Shown here piece after piece: positions 1 to 64,000 of a DNA stretch of 64,000 nt. Location: assembly GCF_014203325.1 (NCBI RefSeq), contig NZ_JACHIV010000001.1:1303501-1367500 (forward strand). The letters are read 5' to 3'. Below the pieces are notes generated by a model. It was not told the origin of the DNA, searched no databases, and saw nothing but the letters and a program-made list of their open reading frames with translations. The DNA comes from Saccharopolyspora gloriosae (lineage in GTDB: Bacteria; Actinomycetota; Actinomycetes; Mycobacteriales; Pseudonocardiaceae). Every line of letters starts with the position of its first letter. Positions within the stretch are counted from its first letter, which is position 1. The translations under genes were made by a program, and so were the position numbers.

Positions 1-91
1 ACCGCGGGCCGTGCATGGCGATGGGTTCCTTGCCCATCGGGCAGCCCTGGGTGGTGGGATCGGTGGTCGGCCAGATGTCTGGATTGGTCAT
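1..91 (-). CDS. Start of a probable second cytochrome P450, cut by the window edge
   Basis: An open minus-strand frame begins at an ATG (89-91) and runs off the left edge. It reads MTNPDIWPTTDPTTQGCPMG and then KEPIAMHGPR. The phrase GCPMGKEPIAMHGPR resembles the amino-terminal region of conservon-associated P450s, where a short lead is followed by 'hGpRF..DP..lY'. The neighbouring P450 has the parallel stretch AIELFGTRFHQDPAELY. A GGGAG about 12 bases upstream could be the ribosome site. It lies 266 bp downstream of the complete P450 on the same strand; I see nothing else in that gap. Paired P450s are known at conservon loci. Only 30 codons are visible, so the family call is an inference. 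Confidence 0.5.
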   Translation of the reverse strand, partial: MTNPDIWPTTDPTTQGCPMGKEPIAMHGPR

Positions 92-357
92 AGGGAATGA
101 AGCTCCCGAGTTTCCGTTCGGACAGGGAGTAACGACCTGGCGACCGATGCACATCCGGACGCGGTGTCGGCCGGGTCCGGCTGCGGTCGGATCACCGGAT
201 GTCGCCAGGTGACGTCGGCACGCCCGGCCGCTGGCGGCGCGGAATCGTTGCCGACGACGGATGACGGCATCCCGGTGGTCATACCAGGAAGCAGGCGGGC
301 GACCGGGGCGGCCGCCCGCCTGGTGACGGCGGGGCGGGCCCGTCGTCGCATGTCTCT

Positions 358-1626
358 CTAGTCGCCGATGATGTAGCTGGGGCTGAATTCGACGGGCAGG
401 GCCAGCAGCCCGCGCATCCACACCGAGGGCACCCACTCCAACTCGTTCGGCGGTACCGACAGCCCGACGTCGGGCAGCCGGTCCAGCAGCACCTCGATGG
501 CGGCGCGGGCCATCGTCTCCGCGAGCTGCGGTGCCGGGTACGGGCAGCCGCGGTCGCCGGTGCCGAAGGACAGGAACGCGTTGTTGCCGACGGAGTCCGC
601 GTAGGACTCCGGCCGGATCCGCGGATCGGTGTTGCCCGCCGCGAGCCCCAGCACGAGCATGTCCCCGGCCCGGATCTGCCGGTCGCCGAGTTCGGTGTCC
701 CGGGTGGCGAACCGGCCGACGTAGTTCTGGGTGGGGGTGTCCTCCCAGAGCACTTCGTTGAGCGCGTGCCCGACCGAACGCCGCCCCCCGGTGAGGGTGA
801 CGGCGAACCGCTCGTCGGTGAGCATCAGCCGCAGCGCGTTGCCGATCCAGTGCGCCACCGTCTGCTGCCCGGCGGTCAGGGTCGTGACGAGGTCCTGCGC
901 GAGCGCTTCCTCGGTCAGCTCCGGATCGCCCTCCAGCCACCGGCTGGTGAGGTCCGGGCCCGGCAGTTCCCGCTTGCGCCGGATCAGCCGCCGGATCCGG
1001 TTCACGATGCGCTGGTGCGCCGCCGCGCTGTCGCCGTCTCCCACCGAAGCGACCATGTCCTCGAGCAGGATCGGTGCGTCGTCCCGCGGCACCCCGCACA
1101 CCCACGCCAGCGCGAACAGCGGGAGCTGGTAGGCGAACTGCGAGATGAGGTCCGCCGCACCGGTCGTCGCGAACCCGTCGATCAACCGATCGGCGGTGGT
1201 CTCGCAGTACCGCTGCAGCTCGAACTGGTCGATGACGCCGAGCGCGTCCCCGAAGATCCCGATCCGCCGCCGGTACTGGTCGCCTTCCGCGAACGCCATC
1301 GACGGCTGGTACCGCACGAAGGGGTTCAGCGACCAGTCCTGCGGGACCTGGTCCCACGCGTTCCAGCGCCGGGAGTCGCGGGCGAACAGGTCCGGATTGC
1401 CGCAGACCTGGTTGATCTCGCGGTAATCACCGACGAACCAGGCGGGCACGCCGCCTTCGAGCACGATCGGGGCGACCGGGCCGTACTGCGCCCGGATCGC
1501 CCGGTACAGCTCGGCCGGGTCCTGGTGGAACCGGGTCCCGAACAGTTCGATCGCGTCGGTGCGGATCCGGCGTGCCTCCTGGTCGCTCTGCGGCCAGGCT
1601 TCGGTGATGGGATCGGGCGAACTCAC
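358..1626 (-). CDS. Cytochrome P450 of the conservon (CvnE position), CYP157-like
   Basis: A haem monooxygenase of 422 residues that closes the conservon operon. The GTG start at 1624-1626 overlaps the stop of the GTPase gene (GTGA), implying translational coupling; the frame stays open further upstream, but that part lies inside cvnD. The I-helix oxygen site is AGQQT (252-256). The haem loop FLSFGTGDRGCPYP carries the cysteine ligand at Cys361. The K-helix motif, normally ExxR, reads EVLW (291-294), so the arginine of the conserved Glu-Arg pair is Trp. CYP157 enzymes, found in conservons, are known for a non-canonical motif of this type. The substrate cannot be told from sequence. In conservons the P450 is thought to be an output partner of the G-protein-like complex. 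Confidence 0.93.
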   Translation of the reverse strand: MSSPDPITEAWPQSDQEARRIRTDAIELFGTRFHQDPAELYRAIRAQYGPVAPIVLEGGVPAWFVGDYREINQVCGNPDLFARDSRRWNAWDQVPQDWSLNPFVRYQPSMAFAEGDQYRRRIGIFGDALGVIDQFELQRYCETTADRLIDGFATTGAADLISQFAYQLPLFALAWVCGVPRDDAPILLEDMVASVGDGDSAAAHQRIVNRIRRLIRRKRELPGPDLTSRWLEGDPELTEEALAQDLVTTLTAGQQTVAHWIGNALRLMLTDERFAVTLTGGRRSVGHALNEVLWEDTPTQNYVGRFATRDTELGDRQIRAGDMLVLGLAAGNTDPRIRPESYADSVGNNAFLSFGTGDRGCPYPAPQLAETMARAAIEVLLDRLPDVGLSVPPNELEWVPSVWMRGLLALPVEFSPSYIIGD

Positions 1627-2231
1627 GATCTGGCCCCCTGCGGGGCCGTGGCCAGCGCGTAGAGGTGGTTCACCAGGGTGATCAGCACGTGCTTGCTGGA
1701 CGCGCGGTCCCGCGCGTCGCAGTCGATCAGCGGGATGTCCTCGGGCAGCGACAACGCGTTGCGCACGTCTTCGAGCGGGTGGTCCTGGGCGTCGAAGTTG
1801 TTGCGCGCGACGATGAACGGCATCCCGTGGTGTTCGAGCCGGTCGATGGCGTACCAGGAGTCCTCCAGCCGCCGGGTGTCGACGAGCACGACGGCGCCCA
1901 GCGTCCCGGAGAACAACCGGTCCCACAGGAACCAGAACCGCTGCTGACCGGGCGCGCCGAACAGGTACAGCACCCGCTCGGCGTCGAGGCTGATGCGGCC
2001 GAAGTCGAACGCGACCGTGGTCGTGGTCTTCTCCCGGACCGCGCTGGCGTCGTCGACGCCGAGGCTCGCCTGGGTCATGGTCTCTTCGGTGCTCAGCGGA
2101 CGGATCTCGCTGACCGACCGGACCATGGTGGTCTTGCCCACCCCGAAGCCGCCCACGATGACGATCTTGAGACCGTCGCTGGCGGTGCTGCGCAGCGGTG
2201 CGCTCGTGGGGTCAGAGGTTGTGGAGTCCAA
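1623..2231 (-). CDS. cvnD: Conservon GTP-binding protein CvnD
   Basis: A small Ras-like GTPase of 202 residues, the switch of the conservon signalling complex at the membrane. The P-loop GGFGVGKTT lies near residues 27-35. The switch II region reads FGAPGQQRF instead of the classical DxxGQ, and the base-recognition motif is NNFD in place of NKxD; both are usual for this prokaryotic family (ATP/GTP-binding, DUF697-free type). The gene overlaps cvnC upstream by 20 bp and the P450 downstream by 4 bp, so the five genes form a tightly coupled operon. The known family partners are CvnA, CvnB and CvnC, which in Streptomyces form a membrane heterocomplex resembling eukaryotic G-protein systems. Confidence 0.95.
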   Translation of the reverse strand: MDSTTSDPTSAPLRSTASDGLKIVIVGGFGVGKTTMVRSVSEIRPLSTEETMTQASLGVDDASAVREKTTTTVAFDFGRISLDAERVLYLFGAPGQQRFWFLWDRLFSGTLGAVVLVDTRRLEDSWYAIDRLEHHGMPFIVARNNFDAQDHPLEDVRNALSLPEDIPLIDCDARDRASSKHVLITLVNHLYALATAPQGARS

Positions 2232-2577
2232 CGAGAACCTGCTTCAAGATGTCGGGATCGGGCAGTTGCGCCTTCTTGCTCGCCGGCGCGGAAGTGGGGT
2301 GGCGTGCGGTGATCCGGTTCGTGTCGAGCAGGTCGCAGAGCAGGATCTTCACCACTCCGACGGGCATGCCCAGGTGCGAGGAGATCTCCACGACCGCCAT
2401 CGGTTGCCTGCACAGCTGCAGGATCCGGATGTGCTCGGACTGCATGCCCGGCGCCGGGTCGCACTCGCTGACGATGAGCGTGACCAGGTCCAGGGACTCT
2501 TCGTCCGCGCTGCTGCGTCCCCCGGTGACGGTGTAGAGCCGGTCCGGATCTTCGTTGTCGAGGGGCCGCCAGATCAT
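2212..2577 (-). CDS. cvnC: Conservon DUF742 protein CvnC
   Basis: A 121-residue DUF742 protein. Visible family features are the 'R.Y..TGGR' lead (LYTVTGGRSS), the central EHIRILQLC, then a winged-helix-like segment (VVEISSHLGMPVGVVKILLCDL) and the terminal 'PD..iL..VL.GL' motif (PDPDILKQVLVGLHNL). In conservons this protein joins the roadblock protein and GTPase under the sensor kinase. It overlaps cvnB by 4 bp (ATGA) and cvnD by 20 bp. Its biochemical role is not established. The winged-helix look suggests nucleic-acid or protein binding, but the family is regarded as a signalling scaffold. Confidence 0.93.
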   Translation of the reverse strand: MIWRPLDNEDPDRLYTVTGGRSSADEESLDLVTLIVSECDPAPGMQSEHIRILQLCRQPMAVVEISSHLGMPVGVVKILLCDLLDTNRITARHPTSAPASKKAQLPDPDILKQVLVGLHNL

Positions 2578-2987
2578 GACAACCCGCTCGGCTGGGCTTG
2601 GCGGGGCGGAGCGCTGAGGTACTCGCCGATCTGCTCGACGAGCTCGTTCATGTTGTGCCCGATGACGCCGACGTCGGAGTCCTCGTCGGCGAGCACGGCC
2701 AGGTGCGCGCCTTCACCGGCTTCGACGATGAACAGCAGGCCGCCGTGGAACTCGGTCATGGACTGCCGGACGCCGCCGCTGCCGTCGCCGAATTCGACGG
2801 ACGCCCCGTAGGAGAGGCTCTGGATGCCGGAGGCGATCGCGGCCAGCTGGTCGGCCTGGTCGATGGTCAGCCCCGGGGAGTGGCAGACCTTCAGCCCGTC
2901 CTTGGACAGCACGACTGCGTGCTTGGCGCCAGGAGTGCGTCCCAGCAGGTTCTCCAGCAACCAGTCGAGATTGTGGTCGTTGGTCAT
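2574..2987 (-). CDS. cvnB: Conservon roadblock/LC7 protein CvnB
   Basis: A roadblock/LC7-fold protein of 137 residues with the typical opening LDWLLENLLGRTPGAKHAV, followed by VVLSKDGLKV, the 'aaiaSGiqSL' helix and a beta strand LLFIVEAGEGAHLAV. Roadblock proteins act as partners or GAP-like regulators of small GTPases, here CvnD. The family usually starts just before the LDWLL segment, which supports the ATG at 2987. An upstream ATG at 3032, preceded by GAGAAAG, would add 15 residues. It sits 20-65 bp behind cvnA and overlaps cvnC by 4 bp. Confidence 0.93.
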   Translation of the reverse strand: MTNDHNLDWLLENLLGRTPGAKHAVVLSKDGLKVCHSPGLTIDQADQLAAIASGIQSLSYGASVEFGDGSGGVRQSMTEFHGGLLFIVEAGEGAHLAVLADEDSDVGVIGHNMNELVEQIGEYLSAPPRQAQPSGLS

Positions 2988-3053
2988 CAGGGTGTCGGGG
3001 TACCCGCGTGGCCGGGTGGCCCCTGCCTCCATTCTTTCTCGTCGGCAGATTGG

Positions 3054-4502
3054 TCAGCGCGCGTCGTCGGCCTGCGGGCCGTCGCTGGGCCGGCTCGCCT
3101 GCCGGAACGCGCCGAATCGGGCGCCCGCGTTCGGTCGGGGCCGTGCGGGTGCGGGCGGCTGCTGGGTGTTGTCGTCGTCGGAGCCGGACACCAACGACGG
3201 GGACGCCGCGGCCAGCGTTTCGCCGCGGCGGCGCTTCGGGAGGTTCTGCAAGGTCGCCTCCGAGTTCTCGGCGGGTGCCGCGGGCTTCTCGTTGAGGTCC
3301 TGCCGGGTGAGCGTGCCGGTCGCGGTGGCGGTTCCCGCCGACGTCACCGAGCTGAGCTGCGCGGGCTGGGCCGCTCCCACGGTGCGGGTCGGGAGGGTGA
3401 ACTCCTCCTGCTTTCGCGGCTGGGTGATCAGCTTGCGCGGGATCATCACGACGACCCCGGTGCCGCCGCGCGAGGACGGCCGGAACGACACGGTCAGCCC
3501 GTGCTTCCTGGCGAGGCAGCCGACGACGGCGAGGCCGAGCCGGGTGCCGTTGAGCGTGGTGAGGTCCAGCGGTTCGGTGCCGACGGCGTGCACGGCGCGC
3601 TTCATCGCCGCCTCGCTCATCACGAGCCCGCCGTCTTCGATGGTGACGATGACGCCGGAGTGGACTTCTTCCACGTAGACGTGCGCGAGTTCGGACGGCG
3701 GCGAGAAGCTGGTGGCGTTGTCCATCAGCTCTGCCAGCGCGTGCATGACGCCTTCGGCGGCGTAGCCGACGATGGCGACGGTGCTGGTGGAGTGCAGCCG
3801 GACCCGCTTGTAGGCGGCGATGCGGCCGACGGAGCCGCGCAGGATGCTCTCCATCTTGATCGGCTTGGTCCAGCGGCGGCCGGACCGGGCGCCGGTGAGC
3901 ACCGCGATGCTGTCCGCGAGGCGACCGGCCTGCGCGGTGGTGTGGTCGAGTTCGAGCAGGTCGCCCAGCACCGATTCGTCGTGGCGCTCCTCCATTTCGC
4001 GGAGGCTGGCGAGCATGTTCGTCGACAGCGCCTGCATCCGGCCCGCGGCGTTGGCGCAGGCGAGCATGGCGGCGGCGCGGGCGCGTTCACCTTGGCCGAT
4101 CTCCTGGCCGAGGGCGCGCAGGATGCGCTGGTGCGTGGGATTGCGGGGGTGGTCGATCTCGCCGAGCGCGGTGTCCACGGAGGACCCGGCGCGCAGTCGG
4201 GTGACCAGCGAGGGGAGGGTTTCGTCGGCGAGCTTCGCCGTGGCACCGTCGGCCTTCTCGGCGCGGGTGCGGTAGAAGGTGGCGTTCTGCAGGCCCCAGC
4301 TGGCTAACGCGAACGCGATGCTGATCAGGGCTGCGGCGATGCCGGTGCTCCAGGCGACCAGCACGGTGGCCGAGGCGGGGCTCGCGATGGCGGCCCACGT
4401 GCTCAGCGCCGCGGTCACGACCCCGGAGATCAGCAATACCAGCAGGGCTCGGGCCAGGTGGCGGCGTTTGGCCGCGGATTGGGTGTGGGTGGGTGCTGAC
4501 AT
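3054..4502 (-). CDS. cvnA: Conservon sensor histidine-kinase-like protein CvnA
   Basis: A membrane sensor of 482 residues heading the conservon. Two transmembrane segments (about 18-39 and 45-67) leave almost no extracytoplasmic loop, so this is a short CvnA without the large extracellular sensor seen in many relatives. A helical linker is followed by a candidate dimerisation region containing LELDHTT, then a HATPase_c domain with N-box HALAELMDNATSFSPP, G1 IEDGGLVM and G2 RLGLAVVGCLARKHG. The carboxyl 100 residues are Pro/Ala/Thr-rich and look disordered. The ATG at 4500-4502 has GAGGA 8 bases upstream, so I prefer it to the TTG just before. It is inferred to transduce a signal to CvnB, CvnC and CvnD. 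Confidence 0.93.
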   Translation of the reverse strand: MSAPTHTQSAAKRRHLARALLVLLISGVVTAALSTWAAIASPASATVLVAWSTGIAAALISIAFALASWGLQNATFYRTRAEKADGATAKLADETLPSLVTRLRAGSSVDTALGEIDHPRNPTHQRILRALGQEIGQGERARAAAMLACANAAGRMQALSTNMLASLREMEERHDESVLGDLLELDHTTAQAGRLADSIAVLTGARSGRRWTKPIKMESILRGSVGRIAAYKRVRLHSTSTVAIVGYAAEGVMHALAELMDNATSFSPPSELAHVYVEEVHSGVIVTIEDGGLVMSEAAMKRAVHAVGTEPLDLTTLNGTRLGLAVVGCLARKHGLTVSFRPSSRGGTGVVVMIPRKLITQPRKQEEFTLPTRTVGAAQPAQLSSVTSAGTATATGTLTRQDLNEKPAAPAENSEATLQNLPKRRRGETLAAASPSLVSGSDDDNTQQPPAPARPRPNAGARFGAFRQASRPSDGPQADDAR

Positions 4503-4825
4503 CAATCAGGTCCTCGTCGCGGTCGGTGGCACTGGCCTGCGCACCGCGGGCCCTCGGCGGTGCGGCGGGGGAGTCGGGCGGGGGAGGTGTTCGGCCGGGC
4601 CGACACCCGGCCACCCCTGTTTCGACTTGCTCGGTGAAATCCCGCTGATCTCCCCTGGGCTCGCGATGCTACTCACTCTCCGGGGGCTGAAAACACCGGT
4701 AGGTGATCTCGGCTGGTGGAGTGCGTGTCCCGGTTGTGGGCGCGGTGCATTGCGGGGCGCGATCGTCATTCCACCGGGTATCCGGATGCGCAACTTCCGG
4801 GTGATTTCGGTTCCGCATGAGGTGC
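4503..4825. other. Intergenic region upstream of the conservon
   Basis: No gene is visible. On the minus strand TTTTCA (about 4690) and TAGCAT (4667-4672) lie about 16 bases apart and could be a cvnA promoter, but both boxes are weak. No clear terminator for the upstream gene was found. Confidence 0.4.
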
Positions 4826-5671
4826 TCAGCCGATCCATGGCCGCGCGATCCGGTCGTATGTGCCGTCGTGCTTGCGCAAGTGCAGCCACTCGTTCACGAA
4901 CTGCTGGAAGACGACGTCACCGCGCGGCAGCAGATATGCCTTCTCGGAGAAGGTGAACGGTTGGTCCGGGTGCACCGCGCAGAGTTCGGGGTGGCGCCGC
5001 GCCTGCCATTTGGTCTCCGCGCCGTCAGTGATCATGAGATCGGCTCGGCCGCTGCGGATCTCGTCGAAAATCGTGTTGTTGTCCGGGTGCGGAACAATCT
5101 CCGCGCGGTGCAACCTCTCGCGTGCGAACTTCTCGTTGGTGCCGCCGGGGTTCACCACGGCGCGCACGCCGGGGCGGTCGATCTGCTCCAGCGTCCGGAA
5201 TCGCGCGGCGTTCTCGCACCGCGTGATCGGCGTCTTGCCGTCGACGACGTACGCATCGCTGAAGAACGCCTCTTTCGCGCGCTTCAGCGTCACCGACACG
5301 CCGCCCGCCGCGATGTCGCACCGCTGCGCGAAGTCCGCGCTCAGCGACTCCCACGTGGTGGCGACGATGGTGGCGCGCACGCCGAGCTCGGCGGCCAGAT
5401 CGCGCGCCATGTCGATGTCGATGCCGCTCCAGGCGCCGTTGGCGTCGCGATAGGTGAACGGCCGGTAGTCCCCGGTGCTGCACACCCGGAGTTCGCCGCG
5501 CTCGGCGATGTCATCCATTGTGGACCGCATTGCCGGTCCGGTGCTGCTTTCCCGTGCGGTCCCGCCTGATTCCGGGTTCGCGCCGGGACCGTTCGAATCC
5601 GCGCAGCCGGCGCCGAACAGCGCGGTCAGCGCGGCCAGTGCGGCGCTCGACGCCGCGGTTCTCCACCCCAT
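4826..5671 (-). CDS. Secreted cyclohexadienyl dehydratase-like periplasmic-binding-fold protein (PheC type)
   Basis: A 281-residue exported protein of the solute-binding family 3 fold. The start at 5671 is set by GGAGG six bases upstream and a signal peptide (MGWRTAASSAALAALTALFG, then AGC), possibly a lipoprotein with a weak lipobox. The mature part matches the PheC subgroup rather than ordinary amino-acid receptors: GGVSVTLKRAKEAFFS, a 'GK.PI.RC' segment, VRAVVNPGGTNEKFA, the DNNTIFDEIRSGRADLMITD block and a late LCAVHPDQPF. PheC enzymes convert prephenate or arogenate to phenylpyruvate or phenylalanine outside the cytoplasm, and derive from binding proteins. No transporter permease or ATPase is adjacent, which fits an enzyme better than a transport receptor. 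An amino-acid-binding receptor remains possible. Confidence 0.72.
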   Translation of the reverse strand: MGWRTAASSAALAALTALFGAGCADSNGPGANPESGGTARESSTGPAMRSTMDDIAERGELRVCSTGDYRPFTYRDANGAWSGIDIDMARDLAAELGVRATIVATTWESLSADFAQRCDIAAGGVSVTLKRAKEAFFSDAYVVDGKTPITRCENAARFRTLEQIDRPGVRAVVNPGGTNEKFARERLHRAEIVPHPDNNTIFDEIRSGRADLMITDGAETKWQARRHPELCAVHPDQPFTFSEKAYLLPRGDVVFQQFVNEWLHLRKHDGTYDRIARPWIG

Positions 5672-6359
5672 GCGAGCCCTCCACGCGATGCCGCAGCACT
5701 GCGGCTCGCGGGGGAGACTATCCGAATCTCTGGCCCATTCGTCCACCAAGATCGGTCCAGTGGGTCGTTCACCGATTGCTCCACTTCGCGCAACCGCTGC
5801 GACCACCCGCATCCGTGCGGCGATAGGTGTTCCGAGAACGCGCGCCGCGTCGAGAAGTTGAATCTGAGACGATCACCGTCGGCGTCCGGGAATCGCGGAT
5901 CTGCCCGCCGCGCCCGGTGATCCCCGCTTCGACGCGACCGTTGTTCGGATCGCTGCGGTCGTTTCTCGACCCGCGCGTCCCGAGTTCCGCGTCAACCGCC
6001 GGATGCCGTTCCGGCCGGGTTCGGCCGACCGGGCACCGGCCGCAGATCGCCGAGCTCGGCAGCCGCCTCCGCCCCGAGCGTTCGATCGCCTGGCTCCGAA
6101 ACCATCGCCGTCCACATCGGCCACGGCTCCGGCCCGAGCCGAAAACCTCGCAAAAGCCCTGAAGCGCCCCGCAATTCAGCGAGAAATCGACGCTCTCCAG
6201 GACCCGGAAAAGATCATTCGGTCCACATCGCGGCAGCTCAACGAGCCGATTCGCCATGATCAGCCGAGATGCGGCCCGAACGATTCCTCGCCAAAACGCG
6301 CGAGTCGTCCGCAGCGGCGCGGGTTCGGGCCGCTCCGGGCAGGGCGTGAACGACCCGGC
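5672..6359. other. Non-coding gap between the PheC-like gene and nadE
   Basis: About 690 bp between two minus-strand genes. Open frames exist on both strands, but none has a recognisable domain, a good ribosome site or actinobacterial third-position bias. A small hairpin GGCTC/GAGCC lies near 6130. I see no tRNA or mobile element. Confidence 0.5.
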
Positions 6360-8114
6360 TCAGGGGCGGCTTTCGCGCCAGCGGTTGGTGATCGGCAGGC
6401 GCCGGTCGCGGCCGAAGGCCTTCAGCGTGATCTTGGTGCCCGGCGGGTACTGGCGGCGCTTGTACTCCGCCCCGTCGACCATCCGGATCACCCGCTCCAC
6501 GAGCTCCGCGTCGAACCCGTCCGCGACCAGGTCCGAGTAGTCCCGATCGCCCTCGACGTAGCCGTCCAGCACCGCGTCCAGCACGTCGTAGGGCGGCAGC
6601 GAGTCCTGGTCGGTCTGATCGGGCCGCAGCTCCGCCGATGGCACCTTCTCGATCGAGTTCTCCGGGATCGGCGGCACTTCGCCGAGCTTCTCCGCCTCCG
6701 CGTTGCGCCACCTCGCCAGTTCCCACACCAGCGTCTTCGGCACGTCCTTGATCGGCGCGAACCCGCCGACCGCGTCGCCGTAGATCGTGGAGTAGCCGAC
6801 CGCCAGCTCCGTCTTGTTCCCCGGCGCCAGCACCAGGTGACCGTGCTGGTTCGACATCGCCATCAACGTGATGCCCCGGCAGCGGGCCTGCACGTTCTCC
6901 TCCGCGAGCCCCGTCAAGCCCAGCGGCCCGACGAACGCCGCGACCATGTCCGCCACCGGACGCTCCTCGAAGTGGCAGCCCAACCGGCGGGCCAGCTCGG
7001 CCGCGTCCGACCGGGAGTGCTCCGAGGAGTAGTGCGACGGCATCGACACCCCGTGCAGCGCGTCCGGCCCCAGCGCGTCCGCGGCCAGCGCTGCGCACAC
7101 CGCCGAGTCGATGCCCCCGGAAAACCCGAACGTCACCGACCGGAAACCGTTCTTGTGCACGTAATCCCGCAAGCCCGTCACCAGCGCCGCCCAGGTCTCG
7201 GCGAGCTCCGGCAGCGGCTCCACGCCGGGCGGAGCGGGCAGCGGCTCGTAGGCGGGCAGCGGATCGGGCTGCAGCACCGTGCGCGTCACGTCGAACGCGG
7301 GCATCCGGATCCGGCCCGGCTGCTCCGGCACCGTCGTGGCCGTGTGCCCGCCGGCGGGCACGTCCACGTCCAGCACCAGCAGGTGCTCGGTGAACTGCGG
7401 CGCCCGCGCGAGCACCTCGCCGTCGGCGCCCATCACGATCGAATCGCCGTCGAAGACCAGGTCGTCCTGCGCGCCGACCATGTTCACGTACGCGATCGGC
7501 GCACCCGCCTCCGCGGCCCGGCGCGCCACCAGCGGAACCCGCACGTCGTCCTTGGAGCGCTCGTACGGCGAGGAGTTCACGCACACCACGAGGTCCACGC
7601 CGACCTGGCCCAGCGCGGCCACCGGGCCGCCGTTCTGCCAGATGTCCTCGCAGATCACCACGCCGATGTCCAGGCCGTGCAGCTTCACGATCGGCAGGTC
7701 GAAGCCCGGCGCGAAGTACCGCGCCTCGTCGAACACGCCGTAGTTCGGCAGGTGGTACTTGTCGTAGGTCGCCACGACCTCACCGCCGAACAGCAGCGAA
7801 GCCGAGTTGCGCACCCCTTCGTCGTCGCGGTCCAGGTGGCCCACCACGACCAGCGCGTCCCCGCACCCGGCTTCGCGCAGGTTCACCGCCAGCGCGTCGA
7901 TCGCGGCGCGGTTCGCCGCGGCGAACGACTTGCGCAGCGCCAAGTCCTCCACCGGGTATCCGGCGAGCACCGTTTCCGGGAAGGCGACCACGTGGGCGCC
8001 TTCCTGCACGGCCCTGCGGGTCCATTCCAGGACCATCGCCGTGTTCCCGGCGATGTCCCCGACGGTCGCGTTGACCTGGGCTAGAGCGAGGCGCAGCTGC
8101 GGCATGAACGTCAT
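6360..8114 (-). CDS. nadE: Glutamine-dependent NAD+ synthetase
   Basis: Makes NAD+ from deamido-NAD+ with glutamine as amide donor; cytosolic last step of NAD synthesis. The 584-residue protein has an amino-terminal nitrilase-type glutaminase with the Glu-Lys-Cys triad: Glu47 in AFPETVLAGYP, the Lys in YDKYHLPNYGVFDE and the Cys in GVVICEDIW. The carboxyl half is the ammonia-dependent synthetase with the P-loop SGGIDSAVCAAL and a terminal QYPPGTKIT segment. Its length matches the bacterial two-domain enzyme, shorter than the roughly 680-residue mycobacterial form. ATGs at 8114 and 8105 are both possible; neither has a strong ribosome site. It is divergent from the secreted peptidase gene, with a 74-bp shared promoter region. 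Confidence 0.96.
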   Translation of the reverse strand: MTFMPQLRLALAQVNATVGDIAGNTAMVLEWTRRAVQEGAHVVAFPETVLAGYPVEDLALRKSFAAANRAAIDALAVNLREAGCGDALVVVGHLDRDDEGVRNSASLLFGGEVVATYDKYHLPNYGVFDEARYFAPGFDLPIVKLHGLDIGVVICEDIWQNGGPVAALGQVGVDLVVCVNSSPYERSKDDVRVPLVARRAAEAGAPIAYVNMVGAQDDLVFDGDSIVMGADGEVLARAPQFTEHLLVLDVDVPAGGHTATTVPEQPGRIRMPAFDVTRTVLQPDPLPAYEPLPAPPGVEPLPELAETWAALVTGLRDYVHKNGFRSVTFGFSGGIDSAVCAALAADALGPDALHGVSMPSHYSSEHSRSDAAELARRLGCHFEERPVADMVAAFVGPLGLTGLAEENVQARCRGITLMAMSNQHGHLVLAPGNKTELAVGYSTIYGDAVGGFAPIKDVPKTLVWELARWRNAEAEKLGEVPPIPENSIEKVPSAELRPDQTDQDSLPPYDVLDAVLDGYVEGDRDYSDLVADGFDAELVERVIRMVDGAEYKRRQYPPGTKITLKAFGRDRRLPITNRWRESRP

Positions 8115-8188
8115 CTTCGCGCACGCGCCGGACGAAGTCCCACCGCCCGTGACGAAGCCGACGCCGAACGCGTGACACCATCCCCCGA

Positions 8189-9766
8189 ATGAGTCGCTTG
8201 CTGACCGCCGGATGCGCGCTGTTGCTGCTCAGCGGTGCTGCCGCCTGCGCCCCCTCGCCGTCGAGCGGACCGCTGCTGCAGCCGCGCACCGAGCGCAGCG
8301 GCCCGGCGGGCGCGGTCCCGGCCGGTCTGGAGGAGTTCTACGGCCAAGAGCTCGACTGGGGCCCGTGCGCGGAGTACGCCACCACCAGCGCCGACCAGGG
8401 CGTCTACCAGGACCGGACGCTGGAGTGCGCCCGGTTGCGCGTGCCGCTGGACTACGAGCGGCCGGAAGGCCGCCAGATCAACATCGGCGTGCTGCGCAAA
8501 CCGGCGACCGACCCGGACACCCGCATCGGCTCGCTGCTGATGAACCCCGGCGGCCCCGGCGCCTCCGGCATGAGCGCCGCCGCGAGCCTCGCCCCCACCT
8601 TGGAGCCCACCGACCTCGGTGAGCGCTTCGACCAGATCGGCTTCGACCCGCGCGGCATCGGCGCCAGCGAACCCGAGGTCCGCTGCCTCACCGACGAGGA
8701 GTGGGACGCCGACCGGCTCGACTCCGACGCCGACACCTCCCCGGAGGGCACCGCGCAGACCGAGCGGGAAGTGCGCGACTACACCGGCAAGTGCGTGCAG
8801 CGGACCGGCGAGGACGTGCTCGCCCACGTCGGCACCCGCGACGTCGTCCAGGACATGGACGTGCTGCGCTCCGCGCTCGGCGATCCGCAGCTGACCTACC
8901 TCGGCTACTCCTACGGCACCCGCATCGGCTCCGCGTACGCCGAGCGGTTCCCCGGCAACGTGCGGGCGATGATCCTCGACGGCGCCATCGACCCCGGCCA
9001 GGACGCCATCGAGCAGCAGGTCATGCAGGGCGCCGGCTTCCAGCGCGCCTTCGAGTCCTTCGCACGGTGGTGCGCCGGGCAGAACCAGTGCGCCCTCGGC
9101 GCCGACCCGTCACGGGCCGTCCCGGCGTTCCAGCGACTCGCCCGGCCGCTGCTGGAACACCCGGTGCCCGCGGGCGACCGGGAGCTCTCCTACACCGACG
9201 CCACGACCGCGGCCGTCCAAGCGCTCTACGCGCAGAGCATGTGGCCCGCGCTCAACACCGGCCTCGGTGAGCTCGCCCAGGGCCGCGGCACCGTGCTGCT
9301 GACCCTCGCCGACTCCTACTACGGCCGTGAGGCCAACGGCTCCTACAGCAACATCACCGACGCGTTCAACGCCGTGCGCTGCGTCGACGATCCGCGCGTC
9401 ACCGACCGCGCCGTGCTGCGCGAAGCGGACCGCCGCTACCGCGAGGCGGCGCCCTTCCTCGACGACGGCCTGCCCGCCAACAGCGCCATGGACATGTGCT
9501 CGTTCTGGCCCGTGCCGGTCACCGGCGACGCGGCCCAACCCCAGGTGCAGGGCCTGCCGCCCACCCTGGTGATCTCGACCACCGGCGACCCGGCCACGCC
9601 CTACGACGCGGGGGTCAACCTCGCGAAGGCGCTGCGCGGCAGGCTGCTCACCTTCGAAGGCACCCAGCACACCGCGTTCCTCCAGGGCAACTCGTGCGTG
9701 GACGACGCGGGCATCGACTACCTGACCGAGCTCGAACTGCCCGCGGACGGCACCCGGTGCAAGTGA
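8189..9766 (+). CDS. Secreted alpha/beta hydrolase, tripeptidyl aminopeptidase (TAP) family
   Basis: A 525-residue exported serine peptidase-like hydrolase, probably a lipoprotein: the signal ends LLLLSGAAAC, though Ala at -3 makes the lipobox atypical. The fold shows the oxyanion stretch NPGGPGASG, the DPRGIG turn, nucleophile Ser241 in GYSYG, the acid in TTGDPATP and the His in FEGTQHTAF. The carboxyl TAP-like domain is present. Relatives are Streptomyces SlpD/SlpE and mycobacterial CaeA (Rv2224c) with Rv2223c, whose genes sit beside glnA2 as here. It likely trims peptides or hydrolyses esters in the envelope. A paralogue starts at 62523. Confidence 0.9.
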   Translation: MSRLLTAGCALLLLSGAAACAPSPSSGPLLQPRTERSGPAGAVPAGLEEFYGQELDWGPCAEYATTSADQGVYQDRTLECARLRVPLDYERPEGRQINIGVLRKPATDPDTRIGSLLMNPGGPGASGMSAAASLAPTLEPTDLGERFDQIGFDPRGIGASEPEVRCLTDEEWDADRLDSDADTSPEGTAQTEREVRDYTGKCVQRTGEDVLAHVGTRDVVQDMDVLRSALGDPQLTYLGYSYGTRIGSAYAERFPGNVRAMILDGAIDPGQDAIEQQVMQGAGFQRAFESFARWCAGQNQCALGADPSRAVPAFQRLARPLLEHPVPAGDRELSYTDATTAAVQALYAQSMWPALNTGLGELAQGRGTVLLTLADSYYGREANGSYSNITDAFNAVRCVDDPRVTDRAVLREADRRYREAAPFLDDGLPANSAMDMCSFWPVPVTGDAAQPQVQGLPPTLVISTTGDPATPYDAGVNLAKALRGRLLTFEGTQHTAFLQGNSCVDDAGIDYLTELELPADGTRCK

Positions 9767-9860
9767 CCCGCCACCGCGACCGGCCGCGGAACCGGACGGT
9801 AACGAGGACTCAACGCGCACGGTCGGGCGTCGCGGGAACCGCAGGAATTAGGCTGCGAGC

Positions 9861-11204
9861 ATGAACCGCCAGCAGGAGTTCGTGCTCCGCACCCTGGAGG
9901 AACGTGACATCCGCTTCGTGCGGCTGTGGTTCACCGACGTCCTCGGCATCCTCAAGTCCGTGGCGATCTCGCCCGCCGAACTCGAGGGGGCCTTCAGCGA
10001 GGGCATCGGGTTCGACGGCTCCGCCATCGAAGGATTCTCACGGATCTACGAGTCGGACATGGTCGCCAAGCCCGACCCGACCACGTTCCAAGTGCTGCCC
10101 TGGGAGACGCCCGACGGCGAGCACTACTCGGCCCGCATGTTCTGCGACATCGCGATGCCCGACGGCTCCCCGTGCTGGGCCGACCCGCGCCACGTCCTGC
10201 GCCGCACCCTGTCGAAGGCCACCGAAGCCGGGTTCACCTGCTACGTGCACCCCGAGATCGAGTTCTTCCTGCTGAAGAACCTGCCGACCACCGGGGTCGA
10301 ACCGGAACCCGCCGACTCCGGCGGCTACTTCGACCAGGCCAGCCACGACGCCGCCCCGCACTTCCGGCGCAACGCCATCGAAACGCTCGAAGCGATGGGC
10401 ATCTCCGTCGAGTTCAGCCACCACGAGGGCGCCCCCGGCCAGCAGGAGATCGACCTGCGCTACGCCGACGCGCTCACCATGGCCGACAACGTGATGACCT
10501 TCCGCTACACCGTCAAGGAGGTCGCCCTCATGCAGGGCGTGCACGCCTCCTTCATGCCCAAGCCGTTCACCGCGCAGCCCGGTTCCGGCATGCACACCCA
10601 CTTCAGCCTGTTCGAAGGCGACCAGAACGCCTTCTACCACCCGGAGAACCCCTACGAGCTCTCCGACACCGGGCGGGCGTTCGTCGCGGGCATCCTCACC
10701 CACGCGCGCGAGATCAGCGCCGTCACCAACCAGTGGGTGAACTCGTACAAGCGGCTCATCGTCGGCGGCGAGGCGCCCACCGCGGTCTGCTGGGGCCACG
10801 CCAACCGCTCCGCGCTGGTGCGGGTGCCGATGTACTCGCCCGGCAAGTCCTCCTCGCGGCGCGTCGAGGTCCGCAGCCCCGACTCGGCCTGCAACCCGTA
10901 CCTGGCGTACGCGGTGATCCTCGCCGCCGGGCTGCGCGGCGTGGAGAAGGGCTACGAGCTGCCGCCCGCCACCGAGGACGACGTGTGGTCGCTGACCGAA
11001 GGCGAGCGCAAGGCCGCCGGGTACGCCAGCCTGCCGCAGAACCTCAACGACGCGTTGAGCGAGATGGAGAACTCCGAGCTGGTCGCCGAAACCCTCGGCG
11101 AGCACGTCTTCGACTTCTTCCTCCGCAACAAGCGCAACGAGTGGGACTCCTACCGCAGCCGCGTCACGCCGTACGAGCTGCAGAGCCTGATGCCGATGTT
11201 GTGA
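9861..11204 (+). CDS. glnA2: Glutamine synthetase-like protein GlnA2 (GSI-alpha type)
   Basis: A 447-residue type I glutamine synthetase-fold protein (ATP + NH3 + glutamate family). Metal and substrate motifs are clear: GFDGSAIEGF, the HPEIEFFL acidic pair, SGMHTHFSLF and ANRSALVRVP. Unlike GlnA at 27.6 kb it lacks the 25-residue insertion and the adenylylation loop; where GlnA has [11 protein letters not shown], this protein has DDVWSLTEGER, so a Trp replaces the target Tyr and GlnE should not control it. Position beside a TAP hydrolase, as in mycobacteria, supports the glnA2 name. Actinobacterial GlnA2 paralogues can have weak or altered synthetase activity, some acting on polyamines, so the substrate is not certain. 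Confidence 0.93.
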   Translation: MNRQQEFVLRTLEERDIRFVRLWFTDVLGILKSVAISPAELEGAFSEGIGFDGSAIEGFSRIYESDMVAKPDPTTFQVLPWETPDGEHYSARMFCDIAMPDGSPCWADPRHVLRRTLSKATEAGFTCYVHPEIEFFLLKNLPTTGVEPEPADSGGYFDQASHDAAPHFRRNAIETLEAMGISVEFSHHEGAPGQQEIDLRYADALTMADNVMTFRYTVKEVALMQGVHASFMPKPFTAQPGSGMHTHFSLFEGDQNAFYHPENPYELSDTGRAFVAGILTHAREISAVTNQWVNSYKRLIVGGEAPTAVCWGHANRSALVRVPMYSPGKSSSRRVEVRSPDSACNPYLAYAVILAAGLRGVEKGYELPPATEDDVWSLTEGERKAAGYASLPQNLNDALSEMENSELVAETLGEHVFDFFLRNKRNEWDSYRSRVTPYELQSLMPML

Positions 11205-11272
11205 CCGGGCTCAAACCGATCTCGTGGGGTCAGGTCGTGGGCACCCGGAGGGTGGGGCGATAGGTTCGCCCC

Positions 11273-14200
11273 GTGACTGATTCGCAGCCGCAGCCCGAGC
11301 CCTCCGGTGGCCCCGACGCCGAAGCCACCTCCGACCTGTTGGAGCACCGGGCGGACGAACCGGAATGGCCGGCCGAGCACCCGGACCCCGCCGCGGGCTT
11401 CGACGCCGATCAGGCCACCCTGATCGGCTGCACCGTCGCCGGACCGGGCCAGCTGCCCGCCGCGCGGGTGCTGCGCGAATCGTTCCTGCACAGCCACCCC
11501 GGAGCCCGGTTCGTGGTGCTGCCCATCGGCGGCGAGCTCAGCGGTGACGTGCTCACCCCGGCGCGGATCGGCGTCGACGCCGACGAGCTCGCCGGACTCG
11601 CCGTCGCCTGCACCGCGGACCAGCTGCGCGCCGTGCTGCGCCCCCGGCTGCTGCAGCACCTGGTGGCCACCGGCGCCACCGTGCTCTACCTCGAACCGTC
11701 GGTGCAGGTGTTCAGCGAATTCGACGACCTGCTGCGCGAGCTGTCCCCGGACCGCCCGGTCGCGCTGGTGCCGAGGGTGCTGCGGACCCTCTACGCCGAC
11801 GGGTTCCGCCCGAGCGCCACCGACCTGGTCGAATCCGGCCCGTTCGACCCGAGCGTGCTCGGCGTGCGCCCCGGCGCGGAGGACTTCCTCACCGCGTGGG
11901 CCGAGCAGGTCCGCGCCGACCCCAGCGTCGGCATGCTGCTCGACGGCGCACCCGCGCTGATCGACCACCACGTGCTGCGCGACCCGGGCGTGGGGCTGTC
12001 GGTGTGGAACGCGGCGCAACGCGAACTCATCCCCACCGGCGACGGCGGGCACGCGGTCGACGGTGCCCAGCTGCGCAGCATCCACTTCGACGGGTTCCAG
12101 CCGCAGCGGCCCTGGCTGCTGTCCACGCACTACGCCGACCGCCCGCGAGTGCTGCTCTCGGAACATCCGGTGCTCGCCGGGCTCTGCGCGGCCTACCGCA
12201 ACGAGCTCGTCGAAGCGGGCTACACGCGGGAACAGCCGCACCCCTACGACGCCCTGCCGGACGGCACCCCGCTGCCCGAACCGCTGCGGCGCGACTACCT
12301 CGACGCCTGGCAGCGCGACCAGGCACCGACGAGCCCGTTCGCCACCGGCGCCGGCGTCGAGGACTTCCTCGACTGGGCCTGCGAGCCCGTTGACGAACGG
12401 CAGCGGGCCACCGGCGGTTCCCGCTGGACCGCGGCGGTCTGGGCCGACGACCAGGTGCTGCGCAAGAACTACCCCGACCCGTTCGGCGCGGACGCCGACG
12501 CGTTCCGCGAATGGTGCGCGGGCGTCGGCGTCGCCAGCGGCCGGGTACCTGCCGCCGCGGTGCGCAACCTCGGCGGCACCGACGGCTCGACGCTCGTCGA
12601 CCAGCTCGGCGTCGCCATCCTCGGCACCGGCCGCACCGCCGAACTCGTCCGAGCCGCCGTGCGCGCCTCCGGGCTGCCCTCCGCGGACACCCCGTACTAC
12701 CCGGTGGTGCTGCGCTGCGAGCCCGGCCTGACGGTGCCCGCGGGACGCCACCTGATCGACGTGCAACCCGACACCACCGACGCGGACGGCGCGGTGGAGG
12801 CATGGGTGCTCTCCGAAGCGGCCCGCCAGGCCGCCCGGCGCGCGGGCGGGCCTACCACGCGGGTCGTCGCCCTCCCGCTGCTCGACCCGGGGCCGGTGGA
12901 CCTGCCGACGCGGAAGGCGGCACGCGCCCGGTTCGGGTTGTCCGAGGAGTTCGTCATCGGTGCTTTCGCCGACCACTCCGACGAACGTCGCGACAACATC
13001 CTCGGCCTGGTCACGGCCTTCTTCGCCGCGTTCCCCGAACGCGAGGACGTGCACCTGCTCGTCGCCGTCACCGGTGCGGCCGAACACCCGGAGGCGGCCG
13101 AGCGCCTGCGGCTGGCCACGGCCGCCGACCCGCGGGTGCACCTCGTCGAGGAGGAGATCGCCACCGTGGGCCTGCTGTCCGCCGCGGACGCCGTGGCCTC
13201 GCTGCACCGCCCGGCGGGCGGTGACCGGTACGCGCTGCGGTTGCTGGAGGTCGCCGCGCACGGCGTGCCGGTGCTCGCCGCGGACCACGGCGCCGTCACC
13301 GAGCTGCTCGGCTCCGCCGGGGCGAGCCTCGTGCCCTGCCAAGGCCAAGGCGAACCGGACGTCGAGGCCGCCGCCGTCGCCCTGCGCACCGCGGCCGACG
13401 ACCCCGAGGAGACCGCCGCGGCCGGCCGCCGCGCCCGCGATCACCTGCTCGCGCAGCACAGCGTCAACCACGCCGCCGAGCGGTTGCGCGAGCACGTCGA
13501 GCACGCCTACCGGAACTGGCGCACCAAGTGGGCGAAGGATCGCCACGGCGACCTCGACGACCCGCTGCACCCGCTGCTGGTGGCGCGCCACGCGCTGCAC
13601 CGCGCCCCCGACGTCGGCGCCGGTGGCCGCAACTCGGTGGCCCCCGCGCTGCGCAAGGCGGTGCTGCGGGTGCTCAGCCATTACGACGAGCACATCCGCG
13701 ACGTGCTGCGCTCCATGGTCGACGGCGTGGAGCAGACCGCGGCTGAGCTGCTGCGCCGCCAGTACGACGCGGACGGGGGAGGGGAGGAGCTCGACCTGCT
13801 CCGCACCGAACTCGGCCGCATCGACCAGCGCCACGACCAGCTCGACGAACGCCTCACCAGCACCGACGACGGCATGGTGCGGGCCCGCGCCGACCTCGCC
13901 GACCAGCACCGGCGGCTGCGCGCGCTGGAGGCGGGCGGCGGCTCGGGCGGCGGTGAGCCCGACCGCGACGACCTGCTGGCGCAGCGGCTCGACAGCCTCA
14001 CCGGCGCGGTGGAGCGGACCCTGGACCGGATCGACGCGCTGGAGAACGAGCGCGAACAGGCCCGCAACCAGGAGCTCGAAACCACCCTGCGCTCCGCGAC
14101 CAGCGACGCCGCCTACGCCCTGCACCGCACGGACGTGCTGCAACGCATCCTGCTGCGCGAGCACGAGCGCAACACCGGCACCGCCGACGGCACCAGCACC

Positions 14201-14971
14201 CCGGTGCTCTGCGACGCGGGCCTGCTCCGGCTGCCCGCCGACGACGCCATGATGCTGCCGTGGCTGTCCTCGCACGCCACGTGGGACGCGGAGGTCTCCG
14301 GGCTGATCGACTCGCTGCTCGAACCGGACGGCGTGTTCCTCGACGTCGGCGCCTACGTCGGCTACCAGACCGTCCGGGTGCTGAGCAGGCTCGGCAACAG
14401 CGGCGCCGTGATCGCGGTCGAGCCCAGCGCGGACGGCCGCGCACTGCTCAACCGCAACGTCGAGGTGAACGTCCCCTCGGCGTGGGGCCACCGCCTGGTC
14501 ACCCTCGCCGCCGCGGCTTGGGACGCCCCCGCCGACCTGGTCGCCGAACCGTCGCTGGCGGGCGGAGTCTCGGTGCGTCCGGCGGAGGAGTCGGACCCCG
14601 AGGACCCGGACGCGCGCGTACCGGGGGTGCGGCTCGACAAGGAACTGGAGAACACCTCGACGCTGCACGACATGACGCTGTCGGTGGTGCACGTCGACGT
14701 CGGCGCCCGCGTGCACCGGGTCCTCGGCGGCCTGGTCCGCCTGCTCCGGCGGGATCGTCCGTCGATCGTGTGCTCGTTCACCCCTTCCGGCATCACGGAA
14801 CTCGGAGACGACCCGGCCACGGCATTGCACGAGTTCGGCACCTGGGGTTACGAGCTGGTCCCCGTGGGCCGCACGACCGCGGTCTCGGCCTCCGAACTGC
14901 TGGAGGCGATCGACGCCGCCGGCTCCACGAGCACGGTCAAGCTCTGGCTGCGCCCCAAAGGCAAGTCCTGA
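11273..14971 (+). CDS. Large fusion: GT8-like region, GT4 glycosyltransferase, coiled coil and FkbM methyltransferase
   Basis: A soluble 1232-residue protein with no signal peptide or membrane segment, start GTG. Region 1 (about 50-300) opens CTVAGPGQLPAARVLRESF and resembles nucleotide-sugar transferase domains used on surface glycans, although I see no clear DxD. Region 2 (about 530-745) looks like the carboxyl Rossmann half of a GT4 enzyme (VIGAFADHSDERRDN, later LLEVAAHGVPVLAADHGAVTE). Residues 840-940 are charged heptad-rich coiled coil broken by a GGGSGGGEP linker. Region 3 (about 1015-1230) is FkbM-like, with SAM motif I FLDVGAYVGYQT and acidic motif II AVEPS. This suggests synthesis and capping methylation of a glycan by one polypeptide; the product is unknown. 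It lies alone between glnA2 and the rrn operon. Confidence 0.75.
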   Translation: MTDSQPQPEPSGGPDAEATSDLLEHRADEPEWPAEHPDPAAGFDADQATLIGCTVAGPGQLPAARVLRESFLHSHPGARFVVLPIGGELSGDVLTPARIGVDADELAGLAVACTADQLRAVLRPRLLQHLVATGATVLYLEPSVQVFSEFDDLLRELSPDRPVALVPRVLRTLYADGFRPSATDLVESGPFDPSVLGVRPGAEDFLTAWAEQVRADPSVGMLLDGAPALIDHHVLRDPGVGLSVWNAAQRELIPTGDGGHAVDGAQLRSIHFDGFQPQRPWLLSTHYADRPRVLLSEHPVLAGLCAAYRNELVEAGYTREQPHPYDALPDGTPLPEPLRRDYLDAWQRDQAPTSPFATGAGVEDFLDWACEPVDERQRATGGSRWTAAVWADDQVLRKNYPDPFGADADAFREWCAGVGVASGRVPAAAVRNLGGTDGSTLVDQLGVAILGTGRTAELVRAAVRASGLPSADTPYYPVVLRCEPGLTVPAGRHLIDVQPDTTDADGAVEAWVLSEAARQAARRAGGPTTRVVALPLLDPGPVDLPTRKAARARFGLSEEFVIGAFADHSDERRDNILGLVTAFFAAFPEREDVHLLVAVTGAAEHPEAAERLRLATAADPRVHLVEEEIATVGLLSAADAVASLHRPAGGDRYALRLLEVAAHGVPVLAADHGAVTELLGSAGASLVPCQGQGEPDVEAAAVALRTAADDPEETAAAGRRARDHLLAQHSVNHAAERLREHVEHAYRNWRTKWAKDRHGDLDDPLHPLLVARHALHRAPDVGAGGRNSVAPALRKAVLRVLSHYDEHIRDVLRSMVDGVEQTAAELLRRQYDADGGGEELDLLRTELGRIDQRHDQLDERLTSTDDGMVRARADLADQHRRLRALEAGGGSGGGEPDRDDLLAQRLDSLTGAVERTLDRIDALENEREQARNQELETTLRSATSDAAYALHRTDVLQRILLREHERNTGTADGTSTPVLCDAGLLRLPADDAMMLPWLSSHATWDAEVSGLIDSLLEPDGVFLDVGAYVGYQTVRVLSRLGNSGAVIAVEPSADGRALLNRNVEVNVPSAWGHRLVTLAAAAWDAPADLVAEPSLAGGVSVRPAEESDPEDPDARVPGVRLDKELENTSTLHDMTLSVVHVDVGARVHRVLGGLVRLLRRDRPSIVCSFTPSGITELGDDPATALHEFGTWGYELVPVGRTTAVSASELLEAIDAAGSTSTVKLWLRPKGKS

Positions 14972-14984
14972 ATCGCGGTGAACG

Positions 14985-15023
14985 GTGAATGTCAAGAGTC
15001 TGACCAGGCGATTTGACATTCAC
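14985..15023. promoter_or_regulatory. Perfect 11-bp inverted repeat with outward TTGACA boxes
   Basis: The arms GTGAATGTCAA (14985-14995) and TTGACATTCAC (15013-15023) are exact reverse complements separated by 17 bases. The right arm contains TTGACA (15013-15018), followed at 17 bases by TAACTT, a possible rightward rrn promoter. It may be an operator, a weak terminator of the fusion gene, or the upstream rrn promoter. Confidence 0.5.
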
Positions 15024-15155
15024 GGAGAGTGTGCGTAACTTTCTCCACGTCGCACGGCAAGCCGGACGGAACAGGACGCAAGAGCCTGGCGGGGACGGCG
15101 AAGGTGGCGGCGCCTGGGGATTCCCAGTAGCGCGCACCGGACGGGACGCGCGGGT

Positions 15156-15184
15156 TTGACACCGCGAAGCGGACCGGGTAACGT
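15156..15184 (+). promoter_or_regulatory. rrn operon promoter
   Basis: TTGACA at 15156-15161, a 17-base spacer and TAACGT at 15179-15184, which fits the actinobacterial TANNNT -10 box. It is about 380 bp ahead of the mature 16S rRNA, a normal leader length. A further -10-like TAGAGT lies at 15334-15339 without a convincing -35. Confidence 0.7.
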
Positions 15185-15425
15185 ACGACAGTCGCTAAGA
15201 TCCGAGAGGCGCTTCCACGGGAGCGGGTCACGACTTAGCAGTGGACAACTCCAAATCAGGTCGACGATCTGGCCGACCAGGGTGCGGGTGACCGCGAAGT
15301 GACCCCCCTGAAAACGGCCGAAATCGAGCCTGCTAGAGTTTGAAACATCGCAAGAACGAAAGACGGAAATGACTCCCCGGAGTTCGCGGCCCTGAGGTTG
15401 GGGGTTGTGGGTGATGGTGTGGGTG

Positions 15426-15445
15426 TGTTCTTTGAGAACTCAACA
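15426..15445 (+). promoter_or_regulatory. boxA antitermination site in the rrn leader
   Basis: TGTTCTTTGAGAACTCAACA matches the actinobacterial rrn boxA where Nus factors load for antitermination. The rest of the 14972-15559 region holds the promoters and leader and no coding gene. Confidence 0.7.
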
Positions 15446-15559
15446 GCGTGCCGATGATGATGAGTGGTAACTCATTAGATTGATTTTATGCCCTGGTCGG
15501 CCTTTGTGGTTTTGATCGGGGTGCCTCGTTTATTTCGGGGCAGGATTTTTCTCTAAACA

Positions 15560-20403
<4,844 letters not shown>

Positions 20404-20490
20404 GGTGTCTGAGACAACAACTTTGGGTTGTTGATTTCTGAATAGGTTTCACCACGCGATTCACTGGGTGATGGTTGTGGTGTATGTGGT

Positions 20491-20609
20491 TTGTCGGTGG
20501 TTTTAGCGGAGCGGGGAACGCCCGGTCCCATTCCGAACCCGGAAGCTAAGCCCTCCAGCGCCGATGGTACTGCACTCGATAGGGTGTGGGAGAGTAGGAC
20601 ACCGCCGAC
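20491..20609 (+). rRNA. rrf: 5S ribosomal RNA
   Basis: About 119 bases, from TTGTCGGTGGTTTTAGCGGA to AGTAGGACACCGCCGACA, whose ends pair as helix I. The loop B/C stretch CCCATTCCGAACCCGGAAGC is standard. It follows 23S by about 110 bases. Confidence 0.95.
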
Positions 20610-20622
20610 AATACTCAACGGG

Positions 20623-20655
20623 AAACGCCCCACAGTCATAGACTGTGGGGCGTTT
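20623..20655 (+). terminator. rrn operon terminator
   Basis: A perfect 15-bp stem, AAACGCCCCACAGTC and GACTGTGGGGCGTTT, with an ATA loop, directly behind 5S. The stem ends in TTT, giving a short U-run. Confidence 0.93.
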
Positions 20656-20729
20656 CTGCTATTCCAGGGCACCACACCACCCCTGAACAGATGTTTCGAC
20701 GGGCTGGACGTGTCTCGTAGTCTTCTGTG

Positions 20730-21482
20730 ATGGAGCGCGTGCGCATGTTGGTCGTGGAACCGTCGGAGATCGCCCCGGTGGGGCGTCTCGGCGAATGGTT
20801 GGGTGCGGCCGGCGCGGAACTGGACGTGGTGCGGGCACCTGAGATCCCCGCGCCGTCGGCGTTGGACGAGTACGACGCGCTGGTCGTGATGGGCGGCGGC
20901 ATGGGCGCGCTCGACGATCTGGACCATCCGTGGCTGGCCGATGTTCGGGCGCTGCTCAGCGCGGCGGTGAGCAGACAGCTGCCGGTGCTCGCGATCTGCT
21001 TGGGAGCGCAGCTGTTGGCTGCGGCGGCAGGGGGACGAGTGGCGCCGGTCAAGAAGGGGCCCGAGGTGGGGACCTTGCTCGTCGCGAAGCGCGACACCGC
21101 GGCCGACGATCCGCTGTTCGGGGCGCTGCCGCTGACGCCGGACGTGCTGCAGTTCCACAACGACGAGGTGGTCCGGCTGCCGCCGAGCGCACAACTGCTC
21201 GCGTCTTCCCCCGCCTGCGAGAACCAGGCGTTCCGGGTGGGGATCTGCGCTTACGCGCTGCAGTTCCACGTGGAGACCACCCCGGACACGGTGTTGGACT
21301 GGGCGGAGTCGATGCCGGAGGCGGCGAGCACCGCCCGGCCCGGCCAGCTTGACCCCGAGCACCTCGAACGCTTCCACGCGGAGCTCGCCGAGACCTGGGA
21401 ACCGGTGGCGGAGCGTTTCGTCCGATTGGCCGCGACTCCGCTGGAGCAGCGCAGGGGGACTCGGGCGCTTCCGATGGCGTGA
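20730..21482 (+). CDS. Class I glutamine amidotransferase (GMP synthase-like)
   Basis: A free-standing 250-residue GATase1-domain protein. The catalytic triad is visible: Cys90 in AICLGAQLLA, His180 and Glu182 in ALQFHVET. The amino-terminal VVMGGGMGA supplies the oxyanion turn. Such stand-alone proteins hydrolyse glutamine or act as gamma-glutamyl peptidases; the acceptor is not predictable. Start is ATG 20730, or GTG 20727 directly before it. Its stop overlaps a GTG that could open glnE, so the two are probably co-transcribed, placing a glutamine-handling enzyme with the glutamine synthetase regulator. Confidence 0.88.
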   Translation: MERVRMLVVEPSEIAPVGRLGEWLGAAGAELDVVRAPEIPAPSALDEYDALVVMGGGMGALDDLDHPWLADVRALLSAAVSRQLPVLAICLGAQLLAAAAGGRVAPVKKGPEVGTLLVAKRDTAADDPLFGALPLTPDVLQFHNDEVVRLPPSAQLLASSPACENQAFRVGICAYALQFHVETTPDTVLDWAESMPEAASTARPGQLDPEHLERFHAELAETWEPVAERFVRLAATPLEQRRGTRALPMA

Positions 21483-21535
21483 GCCCGCGCCGGTCGCCTG
21501 TGGTCGGGCAGTCGTGTCCGGCTACCGTGCGGAGT

Positions 21536-24500
21536 ATGAGCAATGGCAACTCGTCACGTTCGGGTTCGGCTCCTTCTCCGGCGCGGTACGGCTTCAGCGA
21601 TGTCGTTCGCGCGGAACAGCAACTGCGGGCGGCCGGGTGGTGGTCCGACGCGGGGCCGACGGACGAGCCGGTGGTCTCGGCGCTGTCGCGTGCTCCCGAT
21701 CCCGATCTGGCGCTGCTCGCGGTGGATCGACTGCGCGAGGCCGCGGCCGACGAGTGGCCGGAGCTGGCGAAGGAACTGGCGGCGGACACCGCTGTTCGTG
21801 GCGGGCTCATCGGAGTGCTGGGAGCGTCGAGCGCGTTCGCCGATCACCTGGTGGCGTATCCGCAGGACTGGCGCCGGTTGCGTCCGAGGCCGGCGGGTGA
21901 GCGGCCCGACGTCGCGGCGTTGACCGACGAGCTGGTGAATTCGGTGCGCTCGGCGGACGGTGTCCTCACCGGCACCGAGGCGATCAGCGCGCTGCGCGGC
22001 GCGTACCGAGGGCTGCTGCTGGAGGTGGCCGCAGCCGACCTGCGCCCGATCGTGGAACGGGACCTGGCCGGGGCGTCCTTCGAGGACGTCGCGGCGGGAC
22101 TGTCGGACCTCGCGGTCGCGGCGCTGCGCGCGGCCCTGGTGGTGGGGGCCGCGGAGCTGACCGGCAGGGAAGGCGGGGACAGCGCCGAGGACCTCGCGGT
22201 GATCGCGATGGGCAAGACCGGTGGCCGGGAGCTCAACTACGTCAGCGATGTCGACGTCGTGTTCGTCGCGAAGTCCGAGGAAGCGCTGCCGGGTGCGACA
22301 AAGCTCGCCAGCATGATGATGCGCGTCGCGGGGCCGGCGTTCTTCGAGGTGGACGCGGCACTGCGTCCGGAGGGCAAGGCGGGTGCGCTGGTGCGCACCC
22401 TCGACGGCTACCAGAGCTATTACCGCAGGTGGGCCCGGACGTGGGAGTTCCAGGCGTTGCTGAAGGCGCGGCCGGTCGCGGGCGACGTCGAGTTGGGGCA
22501 GCAGTACGTGGACGCGGTGTGGCCGCAGGTGTGGACCGCCGCAGAACGGGAGGACTTCGTCCCCGACGTGCGATCGATGCGCCGCCGGGTCGAAGATCAC
22601 GTGCCCGCTGAACTGTCCGAACGGGAGCTCAAGCTGGGCCCCGGCGGGCTGCGGGACGTGGAGTTCGCGGTGCAGCTGCTGCAGATGGTGCACGGTCGCA
22701 GCGACGCGGACCTGCGGAGCCCGAGCACGGTCGACGCGTTGCGCTCGCTAGGCGAAGGCGGTTACGTCGCCCGTGCCGACGCCGCGGACCTCGTCGAGTC
22801 CTACCGGTTCCTGCGCACCCTGGAACACCGGGTGCAGCTGCGGCGGTTGCGCCGCACCCACCTGCTGCCCGAACTGGACGACAAGGACGGGCTGCACGTG
22901 CTGGCGCGTTCGGTGGGGCTGCGTTCCAGCGGGCGCCGCAGCGCGGGTGAGGTGCTGGTCGCCGAGTACCGCAGGCACAGCAACCGGGTGCGCAGGCTGC
23001 ACGAGAAGTTGTTCTACCGCCCGCTGCTGGAGGCGGTGGCGAAGGTTCCGACGGACGCGTTGCGGCTCACCACCGGCGCCGCGGTGCAACGGCTCGCGGC
23101 GCTGGGGTACAGCTCGCCGGAGGGCGCGCTGCGGCACATCGAGGCGCTGACCTCGGGGGTGTCGCGCCGGGCGCACATCCAGGGCGCGCTGCTGCCGATG
23201 CTGCTGGACCTGCTGGCGAACACGCCGGACCCGGACGGCGGTTTGCTGGCGTACCGGAAGGTGTCCGAGGCGCTGGCGGAAACGCCCTGGTACCTGCGGT
23301 TGCTGCGGGACGAAGGGGTGGTCGCCGAACGGCTCGCGCAGCTGCTCGGGACGTCGAAGCTCGTGCCGGAGCTGTTGGTGCGCGCGCCGGAGGTGCTGCG
23401 GCTGCTCTCGGACACCCCGGCCCTGGCCGAGCGGGATCCGCGGGAGGTCGCGACCTCGCTGCGCAGCGCGGTCGCGCGGCACGCGGAGCCGAGCCGGGCG
23501 GTGGCGGCGGCGCGGTCGTTGCGCCGCCACGAACTGTTGCGCATCGCGTGCGCCGACCTGCTGGGCCTGTTGCCGCCGACGGAGGTGTTCCGGGCGCTGT
23601 CGAGCGTGTGGGCCGCGGTGCTGGAGGCCGCGCTGGACACCTCGGTGCGCGACGTGGCGGCCCGGCCGGAGTGGCAGACGGTGCCCGCGCGGATCGCGGT
23701 GATCGGCATGGGGCGCCTCGGCGGCGCGGAGCTCGGGTACGGATCGGACGCCGACGTGATGTTCGTGTGCGAACCGCTGCCGGAGGTGCCGGAGTCCACG
23801 GCGGTCCGCTTCGCCACGTCGGTGGTGGAGCAGGTGCGCCGCCTGCTGGGTGCGCCGAGTCAGGACCCGCCGCTGGAAGTGGACATCGACCTCCGCCCGG
23901 AGGGCCGCAGCGGCCCGTTGGTGCGCACCGTCGACTCGTACCTCAACTACTACCGCCGCTGGGGCGAGGTGTGGGAGGCGCAGGCGCTGCTGCGGGCCCG
24001 GCCGGTCGCGGGCGACTCGGAGCTGGGCGAGCGGTTCTGCACGGCCATCGACCCGATCCGGTACCCGGACGGTGGCCTGGACGACGCTCGCATCCGGGAG
24101 ATCCGCCGGATCAAGGCCCGGGTCGACTCGGAACGCCTGCCGCGCGGCGCCGACCCGGCCACGCACACCAAGCTGGGCCGCGGCGGGCTCGCCGACGTCG
24201 AGTGGACCTTGCAGCTGGTGCAGTTGCGCCACGGCCACGAGCACGAATCGTTGCGCGTCACCTCGACGATGCGAGGACTGGACGCAGCGGTGCAGGTCGG
24301 GGTGCTGGACGAGCAGGACGCCGCGGAGCTCGGCGAGGCGTGGACGTTGGCGATGCGGTCCCGCAACGCGGTGATGCTGGTGCGCGGCAAGTCCGGTGAC
24401 CAGCTGCCCAAGCAGGTGCGGGAGCTGACCGCGGTGGCCGCGGCGCTCGGCTACTCCGGCGACGTCGACACCGGCGAGGTGCTCGACGACTACCTGCGGG

Positions 24501-24550
24501 TGACCCGGCGTGCCCGGGCCGTGGTGGAGCGGGTGTTCTACGAGGACTGA
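21536..24550 (+). CDS. glnE: Bifunctional glutamine synthetase adenylyltransferase/deadenylase
   Basis: Adds AMP to, and removes it from, the regulatory tyrosine of GlnA according to nitrogen status. About 1004 residues, as expected. Two nucleotidyltransferase domains are seen: the deadenylylating one with GKTGGRELNYVSDVDVV (about 225-241) and the adenylylating one with GMGRLGGAELGYGSDADVMF (about 724-743), each followed by a GlnD-PII-UR-like helical part ending RARAVVERVFYED. The ATG at 21536 fits mycobacterial GlnE length but has GGAG only one base away. An upstream GTG at 21479 overlaps the preceding stop (GTGA) and would add 19 residues. In mycobacteria glnE lies directly between glnA1 and glnA2; here an rrn operon and other genes intervene. 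Confidence 0.97.
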   Translation: MSNGNSSRSGSAPSPARYGFSDVVRAEQQLRAAGWWSDAGPTDEPVVSALSRAPDPDLALLAVDRLREAAADEWPELAKELAADTAVRGGLIGVLGASSAFADHLVAYPQDWRRLRPRPAGERPDVAALTDELVNSVRSADGVLTGTEAISALRGAYRGLLLEVAAADLRPIVERDLAGASFEDVAAGLSDLAVAALRAALVVGAAELTGREGGDSAEDLAVIAMGKTGGRELNYVSDVDVVFVAKSEEALPGATKLASMMMRVAGPAFFEVDAALRPEGKAGALVRTLDGYQSYYRRWARTWEFQALLKARPVAGDVELGQQYVDAVWPQVWTAAEREDFVPDVRSMRRRVEDHVPAELSERELKLGPGGLRDVEFAVQLLQMVHGRSDADLRSPSTVDALRSLGEGGYVARADAADLVESYRFLRTLEHRVQLRRLRRTHLLPELDDKDGLHVLARSVGLRSSGRRSAGEVLVAEYRRHSNRVRRLHEKLFYRPLLEAVAKVPTDALRLTTGAAVQRLAALGYSSPEGALRHIEALTSGVSRRAHIQGALLPMLLDLLANTPDPDGGLLAYRKVSEALAETPWYLRLLRDEGVVAERLAQLLGTSKLVPELLVRAPEVLRLLSDTPALAERDPREVATSLRSAVARHAEPSRAVAAARSLRRHELLRIACADLLGLLPPTEVFRALSSVWAAVLEAALDTSVRDVAARPEWQTVPARIAVIGMGRLGGAELGYGSDADVMFVCEPLPEVPESTAVRFATSVVEQVRRLLGAPSQDPPLEVDIDLRPEGRSGPLVRTVDSYLNYYRRWGEVWEAQALLRARPVAGDSELGERFCTAIDPIRYPDGGLDDARIREIRRIKARVDSERLPRGADPATHTKLGRGGLADVEWTLQLVQLRHGHEHESLRVTSTMRGLDAAVQVGVLDEQDAAELGEAWTLAMRSRNAVMLVRGKSGDQLPKQVRELTAVAAALGYSGDVDTGEVLDDYLRVTRRARAVVERVFYED

Positions 24551-25257
24551 GCCGTCCTGCGCGGAGGGGCTCGTCGACGTGCTCGGCGCGGGTCGCCTCG
24601 CCTGATCGAGACCGCCGGGCCCGCGTCGGTGTACGGCGAGCGCTCGTCGGCCGCCTCCACCGGGCGGGGACGTACCGGGCGGTCCCCTGTGCGCTATTCG
24701 GGTGCAGCGGAGGCGGGCTTCGGCAGGTGTGCGGACGGCCGAGCGGGGCGTACCGGCCAGTTATTCCGGTTCTGGTTGGTATCGGATTGCCCCGCGACGG
24801 CGGTTCCCGTGCTTTTGCGGATTATTCTGCGCTGCTTGTTCCCGTCAACGGTGGTCACGGTGCCGACGTGTTCGGTTGCGGGCTGAAGCGGCCGAATGGG
24901 GCTCATTTCCGCGCCGGAGACCCCGCGTGTTCCTGCACGTGCAAATGCACTGCCTTGAGGAATTGTCGGCTGGTTGCCCGGATCGCCTGTGAGAATGTGC
25001 ACGGCCGGTGATCACGGTCGTGGAAGCGCCTCGCCTGCGCCGGAGCACTGCTCGCTGTGCTGGGGAATCGTATTCGGCGAGCGCATCAAGGCTCTCGCGA
25101 AAGTCCAATTCGGACGATTGTGGGATGGCGGTGGAGCCTTGAATTTCTGCGGAACAGCCCATTCGGAGGTCTTCCCGTCGCTATCGTGACGGTAACCTTC
25201 TCGCACCGCGAACGGTGCGCGCATGACCGGCGTCCGGGCGGGTCCGAATAGGAGTGC
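24551..25257. other. AT-richer non-coding gap downstream of glnE
   Basis: About 700 bp with noticeably lower GC than its surroundings around 24750-24880 and 25080-25200. No frame on either strand shows a domain or GC-rich third positions. A hairpin with a CGAA loop (CGCACCG/CGGTGCG, 25202-25219) lies 38 bp before the SMP-30 gene. No tRNA or mobile-element end was found. It may be a decayed gene. Confidence 0.5.
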
Positions 25258-26127
25258 ATGGTGGCCGAGGACTTCGAATTACTCGTCGACCGGCAGGCGC
25301 TTTGCGGCGCCGGGCCGTTGTGGATGTCGACGCTGAATTGCCTGTACTGGGTGGACGTGCTGCGCAGGGAACTGCACAGCTACCACCGCGATTCCGAGGC
25401 GGACGAGGTTCAAGTCCTACCTGGAGTCGTCACGGCGCTCGGCGCGACCCGCAACGGACAGCTCATCGCGGCCGCCGACAGAGGGTTCTCCCGGCTCTTC
25501 CCCGGGCGGGCCGCACTCGAACCCATCACCGGCGTGCAGGCCGGCGACCGGATGAGCGGCGGCGCCTGCGACCCGGCGGGCAGATTCGTCGCGGGCACCC
25601 TCACCCACAGCCGCGAGGCGAAGCGCAGCGCGCTGTACGTGCTGGACGGGACGCGCGCGCGGGTGCTCGTGGACGGGTTGACGCTCTCCGGCGGGATCGG
25701 CTGGAGCCCGGACGGCGGGACCATGTACGTGATCGACACCGTGCCACGGGTGATCTGGGCCTTCGACTACGACGTGGCGCACGGTCGTGCCGGGCGGGGC
25801 AGGCGGTGGATCGTGTGCAACGAATCCGAAGGCCACCCCGACGGGCTGGCGATGGACAACGAGGGCGGCGTGTGGGTCGCGATGCGCGGCAGCGGCCGGA
25901 TCCACCGCTACAGCCCCGGCGGGGACCTGGAGACGGTGCTGTGGGCGCCGACCCGGCGCATCACGGGGCTGGTGTTCGGCGGGCGCAGGCTGGACGAGAT
26001 GTACGTGACCTCGGCGTGCGCCGGCTACGACGAGCGGGCCCTGGTCGCCGATCCGTACGCGGGCGCGCTGTTCCGCTTCCGGCCCGGATCCACCGGCAGC
26101 CCGCTGGCGCCGTGGAACGGCACGTGA
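25258..26127 (+). CDS. SMP-30/gluconolactonase family protein with altered metal-site residues
   Basis: A 289-residue six-bladed propeller of the SMP-30 family, normally metal-dependent lactonases in sugar-acid pathways. The fold signatures are present (GPLW, DPAGRFVAGTLTH, GWSPDGGTMYVIDT, HPDGLAMD, GGVWVA). Several expected active-site residues are not: the metal Glu of 'GEGP' is Ala18, the Asn-Asp of 'R.ND' is Ser100-Gly101, and the Asn of 'SNG' is Gly145. Only the Asp of PDG (Asp195) and Arg98 remain. This could be a non-enzymatic propeller or one using another site. GGAG lies 3 bases before ATG 25258; the adjacent GTG is an alternative. The gene is monocistronic and ends at a shared terminator with glnA. 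Confidence 0.82.
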   Translation: MVAEDFELLVDRQALCGAGPLWMSTLNCLYWVDVLRRELHSYHRDSEADEVQVLPGVVTALGATRNGQLIAAADRGFSRLFPGRAALEPITGVQAGDRMSGGACDPAGRFVAGTLTHSREAKRSALYVLDGTRARVLVDGLTLSGGIGWSPDGGTMYVIDTVPRVIWAFDYDVAHGRAGRGRRWIVCNESEGHPDGLAMDNEGGVWVAMRGSGRIHRYSPGGDLETVLWAPTRRITGLVFGGRRLDEMYVTSACAGYDERALVADPYAGALFRFRPGSTGSPLAPWNGT

Positions 26128-26155
26128 ACCCCGCGCGACGGGGACGCGCACGAGA

Positions 26156-26195
26156 AAGCGGGCCGGCCGGGAGCACTCTCCCGACCGGCCCGCTT
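26156..26195. terminator. Bidirectional terminator between the SMP-30 gene and glnA
   Basis: An 18-bp stem with one mismatch: arms 26156-26173 (AAGCGGGCCGGCCGGGAG) and 26178-26195, loop CACT. The A-rich left flank gives a U-run for glnA on the minus strand. Confidence 0.85.
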
Positions 26196-26214
26196 CGCGC
26201 TGTGCGCCGGACGA

Positions 26215-27639
26215 TCACACGTCGAAGTACAGGGCGTACTCGTGCGGGTGCGGGCGCAGCCGGATCGGGTCGATCTCGTCCTCGCGCTTGAGGCGAATCC
26301 AGGTCTCGATCAGGTCCGGGGTGAACACGCCGCCTTCGAGCAGGTAGTCGTGGTCCTCCTCGAGCCGGTCGATGACCTTCTCCAGGCTGTCCGGGACCTG
26401 CGGGACGTTCTTGGCCTCCTCGGGCGGCAGCTCGTAGAGGTCCTTGTCGATCGGCTCCGGCGGCTCGATCTTGTTCTTGATGCCGTCGAGGCCGGCCATC
26501 ATCATCGCCGCGAACGCCAGGTACGGGTTGCCCGACGGGTCCGGACAGCGGAACTCGACGCGCTTGGCCTTCGGGTTGCTGCCGGTGATCGGGATGCGCA
26601 TGCAGGCGGAGCGGTTGCGCTGCGAGTACACCAGGTTCACCGGCGCCTCGTAGCCCGGCACCAGTCGGTGGTACGAGTTGATCGTCGGGTTGGTGAACGC
26701 CAGCAGGCTCGGGGCGTGGTGCAGGATGCCGCCGATGTAGTGCCGCGCCATGTCGGAGAGCCCGCCGTAGCCGGACTCGTCGTAGAACAGCGGAGAGCCG
26801 TCCTTCCACAGCGACATGTGGCTGTGCATGCCGGAGCCGTTGTCACCGAACAGCGGCTTGGGCATGAAGGTGACCGTGCGGCCGTCCTCCGCAGCGGTGT
26901 TCTTCACGATGTACTTGAACAGCTGCAGGTCGTCCGCGGCGTGCAGCATCGTGTTGAACTTGTAGTTGATCTCCGTCTGGCCACCGGTGCCGACCTCGTG
27001 GTGGGCGCGCTCGATGGTGAACCCGGCGTCGCTCAGCTCGGTGGAGATCTTGTCGCGCAGGTCCGCGAAGTGGTCGTAGGGCGGGACCGGGAAGTAGCCG
27101 CCCTTCATCCGGGTCTTGTAGCCCTTGTTGCCGCCCTCTTCGTCGCGCTCGGTGTTCCACCAGCCCTCGACGGAGTCGACTTCGGCGAAGCTGCGGTTCG
27201 GGCCCTCGCCGAAGCGGACCGAGTCGAAGATGTAGAACTCGGCTTCGGCGCCGAAGAAGACGGTGTCGGCGATGCCGGACTCGGCCAGGTACTGCTCGGC
27301 CTTGCGCGCGATGTTGCGCGGGTCGCGGCTGTAGGGCTCCAGCGTGAACGGGTCGTGCACGAAGAAGTTCAGGATGAGCGTCTTCTGGGCGCGGTACGGG
27401 TCGATGCGCGCGGTGTACGGGTCCGGCAGCAGCAGCATGTCCGACTCGTGGATCGACTGGAACCCTCGGACCGAGGAGCCGTCGAAGGCCAGCCCTTCGG
27501 TGAAGGAGTCCTGGTCGAACGCCGAGGCGGGCACCGTGAAGTGCTGCATGACACCCGGCAGGTCGCAGAACCGGACATCGACGTACTTCACGTCCTCATC
27601 GGAGATGAAGCGCAGGACCTCGTCTGGATTCTTGAACAC
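26215..27639 (-). CDS. glnA: Glutamine synthetase I, GSI-beta (main ammonia-assimilating enzyme)
   Basis: Dodecameric cytosolic enzyme making glutamine from glutamate, ammonia and ATP. Motifs: [29 protein letters not shown], the metal and ammonia residues in [11 protein letters not shown], and NRSACMRIP. The adenylylation loop [12 protein letters not shown] carries the GlnE target tyrosine at about residue 402 of the 474-residue form. I chose the GTG at 27639 because AAGGAG lies nine bases upstream and the length then matches M. tuberculosis GlnA1. A GTG at 27657 would add six residues. A GlnR box lies about 90 bp upstream. Downstream is a strong terminator, so it is transcribed alone. Confidence 0.98.
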
Positions 27640-27728
27640 CCTCGATGGCTCCTTCACGCACTGATTGACTGCTCACCGGCGCGCGTGCTTCGAGCTCACC
27701 GGCTCGTCGCCAACGTTATGTCACGGGT

Positions 27729-27766
27729 GTTGCTCGGCCGTCACCTTGATGTTTCGCCGACGTTAA
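27729..27766 (-). promoter_or_regulatory. GlnR binding site upstream of glnA
   Basis: On the minus strand the order is TTAAC-N6-GAAAC-N6-GTGAC-N6-GCAAC, matching the two-dimer GlnR consensus (gTnAC-N6-GaAAC repeated) with exact six-base spacers. It lies between glnA and the divergent RDD gene and should place glnA under global nitrogen control. Confidence 0.85.
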
Positions 27767-27865
27767 CGACCGCCTGAACGGGTGAGGCCGGTTACGCAGG
27801 GCAGATCAGCACGCGGCGTCGGCGCCGGTCGGTTTCGCTCTGCCGTGCGGTCGTAGGCTGGAGGC

Positions 27866-28369
27866 GTGGGCGAGAAGACGGGATCCCGATCCGAGATGAG
27901 CAGCCAGAACAGCGGGAGCGACGACTCCGGCGAAGCCCCGGCGGAGGGTATCGGTGGCCTGTTCGGCCACGGTCCCCGGCCGCGGTGGCGCGGTGAGTGG
28001 CTCGGGTTGCCGGAGAGCGGGCAGGGCGCGGTCGCCACCGGTGGCCGCAGGTTGCTCGGGTTCGTGGTGGACATCCTGCTGGCCGCGCTGGTCGCGGGAC
28101 TGTTCACGGCACCGGAACTGCCCGCGAACTGGAGCCTGCTGTCCTGGTTCCTGATCACCGCGGTGCCCGTGGCCTTCGTGGGGTTCACGCCCGGGATGCT
28201 GGTCACCGGCATCTGGGTCGTCCGGGTGGACGGTCCCGGCGCGGTGGGCGTGTGGCGTGCGCTGGTGCGCGCCGTGCTGACGGGCGTGCTGATCCCCGCG
28301 GTGATCCGCAACGTCGACGGGAGGTCCTGGCTGGACCGGCTCACCGGGACCGTGGTGGTCCGGCGCTGA
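27866..28369 (+). CDS. RDD family membrane protein
   Basis: A 167-residue integral membrane protein. A hydrophilic amino tail of about 55 residues leads into the RDD domain: the GGRRLLGFVVDILLA helix with the characteristic Arg and Asp, a second helix (LSWFLITAVPVAFVGF), GMLVTGIWVVRVDG and the terminal DRLTGTVVVRR. RDD proteins are poorly understood; some act in ion or sodium transport. The start is GTG 27866; an internal ATG at 27896 is possible. It is divergent from glnA, the position of mycobacterial Rv2219A, and convergent with the DUF4191 gene. Confidence 0.85.
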   Translation: MGEKTGSRSEMSSQNSGSDDSGEAPAEGIGGLFGHGPRPRWRGEWLGLPESGQGAVATGGRRLLGFVVDILLAALVAGLFTAPELPANWSLLSWFLITAVPVAFVGFTPGMLVTGIWVVRVDGPGAVGVWRALVRAVLTGVLIPAVIRNVDGRSWLDRLTGTVVVRR

Positions 28370-28440
28370 CGCGGGCGGCCGTTCGCCGGCGGCGCGGCGC
28401 CCGCCAGCAGGGACCCGCCCGTCGAGGCGGCGCGGGGACG

Positions 28441-28485
28441 AAAAAAGACGCGGACCCGGCGGGACGTGCCCGGCGGATCCGCGTC
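28441..28485 (-). terminator. Terminator of the DUF4191 gene
   Basis: The stem GACGCGGA (28447-28454) with TCCGCGTC (28478-28485) encloses a second GGG/CCC hairpin. The A6 flank at 28441-28446 becomes U6 on the minus strand. It may also stop RDD transcription. Confidence 0.83.
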
Positions 28486-28498
28486 GAAGTCGTACGGC

Positions 28499-29227
28499 TC
28501 AGCGGCGGCGCATGGCGCGCTGCACGTTGCGCATCTTGGCGCCCTGCGGCATCGGGCCCTTCGGCATCGCGTTGCCGCGGCTGCTCGCCAGCGCCGAGAG
28601 CCGGTTCTCCAGCGAGTCGACCTGGCCCGCGTTGATGTTGCGCGGGAGCTTCATCATGTGCGTCTGGAGCTTGCTCAGCGGCACCTGGCCCTCTTCGCCG
28701 CCGATCATGATCTCGTAGATCGGCGTCTCGCCGACCAGCCGAGCCACCCGCTTCTTCTCCTGCGCCATCAGCGACTTCACCCGGCTCGGGGCGCCCTCGC
28801 CGACCAGCACGATGCCGGGGCGGCCGATCACCCGGTGCACCGCGTCGAGCTGCGCGGTTCCGGCCACGGCCTGGGACAGCTTCCAGTTGCCGCGCATGTT
28901 CTCCAGCGCCCAACCCGCCGCGCCGGGCTGGCCGTCGGCCTTGCGGTACACCGTCGCCTGCACCCGGCGGCCGAAGATGATCACGGCGCCGAGCAGGCCC
29001 AGCGCGATGCCCACCGGCAGGAACGCCCAGTGCAGGTTCCAGATCATGCCGATGAAGAAGACCGCGACCGCGACCACCAGGAAGATGCCGATCATCAACG
29101 GCAGCAGCAGGCGGTCCTCGCGGCGTTGCATCTGGAACGCTTGCCAGATCTGCCCGATGCGACCGCGGAAGGCCGCGCGCCGTTCCTTCTTCGCCGCCTT
29201 CTTGGCTGCCTTGTCCTGGTTGGCCAT
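28499..29227 (-). CDS. DUF4191 membrane protein
   Basis: A 242-residue conserved actinobacterial membrane protein equivalent in position to mycobacterial Rv2219. A lysine/arginine-rich amino tail (MANQDKAAKKAAKKERR) precedes two close transmembrane helices (about 47-69 and 73-93: LLLPLMIGIFLVVAVAVFFI and HWAFLPVGIALGLLGAVIIF). The remaining soluble domain includes MRGNWKLSQAVAGTAQLDAV and GRPGIVLVGEG, and a basic tail ending RAMRRR. The ATG at 29227 has AAAGG just upstream and begins the conserved basic tail. Function unknown. It is downstream of lipA, probably in the lipoate operon direction, with a terminator between them. Confidence 0.85.
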   Translation of the reverse strand: MANQDKAAKKAAKKERRAAFRGRIGQIWQAFQMQRREDRLLLPLMIGIFLVVAVAVFFIGMIWNLHWAFLPVGIALGLLGAVIIFGRRVQATVYRKADGQPGAAGWALENMRGNWKLSQAVAGTAQLDAVHRVIGRPGIVLVGEGAPSRVKSLMAQEKKRVARLVGETPIYEIMIGGEEGQVPLSKLQTHMMKLPRNINAGQVDSLENRLSALASSRGNAMPKGPMPQGAKMRNVQRAMRRR

Positions 29228-29293
29228 GCCTTTCAGGATACGGCGGGGCCTCAAGTCCTCCCCAGGCACGGTGCACCTGGCCCGCAGAAACGG

Positions 29294-29328
29294 CACCGCC
29301 CGCCGCGCGAGGTGCGCGACGGGCGGTG
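29294..29328 (-). terminator. lipA terminator
   Basis: Stem CACCGCCC/GGGCGGTG with an inner CGCGC/GCGCG stem. On the minus strand it is followed by GTTTCTG. Confidence 0.7.
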
Positions 29329-29346
29329 AATTCCCTGTTCAGCGGG

Positions 29347-30351
29347 CTACTGGCGGGCGAGCAGGCTGCTGGCCTCCTGCGCGGCGGGCTGCGCCTGCGC
29401 GAGGTGGGAGAGGTTCTCCGGCAGCGGCATGCCGCGGTGCTGGGTGGCCTTGGCGTAGAGCCGGCCCGCGCGGTAGCTGGAACGGACCAGCGGACCGGCC
29501 ATCACACCGGGGAAGCCGATCTCCTCGGCGGCCTTCGTGTGCTCGACGAACTCCTCCGGCTTCACCCAGCGGTCCACCGGGTGGTGGCGCGGGCTGGGCC
29601 GCAGGTACTGGGTGATCGTGATGATGTCGCAACCCGCGTCGTGCAGGTCCTGCAGCGCGGGCCGCACCTCTTCGGGGGTCTCGCCCATGCCCAGGATGAG
29701 GTTGGACTTGGTGACGAGCCCGGCGTCGCGCGCCTCGGTGAGGACCTTGAGCGAGCGGTCGTAGCGGAACGCGGGGCGCATCCGCTTGAACACGCTGGGC
29801 ACGGTCTCCAGGTTGTGCGCGAGCACCTCGGGGCGGGAGCTGAAGACCTCGGCGAGCTGGTCCGGCTCCGCGTTGAAGTCCGGGATCAGCAGCTCGACCC
29901 CGGTGCCGGGGTTCAGGTCGTGGATCTGGCGCACCGTCTCCGCGTACAGCCAGGCGCCGCCGTCGGCGAGGTCGTCCCGCGCCACGCCGGTCACCGTGGA
30001 GTAGCGCAGCCCCATGGCCTGCACCGACTCGGCGACCTTGCGCGGCTCGGTGGTGTCGAGCTCGGCGGGTTTGCCGGTGTCGATCTGGCAGAAGTCGCAG
30101 CGGCGGGTGCACTGGTCACCGCCGATGAGGAAGGTCGCCTCCCGGTCCTCCCAGCATTCGAAGATGTTGGGGCAGCCCGCCTCCTCGCAGACGGTGTTCA
30201 GCCCCTCCCGGCGGACCAAGCCCTTGAGCTCTTGGTACTCGGGACCCATCCGAGCTCGGGTCTTGATCCACGATGGCTTCTTTTCGATGGGCGTCTGGCT
30301 GTTGCGCACTTCCAGACGCAACAACTTCCGCCCCTCTGGCGCCGCAGTCAC
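29347..30351 (-). CDS. lipA: Lipoyl synthase
   Basis: Radical-SAM enzyme that inserts two sulfurs into protein-bound octanoyl groups to form lipoyl cofactor on 2-oxoacid dehydrogenase E2 and GcvH proteins. 334 residues with both clusters: the auxiliary CX4CX5C set at Cys55, Cys60 and Cys66 ([16 protein letters not shown]) and the SAM CX3CX2C set at Cys81, Cys85 and Cys88 (CTRRCDFCQ). The late RSSYRAG serine motif that caps the auxiliary cluster is present. Start GTG. It works with LipB (35.4 kb) and modifies SucB (37.5 kb). Unusually, lipB is not directly adjacent; about 5 kb of unrelated genes separate them. Confidence 0.97.
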
Positions 30352-30433
30352 GCGTTCAGGCTACGCCCCCGACCGGTTCATCCCGAAACCGCGACGGGGG
30401 CGCAGCGGTGATCCGTGCGCCACACCCGGCAGG

Positions 30434-31369
30434 TCAGGCGGGATCGGCGGTGACGCCGGTGAGTTCCTCGGTCAGCGTCCACAGCCGGCGCGCGGTGTCG
30501 ACGTCGGCCGCCGCCCGGCTGGCCTTGGCGCGGTTCGGGTAGCCGCGGATCTCGGCGAACCCGTTCGGGCCGTAGTAGCTGCCGCTGGTCGCGCCCGGTG
30601 CGGTGGCCGCGTAGAGCTGCGGCAGTGCGCCCTGCTCGCCGGACTGGGTGATCAGGCCGTTGATCCCGCGTGCGACCTTGGTGAGCGGCCCCGGCAGCGA
30701 GCGGGCGTGCAGCGAGTTCATCGCGAGCTCGGTGCTGCTCATCCCCGGGTGCGCGGCGACGCTGCGCAGGTCCAGGCCGTCCCGCTGCGCGCGGCGGTCG
30801 AGTTCGAAGGCGAACAGCAGGTTCGCCAGCTTCGACTGCGAGTAGGCGCGGGTGGGCGAGTAGCGGCGGCGGTGGAAGTTCAGGTCGTCGAGGTCGAGCG
30901 AGCCGCCGCGGTGGGCGATGCTGGACAGCGTCACGACCCGCGCGCCGGGGGTGGCGCGCAGCGCGGGCATCAGCAGCCAGGTCAGCGCCGCGTGCCCGAG
31001 GTGGTTGGTGCCGATCTGCAGCTCGAAGCCGTCCTGGGTGGCGCCGAGCGGGGGTGCCATCACTCCGGCGTTGTTCATCAGCACGTCGAGGCGGTCGCCG
31101 GTGCTGTCCCGCACCTGCTCGGCGGCTTTGCGCACCGACGCCAGGTCGGCGAGGTCGAGCTCGACGAGTTCCGGTTCGACCGCGGCGTGCGCGGCCACCT
31201 GGTCGCGCGCTCCGCGGCCCCGCTCGGGGTTGCGGCAGGCCATCAGCACTCGGGCGCCGCGGGCCGCCAGCACCTGCGAGCTGTGCAGGCCGAGGCCCGA
31301 GTTCGCGCCGGTGATGAGCACGGTGCGGCCGTGCTGGTCCGGGATGTCGGAGGTTGTCCAGTGCGCCAT
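30434..31369 (-). CDS. Short-chain dehydrogenase/reductase
   Basis: A 311-residue classical SDR, NAD(P)-dependent oxidoreductase. Cofactor motif TGANSGLG (20-27), NNAG (99-102), catalytic Ser150 and Tyr176-X3-Lys180 (YSQSK). The long form and sequence style resemble the retinol dehydrogenase/protochlorophyllide reductase-like group annotated in actinobacteria as 'SDR family oxidoreductase'. The substrate is unknown. The start at 31369 begins the native MAHWTTSDIP; a longer open frame upstream runs over the neighbouring promoter and is unlikely. It is the first of the genes that separate lipA from lipB. Confidence 0.88.
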   Translation of the reverse strand: MAHWTTSDIPDQHGRTVLITGANSGLGLHSSQVLAARGARVLMACRNPERGRGARDQVAAHAAVEPELVELDLADLASVRKAAEQVRDSTGDRLDVLMNNAGVMAPPLGATQDGFELQIGTNHLGHAALTWLLMPALRATPGARVVTLSSIAHRGGSLDLDDLNFHRRRYSPTRAYSQSKLANLLFAFELDRRAQRDGLDLRSVAAHPGMSSTELAMNSLHARSLPGPLTKVARGINGLITQSGEQGALPQLYAATAPGATSGSYYGPNGFAEIRGYPNRAKASRAAADVDTARRLWTLTEELTGVTADPA

Positions 31370-31479
31370 GCCTTCCACCCTTACCTGCGTCGGCGGGCGG
31401 GGAAAAGGCGTGCCGCAGCACGATCGGATCACCGCCGCGCGAATTCCGCGCCGAGCTCGTGCGGGTCCGGCGCCGTGCT

Positions 31480-31995
31480 TCAGCGGCTGGGGATGACCTT
31501 GCGCAGCTGCGACAGCGGTCCGCGGCGGCGGGTGCGGGCCGAGGGCGCGGCGGCGCGCAGCAGGCCGAGGAACGCGGCGCCGACGCGGTCGAGCTCCGCG
31601 GCGGGTTCGTGCTGCTCGGCGAGTCCGGCGGAGACCGCGAGCATCCGCCGTTCCCGGCTCAGCAGGCCGGTGATCGCCGGGTCGTCGGCGTGCGAGTCGA
31701 GCACCCGGCGCAGCACGGGGTGGTCCGCGGTGGTGCGCCGCCAGGCGGCGCTCACGGCCTCGACCCGGTCGCCGCGGGGGTCGGCGTCGGCGTCCTCGAT
31801 GCCGATGTCGATGCGGCCGGTGAGGCTGCTGCTCCACTTGTGCTGCAGCGCTCGCAGGAGTTGCCCGCGGTCGGTGAAGACGGCCGCTGCGGCGGGCACC
31901 AGGTCGAGATCCAGCGGTACGGCCGGGTGTTCGCGGGCGTGGTCGAGGACTGCCCTGATGGCGTGTTGCCGCTGGTAGAAGTCGTTCCAGGTCAT
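31480..31995 (-). CDS. Unrecognised 171-residue protein divergent from a TetR regulator
   Basis: A 171-residue soluble protein, predicted largely helical, beginning MTWNDFYQRQHAIRAVLDHA. It has no signal peptide, membrane span or motif I can assign. The start is well supported by GGAGGA three bases before the ATG. The gene is divergent from the TetR gene at 32095, and the shared region holds two identical-pattern operators, so it is the likely main target of that repressor. Confidence 0.72.
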   Translation of the reverse strand: MTWNDFYQRQHAIRAVLDHAREHPAVPLDLDLVPAAAAVFTDRGQLLRALQHKWSSSLTGRIDIGIEDADADPRGDRVEAVSAAWRRTTADHPVLRRVLDSHADDPAITGLLSRERRMLAVSAGLAEQHEPAAELDRVGAAFLGLLRAAAPSARTRRRGPLSQLRKVIPSR

Positions 31996-32036
31996 GGTTC
32001 CTCCAGACTGGACGGTGGCGTACTCCGGGTGTGCGG

Positions 32037-32051
32037 CATACCGAGGGTATG
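32037..32051. promoter_or_regulatory. TetR operator 1
   Basis: Palindrome CATACC-GAG-GGTATG, 42 bp from the start of the 171-residue gene. Its partner lies 39 bp away, centre to centre. Confidence 0.72.
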
Positions 32052-32075
32052 TGCGTTCGAAGGTACCACCGGTCC

Positions 32076-32090
32076 CATACCGGAGGTATG
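32076..32090. promoter_or_regulatory. TetR operator 2
   Basis: Palindrome CATACC-GGA-GGTATG with the same arms as operator 1. It covers the GGAGG ribosome site of the TetR gene, implying tight autoregulation. Confidence 0.72.
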
Positions 32091-32094
32091 TCTT

Positions 32095-32715
32095 ATGATT
32101 GTGAGTATGGCTACAGCCCGGCCCCGGCGAGTGGAGCACACCGAGAGCACCAGGCAGGCGCTGGTGGATTCGGCGGTGGCCCTGTTCACGAAGAAGGGCT
32201 ACGCCGGAACCTCGCTCGACGAGATCGCCAAGCGCGCCCGCGTCACCAAAGGCGCCCTCTACCACCACTTCAACGGCAAGCAGGCGCTGTTCGAGGCCGC
32301 CTTCGAAGAGGTCGAGGCCCAGGTGGTGCGGCGGCTGTCGGCCGAGCTGTTCGGCTCCGGCAACATCTGGGAGACCGTGCGCGCCGGGCTCGGCGAGTTC
32401 CTCAAGGTCTGCCTCGAACCCTCCTACCAGCGCATCGTCGTGCACGAAGCGCCCGCGGTGATGGGCTGGGAACGCTGGCGGGAGGCGGAGGAGCGCTTCA
32501 CCTTCGGGGTGATCCGGGAGGCGCTGCGCGCGCTGGTCGACGCGGGCGAGTTCGCGAAGCTGCCGGTGGAGGCGCTCGCGCACGTCGTCTTCGGCGCCCT
32601 GTCCGCGGGCGCCACCACCATCGCTGGATCGGCGCAGCAGAAGAAGACCAGCGCCGAGGTCGGCGAGGTCGTGGACGCCGTGATGCAGGGCCTCCGAGCG
32701 AGTGAGCACCGGTAG
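32095..32715 (+). CDS. TetR family transcriptional regulator
   Basis: A 206-residue one-component repressor. The helix-turn-helix is GTSLDEIAKRARVTKGALYHHF, split here as GTSLDEIAKRARVTKG and ALYHHF (about 39-60), followed by the usual KQALFEAAFEEVE helix. The carboxyl ligand domain gives no ligand clue. I chose ATG 32095 because GGAGG (32082-32086) lies eight bases upstream; ATG 32107 is the alternative. Paired CATACC-N3-GGTATG operators sit between this gene and its divergent neighbour. The F420-type oxidoreductase follows 21 bp downstream and is probably co-transcribed. Confidence 0.92.
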   Translation: MIVSMATARPRRVEHTESTRQALVDSAVALFTKKGYAGTSLDEIAKRARVTKGALYHHFNGKQALFEAAFEEVEAQVVRRLSAELFGSGNIWETVRAGLGEFLKVCLEPSYQRIVVHEAPAVMGWERWREAEERFTFGVIREALRALVDAGEFAKLPVEALAHVVFGALSAGATTIAGSAQQKKTSAEVGEVVDAVMQGLRASEHR

Positions 32716-32736
32716 CCGGGGATTAGCCTCGGACCC

Positions 32737-33684
32737 GTGACCGAGCCATTCAAACTCCGCATCTTCACCGAACCCCAGCAAGGGGCCACCTACGACGACC
32801 TGCTGCGCGTGGCGAAGGCCACCGAGGCGGCGGGCTACGACGCGTTCTTCCGCTCCGACCACTACCTGAAGATGGGGTCGGTGTCCGGTGAACCCGGACC
32901 CACCGACGCCTGGGTGACCCTCGGCGGGCTGGCGCGGGAGACCTCGCGGGTGCGGCTGGGCACGCTGATGACCGCGGGGACGTTCCGCTACCCGGGGCCG
33001 CTGGCGATCGCCGCCGCGCAGGTCGACCAGATGTCCGGCGGGCGCCTCGAGTTCGGCCTGGGCAGCGGCTGGTACGAGGAGGAGCACGCGGCCTACGGCA
33101 TCCCGTTCCCGGCGCTGAAGGAGCGGTTCGACCGCTACGCCGAGCAGCTGGAGATCATCACCGGGCTGTGGGACACCCCGGCAGGGGAGACGTTCAGCTT
33201 CGACGGGCGGTACTACCGGCTCACCGACGCGCCCGCGCTGCCGAAGCCGGCGCAGCGCCCGCGCCCGCCGGTGCTCATCGGCGGTGGCGGCAAGAAGCGC
33301 ACGCCGGAACTGGCCGCGCGCTTCGCCGACGAGTTCAACCTGCCGTTCACCGACCTCGACACCGCCACCGCGCAGTACGAGCGGGTCGCGGCGGCCTGCG
33401 CGGCGATCGGCAGGGACGCGGGCGAGATCGTCCGCTCCGCCGCGCTGGTGCTGTGCGTCGGCAAGGACGACGCGGAGCTCGCGCGGCGGGCCGCCGCCAT
33501 CGGCCGGGACGTCGACGAGCTGCGCGCCAACGGCCTCGCCGGGACTCCCGCCGAGGCCGTCGACAAGATCGGCACCTGGCGGGAGCGCACCGGCATCACC
33601 CGGCTGTACCTGCAGGTGCTGGACCTGGCCGACCTGGATCACGTCGACCTGGTCGCCGCCGAGGTCGCCCCGCAGCTGAGCTGA
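32737..33684 (+). CDS. LLM-class F420-dependent oxidoreductase
   Basis: A 315-residue luciferase-like monooxygenase-fold protein (TIM barrel) of the actinobacterial F420 group. Typical segments are RIFTEPQQGATYDDLLRVAK, the strand-loop FFRSDHYL, RLGTLMTAGTFRYPG, MSGGRLEFGLGSGWYEEEH and PPVLIGGGGKKRTPELAARF. Relatives use reduced F420 or sometimes FMN to reduce or oxygenate diverse substrates, including xenobiotics. Start GTG. It follows the TetR gene by 21 bp and ends 6 bp from the convergent ArsR gene, leaving no room for a terminator. The substrate is unknown. Confidence 0.88.
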   Translation: MTEPFKLRIFTEPQQGATYDDLLRVAKATEAAGYDAFFRSDHYLKMGSVSGEPGPTDAWVTLGGLARETSRVRLGTLMTAGTFRYPGPLAIAAAQVDQMSGGRLEFGLGSGWYEEEHAAYGIPFPALKERFDRYAEQLEIITGLWDTPAGETFSFDGRYYRLTDAPALPKPAQRPRPPVLIGGGGKKRTPELAARFADEFNLPFTDLDTATAQYERVAAACAAIGRDAGEIVRSAALVLCVGKDDAELARRAAAIGRDVDELRANGLAGTPAEAVDKIGTWRERTGITRLYLQVLDLADLDHVDLVAAEVAPQLS

Positions 33685-33690
33685 CGGCGG

Positions 33691-34179
33691 TCAGGACCGG
33701 AGCTGTCCGGCGATGTCGGACGCGGCGGTGAGCAGGACGAGCGCGGGCACGGTGGCCTGCGGGCGCAGCCGGTAGGAACCGCGCTTGTCCTGCTCGACCA
33801 GTCCGCAGCCGGTGAGGCTCTTGAGGTGGTGGTAGAGCTGCCCCGTCGAGCCGAGTTCCGCGGCCTCCTGCAGCTCGGCCGTCGTGGCCGGGCCCGCTTC
33901 GGCGAGCCTGCGCACCATCGCCGCCCGCAGCGGGTGGCCCAGCGCGGCGAGCACATCGGTGCGCGGCGCGTCCGGCAGGTCCAGCACCTGGGCCGGATCG
34001 ACGTGGATGTCCCACTCCAGCGCGAGCGGTTCGGCGAGCCTGCCCTGGTAGGCCACGGACCCGCCGCTGGGTTCACGCGCGGGAGCAGCGGGTCGGCCTT
34101 CTAGCGCGGCGACCCGCTGTTCGAGCGCGTCGAGCCGGGAATGCACGTCGTCGGAGCTCACCGGTCGAGCTTGCCTCAT
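33691..34179 (-). CDS. ArsR-type winged-helix regulator with amino-terminal coiled coil
   Basis: A 162-residue regulator. A short leucine-rich coil (SRLDALEQRVAALEG) at the amino end precedes a winged helix: LAALGHPLRAAMVRRL, then TTAELQEAAELGSTGQLYHHLKSL as the recognition helix region and a wing GLVEQDKRGSYRLR. No metal-binding cysteine pair is present, so a classical metal sensor is unlikely. The ATG overlaps the stop of the beta-lactamase-like gene (ATGA), so the two are translationally coupled. The 44-bp dyad upstream of that gene is a good candidate for its operator, which would make the pair autoregulated. Confidence 0.85.
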   Translation of the reverse strand: MRQARPVSSDDVHSRLDALEQRVAALEGRPAAPAREPSGGSVAYQGRLAEPLALEWDIHVDPAQVLDLPDAPRTDVLAALGHPLRAAMVRRLAEAGPATTAELQEAAELGSTGQLYHHLKSLTGCGLVEQDKRGSYRLRPQATVPALVLLTAASDIAGQLRS

Positions 34180-35321
34180 CCACGCAGTGCCGAGATCAGC
34201 CGGTCCCGCCACGCCGGGTCCCGAAGGGCCGTGAGCAGCGGCAGCGACGGGTCGCCCTGCTGCAGCTGCGCGGCGGAGATCCCGCCGTGCGCGAGCAGCG
34301 CTCCGGCGGCGACGCGGCCGTCGGTGAAGCGCGCGGACATCCCCGCGGTGAGCACGCCGGGGAGGCTGCCGCCCTTGAACCCGAAGCCGAGCATGTCCGC
34401 GGGCAGGTTGCCCGCGGCCTTGCCCTCCAGGACGCCGCGCGCGATGTCCCCGGCCGGGCCGGGCAGGTAGCGGCCTTCGGCGATGGCGCGGTGCAGGGCC
34501 GCGAGCTGTTCCGGCGTGCTCGCGGCGGTGTCCGAGGCCCAGGTCAGCTGGGCGTCGTAGGTCGGTAGCGGCTGGGTGAGCAGCCGGTCGCGCACCTGGT
34601 CGCGCAGGGCCTCGTCGTCGCGGTGGCGGCGTTCCAGCTCGAAGCCGATGGCGAGCCGTCGCGGCAGCGGGGCGCCGGGCGCGGGGGCTTCGTCCGGGAG
34701 CAGCAGGAACAAGTATTCCGCGCACAGGGAGCGGACGTCCGCGTCGGCCCAGCCGCCCGCCCGCGCGGCACGCAGCACGGCCTCGGTGCCGAGCCGGTCG
34801 CGCAGGAGATCGGGCACCGCGCTGTCGCTGTGGGCGATCATCATCGTCACCAGCCGTTCGAGCGCGACCCGCAGTTCGGGGTCGGCGGCGTACAGGCCGG
34901 TGGCGTCGGTGGGGATGCCGAGTTCGGCGAGCGCGTTGAGGTGTGCGCCGCCGTCGACGGGCACGTAGTAGCGCTCCCAGTCGCCGACGCGGATCTGTTC
35001 GTTCGGGTCGAGCCCGCCTTCGGCGACGGCGGTGGCGTACGCGGCGAGCTGCGCGACCTTCACCGCCGAGGCCAGCGGCTGCGTGGTGCGCGCGCGGTGC
35101 GCGACCCGCAGGCCCGCGGTGTCGGTCAGGGAGAGGGCGAGGTGGTCGCGGTTGTCGGCGATCCAGGTGAGCCAGCCGTCGGCGGTGCTCAGGTCGGGTT
35201 CGGCGGCGCGCGAGCCCGCGAGCGAGTTGCGCGCCTGCGCGGGCGAGCACGCGGTGAGCAGCGGCAGGGCGGCGACGGCGGCGGTGCAGCCGGTCAGCAG
35301 GGTGCGGCGGGACAGCGACAT
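34176..35321 (-). CDS. Exported beta-lactamase-like serine hydrolase (Tat lipoprotein)
   Basis: A 381-residue envelope protein. The signal has a twin-arginine motif SRRTLLTG and a lipobox LLTAC with Cys25. The mature domain shows penicillin-binding/class A-like motifs: SAVK (nucleophile Ser85, Lys88), SDS (165-167) in place of SDN, and KGGS (316-319) in place of KTG. It may be a class A-like beta-lactamase or a related hydrolase acting on other substrates; resistance is not shown by sequence. Strong GGAGGAG precedes ATG 35321. It is coupled to the ArsR-type gene and preceded by a large dyad, suggesting induction. Confidence 0.83.
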   Translation of the reverse strand: MSLSRRTLLTGCTAAVAALPLLTACSPAQARNSLAGSRAAEPDLSTADGWLTWIADNRDHLALSLTDTAGLRVAHRARTTQPLASAVKVAQLAAYATAVAEGGLDPNEQIRVGDWERYYVPVDGGAHLNALAELGIPTDATGLYAADPELRVALERLVTMMIAHSDSAVPDLLRDRLGTEAVLRAARAGGWADADVRSLCAEYLFLLLPDEAPAPGAPLPRRLAIGFELERRHRDDEALRDQVRDRLLTQPLPTYDAQLTWASDTAASTPEQLAALHRAIAEGRYLPGPAGDIARGVLEGKAAGNLPADMLGFGFKGGSLPGVLTAGMSARFTDGRVAAGALLAHGGISAAQLQQGDPSLPLLTALRDPAWRDRLISALRG

Positions 35322-35325
35322 GGGT

Positions 35326-35369
35326 CCACTCCTCCAGTAGTCCGTAATTTCGGAATACTAGAGGAGTGG
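35326..35369. promoter_or_regulatory. 44-bp dyad upstream of the beta-lactamase-like gene
   Basis: Nineteen-base arms (35326-35344 and 35351-35369; CCACTCCTC..AGTAGTCCG and CGGAATACTAGAGGAGTGG) match at 17 positions around the spacer TAATTT. It fills the 58-bp gap after lipB and covers the ribosome site of the downstream gene. Operator or lipB terminator. Confidence 0.65.
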
Positions 35370-35379
35370 AGTTCGATCG

Positions 35380-36126
35380 TCAGCGGAGGGTCGGATCCAA
35401 CGCCAGCGTCACACCGGCGGCCTCCGGCTCCACCCGCGCGATGTCCGACTCCGTCACCGGCAGCACGCCGTCCACGGCATCCAGCACGTCCTGGCGGACC
35501 CACGGCAGCACCTCGTCGATCGGCACCTCCCGGCCCAGCTCCGCCGACAACGACGTGACCCCCGCATCCCGGATGCCGCACGGGACGATCCGGTCGAACT
35601 GGCCCATGTCCGGGGTGCAGTTGAGCTCCAAGCCGTGCATCGTCACGCCGCGCTGCACCCGGATCCCGATCGCGGCGATCTTGCGCTCCGGCAGGACGTC
35701 GTCCGCCGCCAGCCACACGCCGCTGCGTCCCTCGACCCGGCCGGTCTCCACGCCGAACCGCGCGCACGTGCGGATCAAGCCCTGCTCCAGGCGGCGCACG
35801 TAGTCGACGACGTCGATCGGATCGGCCAGCCCGAGGATCGGATAGCCCACGATCTGCCCCGGACCGTGCCACGTGATCTTGCCGCCGCGGTCCACGTCGA
35901 TCACCGGCGTCCCGTCCTGCGGGCGGTCCTCCGGCTGGGTGCGCTTCCCGGCGGTGTACACCGACGGGTGCTCCAACAGCAGCAACGTGTCCGGCCCGGC
36001 GCCGTCAGCGCGGCTCGTGGCCAGTTCCCGCTGGAGGTCCCAAGCGTCCAGGTAGTCGATTCTTCCCAGTTCACGCACGTCGACCGGATCGGTCGAGGCG
36101 CGACAAGACATCTCCGCACGACTCAC
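35380..36126 (-). CDS. lipB: Octanoyltransferase (lipoate biosynthesis)
   Basis: Transfers octanoyl from acyl carrier protein to lipoyl-domain lysines, the step before LipA. 248 residues with family motifs [30 protein letters not shown], the catalytic Lys in KIAAIGI and the catalytic Cys in IVPCGI. GTG 36126 begins the longest form ([10 protein letters not shown]); ATG 36111 is possible. It lies downstream of the repeat element at 36.2 kb and upstream of the beta-lactamase-like gene on the same strand. In mycobacteria lipB directly precedes lipA; here they are about 5 kb apart. Confidence 0.96.
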
Positions 36127-36181
36127 GCCGTCAGGTTACGCCCGGGGTCGGTACCCACTTGTTCTGCGTAGGGGTCGGGTG

Positions 36182-36327
36182 GCGGAACCTCAGCGTCCTT
36201 CTCGCTGCGGGATCTTTTTCCCTAGTGGCTCCGCCACGAGGGAAAAAGCCGTCCTCGCGAGAAGGACGCTGAGAACCCGCGGGTGGTCGGCTTTGGGACG
36301 TGGGCTATGTGCTTCGCACATACAGGC
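36182..36327 (-). repeat. Dispersed structured intergenic element, copy A
   Basis: Minus-strand copy of the element also found near 53.1 and 58.5 kb. Outer stem CTCAGCGTCCTTCTCGC (36189-36205) pairs perfectly with 36257-36273 over 17 bp. Inner stem arms are 36214-36229 and 36233-36248 (CTTTTTCCCT-A-GTGGC). The internal loop reads ATCCCGCA and GAGGACGG on the minus strand. The separate small hairpin is TATGTGC-TTC-GCACATA (36306-36322). It lies downstream of the epimerase gene and before lipB, and contains no real gene. Confidence 0.85.
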
Positions 36328-36441
36328 ACGGCTACGCCGCAAGGCAGGCTTGCTTCGCCGCCCAAGGCACGGCTTCGCCGCAATGCACGGGGTTCGGTTG
36401 GGAGGGGCGGTGTTCGGCCGCAAGGCACGGCTTCGCCGTGG
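36323..36441 (-). repeat. Cluster of short GGCACGGC hairpin repeats
   Basis: Repeated units of the form GGCACGGCTTCGCCGCAA, each able to fold as CGGC-TT-GCCG-like hairpins, at about 36325, 36364 and 36421. The same cluster type follows copy C at 58.4 kb, so it travels with the element. Confidence 0.7.
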
Positions 36442-36449
36442 GGTTGGGG

Positions 36450-37337
36450 TCAGCCTGTGATGGGGGTCAGGGCTGCGTCGAGGGTGGGGTGGGCGAAGGG
36501 GTAGCCGTGCTCGTCGAGTTGGTGGGGGAGGGCGCGTTGGCCTGCTAGCAGGGCCTCGTCGGCTACCTGGCCCAGGGCGGTGCGCAGGACGAACTCGGGG
36601 ACCGTCCACGGCGCGGGGCGTCCTAGGGCGGCGCCCAGTTCGCGGGTGAACTCGGCGTTCGTCACCGGTGCCGGGCCGGTCAGGTTCACCGGCCCCGACA
36701 CGTCCTCGTGCTCCACCAGGAAGCGCAGCGCGCCCACCGCGTCGTCCAGCGAGATCCACGGCATGTACTGCGCGCCGTCGCCGAGCTTGGCTCCAAGCAG
36801 CACCGAGAACAGCGGTTTGAGCCTGCCGATGAGACCGCCCGCCGGCGCGATCACCAAGCCGGTGCGCGACAGCACCACCCGAGCTCCCGCACCCACCGCA
36901 GGGCTGGTCGCGGCCTCCCACTGGCGGCACAGGTCCGCCAGGAAACCGGAGCCCGGCGGCGACGACTCGGTCACCGGCAGCTCACCGGTGTCGCCGTAGA
37001 AGCCGACCGCCGACCCGTTGACCAGCGTCGGCACGCCGTGCCGGGCCACCGCCTCGGCCAGCAGCGCGGTCGGCCCCACCCGCGAGGACACCAGCAGCTC
37101 CTTGCGCTCGGTGCTCCAGCGGCGGTCCGCCAATCCGGCGCCGCACAGGTTCACCACCGCATCCGCACCGGCCAGCGCCTCCTCGTCGAGCAGGTCCTCG
37201 GCCGGGTCCCAGCCGTGCTCGTCGGGTGCCTCCGGGCGCCGCCGCACCAACCGCCGCACCTCGTGCTCGCCCTGCCGCAACGCGGCCACGAGACTCGTGC
37301 CGATCAACCCGGACGAACCGGCGACAACCACGCGCAT
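36450..37337 (-). CDS. TIGR01777-family NAD(P)-binding epimerase (SDR39U1-like)
   Basis: A 295-residue extended-SDR protein. It begins with the Rossmann motif MRVVVAGSSGLIG, has VNLCGAGLADRRWS and NGSAVGFYGDTGE in the family positions, and the DUF1731 carboxyl segment VPEFVLRTALGQVADEALLAGQRALP. Homologues in many bacteria, including mycobacterial Rv2216, sit in lipoate operons; some are cell-division inhibitor-like, but activity is undefined. The start at 37337 opens the Rossmann fold directly. It is downstream of sucB, separated by a terminator, and its 3' end abuts the repeat element. Confidence 0.9.
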   Translation of the reverse strand: MRVVVAGSSGLIGTSLVAALRQGEHEVRRLVRRRPEAPDEHGWDPAEDLLDEEALAGADAVVNLCGAGLADRRWSTERKELLVSSRVGPTALLAEAVARHGVPTLVNGSAVGFYGDTGELPVTESSPPGSGFLADLCRQWEAATSPAVGAGARVVLSRTGLVIAPAGGLIGRLKPLFSVLLGAKLGDGAQYMPWISLDDAVGALRFLVEHEDVSGPVNLTGPAPVTNAEFTRELGAALGRPAPWTVPEFVLRTALGQVADEALLAGQRALPHQLDEHGYPFAHPTLDAALTPITG

Positions 37338-37407
37338 GCCCCGATCGTCCCGCAATGATCTTCCGCGCGCGACAGGTTTCCCGGCACCGGCGCCGCCCGG
37401 ACAGCAC

Positions 37408-37441
37408 GAAGGGCCGCCCACCCGCAGGTGAGCGGCCCTTC
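37408..37441. terminator. sucB terminator
   Basis: Stem GAAGGGCCGC-C-CACC / GGTG-A-GCGGCCCTTC with loop CGCA and one mismatch, 25 bp past the sucB stop. Confidence 0.8.
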
Positions 37442-37465
37442 GCGGGAAATGTCACATCCGGTGCG

Positions 37466-39205
37466 TCACAGGCCCAGGTCGGCCTCGAACGCGCCGTCCT
37501 CCAGCCGCTGCTTGAGCGTGCTCAAGAACCGCGCCGCGTCCGCACCGTCGACCAGCCGGTGGTCGTAGGACAGCGCCAGGTACACCATCGAGCGGATCGC
37601 GATGGTGTCGCCGCCGTTGTCGTCCGAGACCACCACGGGGCGCTTCACGACGGTCCCCGTGCCCAGCATGCCCACCTGCGGGGGGTTCAGGATCGGGGTG
37701 TCGAACAGCGCGCCGCGGCTGCCGGTGTTGGTGATCGTGAACGTGCCACCGGAGAGCTCGTCGGGCTTGAGCTTGTTGTTCCGGGTGCGCTCGGCCACGT
37801 CGGAGATCTTGCGGGCCAGCCCGCCGAGGTTGAGGTCCCCGGCGTCGTGGATCACCGGCGAGACCAGCCCGCGCGGCGTGTCCACGGCGACCGACAGGTG
37901 CTCGGCCGCGTGGTAGGTGATCTCCTTGGTCTCCTCGTTGACCGAGGCGTTGACCTTCGGGTGCAGCTTGAGCGCCTCGGTCGCGGCCTTCGCGAAGAAG
38001 GGCAGGAAGGACAGCTTCACGCCCTCCGCGGCCTCGAAGGTGCCCTTCGCCTGCTGGCGCAGCTTGGCGATGCGGGTCACGTCGACCTCGATCACCGTGG
38101 TCAGCTGCGCCGCGGTCTGCAGCGACTCGACCATGCGGCGGGCCAACAGCTGGCGCAGGCGGGACATCTTCTGCGTCGTGCCGCGCAGCGCGTCCGCCTC
38201 GTCCGACTGCTCGACCTGCCGGGCCGGAGCGCTGGACTTCGCCGCGGCCGGAGCCGCCGGGGCGGCGGGCCGCGACTTCGCGGCGTCCACGGCGGCCTGC
38301 ACGTCCTGCTTGCGGATGCGGCCGCCGACGCCGCTGCCCTGGACCTGGGACAGGTCGATGCCGTGCTGGTTGGCCAGCTTGCGCACCAGCGGCGTCACGT
38401 ACGGGGTGCTCCCGGACGGGGCCGACGACGCGGGCTGCGCGGGCTCGGCGGGCTTCGCCGGGGCCGGCGCGGCCGGCGCGGCCGGAGCTGCGGGCTGGGC
38501 CGCGGCGGCCGGTTCCGGCGTCGGCTCGGGAGCCGGAGCGGCAGGGGCGGGTTCCGGCGCGGGCTGCGCCGGGGCCGCCGGTGCGGCGCCCTGCTCGCCG
38601 ACGACGGCCAGCTTGCCGCCGACCTCGACGGTGTCGTCCTCGTTCGCGGCGATCTCCAGCAGCGTGCCCGCCACCGGCGAGGGGATCTCGGTGTCGACCT
38701 TGTCGGTGGAGACCTCCAGCAGGGGTTCGTCGACCTCGACGGTGTCGCCGACCTGCTTGAGCCACCGGGTGATCGTGCCCTCGCTGACGCTCTCGCCCAG
38801 CGCGGGCATCGGCACCTCGGTGCCCTGCGCCGAACCGCCGGAAGCGGGAGCCGCGGGCTGCTCGGCGGCCGGTGCCTCCTGGGCCGGAGCCGCCGGAGCG
38901 GACTCCTGCGCGGGTGCGGGCTCCGCGGCGGGCGCTTCCTGCGCGGGTGCGGCGGACCCGCCGTCGGCGCTGTCACCGATGACGGCGAGCTCGCCGCCGA
39001 TCTCCACCGTGTCGTCCTCCTCGGCGACGATGCGCTGCAGCACACCGGCGGCCGGGGACGGGATCTCGGTGTCGACCTTGTCGGTGGAGACCTCCAGCAG
39101 GGGTTCGTCGACCTCGACGGTGTCGCCGACCTGCTTGAGCCACCGGGTGATCGTGCCCTCGCTGACGCTTTCGCCTAGCGCGGGCATCTGGACGGAGAAG
39201 GACAT
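37466..39205 (-). CDS. sucB: Dihydrolipoamide acyltransferase E2 with two lipoyl domains
   Basis: Core E2 subunit; in actinobacteria this protein (DlaT/SucB) serves pyruvate dehydrogenase and may be shared with peroxynitrite defence. 579 residues: lipoyl domain 1 (about 3-77, lipoyl-Lys43 in STDKVDTE), an Ala/Pro/Glu linker, lipoyl domain 2 (about 129-203, Lys169), a second Ala/Pro linker, the peripheral-subunit binding domain ([19 protein letters not shown]), and the catalytic domain ending in [16 protein letters not shown] with the His and Asp. Directly upstream is lpd (E3). LipA and LipB nearby supply its cofactor. The lipoyl domains are almost identical in DNA. Assignment between pyruvate and 2-oxoglutarate complexes is by analogy. 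Confidence 0.95.
38683..39188. repeat. 128-bp direct repeat in the two lipoyl domains
   Basis: Positions 38683-38810 and 39061-39188 agree at all but about two bases, offset by 378 bp (126 codons). It encodes the carboxyl-facing part of each lipoyl domain including the STDKVD lysine. Confidence 0.88.
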
Positions 39206-39271
39206 CGGTCGCTGACTCCTCGTGCGGTGTGGCGGGGTGCTGTGCTGGTGCGGGTTGCGGACCGGGGCAGG

Positions 39272-40642
39272 TCAGCCGTGGACGTGCAACGGCTTGCCCG
39301 CCAGGGCGAGGTGCGCCTCGCCGAGGGCCTCGGTCTGCGTGGGGTGGGCGTGCACCAGCGGTGCCACGTCCTCCGGCAGCGCTTCCCAGTTGTAGATCAA
39401 CTGGGCTTCGCCGATGAGCTCGCCGACCCGGTCGCCGACCAGGTGCAGGCCGAGCACCGGCCCGTCGGTGGCGCGGACCAGCTTCACCGCGCCCGCCGTC
39501 TTGAGGATCTGGCTCTTGCCGTTGCCCGCGAGGTCGTAGGTGAAGGTCTGCACCGAGCCGTACTGGTCCTTCGCGGCGCTCTCGGTCAGGCCCACCGAGG
39601 CGACCTCGGGGTGGCTGTAGGTGACGCGCGGGATGCCGGCCTCATCGATGGCCTGCGGGTTCTGGCCCGCGATCTCCTCGGCGATGAACACGCCCTGCTG
39701 GAAACCGCGGTGCGCCAGCTGCAGACCGGGCACGATGTCGCCGACCGCGTAGACGCCGGGGAGGCTGGTGCGCAGGCGGTCGTCGGTGACGACGAAACCG
39801 CGCTCCAGCTTGATGCCCGCTTCCTCGTAGCCGTGGCCCGCGGTGTTCGGTCCGCGGCCGACGGCCACCAGCAGCAGGTCCGCGTCGAGCTGGTCGCCGT
39901 TCTCCAGGCTCACCGAGACACCGGAGTCGGTCTGGGTGGCGCCGGTGAACTTCACGCCGGTCTTGAACTTGATGCCGCGCTTGCGGAACGCGCGCTCCAG
40001 CTGCTTGGAGGCGAACTCGTCCTCGTTGGGCACCAGGTGCGGGAGGGCTTCGACGATGCTGACCTCGGCGCCGAAGGAGCGCCACACGCTGGCGAACTCC
40101 ACGCCGATCACGCCGCCGCCGAGCACCACGACCTTCTCCGGCACGTAGTCCAGGTTCAGCGCCTGCTCGCTGGCGATGATCCGGCCGCCGAGCTCCAGGC
40201 CCGGCAGCGACTTGGAGTACGAACCGGTGGCCAGCACGATGTTCTTGCCGGTGTAGCGGGTGCCGTCGACCTCGACGGTGTTCGCGTCGACCAGGGTGCC
40301 CGCGCCTTCGACCAGCGTCACCTTGTGCGCCTTGGCCAGGCCCTGCAGGCCCTTGTAGAGCTTGCCGACGACACCGTCCTTGTAGGAGTTCACCCCCGCG
40401 ATGTCGATGCCCTCCAGGGAGGTCTTGACACCGAACTGATCGCCGTCGCGCGCGGAGTCGGCGATCTCCGCGGCGTGCAGCAAAGCCTTGGTGGGAATGC
40501 ACCCGCGGTGCAGGCAAGTCCCCCCGAGCTTGTCCTTTTCAATGAGGACGACGGACAGGCCCAGCTCAGCCGCGCGGAAAGCGCAGGCGTAGCCGCCCGA
40601 ACCGCCGCCGAGAATGACCAGATCGGCGGACGTGTCGGTCAC
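39272..40642 (-). CDS. lpd: Dihydrolipoamide dehydrogenase (E3)
   Basis: FAD flavoprotein reoxidising the dihydrolipoyl groups of SucB with NAD+. 456 residues: FAD motif LVILGGGSGGYACA, redox disulfide Cys43 and Cys48 in GGTCLHRGCIPTKALL, NAD motif VVVLGGGVIGVEFASVW, second FAD motif GVYAVGDIVPG, and the carboxyl HAHPTQTEA with the catalytic His-Glu. I chose GTG 40642 since GAGGAG lies six bases upstream and the protein then starts right before the fold; ATG 40663 would add seven residues. It is 66 bp upstream of sucB on the same strand. Confidence 0.95.
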   Translation of the reverse strand: MTDTSADLVILGGGSGGYACAFRAAELGLSVVLIEKDKLGGTCLHRGCIPTKALLHAAEIADSARDGDQFGVKTSLEGIDIAGVNSYKDGVVGKLYKGLQGLAKAHKVTLVEGAGTLVDANTVEVDGTRYTGKNIVLATGSYSKSLPGLELGGRIIASEQALNLDYVPEKVVVLGGGVIGVEFASVWRSFGAEVSIVEALPHLVPNEDEFASKQLERAFRKRGIKFKTGVKFTGATQTDSGVSVSLENGDQLDADLLLVAVGRGPNTAGHGYEEAGIKLERGFVVTDDRLRTSLPGVYAVGDIVPGLQLAHRGFQQGVFIAEEIAGQNPQAIDEAGIPRVTYSHPEVASVGLTESAAKDQYGSVQTFTYDLAGNGKSQILKTAGAVKLVRATDGPVLGLHLVGDRVGELIGEAQLIYNWEALPEDVAPLVHAHPTQTEALGEAHLALAGKPLHVHG

Positions 40643-40952
40643 TTCGCACTCCTCGACAGCCATCGTTGAATCGCTGAGGTGTCGCCGTCCCGGCTGTCGC
40701 GCGAGGCACGGAACACCTGGCAGCCATCTTGTCACCACCCGAAGGGACGACGCGACGTGGGCTCGTTCTGATCGCTTGAACGTGCGCGAGACCACTGAAT
40801 CGTTTTTTACGATTCTCAGCTTCGTCACAGGCGCCCGGTGGCATCATCGCGAACGGGAGCACTGGTTTTCGAAGGCGTTCCGAGTGCCGGCGGTGCCAGG
40901 GGTGAATCGAATCCGAAGCCGCCGGGCTTCCAGGTTCGGGGAGGCGAATGCT
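40643..40952. promoter_or_regulatory. Divergent promoter region of lpd with a palindrome
   Basis: Intergenic 310 bp without a gene. A GAATCG-N7-CGATTC palindrome with a T6 spacer (40797-40815) lies about 155 bp before lpd and could be an operator or hairpin. No clear -35/-10 pair was found. Confidence 0.45.
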
Positions 40953-41294
40953 GTGGGTCTGTTCGATCGTTTCCGCCGCAGGCGGGGCACCGGCCGCCCC
41001 GCGGATTCCCGAGATTCCGATCACTTGCGGGCCTGGGCCCAGCAGCGCCACGGCGTGGAAGCGTTCGTCGAACCCCGAACCACGGTCACCGAGACCACGG
41101 TCCTGCTGGTCGCTCACGACGGCGAGTGGACCCGGCGCCGGGTGAACGGGCCCGAGGCGGCGTTCCGCTTCGCCCGCAAGCACGGGCTGCCCTGCTACGA
41201 GGTCGCGAAGCTCGGCTACCCGCAGCGGATGCGCGACTACCAGGCCCGCCAGCGGGTCTTACGGGACCGGGAGCGGCGCCGCGACCTGGGCTAG
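40953..41294 (+). CDS. Small basic protein of unknown function
   Basis: A 113-residue soluble protein starting MGLFDRFRRRRGTG, rich in arginine at both ends, with a central beta-like segment TTVTETTVLLVAHDGEWTRRRV and a helix AAFRFARKHGLPCYEVAKLGYPQRMRDY. GGGGAGG lies eight bases before GTG 40953, which decides the start. Short proteins of this type are common next to lpd/pepA in actinobacteria and are sometimes labelled oxidoreductase, but I see no cofactor motif. Its TAG stop shares the palindromic CTAG with the stop of the convergent OsmC gene. Confidence 0.75.
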   Translation: MGLFDRFRRRRGTGRPADSRDSDHLRAWAQQRHGVEAFVEPRTTVTETTVLLVAHDGEWTRRRVNGPEAAFRFARKHGLPCYEVAKLGYPQRMRDYQARQRVLRDRERRRDLG

Positions 41295-41803
41295 TTCGCG
41301 ACGCGGGTGGACGGGGCCAGGCGCACCGGGAAGTTCACCGACTTCGAGATGTAGCAGAGCTCGTGGGCCCGTTCGTGCAACGCTTCCGCGACGTCCACGC
41401 TGGCCAGGTCCTCGACGGTCACCTCGGGGCTGAGCACGACTTCGCGGAACCGGCCGGAGCCGTCGGCGTTCTCCGCGAGCACCCCCTGCGCCCGGTCGTG
41501 GTAGCCGATCACCACCACGCCGTGGTCCGCCGCCAAGTGCAGGAACCACAGCATGTGGCACTGCGACAGCGAGGCGATCAGCATCTCCTCCGGGTTGTAC
41601 CGGTCGGAGTCGCCGAGGAACGCGGGGTCCGCGGACGCCTCGATGGGGTTCTTGCCCTCCGCGCGCACCTCGTGGGTCCGCTCGTAGCTGTGGTAGCTGC
41701 TGGTGCCCGCGCCGGTGTTGCCGGTCCACACCACTTCGACCGCGAAACCGTGGCTCGCCGGCGCGGGTGGGGTCGGCTGCCGCTCGATGGAGTCGCTCAC
41801 CAC
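41291..41803 (-). CDS. OsmC/Ohr family peroxiredoxin-like protein
   Basis: A 170-residue OsmC-family protein, normally a homodimeric thiol peroxidase for organic hydroperoxides using dihydrolipoamide or small thiols. The two family cysteines are present, in LIASLSQCHMLWFLHLA and AHELCYISKSVNFPV, and the NPEEMLIASL block is typical. Neighbouring Lpd could supply reduced lipoyl electrons, as for related Ohr/OsmC proteins; that link is an inference. Two consecutive GTG codons (41803, 41800) follow AGGA; either may start it. It is convergent with the 113-residue gene, overlapping by four bases. Confidence 0.9.
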   Translation of the reverse strand: MVSDSIERQPTPPAPASHGFAVEVVWTGNTGAGTSSYHSYERTHEVRAEGKNPIEASADPAFLGDSDRYNPEEMLIASLSQCHMLWFLHLAADHGVVVIGYHDRAQGVLAENADGSGRFREVVLSPEVTVEDLASVDVAEALHERAHELCYISKSVNFPVRLAPSTRVAN

Positions 41804-41888
41804 CCCATCCTGGCATCGCGGGTGCGGCCAGTGGTGATCCCTTTGAGATGCGCCTCACAAAGCGGATCCGGCGGGGTCGCGACGCGCG

Positions 41889-41920
41889 GGAGGCCCGCCG
41901 AGCGCACTCGACGGGCCTCC
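41889..41920 (-). terminator. pepA terminator
   Basis: Stem GGAGGCCCG-C-CGAG / CTCG-A-CGGGCCTCC with loop CGCA and one mismatch, 22 bp after the pepA stop. Confidence 0.8.
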
Positions 41921-41941
41921 GGGCAGAGCACGGGCTCGGCG

Positions 41942-43429
41942 TCAGCCGTTCTCGGCGATGTCGGCGAGCACGGCCGCGATGGTGCGCACCGGGACGCCGG
42001 TGCCGCCCTTCGAGGTGTAGCCCCACGGCGAGTTCGTGTTGTACGCCGGACCGGCCACGTCGATGTGCGCCCACGGCAGGCCCTCGGCGACGAACTCCTT
42101 CAGGAACAGCCCCGCCGAGAGCATGCCGCCCCAGCGGTGCCCGGCGACGTTGGCCAGGTCGGCGAGCTTCGAGTCCAGGTCGCCGCGCAGCTCCTCGGGC
42201 AGCGGCATCGGCCAGGCGCCCTCACCGGTGGCCTGCGAGAGCTTCGCGACCCGGTCGCGGAAGTCCTCGTCGCCCATCACCGCGGGCGTGCGCTTGCCCA
42301 GCGCCACGACCTGCGCGCCGGTGAGCGTGGACGTCTCGATCAGGTAGTCCGGCTCGTCCTCGGCGGCCCGCACGATGGCGTCCGCGAGGATCAGGCGGCC
42401 TTCGGCGTCGGTGTTGAGGATCTCGACGGTCTTGCCGCCGTACATGCTCAGCACGTCGCCCGGCCGGTAGGCGGTGCCGGAGGGCATGTTCTCCACCATC
42501 GGCACCGTGGCGGTCACGTCCAGCGGGTAGTTCAGCTTCGCGACCAGCACCATCGTCGCGATCACGGCGGCGGCGCCGGACATGTCCGAGGTCATCTCGT
42601 CCATGGAGGCCGCGGGCTTGAGCGAGATGCCGCCGGTGTCGAAGGTGACGCCCTTGCCGACCAACGCGACCTTCTTCGCGGCCTTCGGGCCCTTGTGCCG
42701 CAGCCGGACCAGGCGCGGCGGGCGGCTCGAACCGGCGCCGACGCCGAGGATGCCGCCGAAGCCGCCCTTGCGCAGCGCCGCCTCGTCGAGCACCTCGACC
42801 TCCAGCCCGGCGGAGCGGCCGAGCTCGCTCGCGCGTTCGGCGAACGAGGCGGGGAACAGGTCGTTCGGCGGGGTGTTGATCAGGTCGCGGGCGATGGTGA
42901 CGGACTCGCCGATCGCGGTGCCGCCCTTGAGCGCGTGCTTGGCCGCGTCGTCCTTCGCGTCCGGCACGATCAGGTCGACCTGGCCGACCGGGTCGTCGCC
43001 GGGCTCGGACTTGTACTTGCGGAACGAGTAGGCGCCCAGCACGGTGCCCTGCACGGTCGCGGCGAGGTCCAGCGCGCCCAGCGTGGTCGCGGCGTGGCCG
43101 ATGCCGCTGAGGGCGCGGGCCGCGGAGCCCGCGGCGCGGCGCACCTGCTCGCCGGTGGGGGCGTCGCCGGTGATCTTGCCGAGGCCGACGGCCAGCAGCA
43201 CGTCCGCGCGCAGCCCGCTCGCGGGCAGCTTGACGACCTCTTCGGCCTTGCCGGTGGCGCCGAGCGTCGCGAGCACCTTCGCCAGATCACCGTCGAAGGC
43301 CGCGGCCACCTCCTCGCCGCCGGGCGCGATCTCCGGACCGTCGGCACCGGAGACGGTGCCGATGACCAGGACGTCCGCGGTCAGCTTCGCGGCCTTGGTG
43401 TCGGTGAGGGCGAGTTTCGGCGTGCTCAC
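41942..43429 (-). CDS. pepA: Leucyl aminopeptidase, M17 family
   Basis: Cytosolic two-metal aminopeptidase, usually hexameric, releasing amino-terminal residues from peptides. 495 residues: an amino-terminal macro-like domain and the M17 catalytic domain with [16 protein letters not shown], the MSGAAAV helix, [16 protein letters not shown] and the signature NTDAEGRL. The start GTG at 43429 is fixed by GGAGGAAC four bases upstream. Its place beside lpd and sucB matches other actinobacteria. It is followed by a terminator. Confidence 0.96.
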
Positions 43430-44045
43430 GTGTGTTCCTCCGGGCGAATCGCCGTCGATGGTGGGCGTGGAACGCGGGGACCGGGTCCCCGGCGGGCTTG
43501 ACCTGGTCGGAGGCCTTCCCGCGCCCGCCACTCTAGAAGCAGCGGGCCGAGGTGGATCTGCGAGGCGGTCCGGGGCTCGCGCACCGGACGCGCCGTTGTG
43601 CACCGAGCTTAGCCCCGCGTTGATCAGTGCTCGGGCCGCTCGGCCTCCGACTTCCCCCGATGTGCTCAAGTCGGGGCGGTCCCCGCGGCCGGGCGGGAGC
43701 CGTGACCAGCCGTGCTCGGACTCGCCCGGAAGAACGTCACCCGGCCCGGAGGCGTTTTTGTGGCGGAGTCGATGACCAGGCTGAACGCACGCACGACCGC
43801 GCACGCGCGGGCACTCTCCGGAACGAGATCACCACATGGCGTGGCACGATCGACGAAGGCCGGAGGGCCGTGCGACCGCTGAGCCGCCGAAGCCCGCCGG
43901 ACCCGATGCGTAGGCTGTGCCCCCGCAGGCCGGGGTGCGCCGAGGCCGCGCGGCACCGGGATCGGAGCCGCCGAACGGGTGCGCCCGGCCGATGTCGACC
44001 GGCGGACGGCCGCCGGCGGAAACGGCGTTCTGCGAGGGTGGTCGG
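43430..44045. other. Non-coding divergent region between pepA and the permease
   Basis: About 616 bp. I see no gene, RNA or repeat. In-frame starts for the permease at 43917 or 43992 would shorten this gap, but they lack a ribosome site. Confidence 0.5.
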
Positions 44046-45329
44046 GTGGCGCAACAGGTCGCGGAACAAGCGGCGAGCTCACCGGCGGAGTCCGTCGGCG
44101 GGGGGCGGGCCCGGCGCTCGATCGGCTCGGCGCTGCCGCTCGCGCTGGGCGGCATGCTCGGCGCGGGCCTGTTCGTCGGCATCGCGCCCGCCGCGCTCGC
44201 CGCCGGGCCGCTGCTGCTGCTCGCGGTGCCGCTGGTGCTGGTCGCGGTGGCCTGCAGCGCGCTCGCCTCGGCGCACCAGTCCGCGAGCTACCGGGGCCCC
44301 GGCGCCGGATACGCGTGCATCCGCGCGCGGCTGGGCGTGCTGCCCGCGCGGTTCGGAGCCGCCACCGCGCTGGCGGGCCAGGTCGCGGCGCTGGCGGCGA
44401 TCGCCAGGGTGATCGCCGAGCACGCGATGCCCGCCGCGCCACCCGTCATCTCCTCGGCGATCGTGCTGCTCGTCGTGCTGGCCGCGACCGCGGGACTGCG
44501 GATCCGCGGCGCCGCCGCCTGGGTCTGGCTGCTGCTCACGCTGGCCGTGGTGGGTCTGGTGATCGCGGTGTGCTTCGCGATCGAGCCGCCCGAATCCCCG
44601 CCGATGGGCGCCGCGCAGGAGGACGGCGCCATCGGGATCACCGGTGCCGCGGGCGTGCTGTTCTTCGGCTTCCTCGGCTTCGAACGGCTCACCGCCCCGG
44701 CCGAGGAACGGGACCGGCACCGGGGCGTGATCGTGAAGTGGGGCGTCATCGCCTCCCTGGTCGTCACCGGCGTCGTGGTGTCGCTGCTGGCCTGGGCGCT
44801 GCTGCACCAGCTCGGCCCGGCGCGGCTGGCACTTTCCGGGCAGCCGCTGCTCGACGCGCTCGACGCCGCGGCCGGGGGCCGGCTGCGGCCGATGGTCGGC
44901 ACCGCCGTGGGGCTCGCGCTGTTCCCGGTGCTGCTGGGCGTCCTGGAGTCGTTGCGCTCCACCGCGCTGGCGGTGCAGCGCGATCAGGACCTGCCCGCCG
45001 CGCTGGGCCGCGAGAGCCGCGCCGGGACGCCGTACCTGCTGGACCTGTGCGCGGGCGTCGCCGCGGCCGCGGTGGCCCTGCTGGTGCCGCCGGTGCCCGC
45101 GATGGCGTTCGCCTCGTGCTGCCTGCTCGTGCACCACGCGCTGGCCAACGCCGCCGCGCGGGTGCTGCTCGCCGACGACCAGGTGTGGCGGATGCGTTCC
45201 GCCTGCCTGGGCATGGGATTGGCGGTGATCCTGGCCATGAGCATGCCCGTTCATGCGATGCTCGGAACGCTCGTGGTGGTCATCGCCGGTCCGTTGCTCG
45301 CGGGCCTGGTCTCTCGGCGCTGGAGTTGA
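44046..45329 (+). CDS. Amino acid permease, APC superfamily
   Basis: A 427-residue membrane transporter with about eleven to twelve hydrophobic helices. The first carries the APC unwound-helix motif GGMLGAGLFVGIAPAAL (cf. G-x-G-[IL]-F). A later GITGAAGVLFFGFLGFERL corresponds to the sixth helix with the conserved Phe/Gly break, followed by the charged loop EERDRHRGVIVKW. Proton-coupled uptake of an amino acid or amine is likely; the substrate is unknown. GTG 44046 is preceded by GAGGG at a suitable distance. The DUF402 gene follows after 7 bp, so they form an operon. Confidence 0.85.
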   Translation: MAQQVAEQAASSPAESVGGGRARRSIGSALPLALGGMLGAGLFVGIAPAALAAGPLLLLAVPLVLVAVACSALASAHQSASYRGPGAGYACIRARLGVLPARFGAATALAGQVAALAAIARVIAEHAMPAAPPVISSAIVLLVVLAATAGLRIRGAAAWVWLLLTLAVVGLVIAVCFAIEPPESPPMGAAQEDGAIGITGAAGVLFFGFLGFERLTAPAEERDRHRGVIVKWGVIASLVVTGVVVSLLAWALLHQLGPARLALSGQPLLDALDAAAGGRLRPMVGTAVGLALFPVLLGVLESLRSTALAVQRDQDLPAALGRESRAGTPYLLDLCAGVAAAAVALLVPPVPAMAFASCCLLVHHALANAAARVLLADDQVWRMRSACLGMGLAVILAMSMPVHAMLGTLVVVIAGPLLAGLVSRRWS

Positions 45330-45336
45330 GGTCGGC

Positions 45337-46005
45337 ATGCTCGAAAGCGGTCCGGAACGTGGTGCACGGCTCGGCGCGGCCCCGGGGGAGTGGGCGCCCG
45401 GATCGGACATCCTCTACCGGTTCTGGCGGCTCGACGGATCGTTGGGCACCGTGCACCCGGCGCGCGTGGTCAGCGACGCCCCGGACCGGGTGCTGTGCTG
45501 GGTGCTGCCGGGCACGCCGATCCGCATCACCACGTCGCCGGACGGCCGCAAACCCCGCGAGCTCCCGCTGCACGAGCGGTTCTCCGGCGTCCGGGTGCCC
45601 GCGCTGTCGGTCTGGCACACCACCGCCACGCTGCGGCTCGTGTTCGCCGAGCACTGGTCGTCGGTGTGGTGGTTCTTCGAGGCCGACGGCACGTTCCGCA
45701 ACTGGTACGTGAACCTCGAGGTGCCGCTCGGCCGCGACGAGACCGGCGTGAACCGCGTCGACGGCGTGCTGGACCTGGAGGTCTTCCCCGGCGGCGAGTG
45801 GGCCTGGAAGGACGAGGACGAGCTGAGCTCGGCGCTCACCGCGGGCCGCATCGACCAGGCGCGGCTGAGCCGGTTGCGCGCGGAGGGCGAGCGGATGGCG
45901 CACCTCGCCGAACGCGGCAGGTTCCCGTTCGACGGCACCTACTGCGACGCCCGCCCGGATCCCGCCTGGCCGCTGCCCTCGTTGCCCGAGGACCTGGTGT
46001 CCTGA
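45337..46005 (+). CDS. DUF402 family protein (FomD/nucleoside-diphosphate phosphatase-like)
   Basis: A 222-residue DUF402 protein. The family block is clear: WYVNLEVPLGRDETGVNRVD, then GVLDLEVFPGGEWAWKDEDEL, containing the acidic residues that bind metal in FomD-type hydrolases. Relatives hydrolyse nucleotide-linked phosphonates or nucleoside diphosphates. GAGG lies five bases before ATG 45337. It is seven bases behind the permease gene and convergent with a small membrane-protein gene. Confidence 0.83.
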   Translation: MLESGPERGARLGAAPGEWAPGSDILYRFWRLDGSLGTVHPARVVSDAPDRVLCWVLPGTPIRITTSPDGRKPRELPLHERFSGVRVPALSVWHTTATLRLVFAEHWSSVWWFFEADGTFRNWYVNLEVPLGRDETGVNRVDGVLDLEVFPGGEWAWKDEDELSSALTAGRIDQARLSRLRAEGERMAHLAERGRFPFDGTYCDARPDPAWPLPSLPEDLVS

Positions 46006-46048
46006 CCTGCCGAGGGCCGCTGAGCCACGGGCTCGCGGCGCGCTCGGA

Positions 46049-46342
46049 TCAGAGGGCCAGGAAGAAGAACAGGCCGAACACCGCCGCGAGGGCCGCGATG
46101 CCGCCCACCTGGCCGCCGCGCAGGTCCTTCGGGAACAGCGTCTTGTGCTTGCCGTACCACCAGAAACCCCACCAGGCGACACCGGCGGCACCGAGAATCC
46201 CGCCGAACACGCCCAGCCAGGCGTAGCCCCACATGACGAGCAGTCCGCCGCCCAACGGCATCAGCAGGCCCAGTGCGGCGGCCAGCGTGTCCTGCTGGAC
46301 CGTCGTCGGCCCGCTCACGGGCAGGTTCTCCGGGTGAGTCAT
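46049..46342 (-). CDS. Small membrane protein
   Basis: A 97-residue protein with a short polar lead (MTHPENLPVSGPTTVQQD) and about three hydrophobic helices, the second Trp/Gly-rich (GVAWWGFWWYG) and the last GGIAALAAVFGLFFFLAL. No family recognised. The ATG at 46342 is the first to open the conserved-looking lead; an in-frame start at 46372 has no better site. It is convergent with the DUF402 gene and divergent from ilvE. Confidence 0.7.
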   Translation of the reverse strand: MTHPENLPVSGPTTVQQDTLAAALGLLMPLGGGLLVMWGYAWLGVFGGILGAAGVAWWGFWWYGKHKTLFPKDLRGGQVGGIAALAAVFGLFFFLAL

Positions 46343-46499
46343 GTGTCCATCATAGAGCGACGCCGCGATCATCAGGTACGGCTTCGCCCGCTTCGTAGCG
46401 GGACCGGTACGAATGCCGTCGCTGAGCCCGGAAAACTAGGAGGACCGACCACTGGTATACCGGTTTCCACTGTTCTGAGCCGCGCGATACGGTACCGGC

Positions 46500-47603
46500 A
46501 TGACAGAAGAACTCTCGTTCTCCCGGTTCCCCAGTTCGCATCCCGCCACCGAGGCGCACCGCGCGGACGTACTGGCGAATCCCGGATTCGGGAAGTTCTT
46601 CACCGATCACATGGCGACCGTGCGGTTCTCCGCGGAGCGCGGCTGGTACGACGCGAAGATCGAGGCGTACCACTCGCTCGAACTCGACCCCGCCACGACG
46701 GTGCTGCACTACGCGCAGGCGATCTTCGAGGGCTTGAAGGCCTACCGGCAGCCCGACGGAGCCATCGCGGCGTTCCGCCCGGAGCAGAACGCGCAGCGCT
46801 TCCAGCGCTCGGCGCGGCGCATCGCGATGCCGGAACTGCCCGAGCAGGTGTTCCTCGACTCGCTGCGCGACCTGATCGACGTCGACCGCGCGTGGGTGCC
46901 GGAGGCCGGGGAGAGCTCGCTGTACCTGCGGCCGTTCATGATCTCCACCGAGGTCAGCCTCGGCGTGAACCGCCCGGCGAACGAGTACCTGTACTCGGTG
47001 ATCGCCTCGCCCGCGGGCTCGTACTTCTCCGGCGGCGTCAAGCCGGTCACGGTGTGGCTCGGCCACGAGTACGTGCGGGCCGCACCCGGCGGCACCGGCG
47101 CGGCCAAGTTCGCGGGCAACTACGCGGCCTCGTTCGTCGCGCAGGCCCAGGCCGTGGAGAACGGCTGCGACCAGGTGGTGTGGCTGGACGCGGTGGAGCG
47201 CCGCGCGGTCGAGGAGATGGGCGGGATGAACCTGTTCTTCGTCTTCGGCTCCGGTTCCGACGCGCGCCTGGTCACGCCGGAGCTGTCCGGCAGCCTGCTG
47301 CCCGGCGTCACCCGCTCCTCGGTGCTCCAGCTGGGCGCGGACCTGGGATTGACCGTGGAGGAGCGCCGGATCACCACCGACGAGTGGGAGAAGCGCGCCC
47401 GCTCCGGTGAGCTCACCGAGGTGTTCGCCTGCGGCACCGCCGCCGTGATCACCCCCGTCGGACACGTGAAGCACCAGGACGGCGAGTTCGGCATCGCCGA
47501 CGGCCAGGCCGGCGAGGTGACGATGCGGCTGCGCGACCGGCTCACCGCCATCCAGCAGGGCACCGCCGCCGACGAGCACGGCTGGATGGTCCCGCTGGCC
47601 TGA
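46500..47603 (+). CDS. ilvE: Branched-chain amino acid aminotransferase
   Basis: PLP enzyme (fold IV) for the last step of leucine, isoleucine and valine synthesis and the first of their breakdown. 367 residues with the PLP lysine Lys203 in [12 protein letters not shown], the [15 protein letters not shown] and [12 protein letters not shown] blocks, and the phosphate-binding GVTRSSVL and [12 protein letters not shown]. Length and sequence match mycobacterial IlvE. The start is ATG 46500. A strong terminator follows. Its position relative to pepA and cobS matches the mycobacterial order. Confidence 0.97.
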
Positions 47604-47617
47604 CGTCCCGCTTCCGA

Positions 47618-47650
47618 CGACACCCTCTCCGCAGGTCGGGGAGGGTGTCG
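47618..47650 (+). terminator. ilvE terminator
   Basis: A 13-bp stem CGACACCCTCTCC / GGGGAGGGTGTCG (one G-T pair), loop GCAGGTC, followed by TTGCTTT. Confidence 0.9.
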
Positions 47651-47728
47651 TTGCTTTCGGCCCGAGTGGCCGTCGGTGCCCCGGAGTAGCTTCCAGGTGA
47701 CTCGCATCACCACATGGGGGAGACGGAC

Positions 47729-48811
47729 ATGTCGAACCACGTTCTGCTCTTGATCGGCACTCGCAAGGGGCTGTGGCTGGCGCACCGCCGCGGCGGCGCG
47801 GACTGGGAGGTCACCGGACCGCACCTGCCGATGGCCGAGATCTACGCCGTCGCCGTGGACACGCGGAGCGCGCCGCGGCTGCTCGTCGGCGCCTCCAGCA
47901 CGCACTTCGGACCCAGCGTCGTGACCAGCGACGACCTCGGAGCCACCTGGCAGGAGCCGGAGGCGGCGCCGATCGCGTTCCCCGACGGCACCGGGGCCGC
48001 CCTGGAACGGGTGTGGCAGCTCGCGCCGGGACCGGTGGACCAGCCCGACGTGGTCTACGCGGGGACGGAGCCGTCGGCGCTGTTCCGGTCGGAGGACCGC
48101 GGCCGAACGTTCGAGCTGGTGCGCGGCCTGTGGGACCACCCGCACCGCGAGCACTGGACACCGGGTTTCGGGGGGATGGCGGTGCACACCGTGCTGCCGC
48201 ACCCGCACGACCGCGAGCGCGCGGTGGTGGCGATGTCCGCGGGCGGCGTCTACCGGACGGCCGACGGCGGTCGCAGCTGGCAGGCGAGCAACACCGGCAT
48301 CAAGGCCTACTTCTACCCGGACCAGTACCCGGAGTTCGGCCAGTGCGTGCACAAGATCGCCCGGCACCCGGCGAAGCCGGAGCGGTTCTTCCTGCAGAAC
48401 CACCACGGCGTCTACCGCAGCGACGACGACGCGGCGACCTGGCAGTCCATCGCCGACGGCCTGCCCAGCGACTTCGGCTTTCCGATCGTCACGCACCCGC
48501 ACCGCCCCGACGTCGTGTACGGGTTCCCGCTGACCGCCGACACGACGCGCTACCCGCCGGACGGGCGGTGCCGCGTCTACCGCAGCGAGGACGCGGGGGA
48601 GTCGTGGACGGCGCTGTCGCGGGGGTTGCCGGACCGGTTCTGGTCGGCGGTGATGCGCGACGCGCTGTGCGTGGACGACGCGGATCCGGCCGGGGTGTAC
48701 TTCGGCTCCCGCAGCGGCGAGGTGTACGCGGGCAGCGGTGACGGCGACGACTGGCGGCAGGTCGCGAGCCACCTGCCCGACGTGCTGTCGCTGCGCTCGG
48801 CGGTCGTGTGA
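47729..48811 (+). CDS. BNR/Asp-box beta-propeller protein (sialidase/VPS10-like)
   Basis: A 360-residue cytosolic beta-propeller. At least five Asp-box-like turns are visible: TSDDLGATW, SEDRGRTF, TADGGRSW, SDDDAATW and SEDAGESW. It begins MSNHVLLLIGTRKGLWL without a signal peptide, so a secreted sialidase is unlikely. GGGGGAG six bases before ATG 47729 decides the start over ATG 47714. Catalytic sialidase residues are not recognisable; function unknown. A ubiquitin-like MoaD/ThiS gene follows after 13 bp, and similar pairs are, to my recollection, frequent in actinobacteria. Confidence 0.85.
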   Translation: MSNHVLLLIGTRKGLWLAHRRGGADWEVTGPHLPMAEIYAVAVDTRSAPRLLVGASSTHFGPSVVTSDDLGATWQEPEAAPIAFPDGTGAALERVWQLAPGPVDQPDVVYAGTEPSALFRSEDRGRTFELVRGLWDHPHREHWTPGFGGMAVHTVLPHPHDRERAVVAMSAGGVYRTADGGRSWQASNTGIKAYFYPDQYPEFGQCVHKIARHPAKPERFFLQNHHGVYRSDDDAATWQSIADGLPSDFGFPIVTHPHRPDVVYGFPLTADTTRYPPDGRCRVYRSEDAGESWTALSRGLPDRFWSAVMRDALCVDDADPAGVYFGSRSGEVYAGSGDGDDWRQVASHLPDVLSLRSAVV

Positions 48812-48824
48812 GGTGGTGGTGGCG

Positions 48825-49106
48825 ATGCGGGTGACGGTGTTGCTGCCGCGGCTGCTGCGCGAGCACGCGGACGGCGCGCAGCGGTTGGAGATCGAGGTGC
48901 AGGACGCCACGCTCGGGGGCGTGCTCGACGTGCTGGGCCGGCGGCATCCCGGTTTGGAACGGCGGCTGCGGGACGAGAGCCGCGCCTTGCGGCGCTACGT
49001 CAACTTCTACTTGGACGACGCGGAATGCCGGTCGCTCGACGGTGCCGCGTCGCGGGTGCGGGAGGGCACGGAGATCAGGATCATCCCGTCGATCGCCGGA
49101 GGGTGA
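48825..49106 (+). CDS. MoaD/ThiS-type ubiquitin-fold protein
   Basis: A 93-residue beta-grasp protein ending in the diagnostic Gly-Gly (RIIPSIAGG). Segments VTVLLPRLL, the LGGVLDVLGRRHPGLERRL helix and YVNFYLDDAE fit MoaD/ThiS. Such proteins carry sulfur as a carboxyl thiocarboxylate or, in archaea and some bacteria, become conjugated to proteins. No moeB/thiF-type activating enzyme or moaE lies nearby in this window. ATG 48825 is preferred; in-frame GTG codons at 48813-48819 could extend it. It forms an operon with the propeller gene. Confidence 0.87.
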   Translation: MRVTVLLPRLLREHADGAQRLEIEVQDATLGGVLDVLGRRHPGLERRLRDESRALRRYVNFYLDDAECRSLDGAASRVREGTEIRIIPSIAGG

Positions 49107-49213
49107 GGAGTCGTTCCTGGACGGGTGGAGCGCGGTCGCCTCGCTGCTGGATTTCTCCGGAAAGAACCGGCGTCTTCGATTCGGCTTTCAGATGAGCTGC
49201 GCTCCTCGTCCGA

Positions 49214-49231
49214 GCCGCTGAGGGTCCGCTA
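49214..49231 (+). repeat. Possible 3' remnant of the dispersed element
   Basis: GCCGCTGAGGGTCCGCTA matches the 3' end of copy B (GCCGCTGAGGTTCCGCTA) at 17 of 18 positions, but the paired upstream arm is absent. It may be chance. Confidence 0.3.
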
Positions 49232-49326
49232 CTCGACCCCTGGCCAAGATCAAAGGCGGATTCCGCGGACCCCGCTGCGCAGGTGGTCACCGTTCGACGG
49301 TTTTCGCCGCCGACAGGACGACCGCT

Positions 49327-50070
49327 TCAGCCGAGGACCGACACCGCGAGCACGAGGGTGGTGGTGAGCTCGGTGGCGGCGCCGAGGACGTCGCCGGTGA
49401 CGCCGCCGAACCGCCGCCGCACGTGCGCGGTGAACACCAGCAGGAACGCGCCCGCCAGCAGCACCGCCACCGGTCCGAGCCACCACGCGCCGGGCAGCGC
49501 GAACGCGCACCCCACCAGCAGCACGACCCACCACGCGGCCACCACCCACCACGGCTGGGTGCCCGCGACCAGCGAGCCCATGCCTTCCGGGCGTGCGGCG
49601 GGCAGCCCGCGGCGGCAGCAGAACACGAACGCGGCCCGGCCCACCGCGCAGGCCGCGATCGCCGCGAACCACTGCCCGGACGCCGCGAGTTCCGCGAGCG
49701 CGCTCGCCTGGACCCCGACGACGACGATCAGCGCGACCACCGCGAACGGGCCCGCGCCGCCGTCGCGCATCACCGACAGCGCCCGCTCCGGCGGTCCGTA
49801 GCAACCGAGGCCGTCGACGGTGTCGGCGAGCCCGTCCACGTGCATGCCCCGGGTGACCAGCGCCCACGCCGCCACGGTGAGCAGCCCGGCGAGCAGGCCG
49901 GGGGCGCCGAGCGCGGTCAGCGCCCACAGCAGGGCCGCGCCGAACGCGCCGAGCAGCGCGCCCACCAGCGGTGCCAGCGCGATCGCCTGGCGGCAGGCGC
50001 GGGCGTCGACTTCGCGGGCGGGAAGGGGCAGCACCGTCAGCCAGGACAGCGCCAGCAGCAGACCGTTCAC
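49327..50070 (-). CDS. cobS: Cobalamin synthase (adenosylcobinamide-GDP ribazoletransferase)
   Basis: Membrane enzyme joining adenosylcobinamide-GDP and alpha-ribazole(-phosphate) in the nucleotide-loop assembly of cobalamin. 247 residues, six or more hydrophobic helices, with family motifs LPLPAREV, HVDGLADTVDGLGCYG, MRDGGAGPFA and RRRFGGVTGDVLGAATE. Start GTG 50070. It is 34 bp downstream of cobT and is the last gene of a cobU-cobT-cobS group that completes vitamin B12 from cobinamide and dimethylbenzimidazole. No cobalamin riboswitch was seen upstream of the group. Confidence 0.96.
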   Translation of the reverse strand: MNGLLLALSWLTVLPLPAREVDARACRQAIALAPLVGALLGAFGAALLWALTALGAPGLLAGLLTVAAWALVTRGMHVDGLADTVDGLGCYGPPERALSVMRDGGAGPFAVVALIVVVGVQASALAELAASGQWFAAIAACAVGRAAFVFCCRRGLPAARPEGMGSLVAGTQPWWVVAAWWVVLLVGCAFALPGAWWLGPVAVLLAGAFLLVFTAHVRRRFGGVTGDVLGAATELTTTLVLAVSVLG

Positions 50071-50104
50071 CGCGAGCCCGCCGAGCCGCCGAGCGCGTGC
50101 ACCG

Positions 50105-51211
50105 TCACAGCTCTTGCTCGCCCGCGTCCGGGCCGGTGGCTTCGGCGGAGGTCGGGCCGCCGACCCCGGCTTCGCCGAACGTGGCCATCTCGGCGAGCAC
50201 GTGCACCGCGGCCGACAGCACCGGCAGCGCGGTCAAGGCGCCGGACCCCTCGCCGAGCCGCAGCTCCAGGTCGAGGATCGGGCTCAGGTCGAGGTGTTCG
50301 AGCACCAGCGCGCCACCCGGCTCCGCCGAGCGGTGCCCGGCCAGCCACCACTGCCGCGCGCCGGGTGTGAGCTCCTCGGCGACCATCGCCGCCGCACCGA
50401 CGACGACGCCGTCCAGCAGCACCGGGGTGCGCCGCACCGCGGCCTGCGCGAGGAACCCGGCCAGCGCGGCGATGTCCGCGCCACCGGACGTGCGCAGCAG
50501 CGCCACCGGGTCGTTGAGGACCGGCCGGGCGCGGCGCAGCGCGTCGCGGATCGCGGCGGTCTTGCGCATCCACGCGTTGTCGTCGATGCCCGTGCCGCGC
50601 CCCACGACGGCGACCGGTTCGATGCCGGTGAGCGCGGCGATGAGCACGGCCGCGGGCGTCGTGTTGCCGATGCCCATGTCTCCAGCGATGAGCAGGTCCG
50701 CGCCGGAGTCGATCTCCTCGTCGGCGGTGTCGCGGCCCGCTTCGATCGCGGCCCGCACCTGGTCCTCGGTGAGCGCGTCCTCGCGGTCGATCGCGCCGGA
50801 GCCGCGGCGGACCTTGCGGGCGGCGACGACCTGCGGCGTCTCCGCGTTCACCGCCATGTCCAGCACCCGCACCGTGGCCCCGTTCGCGCGGGCCAGCGCG
50901 TTCACCGCGGCGCCGCCGTCGAGGAAGTTGCGCACCATCTGGCCGGTGACCTCGCTGGGGTAGGCCGACACGCCGTGCTCGGCGACCCCGTGGTCCCCGG
51001 CGAAGATCACCACGCGGGGACGGGTGAACGCGCGCGGCGGGCAGGTGCCCTGGCGGCTCGCGACCCACACGCCGAGCTCCTCCAGCCTCCCCAGGGAACC
51101 GGCCGGTTTGGTGAGCTGCTCCTGCCGGGCCACCGCCTGCCGCCGCGCCTGGTCGTCCGGGGACTGCACGGCGCCGAACCGGATCGGGGTGTTCTCGGGT
51201 GCGGTGGACAA
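50105..51211 (-). CDS. cobT: Nicotinate-nucleotide-dimethylbenzimidazole phosphoribosyltransferase
   Basis: Makes alpha-ribazole 5'-phosphate from dimethylbenzimidazole and nicotinate mononucleotide for CobS. 368 residues. Motifs: [52 protein letters not shown] and the late [12 protein letters not shown] with the catalytic Glu. It lies 38 bp behind cobU and 34 bp ahead of cobS. The carboxyl tail after ATFGEAGV is Gly/Pro-rich and variable. Confidence 0.97.
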
Positions 51212-51249
51212 GGGTTACCTCCGTGGTCGGTGCGGGCGCGGGCAGGGGG

Positions 51250-51810
51250 TCAGCGCAACCGCAGCGGGACACCGGCGACGAGCAGCAGCACTTCGTCGCA
51301 GCGTTCGGCGAGCCGCGCGTTGAGCTCGCCGAGCCGGTCGCGGAAAAGTCTTCCAGACCTGGTCGCGGGCACGATGCCGAGTCCGACCTCGGCCGAGACC
51401 AGCACCAGCCGGGCAGCGCAGGCGGCGGTGGCGTCGGCGAGCGCGGCGCAGTGCGCGTCGACCTGCCGCAGCGCCGCCGGGTCGCGCTCCCAGGCGCCCG
51501 CGTCGTCGAGCGCGCCGGTGAGCCAGGTCGCCAGGTCGTCCACCAGCAGCGTCGGCCCGTCCGGGGACGCCCCGCGCAGCGCGGTGATCAACGAGTCGGG
51601 GGCCGCCGCCTCGACGGTGGTCCAGTGCGCGGGCCTGCGGGCGACGTGCGCGGCGATGCGCTCGGTCCACTCGGCGTCGGCCGGGTCGCGGCGGGAGGTC
51701 GCGACGTAGCTGACGGACTCGTCCGCGTCGACGAGACCTTCGGCGTGCGCGGACTTCCCGGACCGGGCACCACCGAGCACCAGCGTGCGCGCGGGGGTGG
51801 ACGCGGACAC
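51250..51810 (-). CDS. cobU: Adenosylcobinamide kinase/guanylyltransferase
   Basis: Bifunctional enzyme that phosphorylates adenosylcobinamide and converts it to the GDP form used by CobS. 186 residues; P-loop GGARSGKS near residue 13, and HVARRPAHWTTVEA, containing the region of the guanylylated His in family members, then LLVDDLATWL and the VSAEVGLGIVP block. I chose GTG 51810 because AGGAGG stands six bases upstream; an upstream in-frame start at 51867 overlaps the terminator of the preceding gene. First gene of the cobUTS group. Confidence 0.95.
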   Translation of the reverse strand: MSASTPARTLVLGGARSGKSAHAEGLVDADESVSYVATSRRDPADAEWTERIAAHVARRPAHWTTVEAAAPDSLITALRGASPDGPTLLVDDLATWLTGALDDAGAWERDPAALRQVDAHCAALADATAACAARLVLVSAEVGLGIVPATRSGRLFRDRLGELNARLAERCDEVLLLVAGVPLRLR

Positions 51811-51861
51811 CGGGGACCTCCTGCGTTCGGGTGAGCGGCTGGTCGAACCGTACCCGTCCCC

Positions 51862-51892
51862 GATCACCCGCGGAGGTCCTCGGCGGGTGATC
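51862..51892 (-). terminator. Terminator after the aldo/keto reductase gene
   Basis: A perfect 10-bp stem GATCACCCGC / GCGGGTGATC around an 11-base loop that can itself pair (GAGG/CCTC). Confidence 0.72.
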
Positions 51893-51920
51893 CGGGGGAC
51901 AGCTCACGACGCCGGTGCGG

Positions 51921-52907
51921 TCAGTGCGACCGGGTCCGGCGCGGATCGCCGGTGACGAGCTCGCCGAGCACGTCGTCGATGCGGTCCAGCACGTCCTCGC
52001 CGAGCTCCACGCCGGAGGCGGCGGCGTTGTCGGCGACCTGCTCCGGCCGGGACGCGCCGATGATCGCCGCCGAGACGTTCGGGTTCTGCAGCACCCACGC
52101 CACGGCGAGCTGGGCGGTGGACAACCCCAGGTCGCTCGCGATCGGCTTGAGCCGCTGCACCGCGCCCAGCACGTCGTCGCGCATCCACCGGGAGATCATC
52201 GAGGAACCGCCGCCCTCGTCGGTCGCCCGCGAACCGGCGGGCGGCTGCTCGCCCGGCAGGTACTTGCCGGTCAGCACGCCCTGGGCGATCGGGGAGAAGA
52301 CGATCTGGCCGATGCCCTCCCGTTCGCTGGCGGGCACCACCTGGGACTCGATGACGCGCCACAGCATCGAGTACTCCGGCTGGTTCGAGATCAGCGGCAC
52401 CGACAGCTCGCGTGCCAGTTCGGCGCCGCGGGTGAGCTGCTCGGCGGTCCACTCGGAGACGCCGATGTAGAGCGCTTTGCCCTGCCGGACCAGGTCCGCG
52501 AACGCGCTCATCGTCTCCTCCAGCGGCACCGTGGGGTCGAACCGGTGCGCCTGGTAGAGGTCGACGTAGTCGGTCTGCAGCCGGGTCAGCGAGGCGTTGC
52601 AGGACTCGATGACGTGCTTGCGCCCCAGGCCGCGATCGTTCGGCCCGTCGCCGGTGGGGAAGTAGACCTTGGTGAAGATCTCCAGGCCTTCCCGCCGCTG
52701 CCCGGACAGCGCCCGCCCGAGCACCGACTCGGCCCTGGTCTGCGCGTACACGTCGGCGGTGTCGAAGGTGGTGATGCCCGCGTCGAGCGCGGCACGCACG
52801 CAGGCGCGCGCGGCGTCCTCCTCGACCTGGGAACCGTGCGTCAGCCAGTTGCCGTAGGCGATCTCACTGATGGACAGGCCACTGCTGCCGAGCCGTCGAA
52901 ACTCCAT
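51921..52907 (-). CDS. Aldo/keto reductase (potassium-channel-beta-like group)
   Basis: A 328-residue NADPH-dependent TIM-barrel oxidoreductase. The catalytic tetrad can be placed: Asp in FDTADVYAQ with Tyr following, Lys in IFTKVYF, and His in LYQAHRFDP. MEFRRLGSSGLSISEIAYGNW at the start is family-typical, as is the carboxyl NADPH-binding IIGASRPEQVADN. Sequence style matches AKR members annotated as voltage-gated potassium channel beta subunit-like (YghZ/Kvbeta). The substrate is probably an aldehyde or ketone, unspecified. It is flanked by the repeat element upstream and a terminator downstream. Confidence 0.92.
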   Translation of the reverse strand: MEFRRLGSSGLSISEIAYGNWLTHGSQVEEDAARACVRAALDAGITTFDTADVYAQTRAESVLGRALSGQRREGLEIFTKVYFPTGDGPNDRGLGRKHVIESCNASLTRLQTDYVDLYQAHRFDPTVPLEETMSAFADLVRQGKALYIGVSEWTAEQLTRGAELARELSVPLISNQPEYSMLWRVIESQVVPASEREGIGQIVFSPIAQGVLTGKYLPGEQPPAGSRATDEGGGSSMISRWMRDDVLGAVQRLKPIASDLGLSTAQLAVAWVLQNPNVSAAIIGASRPEQVADNAAASGVELGEDVLDRIDDVLGELVTGDPRRTRSH

Positions 52908-53011
52908 GCCGGAATCCTAGGGGGATTCGGCCGTGCGGAGCGGGTGGCGGAACCGCACCCGCCCGTCTTCGCCCTCCGCCTTCCAGCTGAGCGGCGCCCT
53001 TGATCGTTTGT

Positions 53012-53167
53012 CCTGTCAGCGGCGGAGCCGCTGAGCAGTGACCAGCTTGAGCAAGACGACCATCGGCGGGTTCTCAGCGGTTTCCTCGTGAGGACAGCGA
53101 TTTCGCTGTGCAGGGGTGCTACATGAGAAATCGATCCCGCAGCGAGGAAGCCGCTGAGGTTCCGCTA
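53012..53167 (+). repeat. Dispersed structured intergenic element, copy B
   Basis: The most diverged copy. Small hairpin TCAGCGGC-GGA-GCCGCTGA (53016-53034). Outer stem CTCAGCGGTTTCCTCGT (53073-53089) pairs with 53142-53158 at all 17 positions, including two G-T pairs. Inner stem CGATTTC/GAAATCG (53098-53104 / 53127-53133). Internal loop GAGGACAG and ATCCCGCA unchanged from copy C. It lies between the DUF3043 stop and the aldo/keto reductase start. Confidence 0.82.
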
Positions 53168-53206
53168 AGCGACGGCTACTCAAGCCAAGCTCAAAAACAG
53201 CCTTGG

Positions 53207-53845
53207 TCAGCCGATCTTGTGGAAGTCCTTCGGGGTGAGGCGGGGGCGCGGGACGCGCAGGCGGCGGAGCTGCATCGCGCGGGTGAAGGCGTACCAGCCC
53301 AGCGACAGCGGGCGGTCGGTCGCGTCCGGGAACTTCGCGCGCACCCGCTTGTTCACCGCGCGCCCCAGCAAGGTGCCCTCGAACAGCATCGTCAGCAGCA
53401 GCACCAGGCACGCCAAGGTGGCGTACTGCTGGACGAGGACGTTCTGCACCAGCGTGGTGACGAACACGATCAGCACCAGCGGCATGAACATGCCCATCAT
53501 GTGCCTGCGGGTGTCCACGATGTCGCGCACGTGGGCGCGCACCGGGCCGCGGTCGCGGGGCATGAGGTAGCGGTCGTCGCCGGCCATCATCCGCTCGCGG
53601 CGTTCGCGGGAGGCCTTGCGGCGTTCCTCCTTGTTGCCGCGAGCGCGCTTCATCGCCTCGCGCTGCGTCTTCGGCGGCGGCGCCACCGGGCCGCGGCGGC
53701 GGTTCTCGGCCTCGCGGCGCTTCGGAGTGGCCCGCCCCTTGCCGGGAGTGCGATCGCGGGCGGATTCCGAACCGACGTCGGTGCTCTCGGCGGGAGAGTC
53801 GTCGGTCGCGGTCTGCTCAGCGCTGCTACGGCGAAGGAACCTCAC
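53207..53845 (-). CDS. DUF3043 membrane protein
   Basis: A 212-residue conserved actinobacterial protein equivalent to mycobacterial Rv2206. A long charged, disordered amino half rich in Arg, Lys and Glu contains KTQREAMKRARGNKEERRKA and DRYLMPRDRGPVRAHVRDI, followed by two transmembrane helices (about 112-134 and 138-160: MFMPLVLIVFVTTLV and YATLACLVLLLTMLF). It ends in a basic tail with LTPKDFHKIG. Start GTG 53845 with GGAGGT close by. Function unknown. It is divergent from the Fe-S carrier gene, as in mycobacteria. Confidence 0.87.
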   Translation of the reverse strand: MRFLRRSSAEQTATDDSPAESTDVGSESARDRTPGKGRATPKRREAENRRRGPVAPPPKTQREAMKRARGNKEERRKASRERRERMMAGDDRYLMPRDRGPVRAHVRDIVDTRRHMMGMFMPLVLIVFVTTLVQNVLVQQYATLACLVLLLTMLFEGTLLGRAVNKRVRAKFPDATDRPLSLGWYAFTRAMQLRRLRVPRPRLTPKDFHKIG

Positions 53846-54113
53846 ACCTCCAGGGTATTCGACGCCACTCGAGCGGGCGCACGTGACCGTGCGTTCGACC
53901 GGAGGTCGTCGGTTCCGCGAGTGGGGTCGTCCACATGCGGGGACGTTCGCGCGGGAATCGGCGCGGTCTGTGCCACCATGGAGGCAGGTAGACCAACACG
54001 ACTCGCCTCCCGAGTCATCGTTCCGCCGACCCGCGTCGGCAGGAATAACTCGGGTCGGCGCCGACGTTGGACGTCACGCCGGAAGCGGACGAGCGAGACC
54101 TCTAGGGAGAGTC

Positions 54114-54476
54114 ATGACCGCCCAGACCACGATCGAGAGCGAGGCGCCCGAGCACGGTGTCACCTTGACCGACTCCGCGGCGCAGAAGGCCAAGGCGCTG
54201 TTGGAGCAGGAGGGCCGCGATGACATGCACCTGCGCATCGCCGTCCAGCCCGGTGGCTGCGCGGGCCTGCGCTACCAGCTGTTCTTCGATGAGCGTTCGC
54301 TCGACGGCGACGCGCGGCGTGGCTTCGAAGGCCTCGACGTGGTCGTCGACCGGATGAGCGCCCCGTACGTGGAAGGCGCGGTCATCGACTTCGTCGACTC
54401 CATCGAGAAGCAGGGCTTCACGATCGACAACCCGAACGCGGGCGGCTCCTGCGCCTGCGGCGACTCCTTCCACTGA
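54114..54476 (+). CDS. A-type iron-sulfur carrier (HesB/IscA/ErpA family)
   Basis: Scaffold/carrier that delivers Fe-S clusters to apoproteins. 120 residues with the three cluster cysteines Cys49 (PGGCAGLRY), Cys113 and Cys115 (GGSCACGDSFH), and the LRIAVQPGG and FVDSIEKQGFTIDNPNA blocks. AGGGAGAG ahead of ATG 54114 supports the start. Mycobacterial Rv2204c is the positional counterpart. LipA, with two 4Fe-4S clusters, is one plausible client in this window. Confidence 0.95.
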   Translation: MTAQTTIESEAPEHGVTLTDSAAQKAKALLEQEGRDDMHLRIAVQPGGCAGLRYQLFFDERSLDGDARRGFEGLDVVVDRMSAPYVEGAVIDFVDSIEKQGFTIDNPNAGGSCACGDSFH

Positions 54477-54494
54477 CCCGCTCCAGCGCTCACG

Positions 54495-54526
54495 ACGGCC
54501 CGGCTCCCGGACAGGGACCGGGCCGT
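54495..54526. terminator. Bidirectional terminator between the Fe-S carrier and S4 genes
   Basis: Stem ACGGCCCGG-C-TCCC / GGGACCGGGCCGT with one bulged base and loop GGACA, located between convergent genes. Confidence 0.82.
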
Positions 54527-54542
54527 TCGCGTGCGCGGGTGA

Positions 54543-54755
54543 TCAGCGGGCCACGACCCGCACGACCTCGTCGCCGAGGGCGATCCGGTCGCCGGGCGCG
54601 AGCTGACGTCCCCGCCGGGTCTCGACCTCGTCGTTGACCAGCACTTCGCCTTCTTCGAGCAGGGCTTTCGCGTCCGCTCCGTGCTCGGCGAGCCCCGCCA
54701 GCTTCAGCAGCTGGCCCAGCCGGATCGTGCCTTCCCGGATCTCCACATCATGCAT
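54543..54755 (-). CDS. S4-domain RNA-binding protein (YbcJ/RlbA-like)
   Basis: A 70-residue single S4 domain: IRLGQLLKLAGLAEHGADAK, LLEEGEVLVNDEVETRRGRQ and LAPGDRIALGDEVVRV follow the S4 pattern of a helix pair and the 'V.VNG....R' loop. Such small proteins bind structured RNA, often rRNA. The start ATG 54755 has GGAG ten bases upstream; ATG 54764 would add three residues. Ends in convergence with the Fe-S carrier gene. Confidence 0.88.
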   Translation of the reverse strand: MHDVEIREGTIRLGQLLKLAGLAEHGADAKALLEEGEVLVNDEVETRRGRQLAPGDRIALGDEVVRVVAR

Positions 54756-54915
54756 GCCCCGCATTCTCCGCCGAGCGTGCACGCGCACCGGTGGACGGGC
54801 GGCGATAACCGGCGGCGCGGGGGTGCGAGTAGCGCGGCTCACGTCGGGGGCGAGGGCGCCTGCGCGGCCTCCGGTCGTGCGCGCCGAAGCCGCCACCAGC
54901 GGCCGAGCACGGCGG

Positions 54916-54933
54916 TTGCAAGAATTTGCGAAC
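54916..54933. promoter_or_regulatory. Possible LacI-family operator ahead of the amylase gene
   Basis: TTGCAAG-AA-TTTGCGAAC is a two-fold direct/partly inverted TTGC motif about 100 bp before the amylase start, reminiscent of maltose-regulator sites upstream of Streptomyces amylases. The LacI gene is immediately downstream of the amylase. Confidence 0.35.
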
Positions 54934-55032
54934 ATAAGAGCAGCTCAGCGCTGGTTCCAATGGCGCATTGACTGAACAAGGCGAAAGAACATGTGATCAC
55001 CGGACGGTTCCTCAATCGAGAAAGTTGTCCGG

Positions 55033-56511
55033 ATGCGATTACCCGTACTAGCTCTGACGGCCGCGTTCGCGGGTGTGGCCGCCGTGCCCGCCGCCGCTGC
55101 CGTGACTCCGGCAGCCCCCGCCCCCGCCCCTGCTCCGGCCGCGGCTCCCGCTCCGGCCACGGCGCCGGTGTCCGGCCCGATCGTGCAGATGTTCCAGTGG
55201 CCCTGGGACTCGATCGCGCAGGAATGTCGCAGCACGCTCGGCCCGAAGGGGTTCGGCGCCGTCCAGGTCTCGCCGCCCCAGGAGCACGTGCAGCTCGACG
55301 GCATGAACCACCCGTGGTACCAGGACTACCAGCCGGTGAGCTACCAGCTGGAGACCCGGCGCGGCGACCGCGAGCAGTTCGCCTCGATGGTCTCCGCCTG
55401 CAACGACGCCGGGGTGGAGATCTACGCGGACGCCGTGGTGAACCACATGGCGGCCAGCGACGCCGTCGGCAGCGCGGGCACGACGCACTCGAAGTACGAC
55501 TACCCCGGTCTGTACAGCGATGCCGACTTCAGCGACTGCCGCCGCGACATCGCGAACTACGACGACCAGTGGGAGGTCCGCAACTGCGAGCTCGTGGGGC
55601 TCTCGGACCTCAAGACCGGCACCGACTACGTGCGGTCCGCCGAGATCGGGTACCTCAACGACCTGATCAGCCTCGGCGTCTCCGGATTCCGGGTGGACGG
55701 CGTGAAGCACATGCCGCCCGAGGACGTCGGCGCGATCTTCGGCAACCTCAACGAGGTCCCGGACACCGGCGCGAAGCCGTACATGTTCCAGGAGGTCATC
55801 GCCGACCAGACGACGTCGGCCGGTGAGTACTCCGGCAACGGCGACGTCACCGAGTTCGCCTACCACCACAAGGTCAGCAACGCGTTCAAGGACGGCTCGC
55901 TGGCCCAGCTGGCGAACGTGCCGGACGAGATGACGTTGCCGAGCGACCAGGCCGTGGTGTTCATCGACAACCACGACACGCAGCGCAGCGAGCCGACGCT
56001 GACCTACAAGGACGGCGTCTCCTACGACCTGGCGAACGCGTTCATGCTCGCCTACCCGTACGGCACGCCGCAGCTGATCTCCAGCTTCGCCTTCGACGAC
56101 CCGGACGCCGGGCCGCCCGCGAGCGAGGACGGCCGGACCAGCCCCGCGGACTGCGCCGACCAGGCGTGGGTGTGCGAGCACCAGCGGCCGATCATCGCCG
56201 GCATGGCCGGGTTCCACCAGGCCGTGCAGGGCAAGGAGCTGACGAACTGGTGGGACGACGGTTCCGGCCGGATCGCGTTCGGCCGCGGTGACGCCGGCTT
56301 CGTCGTGATCAACCGGGAGGACGGCGAGATGTCGGAGCAGCAGTTCCAGACCTCGCTGCCCGCCGGGACGTACTGCGACGTGATGTCCGGTGCGCTGGAG
56401 AACGGTTCCTGCACCGGCGCCACCGCGCAGGTCCAGGACGACGGCACCGTCACCACGACGGTGCAGGGCAACTCGGGTGTCGCGCTGCACGCGGGTGCGA
56501 AGCTGAGCTGA
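55033..56511 (+). CDS. Secreted alpha-amylase, GH13
   Basis: Exported enzyme that cleaves alpha-1,4-glucans. 492 residues: signal peptide (MRLPVLALTAAFAGVAAV), an Ala/Pro stretch to residue 45, then the GH13 barrel. Conserved regions are present: DAVVNHM (133-139), GFRVDGVKH with nucleophile Asp222, FQEVI with acid Glu254, and FIDNHD with Asp315. A carboxyl beta domain ends the protein; there is no starch-binding module. Closest in style to Streptomyces-type alpha-amylases. It is followed after 64 bp by a LacI-type gene, so the pair is a starch-use unit. The start has GAGAAAG eight bases upstream. Confidence 0.95.
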   Translation: MRLPVLALTAAFAGVAAVPAAAAVTPAAPAPAPAPAAAPAPATAPVSGPIVQMFQWPWDSIAQECRSTLGPKGFGAVQVSPPQEHVQLDGMNHPWYQDYQPVSYQLETRRGDREQFASMVSACNDAGVEIYADAVVNHMAASDAVGSAGTTHSKYDYPGLYSDADFSDCRRDIANYDDQWEVRNCELVGLSDLKTGTDYVRSAEIGYLNDLISLGVSGFRVDGVKHMPPEDVGAIFGNLNEVPDTGAKPYMFQEVIADQTTSAGEYSGNGDVTEFAYHHKVSNAFKDGSLAQLANVPDEMTLPSDQAVVFIDNHDTQRSEPTLTYKDGVSYDLANAFMLAYPYGTPQLISSFAFDDPDAGPPASEDGRTSPADCADQAWVCEHQRPIIAGMAGFHQAVQGKELTNWWDDGSGRIAFGRGDAGFVVINREDGEMSEQQFQTSLPAGTYCDVMSGALENGSCTGATAQVQDDGTVTTTVQGNSGVALHAGAKLS

Positions 56512-56575
56512 TCTGCGCGCGCGGGGTGCCACGGCGACGTCGGCACCCCGCGCGGCCGACCCTCGGAGGTACCGC

Positions 56576-57607
56576 ATGACCGGGCTGGCCGACATCGCCG
56601 CGGCGGCCGGGGTCAGCGTGTCCACGGTGAGCCGGGTGCTGAACCGGCGGGCCGGTATCAAGGACGAGACCCGGCAGCGGGTGCTCGACGTGCTCGCCCG
56701 GATGCCGCACACCGCGCGCGGCGCGGCGGCGATCCGCCGCACCGGGGTGATCGGGCTGCTGGTGCCGGAGCTGGTGAACCCGGTGTTCCCGGCGTTCGCC
56801 GAGGCGCTGGAGGCGCGGGCCGCCCGAGCCGGCTACGGCGTGCTGCTGTGCAACACGCGAGCGGCGCTGACCGAGGAAGAGCACGTGCGGATGCTGCTGG
56901 CCCGGGGCGTCGAAGGAATGCTGTTCGTGTCGCCGGAGAGCTCGCACGCCGCCGCCACCGATCACCGCCCTCGGGCGCACCGGCGCTACCGCTCGCTGCT
57001 CGACGACGGGGTGCGGATGGTCTTCGTCAACGGCGGCGGGCCGACCGTGGACGTGCCGGACATCGCGGTGGACGAGCGGCTCGCGGGTTACCTCGCCACC
57101 CGGCACCTGCTCGATCTCGGGCACCGCCGGATCGGGTTCGTCAGCGGGCCCGCGCACGCGGTTCCGTCCCGGCTGAAGCGGGCCGGGTGGGCCGCGGCGC
57201 TGGAGGAAGCGGCGGTGGACCCGGATCCCGAGCTGGTCGCGCACGCCGACTTCGGCGCCGCGGGTGGCGCGCGGGCGTGCGCCGCGCTGCTGGACGGTCC
57301 GGCGCCGACCGGGGTGCTGTGCTCCTCGGACGTGATGGCGTTCGGCGCGCTGCGCGAGGCCCGCCGGCGCGGGCTGCGCCTCCCGGACGACCTGTCGGTG
57401 GTGGGGTTCGACGACGTGCCGCTGGCGGACTGCTGCGCACCGAGCCTGACCACGATCGCCCAGCCGATCGAGGAGATGGCCGACGCCGCCGTCGCGGAGC
57501 TGCTGGACCGCCTCACCCCGGAGCTGCCCGACCGGCTCGGCGGGCGCACCCGGATGTTCCGGCCCCGGCTGGTGACCCGCGAATCCACCGCGCCGCCCAC
57601 GAGCTGA
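56576..57607 (+). CDS. LacI family transcriptional regulator
   Basis: A 343-residue sugar-responsive repressor. Helix-turn-helix plus hinge: LADIAAAAGVSVSTVSRVLN, followed by RRAGIKDETRQRVLDV. The ligand-binding half is of the periplasmic-binding type 1 fold (IGLLVPELVNPVFPAFAEAL, RRIGFVSGPAHAVPSRLKRAG, GVLCSSDVMAFGAL, VVGFDDVPLADCCAPSLTTI). GGAGG six bases before ATG 56576 fixes the start. Being directly downstream of the amylase, it probably controls amylase expression in response to maltodextrins, as MalR does in Streptomyces; that is inference. Confidence 0.93.
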   Translation: MTGLADIAAAAGVSVSTVSRVLNRRAGIKDETRQRVLDVLARMPHTARGAAAIRRTGVIGLLVPELVNPVFPAFAEALEARAARAGYGVLLCNTRAALTEEEHVRMLLARGVEGMLFVSPESSHAAATDHRPRAHRRYRSLLDDGVRMVFVNGGGPTVDVPDIAVDERLAGYLATRHLLDLGHRRIGFVSGPAHAVPSRLKRAGWAAALEEAAVDPDPELVAHADFGAAGGARACAALLDGPAPTGVLCSSDVMAFGALREARRRGLRLPDDLSVVGFDDVPLADCCAPSLTTIAQPIEEMADAAVAELLDRLTPELPDRLGGRTRMFRPRLVTRESTAPPTS

Positions 57608-57752
57608 GCGGCGCTGTTGGCGAGTTTTCGTCAACGATTTACCTGAAATATGGCCTAATCAGTCTGTTCTTGTCGAACGCGTTGTGGTCGGATCGATCTC
57701 CCTGTCAGGTGCCTCCGGCGCGTGCCGGAGCCCAGAGCGAGGAGGCGTTCCC

Positions 57753-58295
57753 ATGACCGGAGCACGACGTCGCACGACCTTCGGCGCAAGACTCGGAGCC
57801 GCGGCGGCGACCGCGGCGCTCACCGGGATCGGCGTGTTCGCGGGCACCGCGCCCGCGGTGGCCGCGCCGAACTTCCAGGTCCCGTTCCGCTGCGGGGTCA
57901 CCGTCACCGCGGCCACGTTCAGCGGGCACAGCCCGGCCAACTCGGTCGACTTCCAGCGCAGCGGCATCACCGGCATGCCCGTGGTGGCCTCCGCCGGTGG
58001 CACCGTCAGCGTCGTCGGCAACGAGGGCGACACCAGCTACGGCCGCTGGATCGAGATCGATCACGGCTCGGGTTGGACCACCCGCTACGCGCACCTGTCG
58101 GTGCAGAGCGCCTCGAAGGGCGACAAGGTCAAGGCGGGGCAGAAGATCGGCGAGGCCGGGGCGACTGGAGGCGTCACCGGCCCGCACCTGCACTTCGAGC
58201 AGCGTTCCGGCGGCGACGACGTCAAGGTCACGCTCAACGGCAAAGACGTCCCCTACTACGGCCACACCGATTTCACCAGCAAGAACAACTGCTGA
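57753..58295 (+). CDS. Secreted M23 (LytM-like) metallopeptidase
   Basis: A 180-residue exported peptidoglycan peptidase-like protein. Signal peptide with Arg-rich n-region and cleavage near AVAA-P (about 38). The single M23 domain has zinc ligands His59 (SGHSPANSVDF), Asp66 and His147 in GPHLHFEQ, and the catalytic His114 in TRYAHLS. It has no LysM or SH3 partner domain. AGGAGG seven bases before ATG 57753 decides the start. It lies downstream of the LacI gene with a 145-bp gap that probably holds its own promoter, and ends at a strong terminator. Confidence 0.92.
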   Translation: MTGARRRTTFGARLGAAAATAALTGIGVFAGTAPAVAAPNFQVPFRCGVTVTAATFSGHSPANSVDFQRSGITGMPVVASAGGTVSVVGNEGDTSYGRWIEIDHGSGWTTRYAHLSVQSASKGDKVKAGQKIGEAGATGGVTGPHLHFEQRSGGDDVKVTLNGKDVPYYGHTDFTSKNNC

Positions 58296-58317
58296 AGAAC
58301 CTCGCTGAGGAAAGCAG

Positions 58318-58352
58318 AACGGCCGCTTCGTCCTGGGGGCGAAGCGGCCGTT
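58318..58352 (+). terminator. Terminator of the M23 peptidase gene
   Basis: A perfect 13-bp stem AACGGCCGCTTCG / CGAAGCGGCCGTT with loop TCCTGGGGG, followed by CGTTC. Confidence 0.88.
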
Positions 58353-58382
58353 CGTTCAAGCGAAACCCCGTCCCCCGACCAG

Positions 58383-58470
58383 AACCACCCCTCGCGGCCG
58401 AAGGCCGTGCCCGGCGGCGTAGCCGTGCCTTGGGCGGCGAAGCAAGCCTGCTTGGCGGCCGAAGGCCGTG
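58383..58470 (+). repeat. Cluster of short hairpin repeats beside copy C
   Basis: Three or more units of the GGCACGGC..GCCG type, read on the minus strand (GGCACGGCCTTCGGCCGC, GGCACGGCTACGCCGC, GGCACGGCCTTCGGCCGC), matching the cluster beside copy A. Confidence 0.7.
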
Positions 58471-58617
58471 CCTGTATTCGCGAAGCGAATAGCCCACGCA
58501 AGCAAGCCGACCACCGGCGGGTTCTCAGCGTCCTTCTCGCGAGGACAGCTTTTTCCCTCGTGGCGGAGCCACTCGGGAAAAAGATCCCGCAGCGAGAAGA
58601 ACGCTGAGGTTCCGCTA
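58471..58617 (+). repeat. Dispersed structured intergenic element, copy C
   Basis: Small hairpin TATTCGC-GAA-GCGAATA (58475-58491), linker ending GACCACCGGCGGGTT, outer stem CTCAGCGT-C-CTTCTCGC (58524-58540) paired with 58592-58608 (one C-A mismatch), internal loop GAGGACAG/ATCCCGCA, and inner stem CTTTTTCCC/GGGAAAAAG capped by GTGGC-GGA-GCCAC. It lies between the convergent M23 and asnB genes. The whole 58296-58649 gap is terminator plus this element. Confidence 0.87.
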
Positions 58618-58649
58618 CCCGGACACCAACACAAGCCGACCGGGGAATT

Positions 58650-60578
58650 TCACAGCTTGACCGGGTAGTACGGCTCAGGGACCTCGGGGGAGAGTCGGCC
58701 TTCGACGAAGATGCCGTGCCAGATCATGAACACCAGCAGCGCCCACAGCCGGCGGCTGTGGTCGAGCACGCCGGAGCGGTGCTCTTCCAGCAGCTGCAGG
58801 ATCGCGGTCTTGTTCAGCAGCCGCTCCGTCTGGGACTGCTGGATGATGTTGCGCGCCCAGTCGTGCATCTCGTCGCGCAGCCAGTGCCGGATCGGCACCG
58901 GGAAGCCCAGCTTGCGGCGGTTGAGCACGTGCGCGGGCACGACCTGCTTCATGGCCTGGCGCAGCGCGTACTTCGTGGTCTCCGGGGTGATCTTCTGGTC
59001 CAGCGGGATGCCGCTGGCGACGCGGAACACCTCGTTGTCCAGGAACGGCACCCGCAGCTCCAGCGAGTTCGCCATCGTCACCTTGTCGGCCTTGACCAGG
59101 ATGTCCCCGCGCAGCCACGTGAACAGGTCCACGTGCTGCATCCGGGTCACCGGGTCCCAGCTCTCGGAGGAGCGGTACGGCGCGGCGGTGACGTCGCGGT
59201 GCGACACGCCCGGGTCGAAGGCCGCCATCACGGCCTTGAGCTGGTCGTCGCGGAAGATCCGCGCGTTGCCGTAGTAGCGGTCCTCCAGCGACAGCGCGCC
59301 GCGGCGCAGCAGGTCCTTGCCGCGCACCCCGTCCGGGATGGCGGTGGAGACCTTGCCCATCGCCTTGCGCAACGAGCCGGGCACCCGCTCGAACGGCGCC
59401 AGCGACAGCGGCTCGCGGTAGATCGTGTAGCCGCCGAACAGCTCGTCGGCGCCTTCGCCGGAGAGCACCACCTTGACGTGCTGGCGCGCTTCGCGGGCGA
59501 TGAACCACAGCGGCACCAGCGCCGGGTCCGCCACCGGGTCGTCGAGGTACCAGACGATCAGCGGCAGCGTCTCCATCATCTCCTCGGGGGAGACGGTGCG
59601 GATCACGTGCTTCACGCCGATCGCCGCGGCCGACTCGGCGGCCACGTCCACCTCGGAGTAGCCCTGCCGCTCGAACCCGGTGGTGAAGGTGATCAGGTTC
59701 GGGTTGTGCTCCTTGGCCAGGCAGGCGATCGCCGTCGAGTCGATGCCGCCGGACAGGAAGGAGCCCACGGTCACGTCGGCGCGCATGTGCTTGGCGACCG
59801 AGTCCCGCATGACGTCCACGACCTGGTCGTGCAGCCGCCGGGCGTCGGAGTCGTTGCGCACCGGCTTCGAGGTGAAGTTCGGGACGAAGTACCGCTCGGT
59901 CACCAGGCGCCCGCCGGGGGACACGGTGAACGAGGTGCCGGACTCGATGCGCCGGATCTGGCGGTGCAGCGTCTCCGGCTCCGGGACGTACTGCAGCGTC
60001 AGGTAGTGCTGGAGCGCCTTGTGGTCGAGGTCCTCGCCGATGCGCAGCGTGGTGGCCAGGCTCAGCAGGCTCTTCTTCTCGCTGGCGAACGCCACGCCGC
60101 CCGGCCCGTCGGCGTAGAACAGCGGCTTGATCCCGAACGGGTCGCGCGCGCCGAACACGACGCGGCGCTCGCTGTCCCAGATCAGGAACGCGAACATGCC
60201 GCGGAGCCGGCCGACCATCGCGGTGCCGAGGTAGTGGTAGGCGGCGACGATCACCTCGGTGTCGCCGTCGGTGTGGAACCTCGCGCCGTAGTGCTCGGAG
60301 AGCTCCGCGCGCAGCTCCAGGTAGTTGTAGATCTCGCCGTTGAAGTTGATGGTGTAGCGGCCGGGGTTCTCCGGCGGCCCCCACGTCAACGGCTGGTGCG
60401 AGTGCTCCAGGTCGATGATCGACAGCCGGTTGAAGCCGAAGACGACCTCACCGCCGTGCCAGGTGTCGCTCTCGTCCGGCCCCCGGTGCCGTTGGCAGGG
60501 CAGCGCTTTGGCCACGGCGTCGACGGCGAAACCGGCGTTCTCTTCAGTGGGACAGACAAGTCCAAGCAGGCCGCACAC
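58650..60578 (-). CDS. asnB: Asparagine synthetase (glutamine-hydrolysing)
   Basis: Makes asparagine from aspartate, ATP and glutamine amide nitrogen. 642 residues. GTG 60578 starts the protein so that Cys2 (VCGLLGLV) is the amino-terminal glutaminase nucleophile, which decides the start. Glutaminase residues RHRGPDES, FNRLSIID and NFNGEIYNY follow. The synthetase domain has the ATP-pyrophosphatase loop FLSGGIDST and VVLSGEGADELFGGY. Mycobacterial AsnB (Rv2201), also adjacent to ctaC, is the counterpart and is linked to amidation of cell-wall precursors or intrinsic resistance in mycobacteria; that role is not shown here. Confidence 0.96.
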   Translation of the reverse strand: MCGLLGLVCPTEENAGFAVDAVAKALPCQRHRGPDESDTWHGGEVVFGFNRLSIIDLEHSHQPLTWGPPENPGRYTINFNGEIYNYLELRAELSEHYGARFHTDGDTEVIVAAYHYLGTAMVGRLRGMFAFLIWDSERRVVFGARDPFGIKPLFYADGPGGVAFASEKKSLLSLATTLRIGEDLDHKALQHYLTLQYVPEPETLHRQIRRIESGTSFTVSPGGRLVTERYFVPNFTSKPVRNDSDARRLHDQVVDVMRDSVAKHMRADVTVGSFLSGGIDSTAIACLAKEHNPNLITFTTGFERQGYSEVDVAAESAAAIGVKHVIRTVSPEEMMETLPLIVWYLDDPVADPALVPLWFIAREARQHVKVVLSGEGADELFGGYTIYREPLSLAPFERVPGSLRKAMGKVSTAIPDGVRGKDLLRRGALSLEDRYYGNARIFRDDQLKAVMAAFDPGVSHRDVTAAPYRSSESWDPVTRMQHVDLFTWLRGDILVKADKVTMANSLELRVPFLDNEVFRVASGIPLDQKITPETTKYALRQAMKQVVPAHVLNRRKLGFPVPIRHWLRDEMHDWARNIIQQSQTERLLNKTAILQLLEEHRSGVLDHSRRLWALLVFMIWHGIFVEGRLSPEVPEPYYPVKL

Positions 60579-61024
60579 GGCGTCTCGGCACCTCTCGCAT
60601 CGGCGATGGGTCGGGCTCCGCCCCGCGGCCCCGGCGGGGATCTCGGCGGGCGGGAGTCCCAGTATGCCGGGTCCGCCGCCGTACCGTGCAGGCGCGGTGA
60701 GTCGGAGCCCGCGTCGCCGGGCACCGCTGTCGATCGTTCCCCGCGCGGCGCGTGCGAGCGGGCTCCCGCGCACGCGCGCGGGCGGCGGATCTCCGCTCCG
60801 GGCGGGGACGATCTCGGTGATGTGCAGCGCACCTCGCCACCCCGGAGGCGTATCGCGGCTACTGCTGGGCTAGGCTCCCCGCAGCATTCCGGCCGCGGGG
60901 CATGGTGGGTGCGCAGTGTGTCCAAAACCCGCGGCGACGGTGGAAACACGCAGCGAGGAGGCGTCGCGCAGTGGGCTTTCGGATGGGGAGCTTGCGGCAG
61001 GAACGTCTGAAGGAGGGGACCCGA
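60579..61024. promoter_or_regulatory. Divergent asnB-ctaC control region
   Basis: About 446 bp without a supported gene. It should hold both promoters, but I find no confident boxes. An in-frame ATG at 60983 is a weaker ctaC start. Confidence 0.45.
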
Positions 61025-61942
61025 GTGCCACGGCTGGTCAAAGTCGCCGGGCTGGTAGGCCTGGTCGCGGTCGCGGCCACGGGCTGTTCGGCCGACGAGG
61101 TCCTGCGGTTCGGCTGGCCGCAAGGTGTCACCCCGCAGGCCGAGTCGATGCGTCAGCTGTGGACGTGGTCGGTGATCGCTGCACTGGCGGTCGGCGTCCT
61201 CGTGTGGGGCCTGATGTTCTGGACGGTCGCCTTCCACCGCAAGAAGGGCGAGGAGCTGCCCCGGCAGTTCCAGTACAACGTGCCGCTGGAAGTCATCTAC
61301 ACGGCAGTGCCGTTCGTGATGGTCGTGGTGCTGTTCTACTTCACCGCCACGACGCAGAACTACGTGATGGCGAAGTCCGAGAATCCGGACGAGAAGGTCA
61401 ACGTCGTCTCGTTCCAGTGGAACTGGGAGTTCAACTACCCGGACCACCGCACGCCGGACGGGCAGCCGGTGCGGACCGTGGGCAGCAGCAGCGAGATCCC
61501 GCTGCTGGTGCTGCCGACCGGTTCGTCGATCCAGTACAACTTGAGCTCCACCGACGTCATCCACTCGTTCTTCGTGCCGGAGTTCCACTTCAAGCGGGAC
61601 ACCTTCCCGCACCCGGACAAGAACAACCAGGACGCCGTCTTCGAGAACACCATCGAACGCGAAGGCTCGTTCGTCGGGCGGTGCGCCGAGCTCTGCGGCA
61701 CCTACCACTCGATGATGAACTTCGAGGTCCGCGCCTTGTCGCCGGACAAGTTCGACCAGTACATGCAGCTGCGGACGCAGAACAACCCGGCCACCGGGCA
61801 GTACTACACCGCGTCCGAGGCGTTGACCCAGATGAACTGCGGTGAGCTGTGCACGCCGCGGGCGGTGACCTCGGTGCCGTTCGACACCGACCGAACCTCC
61901 GGTGAGCCGTCCACCATCGGTGGCCGGCAAGCGGGCAACTGA
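61025..61942 (+). CDS. ctaC: Cytochrome c oxidase subunit II
   Basis: CuA-bearing subunit of the aa3 terminal oxidase, receiving electrons from the cytochrome bcc complex. 305 residues: lipoprotein signal with VAATGC (Cys21), two transmembrane helices (about 46-68 and 93-109), then the cupredoxin domain with all CuA ligands: His180 (VIHSFFVPEF), Cys220, Glu222, Cys224, His228 and Met231 in CAELCGTYHSMM. GGAGGGG six bases before GTG 61025 fixes the start. A carboxyl extension of about 60 residues after the CuA domain is actinobacterial. It is followed by ctaF. Confidence 0.97.
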   Translation: MPRLVKVAGLVGLVAVAATGCSADEVLRFGWPQGVTPQAESMRQLWTWSVIAALAVGVLVWGLMFWTVAFHRKKGEELPRQFQYNVPLEVIYTAVPFVMVVVLFYFTATTQNYVMAKSENPDEKVNVVSFQWNWEFNYPDHRTPDGQPVRTVGSSSEIPLLVLPTGSSIQYNLSSTDVIHSFFVPEFHFKRDTFPHPDKNNQDAVFENTIEREGSFVGRCAELCGTYHSMMNFEVRALSPDKFDQYMQLRTQNNPATGQYYTASEALTQMNCGELCTPRAVTSVPFDTDRTSGEPSTIGGRQAGN

Positions 61943-61978
61943 TCCCGGCAGGACGCAGGGCGCGAGAGTGAGGACTCC

Positions 61979-62377
61979 ATGAAGGTCGAAGCGAAGATCT
62001 TCAACCTGATCACCGGCTTCTTCTTCCTGTCGGCGGTCGTCTACGGCTTGTGGTCGTACGAACCCGTGGGCACGACGGCACTGGTCCTGGTGGGCGGGTT
62101 GTCGCTGCTGATCGGCAGCTACTTCCAGTTCGTCGCGCGGCGCATCGAGCCGCGTCCGGAGGACAACCCGGACGCCGAGATCAGCGACGGCGCGGGCGAG
62201 CTGGGCTTCTTCAGCCCCGGCAGCTACTGGCCCGTCGGGCTGGCGGCGGCCGCCGCGTTCGCCGGTATCGCGCTGGCGTTCTTCCACGTGGTCATGATCG
62301 TGATCGCGGTCGGCGTGCTGCTGATCACGGTCGCGGGCCTGGTGTTCGAGTACCACACCGGACCGAACCACGAGTGA
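61979..62377 (+). CDS. ctaF: Cytochrome c oxidase subunit IV, actinobacterial type
   Basis: A 132-residue membrane subunit of the actinobacterial aa3 oxidase, with four hydrophobic helices in two pairs (FNLITGFFFLSAVVYGLW, ALVLVGGLSLLIGSYF, VGLAAAAAFAGIALAFF, VIAVGVLLITVAGLVF) and the intervening ARRIEPRPEDNPDAEISDG loop typical of the family. GAGGA lies four bases before ATG 61979. It is 36 bp downstream of ctaC in the same operon and is followed by a strong terminator. Confidence 0.95.
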   Translation: MKVEAKIFNLITGFFFLSAVVYGLWSYEPVGTTALVLVGGLSLLIGSYFQFVARRIEPRPEDNPDAEISDGAGELGFFSPGSYWPVGLAAAAAFAGIALAFFHVVMIVIAVGVLLITVAGLVFEYHTGPNHE

Positions 62378-62388
62378 TCTTCAGTACC

Positions 62389-62432
62389 TAGGTGAGCCCC
62401 CGGACCACTGGTTCGGGGGCTCACCTATTTTT
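62389..62432 (+). terminator. ctaCF terminator
   Basis: A perfect 14-bp stem TAGGTGAGCCCCCG / CGGGGGCTCACCTA with an 11-base loop, followed by TTTTT. Confidence 0.95.
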
Positions 62433-62522
62433 GGCTCCAATTGATTACTTTCAGTGGTGCCCGAGTGATCCCCTTCGCTAGTTTTCACTCGTCCGTGAGA
62501 ACTCTGGGGAGAGGACTGGGGA

Positions 62523-64000
62523 ATGTCATCACGTACAGCTGCTTTAGCGCGCGGTACGGCGGTGCTCGCCGCCGTGCTGGTCGCGGGCTCGCTCGCGCCG
62601 GCCGCACTCGCGGAACCGGAATCGCCCGCGCAGCCGCTGCGCACGAACGGCGCCGCCGCCCCGGTTCTCGACTGGAGTCCGTGTGCTGATGCGCCTGGTT
62701 ATGAGTGCGCTACTGCTGAGGTGCCGTTGTCGTATCGGGATCCGTCGGGGCAGCGGATTCGGTTGGCGGTGGGGAAGTTGCCTGCGGTGGATCAGGAGCG
62801 GAAGCTCGGGACGATCTTCTACAACCCTGGTGGTCCGGGCGGTAGCGGGCGGATCGCTCCGGCGTTGACTCCTGAGTTGCATGAGCGGTTCGACATCGTC
62901 GGTTTCGATCCGCGTGGTGTCGGTGACAGCACCGGGTTGAGCTGCTTCACCGAGCCCGGTGACGGTTTCCACGAGGTGGGCTCCTTCCCGGTGACTCCCG
63001 AGCAGGAACGGGTCACGGTCGAGGACACCGCACGTGGAGTCGAGCAGTGCGCCCGGAACGCGGGGCCGCTGCTGCAGCACACCTCGACGGCGAACGTCGC
63101 TCGGGATCTCGACCTGCTGCGGCAGGCGGTGGGGGAGGACCGGCTGGACTACTACGGCATCTCCTACGGCAGTCACCTCGGCACCGTGTACGCGAACCTG
63201 TTCCCGGAACGGGTCGGCTCGGTCGCGATCGACGCGGTGCTCGACCCGATCGAGTGGACCACCGGATACCGCCCGGAAGAAGCGTTCGACCCGTTCAGCT
63301 TCCGGTTGGGCAGCTACGGCGGTGCCCAGCAGGCGCTGCGCACGTTCCTCGACGCGTGCGCCGCCGATGAGCGGTGCGCCTTCCGGGAACCGGGGACCGA
63401 CCTGCTCGGCAAGTACGACGCGCTGCTCGACCGGCTGCTGGCCCAGCCGGTCACGATCACCCAGCCCGACGGGTCTCCGCTGGAGATCACCTACCAGGCG
63501 GCCACGACCAGCACGTTGGGCGCGCTCTACGGCGCCTCGACCTCGCCCCGGCTCGCCGAGTTCCTGCAGCAGCTGCACGAGCTCTCGCTGCCCGGTGCCG
63601 CTGCCGCACCGGCGCCGGTCGTCTCGGTACCGCCTGCTCCGCAAGGCTGGGCGGGCGCCCTGCGAACTGAGCAGGGGCTCAGCGTGATGTGCAACGACAG
63701 CAGCAATCCGGGCAACCCGTGGGTGTGGTCGGACTACGCGCGGCGCGCCGACGAGGTCGGGCGCGGTTTCGGCTCGTACTGGACGTACCTGTCGCTGGGC
63801 TGCGCGAACTGGCCCGGCGGATCCGACGCGGACCGCTACACCGGGCCGTGGGATCGGGAGACCTCGGCTCCGGTGCTGGTCATCGGCAACCGGCAGGGTG
63901 ATCCGGCCACGCCGTACGACGACGCGCGGAAGGTGTCCGAGCTGCTCTCCGACGCGCGGCTGCTCACGCTCGACTCGTTCGGGCACGGCGCCCGCGGGGA
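62523..64000 (+). CDS. Secreted tripeptidyl aminopeptidase-family hydrolase, truncated by the window end
   Basis: The first 492 codons of an exported serine hydrolase, paralogue of the 8.2-kb gene. Signal peptide ALARGTAVLAAVLVAGSLAP ends ALA-E. The oxyanion stretch NPGGPGGSG, DPRGVGDS, nucleophile Ser214 in GISYG, acid in GDPATP and His488 in SFGHGARG are all present, so nearly all of the enzyme is visible; the stop lies beyond 64000. GAGGA seven bases before ATG 62523 fixes the start. Codons from about 62680 to 62960 use many more T-ending choices (GCT, CCT, GAT, GGT, TAT) than the rest of the gene, suggesting a recombined patch. Confidence 0.9.
   Translation, partial: MSSRTAALARGTAVLAAVLVAGSLAPAALAEPESPAQPLRTNGAAAPVLDWSPCADAPGYECATAEVPLSYRDPSGQRIRLAVGKLPAVDQERKLGTIFYNPGGPGGSGRIAPALTPELHERFDIVGFDPRGVGDSTGLSCFTEPGDGFHEVGSFPVTPEQERVTVEDTARGVEQCARNAGPLLQHTSTANVARDLDLLRQAVGEDRLDYYGISYGSHLGTVYANLFPERVGSVAIDAVLDPIEWTTGYRPEEAFDPFSFRLGSYGGAQQALRTFLDACAADERCAFREPGTDLLGKYDALLDRLLAQPVTITQPDGSPLEITYQAATTSTLGALYGASTSPRLAEFLQQLHELSLPGAAAAPAPVVSVPPAPQGWAGALRTEQGLSVMCNDSSNPGNPWVWSDYARRADEVGRGFGSYWTYLSLGCANWPGGSDADRYTGPWDRETSAPVLVIGNRQGDPATPYDDARKVSELLSDARLLTLDSFGHGARG

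Follow-up and report, generated by a model that had tools for sequence, protein, structure and literature searches.

The window, by which we mean the whole stretch of 64,000 nucleotides analysed here, holds three copies of an intergenic element. We call them A, B and C, and direct inspection of the sequence confirms them at the places where they had been predicted (Table 1). Copies B and C are each followed by a short tail, which runs to the stop codon of a minus-strand gene facing the element; the gene that faces copy C reads, by eye, as an asparagine synthetase. A ribosomal RNA operon (16S, 23S, 5S) is located at 15560-20610 of the same window.

Table 1. Parts of the three element copies in the window, with the basis of each assignment
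Feature	Position	Strand	Basis
Copy A, core double-stem hairpin	36182..36280	-	sequence and pattern match
Copy A, linker from small hairpin to core, has GACCACC	36281..36305	-	sequence; GACCACC conserved in the family
Copy A, proximal small hairpin, type I (TATGTGC GAA GCACATA)	36306..36322	-	sequence
Copy A, upstream mini-hairpin array, three matched units	36326..36439	-	pattern matches
Copy B, small hairpin, type II (CAGCGGC GGA GCCGCTG)	53017..53033	+	sequence
Copy B, linker	53034..53065	+	sequence; type II linkers aligned
Copy B, core hairpin, different inner stem (CGATTTC/GAAATCG)	53066..53165	+	sequence and pattern
Copy B, tail, to stop codon (53207) of facing minus-strand gene	53166..53206	+	sequence and gene call
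Copy C, upstream mini-hairpin array, three matched units	58394..58471	+	pattern matches
Copy C, proximal small hairpin, type I (TATTCGC GAA GCGAATA)	58475..58491	+	sequence
Copy C, linker, ending in GACCACCG	58492..58516	+	sequence
Copy C, core double-stem hairpin	58517..58615	+	sequence and pattern
Copy C, tail, to stop codon (58650) of facing minus-strand gene	58616..58649	+	sequence and gene call

The shared architecture that had been described for these copies is present in all three. Each core has a GCGG/CCGC clamp, a GTT/GTT loop, a stem of 17 positions, a second loop with GAGGACRG facing ATCCCGCA, and an inner stem with an inner hairpin. The window has exactly three matches to the loop pair GAGGACRG...GATCCCGC, compared with a mean of 0.01 in 100 shuffles, and on either strand the copies fold far better than their own shuffles (z from -4.7 to -8.9).

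One part of the original prediction, a single form of the small hairpin, has to be replaced by two forms: type I, which is found in copies A and C together with a one-sided array of mini-hairpins, and type II, found in copy B. In the genome to which the window belongs (G000), type II reads CAGCGGC-G[AG]A-GCCGCTG and type I is similar to TATTCGCGAAGCGAATA. Type I is the commonest form sampled there: 99 copies with full flanks comprised 66 of type I, 30 of type II and three of neither. These labels were made for G000, and neither fits 35 of 49 copies in G018 or 12 of 23 in G017. The mini-hairpins (GCGGC..GCCGTGC) accompany the cores: of the 136 found in 884 kb of G000, 130 have a core within 900 bp, and each of these 130 is placed upstream of that core and shares its strand. 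They form one-sided, head-to-tail arrays with 1-9 units in all 42 type I copies examined and are absent from 23 of 24 others. One array has a repeat period of 61 bp. In G018 we also observed close inverted pairs of whole copies, resembling REP dimers (L322:10589-10933, L324:16493-16789 and L317:1097-1428).

Family size, host range and covariation

The count of three copies stands for the 64-kb window but not for the genome. In G000 (6,825,909 bases in one contig) the loop pattern has 317 matches, 150 on the forward and 167 on the reverse strand, and the reversed pattern, used as control, has none. The same pattern matches in 304 of 397 genomes across the order, mostly few times per genome. Taken alone it is too loose to mark the family, and the matches listed have unrelated middles. 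The counts that stand out are those of G000 (317) and G018 (79), and more weakly those of G232 (19), G004 and G005 (16 each) and G019 (12). G232 belongs to another genus, and with a count above that of most genomes it may carry the element.

A covariance-model search, as the original prediction proposed, was run with a model (R1) built from G000 alone, and it places the element in nine genomes besides the window's own, all of the same family. Altogether R1 matched in 10 of 41 genomes, all Pseudonocardiaceae (10 of the 25 sampled from this family): the six sampled Saccharopolyspora (G000-G005) and G010, G017, G018 and G019. G017 may be S. erythraea NRRL 2338. The other 31 genomes, 15 within the family and 16 elsewhere in the order, gave no match in a search whose filters lose some weak ones. 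The number of matches is uneven between related genomes, being 7 in G019, 47 in G017, 118 in G018 and, at the upper end, at least as many as were scored. An 18-base word of the element found 68 stretches in public genomes, of which 60 come from Saccharopolyspora sp. NFXS83 (G001).

The statement that the element is not a named RNA family is supported by comparison with Rfam. At gathering scores the search of the whole window gave nothing at the copies, and copy C and one copy from G005, compared with E up to 10, gave only matches far below threshold. Copy C had no match in plasmid and phage collections, nor did a strict pattern in viral contigs. Among the literature matches listed, no title or abstract opening names such an element.

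How far does selection on pairing, first suggested from three copies, extend in the family? In 24 G000 copies, A, B and C included, pairing is kept in 99.2% of stem cells, compared with 93.5% after shuffling of the partners, and 11 of 35 pairs have changed on both sides. A larger set consisted of 103 copies from G005, G010, G017, G018 and G019, none of which had been used in the model; only matches with E <=1e-12 were kept, and 3 G003 sources out of 72 were left out to avoid reverse-strand duplicates. Here two-sided changes are found in 26 of 35 pairs, and 92.4% of cells pair; shuffling lowers this to 73.1%, and sliding the partners to 38-49%. The covariation score falls from 0.450 to 0.127 in shuffles (0/500) and to 0.05-0.09 with slid partners. 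Because the 103 copies were aligned to the model, and those from the same genome are related to one another, the figures lean to structure, but the slid controls lie far below them.

The loop bases behave in the opposite manner. At most positions of GTT, GAGGACAG and ATCCCGCA, 95-102 of the 103 copies have the same base, and one loop position is split between C (71 copies) and G (30 copies). From the counts of pairing, two-sided changes and loop bases in these 103 copies it follows that the stems vary and still pair, whereas the loops are kept by sequence. Selection on pairing is accordingly supported well past the three copies of the window, in an alignment that is model-fitted and made of related copies.

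Placement, replication polarity and turnover

The position of the copies relative to genes was evaluated with gene calls from our own simple script. After 4 of 142 copies without a called neighbour were dropped, 138 remained. Overlap with a called gene was seen in 1 of 49 copies in G018, in 0 of 23 in G017 and in 0 of 66 in G000, where the sample comprised the copies in 884 kb of stretches and in 3-kb loci partly chosen for their copies. A gene facing the element adjoins its tail end in 121 of the 138 copies; for 100 of these 121 the stop codon of that gene lies 25-62 nt away, many at about 40, while the distance from the other end of the element to a gene is very variable. Within the window the distance to the stop codon is 42 nt for copy B and 35 nt for copy C, and copy A is an exception to this placement. 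Of 54 copies in tandem gaps, 42 run antisense to both genes. Convergent gaps hold 78 of the 137 copies outside called genes; in these copy-rich stretches 761 gaps measure >=120 bp, and 148 of them are convergent. Location downstream of genes on either strand, as first described, holds for A, B and C, but across the family the tail end is usually close behind a stop codon and the element antisense to that gene. The same asymmetry is described for uni-REPs, which keep close to the 3' end of one neighbour, with a variable distance to the other (PMC3733652).

Orientation with respect to replication was scored in G005, G017, G018, G019 and G000 by a preset half-split of the chromosome; G010, which consists of draft contigs, was left out. 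The matches listed were 34 of 47 in G017 and 100 of 118 in G018. In both genomes the strand of the element switches between the chromosome halves, with agreement in 32 of the 34 listed copies and in 84 of the 100. In G017 and G018 the sign of the GC skew mostly reverses between the contig halves, consistent with an origin near the contig start. This polarity does not come from gene direction, because only 195 of 361 called genes in G017 and 217 of 362 in G018 lie on the leading strand and because convergent gaps keep the polarity (15 of 16 copies in G017, 23 of 28 in G018). Wherever copies are polar, it is their minus strand, of the same sense as the facing gene, that falls in the lagging-strand template.

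The polarity is not general. In G019 the agreement is 6 of 7, and in G005 it is 17 of 32, rising to 27 of 32 only with an arc that was fitted post hoc and so is no test. In G000 the half-split agrees for 23 of 30 type II copies and 29 of 66 type I copies, and in convergent gaps for 6 of 9 and 11 of 24, respectively. Polarity is absent from type I in this genome.

Two kinds of evidence bear on the acting strand, and they lean in opposite directions. On the plus strand, the outer stem has 69 G-T pairs against 14 A-C pairs; collapsed to distinct genome-pair-type events, the numbers are 25 and 12 (p 0.047). For both stems in G000 they are 15 and 7, divided into 10 and 2 for type I and 5 and 5 for type II. 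This wobble bias leans weakly to the plus strand. The minus strand carries GT[AG]G at the foot of the stem in 92 of 103 copies and in 86 of 97 from G000; the last G of this motif already takes part in the first pair of the stem, and this DNA abounds in G-rich words. Together with the replication polarity, this tag points to the minus strand.

A search for the enzyme that might move the element covered the ten element-bearing genomes. Y1_Tnp (PF01797) was found in G004, G005, G010 and G017 and was not found in G000, G001, G002, G003, G018 and G019, two of which, G000 and G018, are among the richest in copies. RVT_1 was found only in G001 and G017 and not in the other eight. By these models, therefore, neither the standard REP transposase nor a reverse transcriptase is a common feature of the hosts. 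The mobilising enzyme may be a very divergent Y1 protein or reverse transcriptase, or a DDE transposase.

It is possible to follow individual sites between close relatives. Synteny between G000 and G002, with aligned blocks about 90.5% identical, covers 22 of 26 G000 copies in the stretch compared. At these 22 sites G002 has a copy in the same orientation in 10 cases, a weak remnant in 2, a copy in the gap in 4 (3 of them reversed) and none in 6. At 9 of the 10 shared sites the stems differ between the two genomes, with arms matched in 8 of 10 copies of G000 and 9 of 10 of G002, and most of these sites show only a small number of base differences elsewhere in the core. A few discrete stem types are seen repeatedly within each genome. 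Because shared sites carry different matched stems while the remainder of the core is alike, and because stem types recur, conversion between copies is likely, acting on top of the pairing constraint. In G001, the nearest relative, detailed comparison of two copies reveals a shared copy that has decayed or undergone an internal deletion, not fresh insertion.

Several single sites deserve mention. At G000 position 1754305 and in NFXS83 (L131:2949-3046) the same intergenic site carries the element in opposite orientation, and G002 has none there. At the site of copy C in G002 (L187, about 7071-8503) the orthologous copy is interrupted by an insertion sequence, which reads like an IS481-type integrase by eye and has GCTACC on both sides. 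As clean empty sites, those in G002 are too diverged for exact boundaries, and the one candidate from G004/G005 lies at a contig end. Comparison of G000 sites with those of G002 and G001, too diverged for exact boundaries, gave no clear target-site duplication. Chimeric stems seen in NFXS83 were set aside as possible assembly errors.

Origin of the copies

The original prediction left three options for the element: a structured RNA, a 3'-end processing or attenuation signal, or a small mobile hairpin. The last of them is favoured by the number of copies, by their turnover between related species, by their polarity relative to replication and by a placement like that of REPs. We propose, with moderate confidence, that the copies represent a REP-like non-autonomous family of mobile hairpins of the Pseudonocardiaceae, copied near replication forks by a putative enzyme. 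Against this reading stand the length of the core, which at 99 nt exceeds the stem-loops described for REPs, the searches for a mobilising gene, which found none, the site comparisons, which gave neither a target-site duplication nor an exact insertion boundary, the wobble pairs that lean to the plus strand, and a polarity that is not general.

The mechanism may be imagined as follows. The element would be recognised as a folded single strand by an enzyme acting in trans, which would read the constant unpaired bases, namely GTT/GTT, GAGGACRG/ATCCCGCA and the GT[AG] directly 5' of the minus-strand stem. The stems would need only to pair, leaving them free to drift and to be exchanged between copies. 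Transposition would bring new copies to the forks, where the lagging-strand template is single-stranded, and they would settle in it right after the stop codon of a gene on the leading strand; the orientation to both replication and gene would follow from this. Settled copies would persist as extragenic hairpins at 3' ends and then decay. In the Saccharopolyspora clade, type I would have lost its polarity rather than never having it. A bolder version, which we regard as doubtful though worth stating, makes of these copies a new Actinobacteria class of replication-polar mobile hairpin, in which a folded strand with two large constant loops would be copied behind stop codons at forks by a putative enzyme neither known Y1 nor reverse transcriptase, with one lineage building one-sided, growing arrays.

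Could the hairpins act instead in transcripts, as bidirectional terminators, decay barriers or processing signals selected at each locus, with dispersal only secondary? Placement close behind stop codons, enrichment in convergent gaps, very stable folds on both strands and the excess of G-T over A-C pairs on the plus strand all agree with such 3'-end elements. We nevertheless consider this explanation rather unlikely. Among 97 G000 copies a U-tract follows the hairpin in 0 on the plus and 7 on the minus strand, which argues against an intrinsic terminator; G002 lacks several of the copies at the corresponding orthologous sites; copies in tandem gaps are mostly antisense to both genes; and the polarity of G017 and G018 persists in the control free of gene direction, which transcription alone does not predict. 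It is less probable again that the covariation arose without any selection for pairing, through quasi-palindrome correction or gene conversion that keeps the arms complementary and spreads stem types. The different stems with matched arms at orthologous sites of G000 and G002 are what such processes could leave, and conversion would give just such a small set of discrete stem types recurring per genome. However, the internal loops are constant and non-complementary in five genomes, so that pairing alone is not what is conserved. Correction on a duplex template does not predict the one-strand excess of G-T over A-C pairs, weak as this is once collapsed, and conversion leaves unexplained how new sites are reached.

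The strong orientation in G017 and G018, independent of gene direction, would also suit a polar function of the chromosome itself, in which the hairpins serve the lagging-strand side of forks, for example as sites of single-strand priming or fork handling. We find this very improbable given the uneven copy number among relatives, the 15 of 25 sampled family genomes with no R1 match, the type I copies of G000 that have no polarity, and the stop-codon placement, which it does not explain. The least probable explanation in our estimation is a classical MITE belonging to a DDE insertion sequence, or else a retroelement that a reverse transcriptase of group II type has spread. MITEs have such size and copy number, group II introns prefer the lagging strand, and some copies have a motif like CCTGTCTTTGATC at both outer ends. 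Terminal inverted repeats are unsupported, since the ends of a copy pair with each other no better than swapped ends do (mean 6.39 for own vs 6.33 for swapped ends in G017, 5.98 vs 5.95 in G018, and 6.73 vs 6.49 in type II of G000). This explanation is further weakened by the lack of a clear target duplication, by the eight of ten hosts in which RVT_1 was not found, and by the Rfam search of the window, in which no group II intron family reached gathering score.

Comparison with known systems

The element is of interest as a large, well-conserved repeat family in antibiotic producers. Its polarity and stop-codon placement make the spread of REP-type hairpins testable in hosts where the REP transposase was not detected. 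It may also confound short-read assembly, as well as RNA-structure screens, because the covariation here arises in a repeat and not in an orthologous RNA gene.

Several known systems share part of these features. The attC sites of integrons have variable stems and conserved unpaired bases, as the element does, but the element is dispersed over the chromosome with no cassette array, and by eye it has no R'/L' boxes. ERIC, BOX, RUP and further MITE-like sequences of bacteria are imperfect palindromes of about 100-150 bp dispersed between genes. The element is similar to them in size and intergenic dispersal, and different in that no target duplication was found and terminal inverted repeats have no support. 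Group IIC introns settle behind genes with a lagging-strand bias, and this behaviour is shared; yet no Rfam intron matches at gathering score in the window, and no reverse transcriptase was detected in eight of ten hosts.

The ends of IS200/IS605 and their non-autonomous derivatives come closer. According to the account in PMC6006769, IS200/IS605 hairpins are recognised as folded single strands, with a preference for the lagging-strand template. The element, in contrast, has no internal gene, and Y1 was not detected in several of its hosts.

The nearest parallel is with REP/REPIN sequences and their TnpA-REP (RAYT) enzymes. As these are presented in PMC3733652, PMC6006769 and PMC8266576, the shared features are many intergenic palindromes, subfamilies with alternative complementary residues in the stems, irregular stem bases, location near the 3' end of one gene, clustered hairpin units and, in part, a GT[AG]G motif on one strand at the stem foot. 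The REP tag is given as GTAG/GTGG, lying on one strand and 0-2 nt 5' of the stem (PMC6006769), whereas here the last G of the tag is paired. A REP is a short stem-loop of 20-40 bp with a basal stem of 7-20 nt and a bulge of 1-3 nt, while the element has a 99-nt core with two large constant internal loops, the loops of 8 nt being on both sides, and Y1 was not detected in six of its ten hosts. Repeats with GTAG are reported in PMC3733652 from Proteobacteria, Cyanobacteria, Chloroflexi and the PVC group, and, under a looser definition, REP-like palindromes were also counted in Actinomycetota, in three genomes from outside Saccharopolyspora (PMC12306157). We do not claim membership of the REP family, because the size of the element and the hosts in which no cognate transposase was found argue against it, and there is a real chance that it forms a separate class. 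By analogy, the element would work partly in the manner of a REP: its placement, copy number and covarying subfamilies agree with those of REPs, and its tag agrees in part.
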